DNA of 38,327 nucleotides from Rhodospirillaceae bacterium (GTDB lineage: Bacteria > Pseudomonadota > Alphaproteobacteria > Bin65), in NCBI GenBank assembly GCA_026709535.1, contig JAPOST010000189.1:1-38327 (forward strand), given 5' to 3'. A program made the translations under genes and the position numbers. Position 1 is the stretch's first letter. The number at the start of each line of letters is the position of its first letter. Below the pieces are notes generated by a model that saw only the letters and a list, made by a program, of their open reading frames with translations, did no database searches and was not told where the DNA came from. Positions 1-38,327 of the stretch are shown in pieces.

Positions 1-1067
1 AAATGGAAAGACAGAAATCCGGTTAGAAGAATCCGGTTAGCGTGGAAACGCTCTAATTCGCGCATTGCGGCAGACTGAAGAGAAACGCCTTCAGCCAGTC
101 CTTCACGAATATTGTCTCCACACGCATTAAGGATCATGCCTTTCGCGGGATTGGATAGGTCTTTCCAGGCATTGTGGTTGATCAGGAATTCCAGTAATGC
201 GGCGGGCTTGTGCCAACCCGGCAGGTAATAATTCTTGGCAACCATGTGAAATCCCAGGCTGACGTCGATCGACGGGATTGAATATTCCGCGCCATCAATC
301 TGGCCAGATCGCAGCAACTTGATGACTTCTGCACCTCGAAGCCGTAGCGGCGTTGCGCCCAGTTTCTCGACTACTCGCGCTCCCAACCCGAAAATGCGGA
401 TCTTCATGCCCTTGAAGTCGCCGGCGGATTTCAATTCATTCCGGAACCAGCCACCGCCTTCCGATGCAGTGACTCCGCACAGCACAGATATAAGGCCGTA
501 TCGGCGGTAGATTTCTTCAAGCAGTTCTCTGCCTCCGCCATGATAATACCACGCCAGATACTCTTTGGCGTCAGGGCCAAAGGGAAAGCCAGAAAACAGG
601 GTGAGGGATTTTTCCCTTGATGCCCAGTATCCCGGCGATGCCCAACAGGCCTGAGCATCGCCTTCCAAAACCGCAGAGAAACAGTCTGCGGCCTTGATGG
701 GGTTTCCCGGCTCGGCCAAGATAATCTGCATCGTGCCGCCGGAAGCCCGGCCGAGTTTGGCGATAAACCGCCTGCCCAACGTCCCGAATTGAGGGGTATC
801 GCCTGGAAACGCACTGACCATCGTCCATTTCAGAAAGACGGTTTGTGCCACTTCTGAATTTTGCTTCTCCGTCGCCGCGGTAATCCCCTCACCTGTCGAA
901 GGCTTGGCTGCTGCTTCTGCCGCGTCCAGATTTGGCTCCTCCTTTGCTGTCTTATGGACATTGACTTCCTGTGGCGCCAGAAGGAACCGACCAATGGCGC
1001 CTCCGGCGACCAAGCAGACGATCGCTACAACGGCTATGCGAAAAAGGAGAAAGTTCAAGGCTGTCAT
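1..1067 (-). CDS. TRAP transporter substrate-binding protein, DctP family (3' end off the window)
   Basis: This is the periplasmic solute receptor of a tripartite ATP-independent transporter, which captures an organic acid or similar substrate and hands it to the DctQ/DctM membrane subunits. The frame opens with ATG at 1067. Residues 1-30 form a hydrophobic signal or anchor (MTALNFLLFRIAVVAIVCLV), followed by an Ala/Glu-rich linker. The mature domain starts near WTMVSAFPGD and shows family features: FPFGPDAKEYLAWYYHGGG, the FKGMKIRIFGLGARVVEKLG segment, QIDGAEYSIPSIDVSLGFHMVAKNYYLPGWH and WKDLSNPAKGMIL. Subunit type resembles the mannitol/chloroaromatic group. Near its 3' end a 14-nt tandem duplication shifts the frame, so the visible tail (RILLTGFLSFH) departs from the family; removing one copy gives RISVFPF, a more normal ending. 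The gene may therefore be a recent pseudogene. No DctQ/DctM genes are visible; they could lie left of the window. Confidence 0.85.
   Translation of the reverse strand, partial: MTALNFLLFRIAVVAIVCLVAGGAIGRFLLAPQEVNVHKTAKEEPNLDAAEAAAKPSTGEGITAATEKQNSEVAQTVFLKWTMVSAFPGDTPQFGTLGRRFIAKLGRASGGTMQIILAEPGNPIKAADCFSAVLEGDAQACWASPGYWASREKSLTLFSGFPFGPDAKEYLAWYYHGGGRELLEEIYRRYGLISVLCGVTASEGGGWFRNELKSAGDFKGMKIRIFGLGARVVEKLGATPLRLRGAEVIKLLRSGQIDGAEYSIPSIDVSLGFHMVAKNYYLPGWHKPAALLEFLINHNAWKDLSNPAKGMILNACGDNIREGLAEGVSLQSAAMRELERFHANRILLTGFLSFH
17..40. repeat. 14-nt tandem duplication inside the TRAP receptor gene
   Basis: The 10-mer ATCCGGTTAG occurs at 17-26 and 31-40 with a 14-base period. Since 14 is not a multiple of three, the duplication changes the reading frame of the gene on the minus strand. 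Collapsing it restores a tail that fits the DctP family better. Confidence 0.75.
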
Positions 1068-1783
1068 GCTTTATCGGCCGGCAAGTTATCTTATACACCG
1101 TCGCGAGCCAGCATAAAGTGAGCGGCGGCGCGCTGGATCCGGTAGTCATGAACCGTTCGCGGAATAGGGGCGCCGGGTTTTCCGGCAGGCTTTGAGCGCA
1201 AGCTGGATTGAGGCTCGGGATGGCGGTTTTTGGTCGCAGCTATGCTGCGTGCCGGTATGAGCCTTGCTAACGGCTCCTCGGCAGTCCGAGAGCCTGAACC
1301 GCATGTCCTTGCCATGATGATGTTCGTGTGAATCAAGGACTGATCCCTCGCGCGACCCTGCGCATGAGGACGCGGCAGGCGGCGCGTTGTACTCGGGCCA
1401 GGGAACTCTCCAGGCTCCGCGCGACTCCCCCGGCCAGTCGCCGGCATCGCCCCATCCGAGTGAAGGGCCGCGCCACGACCTCTGGACTTACCCACGATCT
1501 CCAGCACCCTTCGCCGCCTTCAGTCACGCACAAGGCTTCGGGTCGCTATACCCGCCCCTTCGAGACCCTCTGAGCCGTGTCCGAGAGGACATCCGCCGCG
1601 CCCTGCACGTCGGCCGTGTGAACCCGCACCGCGATTGGACTGCTTCCGTCCCTCGATCTTTCTTGCCGGTATCGGACTTGGAAACTGAGTATTGAGCGTC
1701 TATAATCTGCGATGATTCAGGAAAACGTATTTATACCAAGACTCGCCGCTATGTAGAATCGGCGGATAACCAAAACCCCGAAA
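1068..1783. other. 716-nt stretch without a recognisable gene
   Basis: Several open frames cross this GC-rich stretch on both strands, but none resembles a known protein and all are rich in Arg, Pro and Ser, as expected of chance frames. One hairpin is visible at 1272-1294 (GGCT, bulged C, CTCGG, loop CAGT, CCGAG, AGCC), with no T-run. The right end becomes AT-richer (about 1690-1783) and should hold the promoter of the cassette at 1784; a short dyad CGCCG/CGGCG lies at about 1744-1764. The promoter of the leftward TRAP receptor gene is probably near 1070-1150, but no clear -35/-10 pair was identified. Confidence 0.5.
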
Positions 1784-2076
1784 ATGGCAAATTTGAGCAA
1801 GCTAGCCGATCTTGTTAGCACATTGCTGAGCAGCGAAATCAGCAATGTGAAGATTGATTCTATCGATATCGAACCCGATTTTGATGAGGATGGGGCCGGG
1901 TATTGCTCGTACGGGTAGTTTTTGAAGGTGATCGAAAGAAACTGGACGCCAAGAAAACTTCAGGTCTGGTTCGCAGATTGCGACCGAAAATGATTGAGGC
2001 TGGTGAGACGGATTTCCCAGTTTTGTCATTCGTAGCAAAATCTGAACTGGAGAAATTGCACTCTGCCTCCCCATGA
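1784..2076 (+). pseudogene. First gene of a HEPN-like two-gene cassette, frameshifted
   Basis: ATG at 1784 opens a frame reading MANLSKLADLVSTLLSSEIS and continuing to DEDGAGYCSYG before TAG at 1916. In the frame one base back the protein continues as VVFEGDRKKLDAKKTSGLVR and LRPKMIEAGETDFPVLSFVAKSELEKLHSASP, ending with TGA at 2074. The two halves join smoothly at about 1912-1916 into a protein of about 97 residues, so a single indel has broken the gene. I recall small alphaproteobacterial proteins with the SGLVRxLRPKL...FPVLSFVSKSE pattern, encoded just upstream of a HEPN-like protein as here, but I cannot name the family. Function is unknown; a partner or antitoxin role is only a guess from the pairing. 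Confidence 0.7.
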
Positions 2077-2533
2077 TCTCCTTACTACTGCGCAAACTCT
2101 CCTTAATGCGAACAACCGCCGGCCACGCCAATTTGACCTGAAGCGCGCGCAAAGTACGATCTACTACGCACTGTTCCATGCTCTCGCCAAATGTTGTACA
2201 GATATGTTTGTCGGAGGTTCTCAAGAGCCTCCTAATGACAAGGTCTGGCGGCAAACCTATCGGGCTGTAGAGCATAAGGCCGCGAAGAACAGGTGCAGGG
2301 ATCATGTGGTGTTGGAGTTACCGCAGGCAATCTAGGATTTCGCTAATGCTTTTGCAGTAATGCAAGTCAAGCGGCATAAGGTAGACTATGACCCGACTAT
2401 AAAACTCGTAAAATCTGAAGTTCAGCAAGACCTCAGTGACGCTCAGGATGTGATCCAGAGAACCGGGAATGTTCAGAAATTCGATCGGCGCGCATTTGCA
2501 GCCCATGTACTTTTTGCAAAACGGAGCGAATAA
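2063..2533 (+). pseudogene. HEPN-like protein, interrupted by an in-frame TAG
   Basis: The frame reads PHDLLTTAQTLLNANNRRPR, then an all-helical segment containing LKRAQSTIYYALFHALAKCC, as far as LELPQAI. An in-frame TAG at 2333 follows, after which the same frame continues DFANAFAVMQVKRHKVDYDP and ends KFDRRAFAAHVLFAKRSE with TAA at 2531. The downstream part is clearly the same protein, so the TAG is a nonsense mutation. A convincing start codon is also missing: homologues, as I recall them, begin MNPxDLL, but here the equivalent positions are CCC-CAT, and only a CTG at 2063 is available. The helical fold with RxxxxxYYALFHALA suggests a HEPN-type domain, often found in toxins and RNases, but this is inference. 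It overlaps the end of the preceding gene. Confidence 0.7.
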
Positions 2534-2881
2534 GCGTTTATGTAATCCTCTAACGCCTCAATCGCAGTCCCGCGAGGCGCCGGATAATCGCAGGCTAGAA
2601 TGTTTGCTGGCGGAGAAGATCATCAGCGATGCGACCGCCCAATCGGTCAGGAGACCGCCAAGATCATGGCCATGAAACCACAGGGTTTGAGGCGCCGCCG
2701 CAAACAATATCGAGTGTACCGCAGGTGCTGCAGGCCAATCCTTGAACCATACGACCGCACCGCCAAGACGAAATGGGCTGCGAATCAAGGGTCATTGAGC
2801 GCTTGATGGAAAAACAAAGCCGCCGGAAGCTGTTTCGGTGGTGTTCTATCGGAACAGTTTCCTCACCTTGCCTTCCGGTAG
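2534..2881. other. Gene-poor stretch between the decayed cassette and tRNA-Pro
   Basis: A minus-strand frame at 2558-2788 is open (it includes HGHDLGGLLTDWAVASLMIF) and overlaps plus-strand frames, but I recognise no family, RBS or partner for any of them. The stretch lies directly beyond the 3' end of tRNA-Pro, where integrated elements are often found, and may be remnant DNA. Confidence 0.4.
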
Positions 2882-2958
2882 TGGTCGGAGTGAGTGGATT
2901 CGAACCACCGGCCCCTGCCTCCCGAAGACAGTGCTCTACCAGGCTGAGCTACACTCCG
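2882..2958 (-). tRNA. tRNA-Pro (anticodon CGG)
   Basis: On the minus strand the acceptor CGGAGTG pairs with CACTCCG, followed by A and an encoded CCA. The D arm is GCTC...GAGC, the anticodon stem CTGTC/GGCAG encloses the loop TTCGGGA, giving anticodon CGG (reads CCG), and the T arm GGTGG-TTCGAAT-CCACT is canonical. Length is 77 nt including CCA. Its 3' end faces the decayed cassette at 1784-2533. Confidence 0.97.
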
Positions 2959-3064
2959 GCTCTATACGCTATATAACTCTGCGAAAAATCTGACGCAAGC
3001 ATCCGGACAGGACTTCGACATCGGCGTTCAGTCGCGATTCGCCAATGGCAATCGGTGCCGGCAC

Positions 3065-4132
3065 TCAATGGGGACGATCTACGGCGAAGGCAACCAGATC
3101 GCCCAGCGCGTCGTGGATTGGGCTGGGCGGGAAACTGTCCAGGGCTCGCGTGGCCTGATTGGCGTAGTGACAGGCGCGTTCAACCGTTTCGGTCAGTGCG
3201 CCATGATTGTGCATAAGTTCAATTGCTCGATCCAGGTCACCGTCCTGAATTTCCTGGACTTCAAACGTGCGTCGCCAGAAATCTTTCTCGACCGCATCGC
3301 CCTGACGATAAGCCAGAATGACAGGCAGCGTGATCTTGCCGTTGCGGAAGTCGTCACCGATCTGCTTGCCCAGTGTCGCTTGGTGTGCCGAGTAGTCCAG
3401 GACATCGTCGATCAATTGAAAGGCGATGCCGATACTCCGACCGAACAATCCCAACTTGTCCTCAAGCGCTTGGGGCTGGTCCGAGATTATGGCACCCACT
3501 TGGGCGGACGCTTCAAAGAGTTTCGCAGTCTTTCCCGTGATGATGCGCAGATACTCTTCTTCATCGGTTGAAAGGTCATTCGACGTTGCGAGTTGATGCA
3601 CTTCACCTTCGGCAATGGAGGCAGATGCAGCCGACAGCGTGCGCAATATTTTCAGCGATCCGTCCGCAACCATGATCTCGAACGACCGAGAGAACAGGTA
3701 ATCGCCGACAAGCACGCTGGCCTTGTTGTTCCAGACTGCATTGGCTGTCGGCGCCCCGCGGCGCAAATCGCTTTCGTCCACAACATCATCGTGAAGGAGG
3801 GTTGCCGTATGGATGAATTCAACGCAGACGGCCAGCTTGACATGTCGGTTACCTTCATAGCCGCACAATTTTGCACACGCCAGTGTCAGGAGCGGGCGAA
3901 GGCGTTTGCCGCCGGCGGCGACAATATGACCGGCCAGTTTCGGGATCAGAGGCACTGGATTGTCCATCTGGGACAAAACCGTGGCGTTGACCTTCTCCAA
4001 GTCGGGGCCGACGATATCTATAATTCGGTCCAGACTGGCCGCAACCGAAGATCCCGGACGGGTTGCCAGTGTCTTTGGCTGGCGTGATACGGCTGAAGTC
4101 AAAAACTGTCCTTCCCTGAGACGCCGCCCCAT
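3065..4132 (-). CDS. ispB: All-trans polyprenyl diphosphate synthase (octaprenyl/decaprenyl type)
   Basis: This enzyme elongates farnesyl or geranylgeranyl diphosphate with isopentenyl diphosphate to make the long side chain of ubiquinone. From the ATG at 4132 it is 355 residues. The substrate motif GGKRLRP is at 74-80, the first aspartate-rich motif DDVVD at 115-119 and the second DDVLD at 242-246, both intact and spaced as in trans-prenyltransferases. Chain length cannot be read safely; C40-C50 is likely in an alphaproteobacterium. Start choice: ATG 4132 has only a weak Shine-Dalgarno, whereas TTG at 4102 has GGAAGGA about six bases upstream and gives 345 residues, a good alternative. The frame is open to 4360, but that extension overlaps the divergent gene at 4336 and looks non-coding. 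It is transcribed away from the DUF2007 gene. Confidence 0.95.
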   Translation of the reverse strand: MGRRLREGQFLTSAVSRQPKTLATRPGSSVAASLDRIIDIVGPDLEKVNATVLSQMDNPVPLIPKLAGHIVAAGGKRLRPLLTLACAKLCGYEGNRHVKLAVCVEFIHTATLLHDDVVDESDLRRGAPTANAVWNNKASVLVGDYLFSRSFEIMVADGSLKILRTLSAASASIAEGEVHQLATSNDLSTDEEEYLRIITGKTAKLFEASAQVGAIISDQPQALEDKLGLFGRSIGIAFQLIDDVLDYSAHQATLGKQIGDDFRNGKITLPVILAYRQGDAVEKDFWRRTFEVQEIQDGDLDRAIELMHNHGALTETVERACHYANQATRALDSFPPSPIHDALGDLVAFAVDRPH

Positions 4133-4335
4133 CTTCTCGCCAGCGGCCGGAACAAAATGTAAATGCTCAGTTGTCAGGAAATAAAGCCAACACATTGCCC
4201 GGCAAGACAACTGAGCCGGACATCGGCGCCTGAAATCGATCAAGCGGCAAAAAAACGCAATAAACCTGTCATCAGAAGGGCTTTCTGGTCTATCGAAGGC
4301 ATGCGTTTGCGAGAAAGACGAAGCAGGAGACACCA

Positions 4336-4557
4336 GTGCGTGAACTGACGCAATCGACAAATCCGGTCTTCGTGTCCTGGCTGGAAGCGACGCTGAAGGG
4401 TGAGGGAATCCCTGTCATCGTGCTGGATCAGCATATGAGCGTACTGGAAGGCAGCGTTGGCATTCTGCCCCGTCGGATCATGGTCGCCGAAGAAGACCTG
4501 GAGGCGGCAAGGGCCATCCTTCGAACCGCCGACTCAGAAGCCGATGGCCAAGACTGA
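4336..4557 (+). CDS. DUF2007 domain small protein
   Basis: A 73-residue protein with the pattern of the DUF2007 family, annotated in databases as putative signal-transducing protein although no mechanism is known. Visible features are the N-terminal strand-helix PVFVSWLEATLKGEGIPVIV, the central VLEGSVGILPRRIMV and the acidic helix EEDLEAARAIL, which together make one ferredoxin-like domain. The gene is divergent from ispB and its last 14 bases overlap the start of the following methyltransferase gene, so the two are probably translated together. Confidence 0.85.
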   Translation: MRELTQSTNPVFVSWLEATLKGEGIPVIVLDQHMSVLEGSVGILPRRIMVAEEDLEAARAILRTADSEADGQD

Positions 4558-5290
4558 AACCACCAGAGGCTATCTCCTCAATGGTCGCTTGTCGTTTCGC
4601 CAGCCAGCCAAGGGTTACCGAACGGGAATTGACCCCGTCCTTCTGGCTGCAGCGGTCCCGGCCAGGGACGGCGACCGAATATTCGAACTGGGAGTAGGTG
4701 CGGGCGCCGCCGCCTTGTGTCTGCTTGCGCGGGTGCCGGGGTGCACGGTCACGGGAGAAGAGATCGACCCGATTGCAGCTGCTCTTGCTGTTGACAATTC
4801 GACAGCAAACGGGCTGGCCAAGCGCCTCATCATGCGGTCATCCTCCCCTCAGATTCAAGATGGTCCGCCTGAAAGGGGTTTCGATCATCTGATGAGCAAC
4901 CCGCCATTCTGGAGAGCAACATCAGGAAATCGCTCCCCGTATCCTTCCAAGGCCTCGGCGCATCATGAGGGCGAGATTGGTATCGACAAATGGATGCGCG
5001 ACCTTTGCCGGCGGGGAGGGCGCCGGGCGACTGTCACGGCCATTTATCCGGCAGCCCGCGTCACTGACCTCGTCACTGCGCTTTCGCCGCTGGCCGGCGA
5101 TCTTTCGCTTTTCCCTCTCTGGCCAAAAGAGCGACGTCAAGCGAAGCGTGTGCTGGTTCAGGCGCACTTGGGAAGTATGGGCCCGGCACGCCTGTTGCCC
5201 GGGATGGTGCTTCATTCGGAAGACGGCCGGTATACGAAAGAAGCAGAGGCTGTCTTGAGGGAAGGAAAGGGCATCGATCTTGGTGCCTGA
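4544..5290 (+). CDS. trmN6: tRNA1(Val) (adenine-37-N6)-methyltransferase-like protein
   Basis: A class I SAM-dependent methyltransferase of 248 residues in the TrmN6/YfiC group, which methylates N6 of A37 in tRNA-Val. The opening GRLSFRQPAKGYRTGIDPVL is characteristic of the group. Motif I (FELGVGAGAAALCLL) is at about 47-61, the acidic ribose-binding residues follow at EEID, and the amino-methyltransferase motif NPPF is at 119-122. The frame is open from 4457, but homology starts at ATG 4544, which lies inside the end of the DUF2007 gene. Substrate specificity is assigned by family resemblance only. Confidence 0.85.
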   Translation: MAKTETTRGYLLNGRLSFRQPAKGYRTGIDPVLLAAAVPARDGDRIFELGVGAGAAALCLLARVPGCTVTGEEIDPIAAALAVDNSTANGLAKRLIMRSSSPQIQDGPPERGFDHLMSNPPFWRATSGNRSPYPSKASAHHEGEIGIDKWMRDLCRRGGRRATVTAIYPAARVTDLVTALSPLAGDLSLFPLWPKERRQAKRVLVQAHLGSMGPARLLPGMVLHSEDGRYTKEAEAVLREGKGIDLGA

Positions 5291-5341
5291 AGCCCCAGCG
5301 TTGCTTTCCGCATTGATGTCCCCAAATAATCGACAATCGGA

Positions 5342-6190
5342 TTGGACAGACAAGCAGAGCCTGTTGTGTTTGGACGGCTGAAACCAAAGGTGGCAGTGCT
5401 GAGGTTGAATGGCGTGATCGGCGGCTTCGGCCCGTTGCGGCGGGGCATGAGCCTCCAGAGCATGGCCAGCATGATCCAGCGCGCATTCTCCATGAAAGGG
5501 CTCAAGGCCGTTGCGTTGTCCATCAACTCGCCGGGCGGTGCTCCCGTGCAATCCTCTTTGATTTATCGCCGCATCCGCGATCTGGCGCAGGAAAAAAACG
5601 TGCCGGTGCTTGTCTTCGTAGAAGATGTGGCGGCTTCAGGAGGTTATTGGCTGGCTTGCGCCGGAGATGAGATCTACGCGGACTCCAATTCCATCGTCGG
5701 ATCCATCGGCGTGGTCAGCAGCGGCTTCGGGTTTGTCGAAGCCATCAGGAGGATCGGTGTTGAGCGGCGGGTATATACGGCTGGAAAACACAAGGCCATG
5801 CTGGATCCCTTCCGGCCGGAGAACGAGAGGGATGTTGCGCATCTGCGAACCATTCAGGAGGACATGCACACCAGCTTCATCGATCTGGTAAAGCGCCGGC
5901 GCGGCAAGAAACTGAAAGGCGATAACCTCTTCACAGGCGAATTCTGGACCGGGAAGAGGGCACTTGATTTGGGCTTGGTGGATGCGATTGGCGACCTGAG
6001 GACGGTCTGTCGCGACCGGTTTGGCGAGAAGGTCCGTCTGGTTGTCGTTGGCGAGAAGCGCGGATGGCTCAAGCGCGGCTTCGGCCTCGTCGGCACCGAA
6101 ACATCTGGCTCTTCCTGGGGTTTTGATCTGGGGGCAGGTGCCTTGGCTTCGATGGAAGAGCGAGCACTATGGTCTCGCTTCGGCCTGTAG
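5342..6190 (+). CDS. S49 family serine peptidase (SppA/SohB-like)
   Basis: A 282-residue ClpP-fold peptidase of family S49, related to signal peptide peptidase SppA and to SohB. The oxyanion-hole region LSINSPGGAPVQSSLIY is at 59-75, the nucleophile is Ser99 in VAASGGYWLACAGDEIYA, and the general base is probably Lys151 in YTAGKHKAMLDPF, matching the Ser-Lys dyad of the short SppA type. There is no N-terminal signal or membrane helix, so a cytoplasmic or peripheral location is likely. The only early start is TTG at 5342; GTG at 5366 is an alternative. In several alphaproteobacteria a gene of this kind sits just upstream of glyQ, as here. Confidence 0.88.
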   Translation: MDRQAEPVVFGRLKPKVAVLRLNGVIGGFGPLRRGMSLQSMASMIQRAFSMKGLKAVALSINSPGGAPVQSSLIYRRIRDLAQEKNVPVLVFVEDVAASGGYWLACAGDEIYADSNSIVGSIGVVSSGFGFVEAIRRIGVERRVYTAGKHKAMLDPFRPENERDVAHLRTIQEDMHTSFIDLVKRRRGKKLKGDNLFTGEFWTGKRALDLGLVDAIGDLRTVCRDRFGEKVRLVVVGEKRGWLKRGFGLVGTETSGSSWGFDLGAGALASMEERALWSRFGL

Positions 6191-6208
6191 GGTATCTGGA
6201 GAATCCCT

Positions 6209-6421
6209 GTGCTCTCCGTCGGCAAGATCCTGCTTGTGATTGCAGCGGTTGGCGCCTTGTTGGTAGGCACCAGACTGGTCCGGCAGATGAACCGGAAGAA
6301 TGCTGACCCGGTCGAGACAAAACCGGACGTTGATGCAATGGCAACCGACCTCGTAAAATGTCAGAAATGCGGTGCATACACAGCGCTGCACTGCGGCAAG
6401 CAAGGCTGTCCGGTGGGGTAA
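6209..6421 (+). CDS. Small membrane-anchored protein with a C-terminal cysteine motif
   Basis: A 70-residue protein starting at GTG 6209, with GGAG seven bases upstream. Residues 3-22 (SVGKILLVIAAVGALLVGTR) form a single membrane helix. After a polar linker, the C-terminus carries CQKCGAYTALHCGKQGCP, a CxxC...CxxxxC arrangement that resembles a small zinc ribbon. It lies between the S49 peptidase and glyQ in the same direction. I recall similar short proteins at this position in related genomes, but no function is known. Confidence 0.75.
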   Translation: MLSVGKILLVIAAVGALLVGTRLVRQMNRKNADPVETKPDVDAMATDLVKCQKCGAYTALHCGKQGCPVG

Positions 6422-6526
6422 GCCCACACGATCGCCGTGCGGCGGCGTGACTCGTGCGACACCCGGACAGTTTTGCCATAGTGCGCCGCACAATCCCTCA
6501 GATTTCCGCCAAGAGATTACCTGGCG

Positions 6527-7444
6527 ATGGCGTCTGCCGTATCGCGTGAGACCTGTTTTCAGCGCCTGATCCTCAAACTTCAGGATTACTGGGCCGATCA
6601 GGGCTGCGTGATCCTCCAGCCGTATGACGTGGAGGTTGGCGCGGGCACATTTCATCCGGCAACGACTCTGCGATCACTGGGACCGGGAGCGTGGAGGACG
6701 GCTTATGTGCAGCCCTCCCGCAGGCCTGCAGACGGCCGTTATGGAAAGAATCCGAACCGGCTGCAGCATTACTACCAGTTTCAGGTGCTGCTCAAACCGT
6801 CGCCGGCAAACAGTCAGGAACTGTATCTGGATAGCTTGAAGGTCCTGGGGATCAACCCTGTGGCACACGATATCCGGTTTGTGGAAGACGATTGGGAAAG
6901 CCCGACCTTGGGAGCCTGGGGCCTCGGCTGGGAGGTCTGGTGCGATGGTATGGAGGTGACCCAGTTCACCTACTTCCAACAGGTTGGCGGCTTTGACTGC
7001 AACCCGGTTTCGGTGGAATTGACCTATGGTCTTGAGCGTCTGGCGATGTATGTCCAGGGCGTTGAAAACGTTCACGACCTGGACTGGGACGGCATCCCGA
7101 AGGATCAGGGCGGGATGACGTATGGCGACATCTTCCTCCAGGCCGAACAAGAATTCTCCGCCTTCAACTTCGAGCACGCAAACGTCAAAAGATTGCTCAG
7201 GCATTTCAGCGACGCCGAAATGGAATGCATCGAACTGGTGGAGACCGCAAACCCGCTTCCAGCCTACGATCAATGCATGAAGGCGAGCCACCTTTTCAAT
7301 CTGTTGGACGCCCGAGGCGTCATCAGTGTAACGGAACGTCAATCCTATATTCTGCGGGTCCGGAGTCTGGCGCGCGCCTGTTGTCGGGCGTGGCTGGAAA
7401 ACCGTGGACATTTGGACGGCGTGGCAGATTCCAGCGATGCCTGA
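6527..7444 (+). CDS. glyQ: Glycyl-tRNA synthetase alpha subunit
   Basis: The 305-residue catalytic subunit of the bacterial alpha2-beta2 glycyl-tRNA synthetase, which activates glycine and charges tRNA-Gly in the cytoplasm. The sequence is typical throughout: [20 protein letters not shown] at the start, [18 protein letters not shown], the motif 2 region [41 protein letters not shown] and the motif 3 region [16 protein letters not shown]. Length is normal. Its stop overlaps the glyS start by eight bases, so the two subunits are translationally coupled. Confidence 0.98.
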
Positions 7445-9626
7445 ACTGCTACTTGAACTCCTGTCCGAAGAAATTCCGGCCCGCATGCAGGATCTGGCGC
7501 GTAACGATCTGGCGCGACTGGTAACCGACGGGTTGAAAGAGGTCGGCCTCACCTGCTCGGACGTATCAACATTCTCGACCCCGCGGCGTGTCGGCCTCGT
7601 GGTCGATGGCCTTCCCAAACAGCAGGCAGATATCCGCCAGGAACGGAAGGGACCGCGCGTCGGGTCGCCTGACAAGGCGATCCGGGGGTTCTTGAGGTCC
7701 GTCGATTTCGAGAGACTGGACCAGTGCGAAGTACGAGAGATCAAGGGCGCCGAGTTCTATTTTGCATTAGTGGAGAAGAAAGGCGCCCCGACCGCTGAAG
7801 CGCTCACCGACATCGTGACCGCGGCCATCTGGTCGCTGGGCTGGCCGAAGAGCATGCGGTGGGGCGGCACGCATTTCAGCTGGGTTCGTCCCTTGCAAAA
7901 CATCTTGTGCGTTTTTGACGGTTCCCCGGTTTCGGGCAACCTGGAACTCGGCGGAGAAACCATCCTTGCCTTCAATTCCAGGACCATTGGACATCGCTTT
8001 CTGGCACCGCACGAGATCCTGGTAAAATCATCCGATGACTACCGGCAGTCTCTTGAAAAGGCCTTCGTTCTGGTCGACCCGGAGAGGCGAAAACAAAGGA
8101 TTGTGGATGAAGCCGCGCGCCTTGCTCAGCAAGAAGGGCTGGTCTTGCGCGACGATTCCGAGTTGCTTGCCGAAGTGACCGGACTGGTCGAATGGCCCGT
8201 TCCGGTGATGGGCGCCATTGACGACGCATTTATGGAACTGCCGCAGGAGGTTCTGATCACTTCCATGCGGAGTCATCAGAAATACTTCGCCTTGGAAGAC
8301 GGTGACGGCCGGATGGCGTCCCGGTTTATCACGATCGCCAATATCGAGACACAGGACGCGGGGAAGGCGGTCGCGTTCGGGAACGAGCGGGTATTGCGCG
8401 CGCGGCTGGCCGACGCCAAGTTTTTCTGGGATCAGGACCGGACTGCCCCTCTGGCATCGCGCGTCTCGGCGCTTCGGGCGATCACTTTCCACGCTCAACT
8501 GGGTAGTGTTGGCGAGAAGGTACAGCGAATTGAAAGCTTGGTCGCCGATCTGGCCGTGATGGTCGGGGCAAATACCGAACTTGCCTCGAGGGCCGCCCGT
8601 CTCGCCAAGGCGGACCTCACCACTGGCATGGTCGGCGAATTCCCCGAGCTGCAGGGGCTGATGGGCCGATACTATGCCCTGAATGACGGCGAAGCAGCGG
8701 CCGTTGCCGAAGCGGTTGCCGGGCACCATGCGCCGCAAGGACCGTCAGATGGGTGCCCCGCCGATCCTGTCACTATCGCGGTCGCGTTGGCCGACAAGAT
8801 TGATACCCTGGCTGGATTCTGGCTGATTCGGGAAACACCTACGGGCTCACGCGATCCCTTCGGGTTGCGCCGCACCGCCTTGGGCGTCATTCGCCTGATA
8901 CTTGAAAACGGCCTCCGGCTGCCGCTGGTCGGCCTTCTCCAGCAGGCGGCAGAGCAGGTTTCCCTTTCGGCTTTCGAGAGCCATACTGCTCAACAACAGG
9001 CAGTGCCAGGCGATGTTGGTGTTGATGACATTTCCATCGCCGGGCCAGCGAAAACCGAAACCGGGACACATCCGCGCTTTGGAGCGATTTTCGACTCCAC
9101 GTGCCTGGTCTTTCAGTTCATCGTCGATCGTTTGAAAGTGCATTTTCGGCATCAGGGCATGCGCCATGATCTGGTGGCCGCGGTCTTCGACAAGGGGGAT
9201 GATGACGACCTTGTCCGTCTTCTCGCGCGAGTCGAGTCGCTGGATCGTCTGCTGCAATCAGAGGATGGCGAAAATCTGTTGATCGGCTATCGTCGGGCGG
9301 CCAATATCTTGCGTATCGAAGAAAAGAAAGACGGTCGACCCTATACTGGAACTCCGGAAGCCGGTCTTTTGCAACTCGATCAGGAGTTAGCGTTGTACGC
9401 CGCCTTGCAGGAAGCCGACAAGACCGTCGCTCACCATCTTGAGGCTGAGGCGTTCGCGGACGCCATGGCGGCCCTGGCCCGGCTTCGAGGGCCCATTGAT
9501 CGTTTCTTTGACTCCGTCAAGGCCAATGACAACAATGCAGCGCTTCGCGAGAACCGTCTTTTTCTACTGTCGAAAATTCGCACGGTGATGGGACAGGCGG
9601 CCGATTTTTCGTTGATTGAAGGGTAG
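7437..9626 (+). CDS. glyS: Glycyl-tRNA synthetase beta subunit
   Basis: The 729-residue beta subunit, which recognises tRNA-Gly and is required for charging. Homology begins at ATG 7437 ([20 protein letters not shown]), overlapping the glyQ stop. Typical segments include [55 protein letters not shown]-like [19 protein letters not shown] and the DALR-like anticodon-binding C-terminus [20 protein letters not shown]. The protein is longer than the usual 690 or so residues, owing to an insertion of about 40 residues near 510-555 (the [17 protein letters not shown] region) that looks like low-complexity linker just before [19 protein letters not shown]. The frame is intact across it. Confidence 0.97.
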
Positions 9627-9656
9627 TGTGCCGATGGATCGGAGTGCCAGTCTTCC

Positions 9657-12338
9657 ATGAAAAAATGGATATACAGTTTTGGCGACGGCAAGGCCGACGG
9701 TGATTCAACGATGCGTCACTTGCTGGGAGGCAAAGGGGCCAATCTGGCCGAGATGAGCAGCATTGGCCTGCCAGTCCCGCCCGGCTTTACCGTCACGACT
9801 GAGGTATGCACCTGGTATTACGACCACGACCAGCAATATCCTCCTGAACTTGCCGAACAGGTCAGGAGCGCCATTGCCGGTATAGAAACGATTGTCGGGG
9901 ACCGATTTGGCGATCGGCATCGTCCGCTCCTGGTTTCGGTCCGATCCGGCGCGCGCGCCTCGATGCCCGGGATGATGGATACCGTTCTCAATCTGGGATT
10001 GAACGATCAAACCGTCGTAGGGCTGGCGGCGGCGAGCGGCAACGAACGATTTGCCTGGGACAGTTATCGTCGTTTCATTCAAATGTTTGGTGACGTCGTG
10101 CTGGAGGTCGACCACTACGAGTTTGAGCACGAATTGGAGCAGATGAAAGGAGAGCGCGGCTTCGACCTGGATACTGATTTGGAGGCCGACGATCTTCGTC
10201 AGCTCGTTGACCGGTACAAGCAGGTCGTCGAAACAGCCACTGGATCGCCCTTTCCGCAGGATCCGCAGGACCAGCTCTGGGCCGCGATCGGTGCCGTGTT
10301 TGGCAGTTGGATGAACACGCGGGCCATTACCTATCGACGTCTTCATGACATACCGGCCGAGTGGGGAACCGCCGTCAATGTCCAGGCCATGGTCTTCGGT
10401 AACATGGGTGAGGACTGTGCGACAGGCGTTGCTTTCACGCGCGACCCATCCACCGGCGAAAACAGTTTCTTCGGCGAGTTTCTCGTGAATGCGCAAGGCG
10501 AAGATGTCGTCGCAGGTATCCGGACACCCCAGAACCTTACCGTCAATGGCCGGGCCAATCACGGGCCCGATCTACCGTCAATGGAAGAGACGATGCCGAC
10601 GGTTTTTCAAGAACTCAACAGAGTTCGCGACGTTCTTGAACGACATTACCACGACATGCAGGATATCGAATTCACGGTGCAGCGCGGCAAGCTGTGGATG
10701 CTGCAGACGCGAAATGGAAAACGCTCCGTGCAAGCCGCGCTAAGGATTGCCGTGGACCTGGTGGCGGACGGTATTCTGGATCAGGCGGGAGCGCTGGCGG
10801 GGCTCGATCCGGCGCAGCTTGATCAACTGCTCCATCCCACGCTGGATCCTTCGGCCGAGGTGACGATCTTCGGGCATGGTCTCGCGGCCTCACCGGGCGC
10901 TGCAACAGGCGTGGTAGTTTTTTCCGCTGACGATGCCGTTGCCAGAGCGGACTCCGGAGATACGGTAATCCTTGTCCGAAGCGAAACCAGTCCTGAAGAC
11001 ATTCACGGCATGCACGCGGCCGCCGGAATCCTCACGACTCGTGGAGGAGCAACCAGCCACGCGGCTGTGGTCGCCCGCGGCATGGGACGCCCATGCGTCT
11101 GCGGCGCGGGCGATATTCGGGTAGATTACGAGTCCGGCGAGATGTCTTGTGCCAACATGACGGTTCGAGCCGGTGACAAGATCACGATTGATGGCGCGTC
11201 GGGCCGGGTGATGTTGGGTGCGGTACCGTTGATACAGACCGAGCTTTCGGGCGATTTTGCCAAGATCATGTCTTGGGCGGATTCGATTCGGCGCATGCAG
11301 GTCCGGACCAATGCCGAAACTCCTGCCGACGCGCGAACAGCGCGGGAATTCGGTGCAGAAGGGATCGGTCTGTGCCGCACCGAGCACATGTTTTTCGATG
11401 AGGATCGCATTGTCGCGATGCGTGAGATGATCCTGGCAGACGACGAGACAGGCCGACGGACAGCACTGGACAAGCTGCTCCCGATGCAGCGTCAGGATTT
11501 CATCGACCTGTTTGATATCATGGCTGGCTTGCCGGTAACGATCAGGCTTCTGGACCCGCCGCTGCACGAGTTTCTGCCCCGTGGTGAAGAGGAACTGGCT
11601 GGCGTCGCCGATGCGGCGGGCGTCACGGTTGCCGAGGTCCGTCGACGGGCGCAGCGGCTGGACGAATCAAACCCGATGCTGGGTCATCGAGGGTGCCGAC
11701 TCGCCATCACGTTTCCGGAAATATGTGAAATGCAGGCCCGCGCGATTTTTGAGGCGGCAGCGGCGGTTCAGGACAAGAAAGGCGCCGCGGTCATGCCCGA
11801 AATCATGATCCCTCTGGCCTTTTCGAAGGACGAAATCGCGCGCCTGAAATCCGTTATCGACCAGGTGGCAAAAGAGGTTGCTGCGCGGATCGGGCGGCAG
11901 ACGGATTATCTTGTCGGTACCATGATAGAGCTGCCGCGCGCCGCGCTGCTTGCCGGAGAAATTGCCGAAGAGGCAGCATTCTTCAGCTTCGGCACCAACG
12001 ACCTCACTCAAACCACCTTCGGTCTTTCCCGGGATGATGCAGGAAACTTTCTGGATGCCTATATCGATCACGGTATCCTGGCCAAGGATCCCTTTGTGTC
12101 ACTTGATTTCGATGGTGTTGGTGAACTGGTGGAGATGGCTAGCGATCGCGGCCGCGCCAGCCGTAGCGACATCAAGCTCGGGATTTGCGGTGAGCATGGA
12201 GGCGATCCTTCATCGATCCGGTTCTGCGAGAAGATCGGACTCGATTATGTCTCCTGCTCACCCTTTCGCGTTCCGATCGCCCGCCTCGCAGCCGCTCAGG
12301 CCAGCCTTCAGTCAAAATCCACGCGTCATGCTGTTTGA
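9657..12338 (+). CDS. ppdK: Pyruvate, phosphate dikinase
   Basis: An 893-residue enzyme interconverting pyruvate + ATP + Pi with PEP + AMP + PPi, used in gluconeogenesis or PPi-dependent glycolysis. All three domains are visible: N-terminal ATP-grasp nucleotide domain (GGKGANLAEM from residue 24, SVRSGARASMPGMMDTVLNL), the swivelling phosphohistidine domain with TTRGGATSHAAVVARGMGRP (His468), and the C-terminal TIM barrel with EGIGLCRTEHMFF, MIPLAFSKDE, FSFGTNDLTQTT and the catalytic Cys844 in GICGEHGG. Full length and typical. It starts 30 bases after glyS; its last 13 bases overlap the end of the convergent ygfZ. Confidence 0.98.
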   Translation: MKKWIYSFGDGKADGDSTMRHLLGGKGANLAEMSSIGLPVPPGFTVTTEVCTWYYDHDQQYPPELAEQVRSAIAGIETIVGDRFGDRHRPLLVSVRSGARASMPGMMDTVLNLGLNDQTVVGLAAASGNERFAWDSYRRFIQMFGDVVLEVDHYEFEHELEQMKGERGFDLDTDLEADDLRQLVDRYKQVVETATGSPFPQDPQDQLWAAIGAVFGSWMNTRAITYRRLHDIPAEWGTAVNVQAMVFGNMGEDCATGVAFTRDPSTGENSFFGEFLVNAQGEDVVAGIRTPQNLTVNGRANHGPDLPSMEETMPTVFQELNRVRDVLERHYHDMQDIEFTVQRGKLWMLQTRNGKRSVQAALRIAVDLVADGILDQAGALAGLDPAQLDQLLHPTLDPSAEVTIFGHGLAASPGAATGVVVFSADDAVARADSGDTVILVRSETSPEDIHGMHAAAGILTTRGGATSHAAVVARGMGRPCVCGAGDIRVDYESGEMSCANMTVRAGDKITIDGASGRVMLGAVPLIQTELSGDFAKIMSWADSIRRMQVRTNAETPADARTAREFGAEGIGLCRTEHMFFDEDRIVAMREMILADDETGRRTALDKLLPMQRQDFIDLFDIMAGLPVTIRLLDPPLHEFLPRGEEELAGVADAAGVTVAEVRRRAQRLDESNPMLGHRGCRLAITFPEICEMQARAIFEAAAAVQDKKGAAVMPEIMIPLAFSKDEIARLKSVIDQVAKEVAARIGRQTDYLVGTMIELPRAALLAGEIAEEAAFFSFGTNDLTQTTFGLSRDDAGNFLDAYIDHGILAKDPFVSLDFDGVGELVEMASDRGRASRSDIKLGICGEHGGDPSSIRFCEKIGLDYVSCSPFRVPIARLAAAQASLQSKSTRHAV

Positions 12339-13225
12339 CACGCGCTTTCGTTTCCTGCCAAGGCGGCGATCAGCCAGGCAGGCGGCGCGGGACGTAGCCT
12401 CGACTCCCCGCTCATCAGCGGTTGCGTTTGCCCTCCGGCGATCTCGTTAAGGATCCCGTCCGACCTGACGATCGTCATCACCATGCCGCCTGCGGAGGAT
12501 CGGCACTCGCCGATCTGAAGGTTTCCTTTCATGACTGGCGCACCCGGGTTGGGGGCGGGACCTTCAATCTTCATTGGCATCATCCTGCGTTTGACCAGGC
12601 CTCGATAATGCATCCGGGCCGTGACTTCCTGGCCCATCCAGCAACCCTTCTGCCAATCGATGGCGCCCAGAAGATCAGCGTTGCCCTCCGGCAGCGTGGA
12701 TTTTTCGACGCGAAAATCGCGAGCGCCATCGGGAAGGCCTAGAACAAGTCGGTGGGCATCCCAGTCCATCGACGATGCTTCCGTCAGTCCGGCTGCACGG
12801 AGCGCATGAATCAGAAGGGAGGCTTCGCCGATATACCGGTTGCCGGCGCCCTTCACTCTGGGGTCGCGAAAGACGATCAGGTCCTCCTGATCCAGATCCG
12901 GCGGCAACGCAGCGATATCGACCGCGACCGCAAGGTCATCCTCAACTTCAACTCTTGCGTCCAAACGCAACGTGTATCGCCGCAGCCTTTTCTGCAAATC
13001 GCCGATTCTGCCTTTTTCACCGTCGAGCAATAACGACTCGCCGTCGCTGATCACGAAGAAGTCGTGCAGGTATTTTCCTTGCGGTGTCAGAAAGGCCGCC
13101 CAAATTGCGCGATCTTCGCTGACCTTCAGAACATCGTTGGAAATGACGCCCTGCAGCAAATCGATGCGATTGGAGCCGGTGACACGAAGCAGAACCCTGT
13201 CATCAGCGATATGGAATTTGGACAT
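12326..13225 (-). CDS. ygfZ: Folate-binding protein YgfZ (iron-sulfur cluster repair, GcvT-like)
   Basis: A 299-residue protein of the YgfZ/IBA57 family, structurally related to the glycine-cleavage T protein. It helps assemble or repair a subset of Fe-S enzymes in a tetrahydrofolate-dependent way. The family signature K-G-C-x-x-G-Q-E appears as KGCWMGQE at 193-200, with the essential cysteine present, followed by VTARMHYRGLVKRRM. The N-terminal ISNDV and FLTPQGKYLHDFFV segments are typical. It is convergent with ppdK and divergent from the glycosyltransferase gene at 13352, with 126 bp between the divergent starts for both promoters. Confidence 0.95.
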   Translation of the reverse strand: MSKFHIADDRVLLRVTGSNRIDLLQGVISNDVLKVSEDRAIWAAFLTPQGKYLHDFFVISDGESLLLDGEKGRIGDLQKRLRRYTLRLDARVEVEDDLAVAVDIAALPPDLDQEDLIVFRDPRVKGAGNRYIGEASLLIHALRAAGLTEASSMDWDAHRLVLGLPDGARDFRVEKSTLPEGNADLLGAIDWQKGCWMGQEVTARMHYRGLVKRRMMPMKIEGPAPNPGAPVMKGNLQIGECRSSAGGMVMTIVRSDGILNEIAGGQTQPLMSGESRLRPAPPAWLIAALAGNESACQTA

Positions 13226-13351
13226 GATCTTTTTCAGGCAGGTCGAAATCCTTCATTGAACTAGACGGTTCTGCGCCTTGATCAACCAACAGCACGAGGT
13301 GTCATCGGGATATATGGCGCCATCTGGTCCAGCGGCGTATAAGCACCGGCA

Positions 13352-14326
13352 ATGCGAATTTTGTTCATCACCTCGACCCGGATCGGTGACGCAGTGTTGT
13401 CTACGGGCGCGCTGGCCTGGGTTTTGGCGCGCTGGCCCGAGGCGAGAATAACGATTGCCTGTGGCCCTGCCGCTGCACCCCTGTTCGAAGCGGTGCCTAA
13501 CCTGGAGCGACTTCATGTCTTGCGAAAGGAGCGTGGCGGGCAGCATTGGTGGCGATTGTGGGCGACTTGCGTCGGAAAATTCTGGTATGCCGTCATCGAC
13601 TTCAGGCGTTCGGCAATGCCCTATCTCTTGGGCGTCCGACAGCGCTACGTTCTCGCGCGATCGGATACCAGACAGCACAAGATCATGGCCATCACGACGA
13701 TGCTTGGAGAACAGGTGCCGGTGACGCCAAAGATCTGCATCCGGGCCGATCACGAGATTGCTGCCCGACAGATGCTGAACTCGGCATCGTCGCGGGCCAA
13801 GCCGCTGATCGCGGTCGCGCCGACCGCAAACTGGGGCGGCAAGGAATGGCCGGCCAAACGATTTGCCGAACTGTGTCGGCGCCTGGCCTCGCCCGGCAAA
13901 CTGGCCGAGAAAGGGACTTACGTGATCATGTCCGCACCGGATGAGATTGAGCGAGCCGGGAAGCTGGTGGAGTTGATTGAGGATCTTCCGGTCATTGATC
14001 TGCGCGGAAGGATAGACCTGTTGACCGCATTTGCGTGTCTCCGACAGGTAGACATGTTCGTTGGAAATGATTCCGCGTTGATGCACCTCGCAGCCGCTGC
14101 CGGCATCTCCACCTTGGGTCTCTTTGGTCCAAGCCGGGATGAAGTGTATGGGCCATGGGGCCCCCGCTGTTCCGTGGTGCGTACCAGCCTGACGTTCGAT
14201 GAGATCACTGCCGCGCCGGGATACAGCTACAAATCTCATGATTCGCAAATGGGAACGCTGACGGTCGATCGGGTTGAGTCGGCAGTCAATGATCTATGGC
14301 GGTCCAGGGCAGCAAAGCCTGCGTGA
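13352..14326 (+). CDS. Glycosyltransferase family 9 (heptosyltransferase-like)
   Basis: A 324-residue GT-B fold transferase of family GT9, which adds ADP-heptose or a related sugar to the lipopolysaccharide core at the inner membrane. The N-terminus MRILFITSTRIGDAVLSTGA is the classic GT9 acceptor-domain opening, and the donor-domain motif FVGNDSALMHLAAAAGISTLGLFGPSR is at about 233-259. APTANWGGKEWPAKRFAELC matches the central inter-domain region. The stop overlaps the next gene as TGATG, starting a chain of coupled genes (GT9-GT2-GT4-pyrC). Exact sugar and acceptor are unknown. Confidence 0.93.
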   Translation: MRILFITSTRIGDAVLSTGALAWVLARWPEARITIACGPAAAPLFEAVPNLERLHVLRKERGGQHWWRLWATCVGKFWYAVIDFRRSAMPYLLGVRQRYVLARSDTRQHKIMAITTMLGEQVPVTPKICIRADHEIAARQMLNSASSRAKPLIAVAPTANWGGKEWPAKRFAELCRRLASPGKLAEKGTYVIMSAPDEIERAGKLVELIEDLPVIDLRGRIDLLTAFACLRQVDMFVGNDSALMHLAAAAGISTLGLFGPSRDEVYGPWGPRCSVVRTSLTFDEITAAPGYSYKSHDSQMGTLTVDRVESAVNDLWRSRAAKPA

Positions 14327-15087
14327 TGCCGGGCAAGGAACCGACACTTTCTGCCTTGGTCGTTGCATGCAACGAAGAGCATCAGATCGCGGACTGCCTC
14401 GACATGTTGAAGTTTGCCGACGAAATCGTCGTGGTCCTGGACAAGTGTACCGACGGTACGCGGGAAGTTGCCCAGGCCGCTGGTGCAAGGACGTTGGCGG
14501 GGAACTGGGAGATTGAAGGTCCCCGGCGCATGGCCGGGATCAATGCCTGCCGGGGCGACTGGATTCTGGAAGTCGACGCCGACGAACGCGTTTCGAGGGA
14601 TCTCGCGGCAGAAATCAGGTCGGCGGTCCAGGACGATGCCGATGCCTGCTATCTGATTCCGTTCGAGAATTTCATCGGGGACCGGCTGGTTCGATATGGC
14701 TGGGGTGGATCCTGGGGTGTCAGCGCAACAGTCCGGCTGTTCCGCAAAGGCAACAAGACTTGGGGCAATCAGCGGATTCACCCGGCGATTACGCTGCAAG
14801 GCGAACGCCGTTGGCTCAAGGCCTGCATGCTTCATCATGTGGACCGAGATGTCAGCGACATGATCCAGCGGCTGGATCGATACACTGCGGCGCGGGCCGC
14901 CGACATGCGCGCCAGCGGTTCGACAGAATCCTTTGGGCGGAATTTTCGCCGGCTCTTTACGCGGTTCTTCAAATGCTATGTCCGCCGCAAGGGTTACAAG
15001 GAGGGTTACTATGGATTCCTGATTGCCTTCTTTGCTGCAATCTGGCCCATGCTGGCCTGGCTCAAATTCCGGTTGGACAGGGACTGA
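14326..15087 (+). CDS. Glycosyltransferase family 2 (LPS core, WaaE/KdtX-like)
   Basis: A 253-residue GT-A transferase. The Rossmann-like start LSALVVACNEEHQIADCLDM and the metal-binding VDADE at 83-87 are intact. The later SWGVSATVRLFRKGNKTWG and HHVDRDVSDMIQRLDRYT resemble the WaaE/KdtX group that adds glucose to heptose in the LPS inner core. The C-terminus ends with a hydrophobic stretch (FLIAFFAAIWPMLAWLKF) preceded by a very basic segment, consistent with membrane attachment. An earlier in-frame ATG at 14296 exists, but ATG 14326 overlaps the upstream stop in a TGATG arrangement and fits the family start. Confidence 0.92.
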   Translation: MPGKEPTLSALVVACNEEHQIADCLDMLKFADEIVVVLDKCTDGTREVAQAAGARTLAGNWEIEGPRRMAGINACRGDWILEVDADERVSRDLAAEIRSAVQDDADACYLIPFENFIGDRLVRYGWGGSWGVSATVRLFRKGNKTWGNQRIHPAITLQGERRWLKACMLHHVDRDVSDMIQRLDRYTAARAADMRASGSTESFGRNFRRLFTRFFKCYVRRKGYKEGYYGFLIAFFAAIWPMLAWLKFRLDRD

Positions 15088-16124
15088 TGCGCATCCTGAT
15101 GGCGATGGCAGGTCTTGGCGGCGGCGGTGCGGAAAGCTTCTTCGAAAGACTGGCGATCGCTTTTTCCGCAAGGAAACATGACGTGCTTGCGGCCATTCGG
15201 CCTTATGAGCTGCGGCGCGAGAAGCTGGAAGCTTCAGGCGTATCGGTTCACTGGATCCGGTTTGGCGGTTTGGCCGATTTAGCAAGCCGACATCGAATTC
15301 GCCGCCTGATTCGCAAAGCGCGCCCCGACGTGACCCTCAGTTTCATGAGCCGCGCTGCATCATTCATCCCGGCCGGCGGCGCTTCACCACATATCGCGCG
15401 CCTTGGAGGCTACTATCCGCTGAAGCACTATCGCACTGCTGATCATCTGGTCGTCAACACACAGGACATCGGCCGATGGTTGATAGCTCAGGGCGCGCCG
15501 CCGGATACCGTGAGTTATGTCCCGAATTTTACTGTCCCGTCGGTAATATCGCCTGCGATTCGCTCCGACTACGCCGTGCCGGATATGGCAACGTTGGTTG
15601 TCGCACTCGGACGTCTGCATCGCAACAAGGGGTTTGACGTTCTGTTGAACGCGCTGGCGAAACAGCCCGATCTGTACTTGTGGTTGGCTGGCGATGGCCC
15701 GGAACGAAAAACGTTGGACCGCATGACGGATGGTCTGGGCCTTCGTGATCGGGTTTGCATCTTGGGATGGGTGGACGATCCCGCACCATTGATCGCTGCT
15801 GCGGATATTGTAGCGGTGCCTTCGCGGTACGAGCCGTTGGGCAATGTCATCCTGGAAGCGTGGAGCATGGCAAAGCCGATCGTGGCGGCTGCGTCGGCCG
15901 GGCCGGTCTCTCTGATCGAAAACGGGGTGACCGGTCGCTTGGTGCCGGTCGACGATTCCCTGCGCTTGGGTCAGGCTCTGGCGGACGTTTCCCGATTGCC
16001 GGACCGCGGTGCATCGCTCGGCGCTTCCGGTCGGGAGCGACTCAATGCGGAGTTTTCCGAAGAGACCGTGCTTGATCAATATCTCGATTTGTTCGAACGC
16101 CTCAAGACGCAGACGTCAGCATGA
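15087..16124 (+). CDS. Glycosyltransferase family 4
   Basis: A 345-residue retaining GT-B transferase. It opens with the glycine-rich MAMAGLGGGGAESFFERLA, has the donor-domain entry VVALGRLHRNKGFDVLLNALA, the AGDGPERKTLDRM loop, and the E-x7-E signature of GT4 enzymes in EPLGNVILE (Glu249 and Glu257). Likely role is a further sugar addition to the LPS core or O-chain, inferred from the two upstream transferases. The frame is open from 14760, but ATG 15087 overlaps the stop of the GT2 gene as TGATG and begins the family homology. Its own stop overlaps the pyrC start as ATGA. Confidence 0.93.
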   Translation: MRILMAMAGLGGGGAESFFERLAIAFSARKHDVLAAIRPYELRREKLEASGVSVHWIRFGGLADLASRHRIRRLIRKARPDVTLSFMSRAASFIPAGGASPHIARLGGYYPLKHYRTADHLVVNTQDIGRWLIAQGAPPDTVSYVPNFTVPSVISPAIRSDYAVPDMATLVVALGRLHRNKGFDVLLNALAKQPDLYLWLAGDGPERKTLDRMTDGLGLRDRVCILGWVDDPAPLIAAADIVAVPSRYEPLGNVILEAWSMAKPIVAAASAGPVSLIENGVTGRLVPVDDSLRLGQALADVSRLPDRGASLGASGRERLNAEFSEETVLDQYLDLFERLKTQTSA

Positions 16125-17464
16125 ATGATCAGCACTTCAATCTGGTAATTCTGGGTGGCTCCGTGATTACGCCATCCGGTAGAGAAAAAACTGATGTCGG
16201 CATCAGGAACGGCCGCATTGCAGAAATCGGCAACTTGTCCCGAACCGCCGCTGCCGAACGGTTCGACGCTGCAGGTCTGCATGTCCTGCCCGGCGTCATT
16301 GATACCCAGGTGCATTTCCGCGAGCCCGGTCTGGAACACAAGGAAGATCTGGAGTCTGGCACCCGTGGCGCGGTGAAGGGGGGTGTGACGGCAATTTTTG
16401 AAATGCCGAATACGTCGCCGAACACGGATTCCGCTGAAGCGCTGGCTGACAAGGTTTCGCGCGCTGTCGGTCGCACGTGGTGCGATTTTGCCTTTTTCGT
16501 CGGCGCGACAAACGAGAACGCCGAAACGCTCAGAGATCTCGAGCGCAGGCCCGGTTGCTCAGGCGTAAAGGTTTTCATGGGCAGTTCGACCGGATCCCTG
16601 CTCGTAGCGGATGACGGGAAGCTACGGGATGTCCTGGCCAATGGATCTCGCCGGGTCGCGATTCACGCCGAAGACGAGGACCGGCTGCGAGAGCGAAGGG
16701 TTCTGCTGGATCGCAATGCGGGCCCCGTTCAGCATCCGCATCTTCGAGACGAGGAATCTGCGGTTCGGGCGACGCGTCGAATCCTGGCGCTTGCTCGCGA
16801 AACCAGCCGGCGCATCCATGTACTGCATGTCTCTACAGCAGAAGAATTGCCGCTTCTCGCGGCAAACAAGGACATCGCGACCCTCGAAGCGACCCCCCAG
16901 CATCTGACTCTGTCGGCCCCGGAATGCTATGAGCGACTGGACGCATTCGGGCAAATGAACCCACCCATCAGAGATGACCGGCACAGGCAGGCTCTATGGC
17001 AGGCCATCGAGGCCGGAATCGTCGATCTCGTCGGCAGCGATCACGCGCCTCACACGAGGGAAGAGAAGGAGCGGCCTTATCCCGAATCGCCATCGGGCGT
17101 GCCTGGAGTTCAGACTCTTGTTCCCGTGCTACTGGACCACGTCAATGCCGGTCGGCTCAGCCTGGAGCGTTTTGTCGATCTGACCAGCGCCGGCCCAAAC
17201 CGGATCTTCGGGATCGCCAACAAGGGCCGTATTGCCGTGGGCTACGATGCAGATTTTACCATAGTAGATCTCAAGGCTCAGCGAACGATCACCAACGCTT
17301 GGATCGAAAGCAAGTCCAAGTGGACGCCCTTTGACGGCATGGCTGTTACCGGCTGGCCCGTGGCCACAATCATTCGAGGCAAAACGGTGATGCGCGAAGA
17401 TGCGTTGTTGTCGGATCCGACAGGCCGCCCGGTGCGCTTTCAGGAGTGCTTGATTGAGGGTTGA
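16121..17464 (+). CDS. pyrC: Dihydroorotase, class I
   Basis: A 447-residue amidohydrolase that cyclises N-carbamoyl-aspartate to dihydroorotate in pyrimidine synthesis. The binuclear zinc site is complete: His65 in GVIDTQVHFREPG, the carboxylated Lys150 in GVKVFMGSSTGSL, histidines in IHAED and IHVLHVS, and the catalytic Asp307 in GSDHAPH. The substrate loop MPNTSPNTDSAEAL is present. It is the last member of a coupled chain with three glycosyltransferases. It may be the functional dihydroorotase, since the motifs are intact and it is not the PyrC-like non-catalytic type. Confidence 0.95.
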   Translation: MNDQHFNLVILGGSVITPSGREKTDVGIRNGRIAEIGNLSRTAAAERFDAAGLHVLPGVIDTQVHFREPGLEHKEDLESGTRGAVKGGVTAIFEMPNTSPNTDSAEALADKVSRAVGRTWCDFAFFVGATNENAETLRDLERRPGCSGVKVFMGSSTGSLLVADDGKLRDVLANGSRRVAIHAEDEDRLRERRVLLDRNAGPVQHPHLRDEESAVRATRRILALARETSRRIHVLHVSTAEELPLLAANKDIATLEATPQHLTLSAPECYERLDAFGQMNPPIRDDRHRQALWQAIEAGIVDLVGSDHAPHTREEKERPYPESPSGVPGVQTLVPVLLDHVNAGRLSLERFVDLTSAGPNRIFGIANKGRIAVGYDADFTIVDLKAQRTITNAWIESKSKWTPFDGMAVTGWPVATIIRGKTVMREDALLSDPTGRPVRFQECLIEG

Positions 17465-17541
17465 AAGCGGGGTTTGTTGAACGAAAGTCCGGCACGATAA
17501 TACCGCTGCTCGTCGGACGATCGGGCAAATGAACAGATGCG

Positions 17542-17696
17542 GGGAGGCTGCCTTCTGTCTCTCACCAATCACCGCCTCCCGGAAAGACCTTGCCCTCACG
17601 GGGCAGGTATTGTCAGTAGGGCAGAGACGGTGCGCCTTGCAGCGTCGCAGAATGCGGGCCTTTTCTCTCGTACGGCAACAGACTTACATTGCCGTT
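17542..17696 (+). promoter_or_regulatory. Structured leader of the mobB-moeA-moaD genes (possible riboswitch)
   Basis: Three stem-loops lie in the gap between pyrC and mobB. The first is a perfect 7-bp stem, GGGAGGC (17542-17548) with GCCTCCC (17574-17580). The second is CTTGCCC (17589-17595) with GGGCAGG (17601-17607), including one G-T pair and a 5-nt loop. The third is ACGGCAA (17672-17678) with TTGCCGT (17689-17695), ending one base before the mobB ATG, so it could hide the ribosome entry site. The block GCCTCCC followed by GGAAAG recalls the 3' part of the E. coli moaA Moco-sensing leader as I remember it, but the outer pairing of that element is not evident. The first two hairpins could instead terminate pyrC transcription. 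Confidence 0.4.
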
Positions 17697-18224
17697 ATGG
17701 GCAGCGACCGTCAGATCATCGGTTTTGCAGGATGGAACGGCAGTGGAAAAACCACGTTGGTCACCAATCTTTTGCCTGTGCTGACTGGTTGGGCGCTTCG
17801 TGTTTCGACCATCAAGCATGCGCATCATGACTTCGAAGTCGACTATCCCGGCAAGGACAGTCACCGCCACAGGCAGGCTGGCGCTACCGAAACCGTTGTG
17901 TCTTCAAGCAATCGATGGGCCCTGATCCATGAACTGCGGGGCCAGCCTGAGTTATCTCTGGATGAACTGGTTATCCGGACTGGCCCCGTCGACTTGCTAT
18001 TGGTCGAAGGCTTCAAGCACCAGTCGCACTCCAAAATAGAAGTCTTTCGCCCGGCACTCGGGTATCCCCTTCTGGCTGCGGAAGACCCTGCGATTGTGGC
18101 GATTGCCAGCGATGGTCCGGTCCACGGAACCGACCGACCGATCCTTGACTTGAATGCGGTGGAGGAGATTGCCACCTTTATCTGCGACCATTGCGGTCTG
18201 CAACCGATCAGAGGCGACACCTGA
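17697..18224 (+). CDS. mobB: Molybdopterin-guanine dinucleotide biosynthesis protein B
   Basis: A 175-residue GTP-binding accessory protein for conversion of molybdopterin to the guanine dinucleotide cofactor. The P-loop GWNGSGKTT is at 12-20, followed by the MobB-type STIKHAHHDFEVDYPGKDSHRHRQAGA and the DLLLVEGFKHQSHSKIEVFR segment. The frame is open from 17529, but homology starts at ATG 17697; the Shine-Dalgarno is weak and a hairpin abuts the start. moeA follows one base after its stop. MobA is not in the window. Confidence 0.93.
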   Translation: MGSDRQIIGFAGWNGSGKTTLVTNLLPVLTGWALRVSTIKHAHHDFEVDYPGKDSHRHRQAGATETVVSSSNRWALIHELRGQPELSLDELVIRTGPVDLLLVEGFKHQSHSKIEVFRPALGYPLLAAEDPAIVAIASDGPVHGTDRPILDLNAVEEIATFICDHCGLQPIRGDT

Positions 18225-18225
18225 T

Positions 18226-19488
18226 ATGACGCAACTGAGCGACGACTGTTTTGCCCATGGTAACCAACTGACTCCACTGGATGAAGCGTTGGCTTTGCTG
18301 GCCAAGCGTCTGACCACGGTTGCCGACGTTGAAGTCGTCGCGTTGAACGAAGGCCTGGGGCGCATCCTGGCAACAGACGTCGTTGCCGACCGGTCGGTGC
18401 CACCGCACGATAATTCTGCCGTTGACGGGTATGCTGTCCGGTTCAGCGATCTGAACCCGGCCGCGGATACCAGCTTGCCCGTAGTCGGCCGCATCGCGGC
18501 GGGCGACCCACCGGTTTCGGCCGACAGCGACGAAGCCGTCGCCATCCGTCTCTTTACCGGTGCGGTAATGCCGGCCGGTTTCGATACCGTGCTGATGCAG
18601 GAGGATTGCCAGGAAGAAGACGGTATCGTTCATGTCATGCCAGGAATCAGAAAAGGGGCAAACCGACGCTTTTCCGGCGAAGACGTCAGCACAGGCGACA
18701 AGATTCTGCATGCTGGCCAGCGGTTGCGCCCGCAGGATCTGGGACTTACCGCTTCCATTGGCTTCACAGCGCTGTCGGTTCGAAAAAGGCTGCGTGTCGC
18801 ACTGTTTTCTACCGGGAATGAACTCCGTGATCCGGGAGCGGTTATCGAGCCTGGAGCGGTCTATGACGCCAACAGGTTTGCCTTGGGCGGATTGCTGACG
18901 CAACTGGGATGCAGCATCTCTGATTTGGGCATCCTGCCGGATGATCGCACCGTCATTGCTGATGCGTTGCGCGAAAGCGCAGTGACACACGATCTGGTTC
19001 TGACGTCGGGCGGGGTCAGTGTCGGCGAGGAGGACCATGTTCGTACCGCCGTGGAAGCCCAGGGGCAGATTCATTTCTGGCGCCTCTCGATCAAACCCGG
19101 CCGACCGATTGCGTTGGGACAAGTCGGTCGTACTCCCTTCGTCGGCCTGCCGGGTAATCCGGTTGCCGTTATGGTCACATTCCTGCGGTTCACACGGCCC
19201 CTGATCGACCGGCTGGCTGGCGCCACCATTCACCAGCCGAAGACGTTTCCGGTGCGTGCCGGGTTTGATCATCGCAAGAAGCTGCGCCGACGGGAATGGG
19301 TCCGCGCCATTCTCGAGAAGGACAACGATGGCTGGACCGCGTGCAAGTACCGTCAGGACGGCGCAGGGGTGCTTTCTTCCATGGCGGCGGCAAGCGGTTT
19401 GGTTGAATTATCCGAGGAGACGACAGATATCCGCGCCGGCATGACGGTAGATTTTCTGCCGTTCAGCGAATTGGGGATCGTCGCCTGA
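18226..19488 (+). CDS. moeA: Molybdopterin molybdenumtransferase
   Basis: A 420-residue enzyme that inserts molybdate into adenylylated molybdopterin. Typical features are the N-terminal PPHDNSAVDGYAVRF motif, GEDVSTGDKILHAGQRLRPQDLG, the MPT-binding STGNEL and LTSGGVSVGEEDHV motifs of the MoaB/Mog-like domain, and IKPGRPIALGQVGRTPFVGL with PGNPVA. Length is normal. Start ATG 18226 lies one base after the mobB stop, and the stop overlaps the moaD start as TGATG. The order mobB-moeA-moaD points to one transcript. Confidence 0.96.
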   Translation: MTQLSDDCFAHGNQLTPLDEALALLAKRLTTVADVEVVALNEGLGRILATDVVADRSVPPHDNSAVDGYAVRFSDLNPAADTSLPVVGRIAAGDPPVSADSDEAVAIRLFTGAVMPAGFDTVLMQEDCQEEDGIVHVMPGIRKGANRRFSGEDVSTGDKILHAGQRLRPQDLGLTASIGFTALSVRKRLRVALFSTGNELRDPGAVIEPGAVYDANRFALGGLLTQLGCSISDLGILPDDRTVIADALRESAVTHDLVLTSGGVSVGEEDHVRTAVEAQGQIHFWRLSIKPGRPIALGQVGRTPFVGLPGNPVAVMVTFLRFTRPLIDRLAGATIHQPKTFPVRAGFDHRKKLRRREWVRAILEKDNDGWTACKYRQDGAGVLSSMAAASGLVELSEETTDIRAGMTVDFLPFSELGIVA

Positions 19489-19739
19489 TGGATGTGCTGT
19501 ATTTCGCATGGCTGCGGCAGAAGATTGGTGCCGACAAAGAAGCAGTGACCGTCCCGAAAGATGTCACTACCGTAGGCGAACTGATCAACTGGCTGAAGGC
19601 CCAAAGTCCGGGTCACGGTGACGCGTTTGCAAACGCCAAATATGTTCGTACGGCAGTCAATCACGAATTTGCCACGCTTGAGACGCCAGTCAAACAGGGA
19701 GATGAAGTTGCCTTTTTCCCGCCTGTGACCGGCGGTTAA
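19488..19739 (+). CDS. moaD: Molybdopterin synthase sulfur-carrier subunit
   Basis: An 83-residue ubiquitin-fold protein whose C-terminal glycine becomes a thiocarboxylate that donates sulfur for molybdopterin. It begins MDVLYFAWLRQKIGADKEAV, a standard MoaD opening, and ends AFFPPVTGG with the required terminal Gly-Gly. The start overlaps the moeA stop. Its catalytic partner MoaE would normally follow directly but is not intact here (see 19740-19928). Confidence 0.96.
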   Translation: MDVLYFAWLRQKIGADKEAVTVPKDVTTVGELINWLKAQSPGHGDAFANAKYVRTAVNHEFATLETPVKQGDEVAFFPPVTGG

Positions 19740-19928
19740 TCGGCTCGTACCGTCGCGAATCAAGACGATCATTTTCAGCTGGGCCGGACGATCGCCGAGT
19801 TTGGATCGATCACGCCGATGAATGCCGGGCTGAGGGCCTTCGGTCGATTCAGCGCCGCCACCACGGACGAGACGCGCCAGCGCATCGAAGCGCTCCACAG
19901 CGGGTCGGGAAAGACGCGGCATGTCTGA
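19740..19928 (+). pseudogene. Possible stub of moaE
   Basis: Directly after the moaD stop, in the same frame and without a start codon, the sequence reads SARTVANQDDHFQLGRTIAE, which resembles the usual MoaE N-terminus (TVRVQxEDFxLGxEIA). The following 40 residues to TGA 19926 show none of the MoaE core motifs, such as GAVxSFVGxVR or the C-terminal lysine region. It could be a truncated remnant or a chance resemblance; a complete moaE elsewhere would be needed for cofactor synthesis. Confidence 0.3.
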
Positions 19929-19988
19929 TGTCCGCGTCGCAGACCGGACAGGATATCGTTGTCCCTCAAACACCAGGACCAAGGAACA

Positions 19989-20004
19989 CCGGATGAAGAT
20001 CCGG
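19989..20004 (-). terminator. Hairpin downstream of gatA
   Basis: A perfect 6-bp stem CCGGAT/ATCCGG with a 4-nt loop (CTTC on the minus strand) lies 20 bases beyond the gatA stop. The bases that follow on the minus strand (TGTTCCTT) are only mildly T-rich, so termination strength is doubtful. Confidence 0.35.
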
Positions 20005-20023
20005 GCCCCGTGGCGCTCTTCCC

Positions 20024-21502
20024 TCAGGCCACCGTCTGCGGGGTGGTGGCAAAGGCAGCGGCATTTTCGAGAACGCCTGAGACCCTGAACAGCATCTCTT
20101 CTTCAAACGCATTGGTGATGAGATGCAGGCCAAGGGGCAGGCCATTTTTGTCGAGGCCCGCCGGCACCGAAATAGCCGGAAGACCGGCCAGACTCGCGGG
20201 TACTGTGAACACATCGTTCAGATACATCGCGATCGGATCGTCCATCTTGTCGCCCAAGGGAAAGGCTGCACTGGGCGTGGTCGGTGTCAGGATCGCATCA
20301 ACGGTTTCAAAAGCGTCCGAAAAGTCGCGAGCAATCAGACTGCGGACCCTTTGTGCCTTGAGGTAATAGGCATCGTAATAACCCGCCGAAAGAACATAGG
20401 TGCCGATCAGGACGCGTCGGCGCACTTCCTGACCGAATCCGAATCCTCTCGTTTCCTCGTACATCTCGGTCAGGTCGCCACCGTCTGCGCCATTGCGCAG
20501 CCCGAAACGGACACCGTCGTAGCGCGCCAGATTGGACGAGGCCTCGGCTGGCGCCACGATGTAGTAGGTCGGCAGTGCATATTTTGTGTGCGGCAAGCTG
20601 ATATCGACGACTTCGGCACCTTCAGCCTTTAGCCAGTCTATCCCCTGCCGCCACAGCGCCTCGATTTCTGTCGGCATGCCGTCCATACGGTATTCCTCGG
20701 GGATGCCGATACGCAGGCTGCGAAGATCACCGGTCAGCGCCGCTTCGTAGTCTGGAACGTCTCTGGGAACTGATGTCGAGTCCTTTGGATCGTGTCCGGC
20801 CATGGCTTGCAGCATGATCGCTGAATCCCGAACCGTACGCGCCATCGGGCCGGCCTGATCGAGGGACGAGGCAAAGGCGACGATACCCCAGCGCGAGCAA
20901 CGCCCGTACGTCGGCTTCATGCCGACAATTCCGCAGAACGCAGCAGGCTGGCGGATCGAGCCGCCGGTATCGGTTCCGGTCGCCGCCAGTGCCGCTCGCG
21001 CCGCCACGGATGCCGCCGATCCGCCCGAAGACCCGCCCGGAGCCAGGCTGCGGTTGTCTCCGTTGATTCGCCACGGATTCTCCACCGGACCATGACAGGA
21101 AGTGACGTTGGATGACCCCATGGCGAACTCGTCCATGTTGGTCTTGCCGAGCATGATGGCGCCCTCAGCCCACATATTGGCCGTTACGGTCGCCTCGTAA
21201 GGCGGAACAAAGCCATCCAGAATGCGAGATCCCGCCGTGGTCTGGACGCCTCTGGTGCAGAAGAGATCCTTGATGGCCACCGGCAGGCCTTCCAGAACGC
21301 CTGCTTGTCCGGCGGCCCTTCGCGCATCAGAGGTTTTGGCCATTTCCACCGCCCGTTCCGGCGTCTCGGTCACGAAGGCGTTCAGGGGTCGGATGGTTTC
21401 GAGCGCCCGCAAGTACGCGGTGGTAAGTTCTTCCGACGTAAAATCGCCCGCAGCCAGACCATCGCGCGCCTCGCTCAGGGTCAGGGTCGTGAGATCGCTC
21501 AC
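20024..21502 (-). CDS. gatA: Asp-tRNA(Asn)/Glu-tRNA(Gln) amidotransferase subunit A
   Basis: A 492-residue amidase-signature enzyme that releases ammonia from glutamine for the tRNA-dependent synthesis of Gln-tRNA or Asn-tRNA. The Ser-cis-Ser-Lys triad is present: Lys78 in [12 protein letters not shown], the serine-glycine loop GGSSGGSA at 157-164, and the nucleophile Ser182 in [17 protein letters not shown]. The [17 protein letters not shown] segment is standard. Start is GTG 21502, sharing one base with the gatC stop (TAGTG), so it is coupled to gatC. gatB is not adjacent. Confidence 0.97.
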
Positions 21503-21789
21503 TAGTCGACGACCTTGGGCACGGCGAAGAAGTCCCGCACGCGGTCCGGCGCATTGGCAAGGATGGCGTCCTCATGATCGCCTTCGTTCACCTTGTCTTC
21601 CCGCATGGGCAGGCTCACGGCGACTGCACTGGTCATGGCCGGCACATCCTCGGTCGCGACGTCATTGAGTTGTTCTACCCAAGTCAGGATGTTTGACAGT
21701 TCGCCGGCCAGCACTTCCAGATCGGCTTCGGGCACACGAACCCGTGCCAAATGGGCGATCTGGCGTACGGCATCGGTATCGAGCGCCAT
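21502..21789 (-). CDS. gatC: Asp-tRNA(Asn)/Glu-tRNA(Gln) amidotransferase subunit C
   Basis: A 95-residue linker subunit that wraps around GatA and GatB and stabilises the GatCAB complex. It has the family start [20 protein letters not shown], the [20 protein letters not shown] core and the C-terminal [13 protein letters not shown], matching the conserved FFxVPKV ending. Start ATG 21789 fits the family; the frame extends upstream to 21855 without homology. It precedes gatA with a one-base overlap. Confidence 0.96.
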
Positions 21790-22111
21790 TGGCATTTTCC
21801 AGCATGGAAGGAAAATTCTCCCCTTACCTAGCACCGTGGCGGCAATCTGATCCACAGATCAATTGGCGCATGAGAATTGGTTCGGCCAGCCAGTGCCAGT
21901 TGTGGTCCTTTCAGAACGAAACCAAGGATCAACTGCGCCAACGGCGGTTGATGAGAAAGGAACTGACACCTGCGCGCCATTACCATGGTCGCTGGCCTCG
22001 CTCCGGACGTCGATGTGATACCCGGTGTTACCTCCCGGGACGCCCTTCTCTCGAGAACAGATTTTCCAGAAAAGGATTGACCGTCCGTTCCTTCACCCTC
22101 ACCAAGGCGGC
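21790..22111. other. Intergenic region between gatC and tadA, divergent
   Basis: This 322-nt stretch separates the divergent gatC and tadA starts and must contain both promoters. No recognisable gene, strong hairpin or repeat was seen, and no convincing -35/-10 pair could be assigned. Confidence 0.5.
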
Positions 22112-22576
22112 ATGATTACGCTTCCGTTCAAGGCATTTGCGATGGACCTGGCCCTGGAGCAGGCCCGGCTGGCTGCGGCTCGGGGAGAAGTGCCGGTGGG
22201 CGCCGTGATCGTGGACGAGGCAAGTAGGCGCGTGATTGCCGCCGCCGGCAACGAGTCGGTGCGCCGTTGCGACCCCACGGCACATGCCGAGATGGTTGCC
22301 ATCCGCCGCGCCACCGCGGCGCTGGGATCGACACGTCTGACCGGCTGCAGTCTCTATGTCACCCTGGAGCCCTGCGCGATGTGCGCTGGCGGGATTTCTC
22401 TGGCCCGACTCGATCGCCTGTATTTCGGTGCAGCGGACCCAAAAGGCGGTGGCGTCCTGCACGGGGCGAAATTCTTCCAGCAATCGACCTGCCATCACCG
22501 CCCCGAAGTCTACGAGGGCATCTCGGAAAACGATTCGTCCGAGTTGTTGAGGTCATTCTTTCGGAGCAGAAGGTGA
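22112..22576 (+). CDS. tadA: tRNA(adenine-34) deaminase
   Basis: A 154-residue zinc deaminase converting A34 to inosine in tRNA-Arg(ACG). The catalytic motif is PTAHAE (His58, Glu60) and the zinc cysteines are in EPCAMC (Cys88 and Cys91). GEVPVGAVIVDE near the N-terminus and YFGAADPKGGG are typical of TadA rather than other cytidine deaminases. Start ATG 22112 is preferred; ATG 22142 (MDLALEQARLAA) is a second possibility, and the frame upstream to 22025 lacks homology. Convergent with msrB. Confidence 0.94.
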   Translation: MITLPFKAFAMDLALEQARLAAARGEVPVGAVIVDEASRRVIAAAGNESVRRCDPTAHAEMVAIRRATAALGSTRLTGCSLYVTLEPCAMCAGGISLARLDRLYFGAADPKGGGVLHGAKFFQQSTCHHRPEVYEGISENDSSELLRSFFRSRR

Positions 22577-22677
22577 AGGCTGGTCGAGTATTTTGTTCGC
22601 GCTGAGATCCATATCGAGTGGGACGCCCGCAGCCCCAGACGGATGGTCATCCTTCCCGGGACAAGCCGACAATAACC

Positions 22678-22695
22678 GGCGAACATCCGTTCGCC
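22678..22695. terminator. Hairpin between convergent tadA and msrB
   Basis: A perfect 7-bp stem GGCGAAC/GTTCGCC with a 4-nt loop ATCC lies midway between the two convergent genes. There is no T-run on either side, so its role as a bidirectional terminator is a positional guess. Confidence 0.35.
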
Positions 22696-22786
22696 TGACA
22701 TTGCGCATTTTCGGCTCTGGTTGACCGGGGTGTCGGGTGGTCAAGGCCTTCCAGCATTCCATGCCGCCCGCGATGTCGAAGCGCCA

Positions 22787-23233
22787 TCAGGTCGGGTCTG
22801 AAACAACCCCGAGGTCATCGCCGCCATCCTTTGACGGCATCAGTTTCAACGATGCGGAATTCATGCAAAACCGTTTCCCCGTAGGCGCTGGCCCGTCCGG
22901 GAAGACATGGCCCAGATGGGCATCGCATTTACTGCACAGAACTTCCGTGCGCCTCATGAAGAAGCTGCGATCCTCCTTGTAGGCCACGGCTCCCTCGCCG
23001 ACAGGGGCATAGAAGCTCGGCCAGCCGGTACCTGAATCATACTTTGTCTTGGAATCGAACAACACCTGTCCGCAACAGATGCACGCGTAGGTGCCGGCAA
23101 CCTTGGTGTTCCAGTACTCACCGGTAAAGGCTTGCTCGGTGCCGTGTTTCCTGGTCACCCGGAACTGAAGGCCCGTCAGCTGCGCCCGCCATTCAGCGTC
23201 TGTTTTGACGATTTTGCCTGTTGTATTGATCAT
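22787..23233 (-). CDS. msrB: Peptide-methionine (R)-S-oxide reductase
   Basis: A 148-residue enzyme that reduces the R epimer of methionine sulfoxide in proteins. The structural zinc is held by CICC (Cys51/Cys54) and CSKC (Cys100/Cys103). The active site is Cys123 in KRFCMNSASL, corresponding to the RxCxN signature, and HLGHVFPDGP is present. It uses cysteine, not selenocysteine, in spite of the selenoprotein elsewhere in this window. Length is normal; the start at 23233 gives MINTTGKIVKTDAEWRAQL. Confidence 0.97.
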   Translation of the reverse strand: MINTTGKIVKTDAEWRAQLTGLQFRVTRKHGTEQAFTGEYWNTKVAGTYACICCGQVLFDSKTKYDSGTGWPSFYAPVGEGAVAYKEDRSFFMRRTEVLCSKCDAHLGHVFPDGPAPTGKRFCMNSASLKLMPSKDGGDDLGVVSDPT

Positions 23234-23284
23234 GGCGACTTTATAGGCGCGGCTCGCGTGGCGATCAAGGTGATCGGCGGGTAG

Positions 23285-24034
23285 CTAATCCAGGTTGCGT
23301 CGGAACAGGCTGAGCATTCGCTCCCAATGCCGTTCGGCCGAGGGCTTGTCGAAAGTGTGCCGATCCGGAAAGGCAAATCCGTGATGGGCGCCGGGATAGC
23401 GCTCGATCCTGTGACGTACTGACGAACCGGAAAGGCGTTCGGCAATAGCCTGAACGACCGGGTCTGGCACCCAGTGATCATCCTCGGCAAAGGCAAGATA
23501 CAGTTCCGCACGGATTTCGTCCGTCTTGAGAAGAGGCGAATCGGGCTGGTCGGTCATGATGCCGGCGCCGTAGTAGCTGGCGACTGCCCCGATCTCCTGG
23601 GGGTAGTGTCCCGCCACCGCATAGACGAACTGACCGGACAGGCAATAGCCGACACAGCCTGCTGAACCGTTCCGGGCTCCGTCCATCGCCTTGGCGTAGT
23701 CAAGCAAGGGGCGCGTATCTTCCATCACACCGGTGTTGGTGAGACCTTTCACCAGGCCCCAGAACCGCTTGCGCTCGTCGGAGCCCTTAACTTCTATCTG
23801 CTCGGCATCCAGATGAATGTCGTCTATGCCTGCTGCCCGATAGAACAGGTTAGGCAACAACACACAGTAGCCGGCCGTACCGATCCGGCGCGCCATGTCT
23901 TTCAGTTCTTCCCGGATTCCGATCGCGTCCATGTAGAACAGCACGATCGGGTGCGGTCCGCCTTCATCGGGCTGGGTGACGAAGGTTTCCATCACGCCAC
24001 TAGACGTCTCGATTTTCGCGATATGCTCTTTCAT
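23285..24034 (-). CDS. Dienelactone hydrolase family protein
   Basis: A 249-residue alpha/beta hydrolase. The triad is visible: the nucleophile Cys131 in VGYCLSGQF (the GxCxxG position typical of dienelactone hydrolases), the acid in AFAEDDHWVP (Asp185 or Asp186) and His218 in PGAHHGFAFP. The opening VTQPDEGGPHPIVLFYMDA is also family-typical. True substrate is unknown; carboxymethylenebutenolidase activity should not be assumed, since no aromatic catabolism genes are nearby. Start chosen at ATG 24034; an in-frame ATG at 24064 adds ten residues. Confidence 0.88.
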   Translation of the reverse strand: MKEHIAKIETSSGVMETFVTQPDEGGPHPIVLFYMDAIGIREELKDMARRIGTAGYCVLLPNLFYRAAGIDDIHLDAEQIEVKGSDERKRFWGLVKGLTNTGVMEDTRPLLDYAKAMDGARNGSAGCVGYCLSGQFVYAVAGHYPQEIGAVASYYGAGIMTDQPDSPLLKTDEIRAELYLAFAEDDHWVPDPVVQAIAERLSGSSVRHRIERYPGAHHGFAFPDRHTFDKPSAERHWERMLSLFRRNLD

Positions 24035-24383
24035 TGCCGATCCCTTTGGTTGCAAAACGCGCAAGCAAGCGCACCGGCCTTGTCCGGGTTAATGGTTGAT
24101 GGGCACAGGATCAGTATGCCTGCGCATCCACGGAGGGCCAAGCATTTCAAAGCCAGCGAAGATCACAAAGTGTCAAGAGTGAGCGCCAGCCCATGCTTGA
24201 TGATTCATCAATCCCGACCGGGTATCGCGTAGTGTCCCACTTGTCGCTGGATGGGCGACGCAGCGTGGCTGCGTTAGAGCAGCAACGCGGGGGCGTTGAG
24301 CGGCATTGGGAGACAACCGTCGCGTCGTCAGCATGACCGAAACAGGATTGTCGTCGCTTTTCCTGTCCCCTGGTCTGAATGCT
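24035..24383. other. Gene-free stretch with two dyads upstream of the hydrolase gene
   Basis: No gene was recognised. Two inverted repeats are visible: TTGATGA-T-TCATCAA at 24197-24211, a 15-nt perfect dyad that looks like a regulator-binding site, and ACGCAGC-GTG-GCTGCGT at 24258-24274, a tight hairpin that might end the leftward acyl-CoA dehydrogenase transcript. Neither has a recognised partner protein. Confidence 0.35.
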
Positions 24384-25331
24384 CTAGGCTGTCGCAAGAT
24401 CGGCCCATAACGCATCGGGGCCCGATGCACAGATTCTTGTACCCAGCCGACGACTCCACCATGTCTCGTTGCCGAAATCCTCTCGCCACTGCCAGATTGA
24501 CCGGCTCAACCTGTGGAGTGGATATTCGGCCGTGTAACCCATGGCCCCGTGAAACTGGTGCGCTGCCTTGGCCGCCACGGTGCCTGCGCGGCCCGCTGAA
24601 ATCTTGGCGGATGCCGCCAGAAACTCGTCATCCCGGTTCAGCGCTGCAAAGGCTGCCCGCGCCACCTGGGCAGCGGCTGCCGTCTGAGCAGCGGCAATGG
24701 CAATATGCTGCTGGACCGCTTGAAAGCGCGCCAGCGGGCGGCCAAACTGCTTGCGGTGTGTCACATGGCCGATGGTGAGATCGAGAGCCGCCAACGACGC
24801 GCCTACCAGTTGAACGGCCCGGGTCACCGCCATCGCCCGGCGATAAGGCGTTTCTTCCACCGCGCCTTTGACGGGATCAGAAACCGGGACGCCATTGAGA
24901 AGCGGGCGGTCCGCGACGGTGCCGGGCGGCTCGTCTATGGTGCCGCCGTTACGGACCGTGCAGGCTTTCCGGGGCCAGGTCGAGCGGCGGCCAGGTTCAG
25001 CAAATACCAGCGGGCCGTCCGGAACTGTACCGGTGTCACGGGTGACCAGCCATGACAGCACCGCGGTTTCCGCCGCTGGAGATGGATCGCCCAACGCACC
25101 AAGCGCCTCGATTGCTGCTGCGGCTTCCGCCAATGACGCGCCGGCCCCGCCAGCGTCTTCCGGGACAAGCAGGCCCGGCAGGCCAAGAGCTTCAACGGTT
25201 TTCCAATGTTCGGCCGACCAGATGATGGTCGTGCTGGCAGGTGAGTCATAGCCCGCTTGGAGCGGAGCTAAAGCCTGCCGGACGCTGTCGCCGAAGGCGG
25301 CTGCCGCCCCGTCGGTGGATGAGTCAGTCAC
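24384..25331 (-). CDS. Acyl-CoA dehydrogenase, small member of a pair (middle domain disturbed)
   Basis: A 315-residue acyl-CoA dehydrogenase-like flavoprotein. The N-terminal helical domain (LGLPGLLVPEDAGGAGASLAE) and the C-terminal domain (IGHVTHRKQFGRPLARFQAV, then QQHIAIAAAQ, and HQFHGAMGYTAEYPLHRLSR) are good. The middle beta domain is about 40 residues short, and residues 115-125 (RRSTWPRKACT) fit no family member; in another frame the same bases (24957-24989) read LDLAPESLHG, which fits well. Two compensating indels are therefore likely, through either mutation or sequence error. It overlaps the upstream dehydrogenase gene by four bases (ATGA). Such pairs often form a heteromeric enzyme. 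Substrate is unknown. Confidence 0.8.
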   Translation of the reverse strand: MTDSSTDGAAAAFGDSVRQALAPLQAGYDSPASTTIIWSAEHWKTVEALGLPGLLVPEDAGGAGASLAEAAAAIEALGALGDPSPAAETAVLSWLVTRDTGTVPDGPLVFAEPGRRSTWPRKACTVRNGGTIDEPPGTVADRPLLNGVPVSDPVKGAVEETPYRRAMAVTRAVQLVGASLAALDLTIGHVTHRKQFGRPLARFQAVQQHIAIAAAQTAAAAQVARAAFAALNRDDEFLAASAKISAGRAGTVAAKAAHQFHGAMGYTAEYPLHRLSRSIWQWREDFGNETWWSRRLGTRICASGPDALWADLATA

Positions 25332-26476
25332 CGCAAGCCAATCCCTCGTGCTATGATGCCCCGAACGATTTCCCTCGCTCCGCCCCTCAAAGTGAAGGAG
25401 GGCGTATGTAACGTGTCATAGGTCAACAATTCTTCCAACAGGCCGTCGCGGGCACCGTCTGGCGTTTCCGACAACACGCGTCGCGCTACCTCCGGCGTAT
25501 CCTGTTCCAGGGCCGTTCCGATTTCCTTTACCAGCGCAGCTTCGGTATTCGGCGTTTTGCCCTGGTCGAGCGCGGCGGCGACTTGCATTGACAGCATGCG
25601 CACTCCGACAAGCCGTGCGTAAAGCGCGCCAACTTCTCCCGCTATGGCGTGGTCCGGCGTCGCCCCGGCGGCGCGGACCAGCTCGACAATCAGCCGGAAG
25701 GTGGAAAGGTAGCGATCGGGAGCGCTGCGCTCGAATGCCAGTTCGTTCATCACCTGACGCCAGCCGTCGCCTGGACTACCGATGATACGATCTGCGGCGA
25801 TATTGTGATCTTCGAATACCACTTCGTTGAAATGGTGATCGCCTGCCAGGTTCTGGATCGGCCGGATCTTGATGTCAGGTGCCTTCAGATCGATCAGAAA
25901 TTGACTGAGACCACCGTGCCGGTCTTCACCGACATCACCGGTTCGGCATAACGTGATCATCCAGTCGGCACGATGGGCATTCGACGTCCATATCTTCGCA
26001 CCATTGATGCGCCACCCGTTTCCGCGCCACTCGGCTTTCGTCCGGGCGGCAGCCAGGTCCGATCCGCTGTCTGGCTCGCTCATGCCGATGGCGAAAGTGT
26101 ATTCGGTAGAAGCAATCCGGGGCAGGAAATGTTGTCGTTGCGCCTCCGTGCCGAAGCGCAGGATCAGGGGACCGCTCTGGCGGTCGGCGATCCAATGCGC
26201 CGCCACCGGAGCACCGCCAGCCAGTAATTCTTCAAAAACGACATATCGTTCTAGGATACCCTTGTCGTGTCCACCGTAAGCTGTCGGAAGTGCCATGCCG
26301 ACCCAGCCCCGTTCGGCGAGCCGGGCGCTGAAGTCCCGGTCATGACCTTCCCAGGAGCCGACCCACTGATCGATGCCGGCGCGTTGACGCTCTTCCGCCA
26401 GAAACGCCCGGATTTCCCCCCGTAGTCCGACATAGGGGCCAAGGTCCGGTAACGGCTGATGCGCGAAGAATTGCAT
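25328..26476 (-). CDS. Acyl-CoA dehydrogenase, large member of a pair
   Basis: A 382-residue flavoprotein oxidising an acyl-CoA. The typical GWVGMALPTAYGGHD, the FAD/substrate motif AIGMSEPDSGSDLAAARTKA, GWRINGAKIWTSNAHRADWM and the C-terminal LRGGAREIVRGIIARGIGLR are intact. Start ATG 26476 (MQFFAHQPLPDLGPYV) matches the family; the frame is open to 26689 but without homology. The stop overlaps the start of the second dehydrogenase, so both are made together. The pair could act on a branched, aromatic or sterol-derived acyl-CoA, as heteromeric ones do, but nothing here decides this. Confidence 0.93.
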   Translation of the reverse strand: MQFFAHQPLPDLGPYVGLRGEIRAFLAEERQRAGIDQWVGSWEGHDRDFSARLAERGWVGMALPTAYGGHDKGILERYVVFEELLAGGAPVAAHWIADRQSGPLILRFGTEAQRQHFLPRIASTEYTFAIGMSEPDSGSDLAAARTKAEWRGNGWRINGAKIWTSNAHRADWMITLCRTGDVGEDRHGGLSQFLIDLKAPDIKIRPIQNLAGDHHFNEVVFEDHNIAADRIIGSPGDGWRQVMNELAFERSAPDRYLSTFRLIVELVRAAGATPDHAIAGEVGALYARLVGVRMLSMQVAAALDQGKTPNTEAALVKEIGTALEQDTPEVARRVLSETPDGARDGLLEELLTYDTLHTPSFTLRGGAREIVRGIIARGIGLR

Positions 26477-26897
26477 GTGGAGGTAATAGTCGATTATTGC
26501 CCGACCCGAAAGAGCGCGCGCCGTATTGGCATCACTATCGGGCAGGGACAGTGGAGGTTGTGTCAGGACAGAGGATGCCTCGGGCGGCGGTCCGATTCGC
26601 AGTCTGCGCTGAAGGATGCTGCATTGCCTGTTCTTCCATTGTGATCGCCAAGTCTGGATATTCAGCCGGGCTGGGCTACTGATCCCCACGCCATTCCTGG
26701 CGCGGTATGGCGACCGAGGGAAGCGGACAGTTCGACCATATCGGGCCGCCTTGAATATCCGACCACCCTTATGCCGCAGACCACCTCTGCTTGATTCTTC
26801 GAGCCTGAAACCTTTATTGAAGGCCGATCGCGCGGATAGGCTGATCGTTCCCGGAGGGGGCGTCCTTGGCAGGCCGCGCCGACGCCCTTGTCTGGAT
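26477..26897. other. Intergenic stretch between the dehydrogenase operon and tRNA-Ala
   Basis: This 421-nt stretch should hold the promoter of the leftward dehydrogenase pair and that of tRNA-Ala. No gene, strong hairpin or repeat was recognised. Open frames crossing it have no family resemblance. Confidence 0.5.
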
Positions 26898-26973
<76 letters not shown>

Positions 26974-27254
26974 TATTCCAAGCCAGAGAATTCCGATCGA
27001 ATTCCGTTACCTTCCCGCCACAATTGGTGGAGAATCAGTCGGGAAAGAATTCGGTAGGACCATGGGGAATCTAACGGTAACCAAGGCGAAATAGCTTTCC
27101 ATGCCCGGAATGGACGGCGAAGGTGATTGACTAAGCCGCAGCGATTTACGATGATGGGTGCAGAGAATTTCGATCCGCCGCCGGGAGCCCGATCACGTCG
27201 CGGGTATGGCTCTCGACGCAGGACTTGAGGCGACTTCTGAAGCGGCGTATCGCG
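26974..27254. other. Remnant DNA between tRNA-Ala and the dead methyltransferase
   Basis: A leftward frame continues from the methyltransferase remnant through this stretch and antisense through tRNA-Ala, but nothing after the damaged PCQ motif resembles a cytosine methyltransferase. The C-terminal two thirds of that gene appear to be deleted. No tRNA-end direct repeat was seen here. Confidence 0.5.
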
Positions 27255-27654
27255 GATCGGCTGACATCCGCCGAGAAGCACGGTCCTGCCTCCGTACAGT
27301 GCGCGAATCCTGGCAATCCGCAGTCGGATGAAGGAACTGGCGTCGGATGTGCCTAGCGTCAGACACCTTGTCTCGTCGCAGGCCTCCTGCCATTGACGCG
27401 GGTAGAGGCTCGCCCAGTTCGGCTCGCGAGGTGCTTCCCCGTTGAGGAAAGCGTAGTATTCTGCCGGAAAGCCCGACTGGAACTTTCGCAGGAAGCCGCG
27501 CAACCGCAACGTGCGATGGGCCGTTGGCTCCATTTCGACCGAGAAGACGACATTGAAGCGAGGCCGGCCATGAGAATCCTTGAATGAGGCAAAGCCCTCA
27601 GCGAGTCCGCCAGGGCCCGGAGAAGAGGTCGATGACGGGCACCCGGTCAGTCAT
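27255..27654 (-). pseudogene. DNA (cytosine-5-)-methyltransferase, Dcm type, frameshifted and truncated
   Basis: ATG 27654 opens MTDRVPVIDLFSGP, motif I of C5-cytosine methyltransferases. One extra base at 27612 then shifts the frame; skipping it restores GGLAEGFASFKDSHGRPRFN, then VVFSVEMEPTAHRTLRLRGF, GFPAEYYAFLNGEAPREPNW and IRALYGGRTVLLGG. At about 27258-27275, where the catalytic GGPPCQ should be, the bases read GGATGTCAGCC: the two proline codons are lost and only a C-Q-like remnant is left, out of context. No later motif (ENV, QRR, target-recognition domain) is recognisable. The gene is thus dead three times over: frameshift, catalytic deletion and loss of the C-terminus. It sits divergently beside vsr, the usual Dcm partner. 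Confidence 0.85.
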
Positions 27655-27889
27655 GGCGGAGCGGCTGAAGATCGGCATGGTGAAAGCCGTTCGGCAGGTA
27701 GCCGGAGTGGGGGCCCGAACTGCTTGGTGTAACATGCGAAATCGAGGTGAGACCCTGCAGCTGCTGCATGAAGCTCGTGTTGCGATCCCTTTTCGGGGCT
27801 CTCTGAAGCTCGGGTTCGGACCAGGCTACAGTTCCCAAGATAGCAGCATTCTCCTTGATCACCTCGAAGATGTTCTTTGGAATGCGCAC
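27647..27889 (-). CDS. Small protein gene upstream of the dead methyltransferase
   Basis: From GTG 27889 this frame encodes 80 residues beginning MRIPKNIFEVIKENAAILGT and ending NGFHHADLQPLRHD. Its stop overlaps the start of the methyltransferase gene by eight bases (ATGACTGA), the arrangement expected of a real upstream operon member. The N-terminal 25 residues look helical and could be part of a DNA-binding domain, but I do not recognise the family. The start is uncertain: ATG 27909 lies in a different frame, so the 5' end may also be frameshifted. Only 36 bp separate it from vsr on the other strand. Confidence 0.4.
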   Translation of the reverse strand: MRIPKNIFEVIKENAAILGTVAWSEPELQRAPKRDRNTSFMQQLQGLTSISHVTPSSSGPHSGYLPNGFHHADLQPLRHD

Positions 27890-27925
27890 ACGGTGCCGTT
27901 TTGTCCATGCGGCGCAGGATAGCCG

Positions 27926-28381
27926 ATGGTTGACATAGTTGATCAAGCGGTCCGGTCGCGAATGATGGCCGGAATCGGCGGCAAGGATACGAAACCGGAG
28001 ATGGCGCTTCGACGCGCGCTGCACGTGCGCGGTCTCAGATACCGTCTTCACGACCGGAAGCTGCCGGGGACGCCGGACCTGGTCTTCCGTCGGTTTGGAG
28101 CTGTCTGTTTCGTGCATGGCTGCTTCTGGCATCGTCATCAAGAATGCCCATATGCGACCGTTCCCGCCACTCGGACGGATTTCTGGCAAGCGAAATTCAG
28201 GGACAATGTAGCGCGGGATCGACGGGTGAGAGAAGAACTGCTGGACTCCGGGTGGCGTGTAGCAATCGTCTGGGAATGTGCATTGCGGGCCGACCGGGCG
28301 CAGTTGACCTCGTTGCGACTCGGCCAATGGCTGCATGGTGAGGAACGTTTCTTCGAAACCAACTTGGATTGGAATCGATAG
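27926..28381 (+). CDS. vsr: Very short patch repair (Vsr) endonuclease
   Basis: A 151-residue nuclease that nicks 5' of the T in T-G mismatches formed when 5-methylcytosine in a Dcm site deaminates. The conserved start VRSRMMAGIGGKDTKPEMAL, the metal-binding aspartate in LPGTPDLVF, the zinc/His cluster FVHGCFWHRHQECPY and the C-terminal RVREELLDSGWRVAIVWECAL are all present. Length and frame are intact. Its neighbouring methyltransferase is a pseudogene, so Vsr is orphaned unless another one is encoded elsewhere. Confidence 0.95.
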   Translation: MVDIVDQAVRSRMMAGIGGKDTKPEMALRRALHVRGLRYRLHDRKLPGTPDLVFRRFGAVCFVHGCFWHRHQECPYATVPATRTDFWQAKFRDNVARDRRVREELLDSGWRVAIVWECALRADRAQLTSLRLGQWLHGEERFFETNLDWNR

Positions 28382-28444
28382 TTCGGGCACCTGCCATTCA
28401 GAGTACCTATTCCCGAACTTCCTTGATTTCCTCGTTGGTGACTT

Positions 28445-28807
28445 TCAACATGAACGGCTTCGGCCATGAGTTCGTCGCACCATGCTACACGGTTCGGCTA
28501 CCGCCTCTTCCAAGGCGAGGTAATTGTGGGTGATGCCGCTGGTCCTGCGGGATTTCCGCAGCACTTTCAGAGTTTCGAGCGCCGTACGCCGATCCGCCCG
28601 TCGCAAGCAAATTCGCGGGCGCTTTGCCCTGCTTTCGCCCTGAACCTTTCAGCGAGGATGGGATATATCGACTTGGAGTTCTTCTCGAAAGAAATCGGCG
28701 AAGGTTCGATTGGAGAAATTGAGAATAAAGCCGTCTCACATGACGAACATCTCGTCGAAGATCGGAATTTCCATTACACGGTTACTAATCTTCAAGGTCC
28801 CAGTCAT
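28445..28807 (-). pseudogene. Decayed partner gene of the AbiEii-like toxin remnant
   Basis: ATG 28807, overlapping the stop of the preceding remnant as ATGA, opens MTGTLKISNRVMEIPIFDEM then FVM. An in-frame TGA follows, and the same frame continues DGFILNFSNRTFADFFREEL and QVDISHPR. After a further frame change the tail reads DRRTALETLKVLRKSRRTSG and ITHNYLALEEAVAEPC, ending with TGA 28445. I recall a family of defence-associated proteins with the pattern IxIFDxMFGMGxGYVLxFSNRTFxxFFxxEL, often found beside restriction-modification genes, which this matches in order. At least one nonsense mutation and one deletion or frameshift have destroyed it. The family function is not known to me. Confidence 0.6.
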
Positions 28808-29345
28808 AACTGCCTCAGGCCAAGGCCTCTGAGCCAGTCGTCGACCTGTCCGAAGGCCTGCTGCTGCCATTGATCTGCCGTGCGATTTGACATCAAGAAG
28901 GGGTCGGGTTGCCTGGACTAGGGAGTCGCTTCCGTCCGGGAATTTCCTCATGGAGTAGTAGATGTCGCAGGCATCCTTGCGTTTGACACGGTTGGTGACG
29001 GCGTAACCCTTCATGGCCAGAAGGGCCGGGATTGATGCCACCGCGATGCTGACGCGGTTTCGGTCACTGTCGGGTCCGTCGTCGCCGGCAGGGACAACCC
29101 ACGACGCAGATTGTCCCGCTGAAGGTAGCCGTGTTCCCGGAGGGCTTCGACAAGCCGGGCGTATTCGCCGCCCCTCAGGACAGCTGGGTCAATGTCGAGA
29201 TCCATGTCTGCGGTGCCGATGTGCTCCATCTGGGCTTCGCCCGGCAACAGCCAGAGAACGGCACCGCCATCGGTAATCCCGGCGTACGCCCGGCACCCGC
29301 GAAGTCCACCCAAACCCAACCAAAACTACCCGACAGTGTCGTCCC
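28804..29345 (-). pseudogene. AbiEii/AbiGii-type nucleotidyltransferase toxin, decayed
   Basis: Three pieces in order belong to one nucleotidyltransferase-like protein. Near 29140-29240 the sequence reads HIGTADMDLDIDPAVLRGGE and then YARLVEALREHGYLQRD, including the DxD metal motif of this fold. After a frame change comes AGDDGPDSDRNRVSIAVASI, then PALLAMKGYAVTNRVKRKDA and CDIYYSMRKFPDG, the conserved C-terminal core. After another change comes TADQWQQQAFGQVDDWLRGL then GLRQL and TGA at 28804. The segments usually lying between these pieces are missing (roughly 60 and 35 residues by comparison with remembered family members), so at least two deletions have occurred. The extreme N-terminus is blurred near 29320-29345, and no AbiEi-like antitoxin gene is present. 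Confidence 0.75.
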
Positions 29346-29442
29346 GGAAGACAAACGACCCTCCCGACATTGCTCAGGCCTGCAACCGACACCCGAAAAT
29401 ACCGCAATCCAAGAAACTCCACCCGTTCATGAGATAGCCGGG

Positions 29443-31335
29443 CTAGGCAGACTCCAGCTTGAAGATGTCAACTTCGCCGGCGCGTCCTTTCAGTTTGTGC
29501 GGGCCGACCGGGATCAAGGTAAAGCCGCCGCCCAGAGCTGCGGCAGTGTCGCCGCTGATCAGGATACAGACGTCGGTGCCGGCCGGATAGATTTCCTTGC
29601 CGAGTTGCTCCAGCCGCTGACCGACATTCACCGAATCCCCGATGATTGTGTAGTTTATCCGACTTGGCGCACCGATGTTTCCGACCGTTGCTACTCCGGT
29701 ATGAACACCGATACGGATACCGACCGGCGGTTGGCCGGCAGCGTGCCGTTTTTCATTTTCGGCACGAACCGCTTCCGCGATGGCGAGGGCGGCTCGACAT
29801 GCGCGAACCGCCGTCTCTTCCTGGGGTTCGGGGGCGCCCCAGAACGCCATGACCGAGTCGCCCATGAACTTGTCGACCGTACCGTCTTCCGCCTCAATAC
29901 AACTGGCAACCAGCTCGAAATGGCGATTGACAAACGCCGTCACCTCCGACGCGCTCATGTTTTCGGACAAGGTGGAAAACCCGGCGATGTCGGTGAACAA
30001 TACTGTCATATCCCGGGCTGACGAGGTGGTGTCACGCAATTCGCCGCCCCTGACGAGGCTTTCGACGATCTTCTTAGGTACATAAAGCTGGAACCAGCGC
30101 AAAGCCCGCAGCATGGCGTTGAACGCCTTGGATTGATCATTGAGTTCGCGAAAGATGCTGCCCGGCAGTTCCTTCACCTCAGTCACTTCCAGGTCACGAA
30201 TATGCGCTGCGGCGGCGGAAAACTCCACAATCGGCCGCCCGATCCGGCGACCCAGAACGACGGCGGCGGCCAATGACAGCAGCAATGCGCAGATCCCGGC
30301 AACCAGCGAAATCATCATGCGCTGAATTTCAGTAGACACATCGGCGATGCGAAAATAGGCGCCAGCATACCATGGCTGAGAGCCGAATCCGTCGATCCGG
30401 CGATACAGGTACACGTATTCGCCACTCTCCAGACTGATCACATGCCCTCGCGTGCCGGCTGCAAGATTCAAGATGACGGGAGACCGATCTTCCTCCTGCC
30501 ATATCGCGGCGAGGACAGGGTCGCTAAAACCGGCGACGGCCGGCAGCGGTTTCGCTATCGTCCGGTCGGGATAACCCTGCGCCATTAGCGGGTGAGCAAG
30601 AACGTGATTCCTGCCATAAAGGACAAAGCGGCGTCCGGAATCGGCAGACGTCGTCTTGCTCAGGAACTCTGACAACTCGCGCACCGATACGATCGCGACG
30701 ACGCTGCCGATCCACTCGTCGTCACGCCAGACGGGGTACCCGACAATCATGTAGGTTTTCTTGGGTTGCTCCCGCCAGACCGGGGCTATCCACCGCGCAC
30801 CGAGGTCTCGTGACTGGCGTGCTGCCAGATATGCCTCCCTGGTGCGCTCGCGCACGATCGGGTCGTCGGAATAGTCGATCGTCTGAAAGCTGACCTTTCC
30901 GGATGGACCCGTGCGGCCGGCAAAGTCGGCCTGCAGGCTCGGACGGATAAACATCACGGCGTCGACCTGTGGCGTTGCGGCGAGCGCGCCGGTCAGGGTC
31001 AGACCGATGATCTTGCGATCATTGGGATCAATGTCGCCCGAACTGATCCGAGTGGCGATAAACTGCGCCTGATATTCGGCCGGTTTCAGGTGCTGACTGA
31101 TCCGCTGCACAATCACGGCAACGTTTTGGGTCGCGTTTTCACTGAGCAGGGTCAGCGTATTCTTCTGCGCGAGCCAGATGCCCACCCCCAGGACTGTTCC
31201 GACGCTGACCAGAACCAGCAGCGAGATCGCGGTTGCCAGAGTGACCGTGATAGAAAACCGGCCGTTCCATCGAGATTTCAAAAGACGTACCTTGCGCCCG
31301 CTGCTGTCGGCGACGGGGCTTGTCGAGCGCTCCAT
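29443..31335 (-). CDS. Membrane-bound class III adenylate/guanylate cyclase with Cache and HAMP domains
   Basis: A 630-residue sensor cyclase. TM1 is at about 29-53, followed by a periplasmic domain of about 285 residues that resembles a double Cache ligand-binding domain (the segment YMIVGYPVWRDDEWIGSVVA is typical). TM2 is at about 343-363, then a HAMP linker (RIGRPIVEFSAAAAHI) and the catalytic domain. The two metal aspartates are present in VLFTDIAGFSTLSE and FMGDSVMAFWGAP, and the lysine of DKFMGDS points to ATP as substrate. The late RINYTIIGDSVNVGQRLEQ is the transition-state region. It probably makes cAMP in response to a small extracellular molecule. It stands alone beside the decayed defence cluster, with a short hypothetical gene on the other side. 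Confidence 0.93.
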   Translation of the reverse strand: MERSTSPVADSSGRKVRLLKSRWNGRFSITVTLATAISLLVLVSVGTVLGVGIWLAQKNTLTLLSENATQNVAVIVQRISQHLKPAEYQAQFIATRISSGDIDPNDRKIIGLTLTGALAATPQVDAVMFIRPSLQADFAGRTGPSGKVSFQTIDYSDDPIVRERTREAYLAARQSRDLGARWIAPVWREQPKKTYMIVGYPVWRDDEWIGSVVAIVSVRELSEFLSKTTSADSGRRFVLYGRNHVLAHPLMAQGYPDRTIAKPLPAVAGFSDPVLAAIWQEEDRSPVILNLAAGTRGHVISLESGEYVYLYRRIDGFGSQPWYAGAYFRIADVSTEIQRMMISLVAGICALLLSLAAAVVLGRRIGRPIVEFSAAAAHIRDLEVTEVKELPGSIFRELNDQSKAFNAMLRALRWFQLYVPKKIVESLVRGGELRDTTSSARDMTVLFTDIAGFSTLSENMSASEVTAFVNRHFELVASCIEAEDGTVDKFMGDSVMAFWGAPEPQEETAVRACRAALAIAEAVRAENEKRHAAGQPPVGIRIGVHTGVATVGNIGAPSRINYTIIGDSVNVGQRLEQLGKEIYPAGTDVCILISGDTAAALGGGFTLIPVGPHKLKGRAGEVDIFKLESA

Positions 31336-31414
31336 GTCGACAAGAACGGTTCTTGTTTCTCCGGTCGACTCGCCTTCATGATCGCAGCGCGTTCGTTGAT
31401 GCTATCTTGGGGAC

Positions 31415-31768
31415 ATGGGAATTATTGCTGCAGCCGCAAGGGTGATACCCGTCGCTCCGGTTTCCGCATGGATTGCGCGCCAATACATGATGCAGGACTT
31501 TGGTTGTCTCCTTCGTGTAGCGTTTCTGTGGGCCGGTAAACGGATCGATGTCATCGAAACGGCGGCCGACGATTTGGTGAAACACGCTCGGGACGCACCG
31601 GCCAGCCCTTCAAGGCAACGGGCTGCGGTTTCGAGGCGCCAAGGCGGAAAGATGTGCGCCGTCGGAACGTTACTGGCCGAGGCAAGAGTGATGCAGATGA
31701 GCGTCGGCAACCCTGCGGCCGAACAGATGCGCCGCCTGGTTATGTTCACGCAGCCCCGCCACGCCTAG
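31415..31768 (+). CDS. Hypothetical protein
   Basis: A 117-residue frame between two leftward genes, beginning MGIIAAAARVIPVAPVSAWI and ending MFTQPRHA. Codon use looks acceptable, and its stop overlaps the priA stop tail to tail by four bases. Evidence against it: no recognised family, a poorly spaced Shine-Dalgarno (GGGG two bases before ATG), and a competing minus-strand frame at 31402-31749. It has some helix-forming stretches and no clear membrane segment. Confidence 0.35.
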   Translation: MGIIAAAARVIPVAPVSAWIARQYMMQDFGCLLRVAFLWAGKRIDVIETAADDLVKHARDAPASPSRQRAAVSRRQGGKMCAVGTLLAEARVMQMSVGNPAAEQMRRLVMFTQPRHA

Positions 31769-33966
31769 AGGAAATTGTATGGATCTATATCGACCTTGAT
31801 GCGCACCTGCCTGTTGTGGGGGCAGCGTGCGAACCACTGACGAATGTAGGCTTGCAGATTGACAGCGTGGGATGCCTTTACGAGCAGTCGATGTCGGTGA
31901 TAACCCCGCAACAGGGCGAGCGGCGCCGGCGCTGGACCTAGGACCGTGACATCGTCGGCTGTTGGCGCGTTACGGGCCATTGCAAGGGCCGCTGCAGCCG
32001 CGGCATCGGTGTGTCGCCCGGACACGATCACTGCCGCCAAGCGCCCATATGGCGGCATGCCATGGGCCTCCCGTGCCGCCTTCTCTTCCGCCACGAAGCC
32101 TTCGCGATCGTTTGCGGCGATTGCCCGAAGGACCGGGTGGTCCGGCTGCCACGACTGCAGAATGACCTGGCCCGGGCGGTCGGCGCGCCCCGCGCGTCCG
32201 GCGACCTGATTCAACATTTGCCATGTCTGTTCGGCAGCGCGAAGGTCGCCGCCGGCAAGACCCAGATCCGCATCCACCACACCAACCAGGGTAAGCCGCG
32301 GAAAATGGTAGCCCTTGGCCAGGATCTGCGTGCCGATCAGCAGGTTCACGACGCCATCCTGAACGTCTCGCACCAACGCTGCCGCATCGGCAGGCCCGCG
32401 GATCGTATCGCTGGCCGCCACGGCGACGCGGGCGTCGGGCAGCAAGGTGGTCACTTCTTCCGCCAGCCGTTCCACACCGGGACCGCAGGGAGCCAGCGAG
32501 TCCTCGGCGCCACAATCGGGACAGATATTCGGCAGGGGCTGTGTAAATCCACAGTGGTGGCATTCCAACCGCTGCGTCAGACGATGCTCCACCAGCCATG
32601 CCGAACAGTCCGGACAGGTCAGTCGCAATCCGCACGAGCGGCACACCGTAAGCGGCGCATAGCCCCGGCGATTCAGATACATCATCGCCTGCTCACCTGC
32701 CGCCAGGGTGGTGGCGATCTCTGTTACAAGTTTATCTGACAGCCAACGCCCGCGTGGCGGCGCCTCGGCCCGCATGTCCAACAGTTTGACCCGGGGTATC
32801 CTAGCACCAGCATGGCGTTCCGTCAGGACGACATGAGCATAGCGTCCGCGCTCGACATTCACAACCGATTCCAGGGCTGGCGTCGCCGACGCCAAGACAA
32901 CAGACGCTTCTTCCAGCATGCCGCGGACGACGGCCATATCGCGCGCATGATAGATGACGCCGTCTTCCTGCTTGAAGCTCTGGTCGTGTTCTTCGTCCAC
33001 CACAATCAGACCAAGGCGAGGCATTGGCAACATCAGGGCAGACCTCGCGCCGACGACAACCGCCGCCTCTCCTGTCGCGACGGCGCGCCAGACATCGCGG
33101 CGCTGAGTCCGCGTCAGATCCGAATGCCAGGCTGCCGGGCGAACGCCAAACCTGCTTTCGAACCGGGCCAGCCATTGGGCGCTGAGCGCGATTTCGGGTA
33201 CCAGGACCAGCGACTGGAGGCTGCGCCGGAGCGCTTCGGCAATCGCTTCGAAATAAACTTCCGTCTTGCCGGAGCCGGTCACGCCGTCCAGCAGAAAGAC
33301 TTTGCCTGAGCTGCCGACAGCGGCGCTGATCAGAGCAGCCGCCTGTTCCTGGTCCGCAGAAAAGGTCACCGGCGCGAAGGCTGGATCCGGCTGGCGCCAA
33401 GGTTGGCGGCGGGCCAGCGGGACCGCCTCGATCAGCCCGGCTCTGGCCATGCCGGCAAGAACGGCGCCGGACACGCCTGCCGCATCGCGCAATGTCGCCG
33501 CTTCGATGACCTTTTCCCTGACCAGGGCTTCCATCACCGCCTGCCGCTGCGGCGTTATCCGCGCCTTGGCCGGCGGGAATGCTGCGGCGCGATAGCCGGT
33601 TACCGGGGGCACTGGATCAAGAGCTTCCGGAATCGACATCGACATGCGCAGCACCGACCCTGGTGCTGACAGCGAATAGCCGGCCAGCCAGTCGACGAAC
33701 CGCCGATGCGAATCACTTAACGGCGGCGCATCGTGCCGGGCGAGAACGACCTTGAGCTTCTCGTCGGCGATTGCCCCATTCGCCTCCCCCCACACCACGC
33801 CGGTCAACTGCCTCGGGCCGAGCGGCACGCGCACGAAATCGCCTGGAGACACTGCCATCTCCGACGGTACGCGGTAGTCGTAACCGCCGCCGACCGGCAA
33901 GGGCAGCAGCACCTTGACGCGTTCCATCGGGCTTGCCGACCTGTCATCTGGTCGGGTGCTAGCCAT
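31765..33966 (-). CDS. priA: Primosomal protein N' (replication restart helicase PriA)
   Basis: A 733-residue DEAH-type helicase that recognises stalled forks and reloads the replicative helicase. The DNA-binding start [20 protein letters not shown], Walker [10 protein letters not shown] at about 227-235, Walker [14 protein letters not shown], motif [13 protein letters not shown], a zinc-binding region with four CxxC-like pairs ([26 protein letters not shown]) and motifs V-VI ([28 protein letters not shown]) are all intact. ATG 33966 is taken; ATG 33927 ([11 protein letters not shown]) would remove 13 residues that are not conserved. Confidence 0.97.
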
Positions 33967-34102
33967 GGCGACAGGTCTGTGGCTTGGCGCGATGGCGAGG
34001 CTGGGTTATCATGAGACGATGGATAACAGAGGTGCCGGTTGGCGGCCAGTGGTCGCCTCTTCTGCTCATCGGTCCCTAGACAAGAGGTTCAACGACACAA
34101 CG

Positions 34103-34789
34103 ATGAAATTTTTCATCGATACTGCCGATCTCGACGAAATCCGCGATCTCGCAGCGACCGGATTGCTGGATGGCGTCACCACTAACCCCTCTCTCATAGC
34201 CAAGAGCGGTGGCGATTTTCTGGAGACCATTCGTGAGATTTGCACGGTTGTCCCAGGCGATGTCAGCGCAGAGGTGACGGCCACAGACTCCCGCGCCATG
34301 GTGCGCGAAGGCCGGAAACTGGCCAAGCTTTCCGATAATGTGGTCATCAAGGTACCACTGACGATGGACGGGTTGAAGGCTTGCCGGACCTTTCGCGAAG
34401 AGAACATCAAGGTGAACGTCACCCTGTGTTTCTCGGCTGCCCAGGCCCTCCTCGCAGCAAAGGCCGGCGCAAGCTATGTTTCGCCCTTTGTCGGCCGGCT
34501 GGACGATATCGGGACCAATGGCATGCAGCTGATTGCCGACATCGTGGAAATCTATGCGAACTACCCTGAGATCGAGACGGAAGTACTCGTCGCCTCAATC
34601 AGGAATCCGGTTCATCTGGTAGAATCGGCGCGGATGGGAGCGCACGTTGCAACCCTGCCGCCCTCCGTCCTTCGCCAGTTGTTCGCGCACCCGCTGACCG
34701 ACAGAGGTCTGGCTGCCTTTCTGGCAGACTGGGAAAAGACCGGGCAGGTTATTCTGCCTGATGACACCCAGGCAAGGAAAAGCGGCTGA
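34103..34789 (+). CDS. Transaldolase / fructose-6-phosphate aldolase, small type
   Basis: A 228-residue TIM-barrel aldolase of the short transaldolase subfamily. [20 protein letters not shown] and [16 protein letters not shown] are canonical, and the Schiff-base lysine is Lys83 in [30 protein letters not shown] and [20 protein letters not shown] follow. The family includes both true transaldolases and fructose-6-phosphate aldolases, and the reaction cannot be told from sequence alone. The frame is open from 33914, but homology begins at ATG 34103. It is divergent from priA and upstream of the DUF484 gene. Confidence 0.95.
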
Positions 34790-34812
34790 GGCCGTAGGGC
34801 GAGGTGATCGCG

Positions 34813-35541
34813 ATGAACAAGCCGCAGCGCACAGCCGGACTGCCCCCGTCACCCCTGTCGGGGGACCGCGTTGCGACGTGGCTGCGCCGACACCCCGATT
34901 TCCTAGCTGACAGGCCGGATCTGGCTGCCATTCTGACGCCGCCGGCCGTGGCAGGGACAGATAACCATGGCGGTCCCATCGACTTCGGCCGATTCCTGGT
35001 TCAGCGCCTGCAGCGGGATTTGGCCGCCGCTCGCGACAGCGAGATTGCCGCTATCGACAACGCGCGGCGTCTGATCCAGCAGCAGGAGCGTGTGCACGAG
35101 GCCTGCCTTGCCCTGATTGATGCGCGGAGTTTCGAACACTTTGTCGAAGCGATCGCCACGGATGTGGCCGTCATGCTGCAACTTGACGCCGTCGCCTTGT
35201 GTATCGAAGCCAGAGAGAAGCAGCCGAAAGGGCGGACGCGCAGCGGCGTCAACCTGCTACCCATCGGAACAGTCAACGCGCTGTTGGGGGGAGAAGACAA
35301 AACAGATCGGCGTCGTGAATTGATCCGCGCAGAGCGGCGTCTATATGGCGGTGCAGCGGCGCTGATCCAGTCGGACCTGTTGATCCGCCTGCGCGTGAGT
35401 TCGATTGCCCCCGCCAGCTTGCTGGCGTTGGGCGGCCGCGACCCGGCGACTTTCAGGGAAAAGACCAGCCTGCCGCAATTCTTCTATTTGGCTCGGGTGA
35501 TAGAAAGCACCGCTCGCGCATGGTTGAACGCCCCGAAATAA
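34813..35541 (+). CDS. DUF484 family protein
   Basis: A 242-residue protein of the DUF484 family, related to GAF-type domains and usually encoded just before xerC, as here. Typical are VATWLRRHPDFLADRPDLAA, the coiled stretch FGRFLVQRLQRDLAAARDSE and the C-terminal LLALGGRDPATFREKTSLPQ region followed by FFYLARVIE. Function is unknown. Start ATG 34813 has GAGG eight bases upstream; GTG 34804 is an alternative. Its last 22 bases overlap the xerC start. Confidence 0.9.
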   Translation: MNKPQRTAGLPPSPLSGDRVATWLRRHPDFLADRPDLAAILTPPAVAGTDNHGGPIDFGRFLVQRLQRDLAAARDSEIAAIDNARRLIQQQERVHEACLALIDARSFEHFVEAIATDVAVMLQLDAVALCIEAREKQPKGRTRSGVNLLPIGTVNALLGGEDKTDRRRELIRAERRLYGGAAALIQSDLLIRLRVSSIAPASLLALGGRDPATFREKTSLPQFFYLARVIESTARAWLNAPK

Positions 35542-36497
35542 ACCACGGCGTGCCGACGCTGATAGATCCGGCGCTTCATCCCGATCTTGACCCGGTCGTC
35601 CTGGCCGACCTGATGTCATGGCTGGCGCAGTTGCAGCACGAGAAGCGTGCCTCTGCTCACACCGTCGCGGCTTATCAACGGGACGTCCTGGCCTTTCTGA
35701 GGTTTACCGGGGGGCATGTGGGCTCTCCTGCGGGCCGGGCTGTCCTCGGCGCCTTGCGCAGCGGCGACCTGCGATCATGGCTGGCGGCGCGGGCTGGCGC
35801 CGCCCGGTCGTCAACCGCGCGGGCGGTTTCCGCAGTCAGGAGTTTTTTTCTTTATCTGAACAAACAGAAAATACTGTATAATTCGTCAATTTCGACTCTT
35901 CGGGCGCCAAAATTGCCTCATGCGGTGCCAAAACCGCTTTCTGTCGCGGAGACCTGCGACCTGTTAGATGCCGTGCGGGCTGACGTTGCCAATCCATGGG
36001 TTGCTGCGCGGGATGCCGCTGTCCTGACGCTGATCTATGGTTGCGGCCTCCGCATTTCCGAAGCCTTGGGTCTGGACCGGCATGCTGCGCCGTTCGGTGC
36101 CAGCCTCATCATTGTCGGCAAGGGCAACAAGGAACGGGTCATGCCGATTCTGCCGGCCGTGAACGAGGCAGTAGCGAGTTACCTGTCGCTGTGCCCGTTT
36201 GCGCTGCCACAGGATGGTCCGCTTTTTGTCGGCAAGAAAGGCAAGCGGTTGAATCCACGAATTGTGCAGCTGTTGATTCAGCGTCTCCGCCCGGCATTAG
36301 GCCTTCCCACTTCCGCCACGCCTCACGCGTTGCGCCATTCCTTTGCCACGCATCTGCTGTCCGGCGGTGCAGATCTCCGGTCCATCCAGGAACTGCTTGG
36401 TCATGCCAGCCTGTCGACGACGCAACGATATACGGAGGTCGACGCCACTCGCCTCATGGAAGTTTATCAAGCCGCGCATCCTCGGGCTCGGGAATAG
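35520..36497 (+). CDS. xerC: Tyrosine recombinase XerC
   Basis: A 325-residue site-specific recombinase that resolves chromosome dimers at dif with XerD. The N-terminal SAM-like core-binding domain contains KRASAHTVAAYQRDVLAFLR. The catalytic residues are all present: Arg178 in YGCGLRISEAL, Lys201 in VGKGNKERVMPI, His269 and Arg272 in HALRHSFATHLL, His295 in LLGHASLSTTQRYTEVD and the nucleophile Tyr304. The context with DUF484 supports chromosomal XerC rather than a phage integrase. It is convergent with the selenoprotein gene. Confidence 0.95.
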   Translation: MVERPEINHGVPTLIDPALHPDLDPVVLADLMSWLAQLQHEKRASAHTVAAYQRDVLAFLRFTGGHVGSPAGRAVLGALRSGDLRSWLAARAGAARSSTARAVSAVRSFFLYLNKQKILYNSSISTLRAPKLPHAVPKPLSVAETCDLLDAVRADVANPWVAARDAAVLTLIYGCGLRISEALGLDRHAAPFGASLIIVGKGNKERVMPILPAVNEAVASYLSLCPFALPQDGPLFVGKKGKRLNPRIVQLLIQRLRPALGLPTSATPHALRHSFATHLLSGGADLRSIQELLGHASLSTTQRYTEVDATRLMEVYQAAHPRARE

Positions 36498-36526
36498 ACG
36501 AGGCCGGTCAGATTGCGGGCGTCGGC

Positions 36527-37615
36527 TCAGACAGCGATGTCAAGGGCATCCAGCCCCAGTTCCTCGCGTAATTCGGCGGTCAGGTCGCGCTTGGCATCCT
36601 CCAAGGGAATGCCAGTGGCATTTGCCGCTCGCGGATAGGCGTTGAAGGCGGCTATGGTCGCCGCCGCATCGACCATGGACGCTGGACCCATGGCGTTGAC
36701 CATGGCAGCACGCATGACGGTGAGCGCCTCGTTATCGCGTACCATGACGGCTTCCAGGAAGGCATTCAGCACCGCGCCGTTCGACATGGCAGCGTCGCCG
36801 CCTTGCGTCACGGCGGTCAGATCGTAGTCATCCCCGGTATCCTTGCCGCTCATCCTGAGCCGCGCCGCATGGCTGGTCGTTCAGTAGTAGCACCCCAGCA
36901 GCATGGACGCCCGCGCCGCCAGAAACTCCATCTGTGCCCGGCTGATGGCCCGATCGATGCCTTCCAGTTCGATAACGCGAGGATCTTCCAGGTAGAGTAG
37001 ATTCATGATGTCCCAGAACTTCCGGGCTTCATCCGGCACGAGAGTCAGAGATCGGCGGATATAGAAGTGGGACTCGTTGGCGTAGAAGTCCTCGAACGTC
37101 GCGCTGACGTTCTCCGGCGCAATGGTGGCGACCCATCCGGGGCCTGGCGTTGCCGTCGGATCGCGCTGGCGCGCTGGCGTACCGGGGACGATCACAGGCA
37201 TGTCCGGGACTTGGATACCGATCGCAATCGAGAAGGTATCTATTACCGTGGTAATAATCGTGATGGAGACCAGTTCGACGTACTCGTCTTCCGAAAGGCC
37301 GCTATTCTGCACCTGCAGGCACCATTTTTCGGTCAGTCGGCCAGGATCCGTTACCACGCGGTGGATCGCATCTACCCAAGGCTGCGGCAGGTCCGTAGCG
37401 GCATCGTGGCTGCCTTCGACCGCATACGGCGACAGGGCTTTCTTGATCTCCCGACACAAGCTGCAATGCCAAGCAGCGCGCGCTTCCTGCGCCACGGCAA
37501 CCCGCTGGTGGCCGGTCAGCCATCCGCCGGCCTTGCCCAGTTGCGCCCAGCCGCGGTCCAAGGCGCCTCCCAGTTCGGCGCGGATGGGCAGATTTTGTCC
37601 AGAGAAGTATCCCAT
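36527..37615 (-). CDS. AhpD-like (alkylhydroperoxidase-related) selenoprotein, Sec245
   Basis: One frame of 362 residues, interrupted only by TGA at 36881-36883 and ending with a stop at 36527. Upstream, MGYFSGQNLPIRAELGGALD to RASMLLGCYY; downstream and in phase, TTSHAARLRMSGKDTGDDYD to LREELGLDALDIAV. Reading TGA as selenocysteine gives C-Y-Y-U-T-T-S-H (Cys242, Sec245, His249), matching the AhpD active-site pattern C-x2-C-x3-H, with the acidic FLAAR/QMEFLAA helix before it. A second CxxC (CSLC, Cys51/Cys54) lies in the N-terminal half. I recall a bacterial family named alkylhydroperoxidase-related (seleno)protein with just this layout. Likely role: thiol/selenol peroxidase or oxidoreductase; the substrate is unknown. 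Without recoding, two proteins of 244 and 108 residues would result, neither with a redox centre. Start ATG 37615 has no strong Shine-Dalgarno. Confidence 0.85.
36845..36863 (-). promoter_or_regulatory. Candidate bacterial SECIS element
   Basis: On the minus strand, 24 bases after the TGA, a stem GCTC/GAGC (36857-36860 with 36848-36851) encloses the loop AGGAT; a G-G mismatch and two further pairs (C-G, G-C) extend it. Bacterial SECIS elements lie within the coding region close behind the UGA and have a short apical stem with a small G-containing loop that SelB binds. Distance and loop fit; the stem is short, so this is a candidate only. Confidence 0.5.
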
Positions 37616-38043
37616 GCGGTGATTTTAGACCACGGCGTAGGGTCCTTCAACAAGGGACAGGAGGGATTCGGCGATTTTCCATGTTTGGGCCAGTGTCGGC
37701 ACGGCGAATGGCTGGTCCGGCCGCTAGGAAGGTACGCACGGTGTATCTGTGTGTGCTGTACCTCGCATCACTTGGCTATGACCGCGTTTGGGAGGCGATC
37801 GACCTTGGCAGGAAACTACGCTCGGCTCTTTTTCCAAATCCTGATGACTGTTATAGTTGGCAATTACAATTTTTTTTACCTGGTCTTCTTGGCCGAATCG
37901 AAGAAGGCTCACAAGGAGGTAATTCTTTGGGAATTATGTAGCAAAGTGCCGAAACCGTTGATCGTCAACAAATTGACGTGTCATGCTCTAATGATAGATG
38001 GATATAAATAGAGATATGGAATTTCAAAAATGGATGGTCACTC
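37616..38043. other. Intergenic, AT-rich towards the right; strong Shine-Dalgarno without a gene
   Basis: No gene was recognised in this 428-nt stretch. Base composition drops sharply in G+C after about 37830, and a run of eight T lies near 37871. A perfect ribosome-binding sequence AAGGAGGT at 37913-37920 is followed six bases later by TTG, but that frame has only four codons before a stop (TTG GGA ATT ATG TAG). It may be the surviving start of a lost gene. Confidence 0.45.
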
Positions 38044-38265
38044 ATGTCTTACACAGTCAAAGAATTGAATGAAATCGCCGAGATTCTAGAATCTCTTCCT
38101 GAAGAAGAATATTATTCTGTAACAGAAGGGATGAAGAAAAAGATCAGGAAGGCATCAGAAAAAATTGAAGATCTGAAGGCGTATCGTCGAGGATTGAAGA
38201 GCATCAGGGATCATAACAGAGCATACAAGAACCAGATCAAGATGGGGCTTGTTCAACCACGTTAG
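38044..38265 (+). CDS. Small charged helical protein, hypothetical
   Basis: A 73-residue frame from ATG 38044, beginning MSYTVKELNEIAEILESLPE and ending QIKMGLVQPR. It is rich in Lys and Glu with heptad-like spacing and is predicted by eye to be almost entirely helical. The DNA is clearly AT-richer than the rest of the window, which suggests horizontal origin. No family was recognised; a similar profile is seen in small phage, plasmid and antitoxin-like proteins. The Shine-Dalgarno is weak. Confidence 0.5.
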   Translation: MSYTVKELNEIAEILESLPEEEYYSVTEGMKKKIRKASEKIEDLKAYRRGLKSIRDHNRAYKNQIKMGLVQPR

Positions 38266-38327
38266 ATACTTTGTAACTGCCGAGGTTGTTTATGGGGATA
38301 ATTCTGTTTTTTGGCGTGGTCTTTTCG

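Follow-up and report, generated by a model that had tools for sequence, protein, structure and literature searches.

Selenoproteins with a CxxU motif in a domain of AhpD type have been described before. Zhang et al. (2005) reported from the Sargasso Sea a 'hypothetical protein 1', known from four selenocysteine (Sec) sequences with CxxU and, in the same data set, seven Cys homologues (PMC1088965), and a 2026 review equates this protein with the family NF041238 (PMC13188914). The AhpD-like 1 and 2 and CMD-domain selenoproteins (COG2128, pfam02627; Zhang and Gladyshev 2008, PMC2398784) likewise carry CxxU in an AhpD-type domain, and are listed as families apart from hypothetical protein 1/NF041238. 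The peroxidase-related AhpD proteins (TIGR01926; PDB 2prr, 6k40, 3c1l, 2pfx) are single-domain Cys proteins of ~190 residues, while the Sestrins (human Sestrin2, PDB 5dj4, 5t0n, 5cuf) have two AhpD-like domains per chain, the N-terminal one redox-active with one Cys and the C-terminal one having lost its redox motif (PMC4674687). Fused AhpD-like dimers from Comamonas aquatica and Corynebacterium ureicelerivorans and a Rokubacteria CMD protein have been proposed as bacterial analogues of Sestrin (PMC11429811); in the part of that article available to us they are described with Cys and no selenocysteine is mentioned, two having a cysteine pair in the C-domain and two lacking the N-domain cysteines.

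The locus described here lies in a window of 38,327 nucleotides, by which we mean the whole stretch of Rhodospirillaceae bacterium DNA that was analysed. Given that PMC1088965 and PMC13188914 already cover NF041238, we treat its gene as a further member of a selenoprotein family already described, which it resembles in its full-length match to the model, its CxxU, a UGA at the equivalent place and a SECIS element downstream.

Reading frame and family assignment

The gene occupies 36527–37615 on the minus strand. Translated from 37615 to 36527 it gives 244 amino acids, a TGA at 36883–36881, a further 117 amino acids and a terminal TGA at 36529–36527, with no other stop, so that reading through the internal TGA yields a protein of 362 residues whose junction is C242-Y-Y-U245-T-T-S-H249. 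The list of open reading frames divides the same gene into 36881–37615 (244 aa) and 36527–36853 (108 aa). The first-pass annotation had noticed that two minus-strand frames of one phase are parted by this single TGA, had placed the TGA at the second cysteine of the AhpD motif C-x2-C-x3-H, and had proposed that the part beyond it continues the same protein; translation bears out each of these points.

That the joined frames are not a chance juxtaposition follows from their match to a single family model: NCBIfam NF041238 (AhpD_rel_CFYUT, 'alkylhydroperoxidase-related (seleno)protein') scores 426 bits against a cut-off of 175 and aligns residues 11–358 with model positions 1–355 of 357. This also answers the first-pass suggestion that the joined protein be searched against alkylhydroperoxidase-related (seleno)protein families. 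The CxYU-T motif of the family, in which the U may be Sec or Cys, is present as CYYUTTSH, although the model's name has CFYU where the window protein has CYYU. General AhpD models matched only the C-terminal part of the read-through protein, below their cut-offs, TIGR01926 reaching 38.5 bits against 81.8; Pfam CMD finds every one of the 51 sequences in our alignment A2 (best 5e-9), with the window protein itself at 20.4 bits (cut-off 23). The protein nonetheless has what defines the AhpD/CMD superfamily, the AhpD fold with its Glu, CxxC(U) and His. The existence of an NCBI model for exactly this family means that the first-pass expectation of two unrelated hypothetical proteins from ordinary annotation is out of date; the gene is still a clean example of how a UGA makes ordinary gene calling split a gene.

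Compared with orthologues from the same genus, dN is 0.20–0.23 and dS 1.0–1.5 before the TGA, and 0.15–0.20 and 0.9–1.3 after it; purifying selection is thus equal on the two sides. We are all but certain that this is a single, intact selenoprotein gene of the NF041238 family.

Conservation and proposed decoding of the internal UGA

Every match above the cut-off, in 11 genomes of the taxonomic family and 385 genomes drawn from the class, contained one TGA. We read 131 matches, 130 of them picked out by pattern and the remaining one (L107, CHYUTTSH) by eye, which reduce to 110 distinct proteins once loci from genomes met twice are removed. In all of them a TGA stands at the site equivalent to 36881–36883, the position of a redox-active Cys, and in none is there a Cys; nor does any homologue read end at CYY with a second protein encoded separately, the arrangement that the first-pass annotation had named as contradicting its reading. 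That the family is always seleno-encoded in the relatives examined is an addition to what was known of it, and differs from the seven Cys homologues in the 2005 paper. Perhaps these homologues are missing here because we read only close relatives and, of the 488 matches in an alignment-based scan of genome contigs, the best 80. The search peptides of the contig scan did not cover the Sec site.

The closest named relatives are alphaproteobacterial metagenome-assembled genomes, mostly labelled Rhodospirillaceae, at 68–72% identity. A scan of genome contigs with the single protein found no relatives, tblastn against plasmids gave no matches, and a phylum-wide draw of genomes returned the family only from the window's own genome. 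Among the 385 class genomes the family occurs in 27 and selB in 54, and all 27 are within the 54 (hypergeometric P ~8e-27, a value that assumes independent genomes and so overstates the case, many of the sequences being related and the relatives mostly metagenome-assembled genomes). Tandem pairs of family members were seen at L115 (4965–7159), where the second frame begins right where the first ends, and in L069 (two copies on G305:C9), with a UGA in each copy.

The window's own genome (3.67 Mb in 203 contigs, 96% complete) encodes the whole of the Sec machinery that the first-pass annotation had predicted, with all components above curated cut-offs: selA (566 bits), selB (398 bits), selD (285 bits) and a tRNA-Sec (72 bits) with the anticodon TCA. 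The first two and the tRNA gene adjoin on contig C203 in the order selA-selB-selC (L152, G000:C203:1-8000, 332–3829 minus). The SelD domain is on contig C40, fused to an N-terminal pyridine-nucleotide oxidoreductase domain (L153, G000:C40:4000-12372, 5829–8084 minus). In some Alphaproteobacteria selC has been reported nested in selB; on C203 it lies ~30 nt past the selB stop and is not nested. The genome contains three members of the selenoprotein family; they lie on three contigs and have exactly one internal TGA apiece. The tree assigns them to three old clades, all of which include orthologues from the genus's other genomes. One paralogue adjoins the SelD fusion on C40, and in the genomes G001, G002, G004, G005, G017, G100 and G132 selB and a paralogue are no more than a few kb apart.

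Downstream of the UGA is a bacterial SECIS hairpin (36845–36863, minus), with a core stem-loop GCUC-AGGAU-GAGC at 36848–36860 and its apical loop at 36852–36856, 24 nt from the UGA. The region folds at -14.4 kcal/mol for 46 nt, and by itself the folding energy of the hairpin is unremarkable (z -1.0). As this energy alone is unconvincing, we tested the hairpin by synonymous resampling, in which each codon was redrawn from its synonyms according to how often these genes use them. Of 127 genes, 119 have the exact pattern GCTC-NGKNN-GAGY at +24 to +36, where the resampling predicts 1.2. Across 107 distinct sequences, nucleotides 24–27 from the UGA pair with nucleotides 33–36 (GCUC/GAGC) in 96–99%, and in the loop (nucleotides 28–32) the second position is always G and the third U (88) or G (19). 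No gene has CGC as the codon under the loop, although elsewhere in the same genes CGC accounts for 42% of the Arg codons. The motif is therefore under selection at the nucleotide level, beyond the constraint on the protein, and it is on the conserved motif and the choice of codons that the case for the hairpin stands. The published bSECIS model asks for G in the first two loop positions followed by G or U, 16–37 nt past the UGA, on a stem of 4–16 bp with an energy of -7.5 kcal/mol or lower (PMC13188914); the window's hairpin agrees with it in its loop (AGGAU, with an A-U closing pair and GGA), its spacing and its energy. At gathering thresholds Rfam returned two tRNAs and no SECIS model for the window, which is uninformative either way.

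We infer from these sequence features that SelB carrying Sec-tRNA(Sec) would decode the internal UGA thanks to the hairpin just downstream, inserting Sec as residue 245, and that the final TGA, unlike the internal one, would terminate translation. The conserved TGA, the SECIS element and the Sec machinery together support the 362-residue selenoprotein first proposed from the letters of the window.

Three other accounts of the internal TGA have to be set against this one. A lone in-frame stop is typical of a young pseudogene, and a Cys or Trp codon might have mutated to TGA, leaving the downstream part as a relic; yet the identical TGA recurs in the three paralogues and in all 131 matches read, selection continues past it and there are no other disruptions. 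With both the TGA and the reading frame beyond it conserved, we reject this account, which seems to us vanishingly improbable. Nor could we sustain the idea of two separate proteins, or of programmed termination at CYY with a C-terminal part started separately, for which the in-frame ATG shortly past the TGA (36853) might speak. Such a division would fall between Cys242 and His249, inside the AhpD catalytic helix, in a protein whose predicted fold is continuous, and the codon in question, the tenth past the UGA, is ATG in only 8 of 127 members; on these grounds the division is rejected as very improbable. The third account, that an alternative code or a suppressor has TGA read as Trp or Cys, would also produce a full-length protein, but TGA terminates this gene and both of its paralogues in the genome. 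It is likewise the terminal stop of 60 of 128 homologues (TAG 44, TAA 24), so it still ends genes, and selA, selB, selC and selD are present and the family tracks selB. We therefore discard this account too, giving it next to no credence, and continue with the gene as one that encodes a selenoprotein.

Two AhpD-like domains in the predicted structure

A structure model built from 51 sequences (mean pLDDT 94.9) places the Sec site in a C-terminal AhpD/CMD-like domain of residues ~158–362 (36530–37144, minus), of which residues 158–348 match peroxidase-related AhpD structures with Z 13–14. Glu230 (36926–36928), Cys242 (36890–36892), Tyr244, Sec245 (36881–36883) and His249 (36869–36871) are all invariant in alignment A2, and Cys242, the first residue of CxxU, Glu230 and His249 are so in alignment A1 as well. 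They correspond to Glu74, Cys86, Tyr88, Cys89 and His93 of YP_296737.1, as described by Kim et al. (PMC4674687), the proton-relay glutamate lying 12 residues before Cys242, as Glu74 does before Cys86, and His249 being the proton-relay histidine of AhpD. The same set of Glu, Cys, Tyr, Cys or Sec, and His is common to the peroxidase-related AhpD proteins, which share the fold of this domain but differ from the two-domain, Sec-containing window protein in their architecture.

The second, N-terminal domain goes beyond what the first-pass annotation had recognised. Residues 1–150 (37166–37615, minus), modelled alone (pLDDT 94.4), gave 15 top structural matches that are all AhpD/CMD, followed by unrelated folds; the best Z, 8.7, is modest for a helical domain. 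This domain has a CxxC of its own (Cys51-Ser-Leu-Cys54, 37454–37465, minus), invariant in A2 and present in 123 of 128 sequences, in which the His at +4 is absent. Four of the five sequences without it (L069 twice, L070 and L071) form one divergent branch, and the fifth (L125) is truncated at a contig end. In the divergent branch the N-terminal CxxC has been lost and the CxxU kept, suggesting that some lineages can do without the N-domain thiols. In the model the helix order is identical in the two halves, and a profile comparison of one half with the other gives P 9e-5 with CxxC aligned with CxxU; BLAST between the N and C halves found no match, so that the profile comparison alone detected the likeness. 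From the uniform list of matches, the shared helix order and the half-to-half profile match, the predicted protein is best seen as a pseudo-dimer of two fused AhpD domains, with CxxC in the first and CxxU in the second.

For the whole chain the best structural match of the model is human Sestrin2 (Z 17.6 over 240 residues at 3.2 Å), AhpD proteins following with Z 12–14. The family is thus predicted to have a fold like that of the two-domain human Sestrin, which adds to what has been described of it. Identity to Sestrin2 is 11%, a likeness that sequence matching does not detect: no Sestrin model was among the Pfam hits of the 51 members and no Sestrin chain was matched by the A2 profile, both of which are compatible with distant kinship. 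The Sestrin C-domain has lost its motif, whereas that of the window protein is complete with Sec and its N-domain has a CxxC without the His. Because the C-domain motif is complete and invariant, we do not file the family as a Sestrin. It shares two AhpD-like domains with the fused dimers of PMC11429811 as well, but has Sec, and an N-domain CxxC where, in the available part of that article, two of them lack the N-domain cysteines. In the literature covered, which was a part of the whole, we found no earlier statement of a link between NF041238 and Sestrin, and there Sestrin, selenocysteine and AhpD came up together only in a review of p53 and oxidative stress. That this selenoprotein family is linked to the architecture of Sestrin may so far be unstated.

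Probable activity and what the family offers

The match of the invariant residues to those of YP_296737.1 leads us to infer a hydroperoxide reductase or a related thiol-redox enzyme. The C-terminal domain would have a complete active site of the AhpD/peroxidase-related kind (Glu230, Cys242, Tyr244, Sec245 and His249), with Sec standing in for the second cysteine, and most likely organic hydroperoxides or a peroxiredoxin partner would be reduced via a Cys242-Sec245 selenenylsulfide. The N-domain, having CxxC but not the catalytic histidine, could serve as an electron relay or have a structural role. Judged by its residues, the protein probably has a peroxidase or closely related thiol-redox activity. 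It might instead be a selenoprotein that is no peroxidase, either a general thiol-oxidoreductase or a sensor such as the Sestrin C-domain became; the best whole-chain match is to Sestrin2, whose C-domain is without the redox motif (PMC4674687), and no conserved redox partner was found beside the gene. We consider this unlikely: the C-domain keeps the full catalytic set, and the presence of Sec in all members read speaks for redox chemistry.

The neighbours of the gene gave no clue to function at the five orthologous loci checked. The selenoprotein gene and a Xer-type tyrosine recombinase gene (35520–36497, plus) are convergent, and this layout is conserved at three of the five (L072, L075, L076). 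On the upstream side the window looks richer in A+T by eye (37800–38327) and has a 73-codon open reading frame (38044–38265, plus) with no Pfam match.

We put forward tentatively, as a possibility that we would not favour at present, that the NF041238 proteins are selenium-dependent bacterial counterparts of Sestrin architecture, fused AhpD pseudo-dimers in which the N-domain CxxC would feed electrons within the chain to the C-domain Sec, and which would have stayed with Sec because Cys is insufficient. Cys homologues are common in many selenoprotein families, and against these the Sec-only pattern in every member read is possibly worth the attention of specialists. As a predicted fused AhpD dimer with the fold of Sestrin, the protein would provide a bacterial enzyme in which the chemistry of that fold may be tested.
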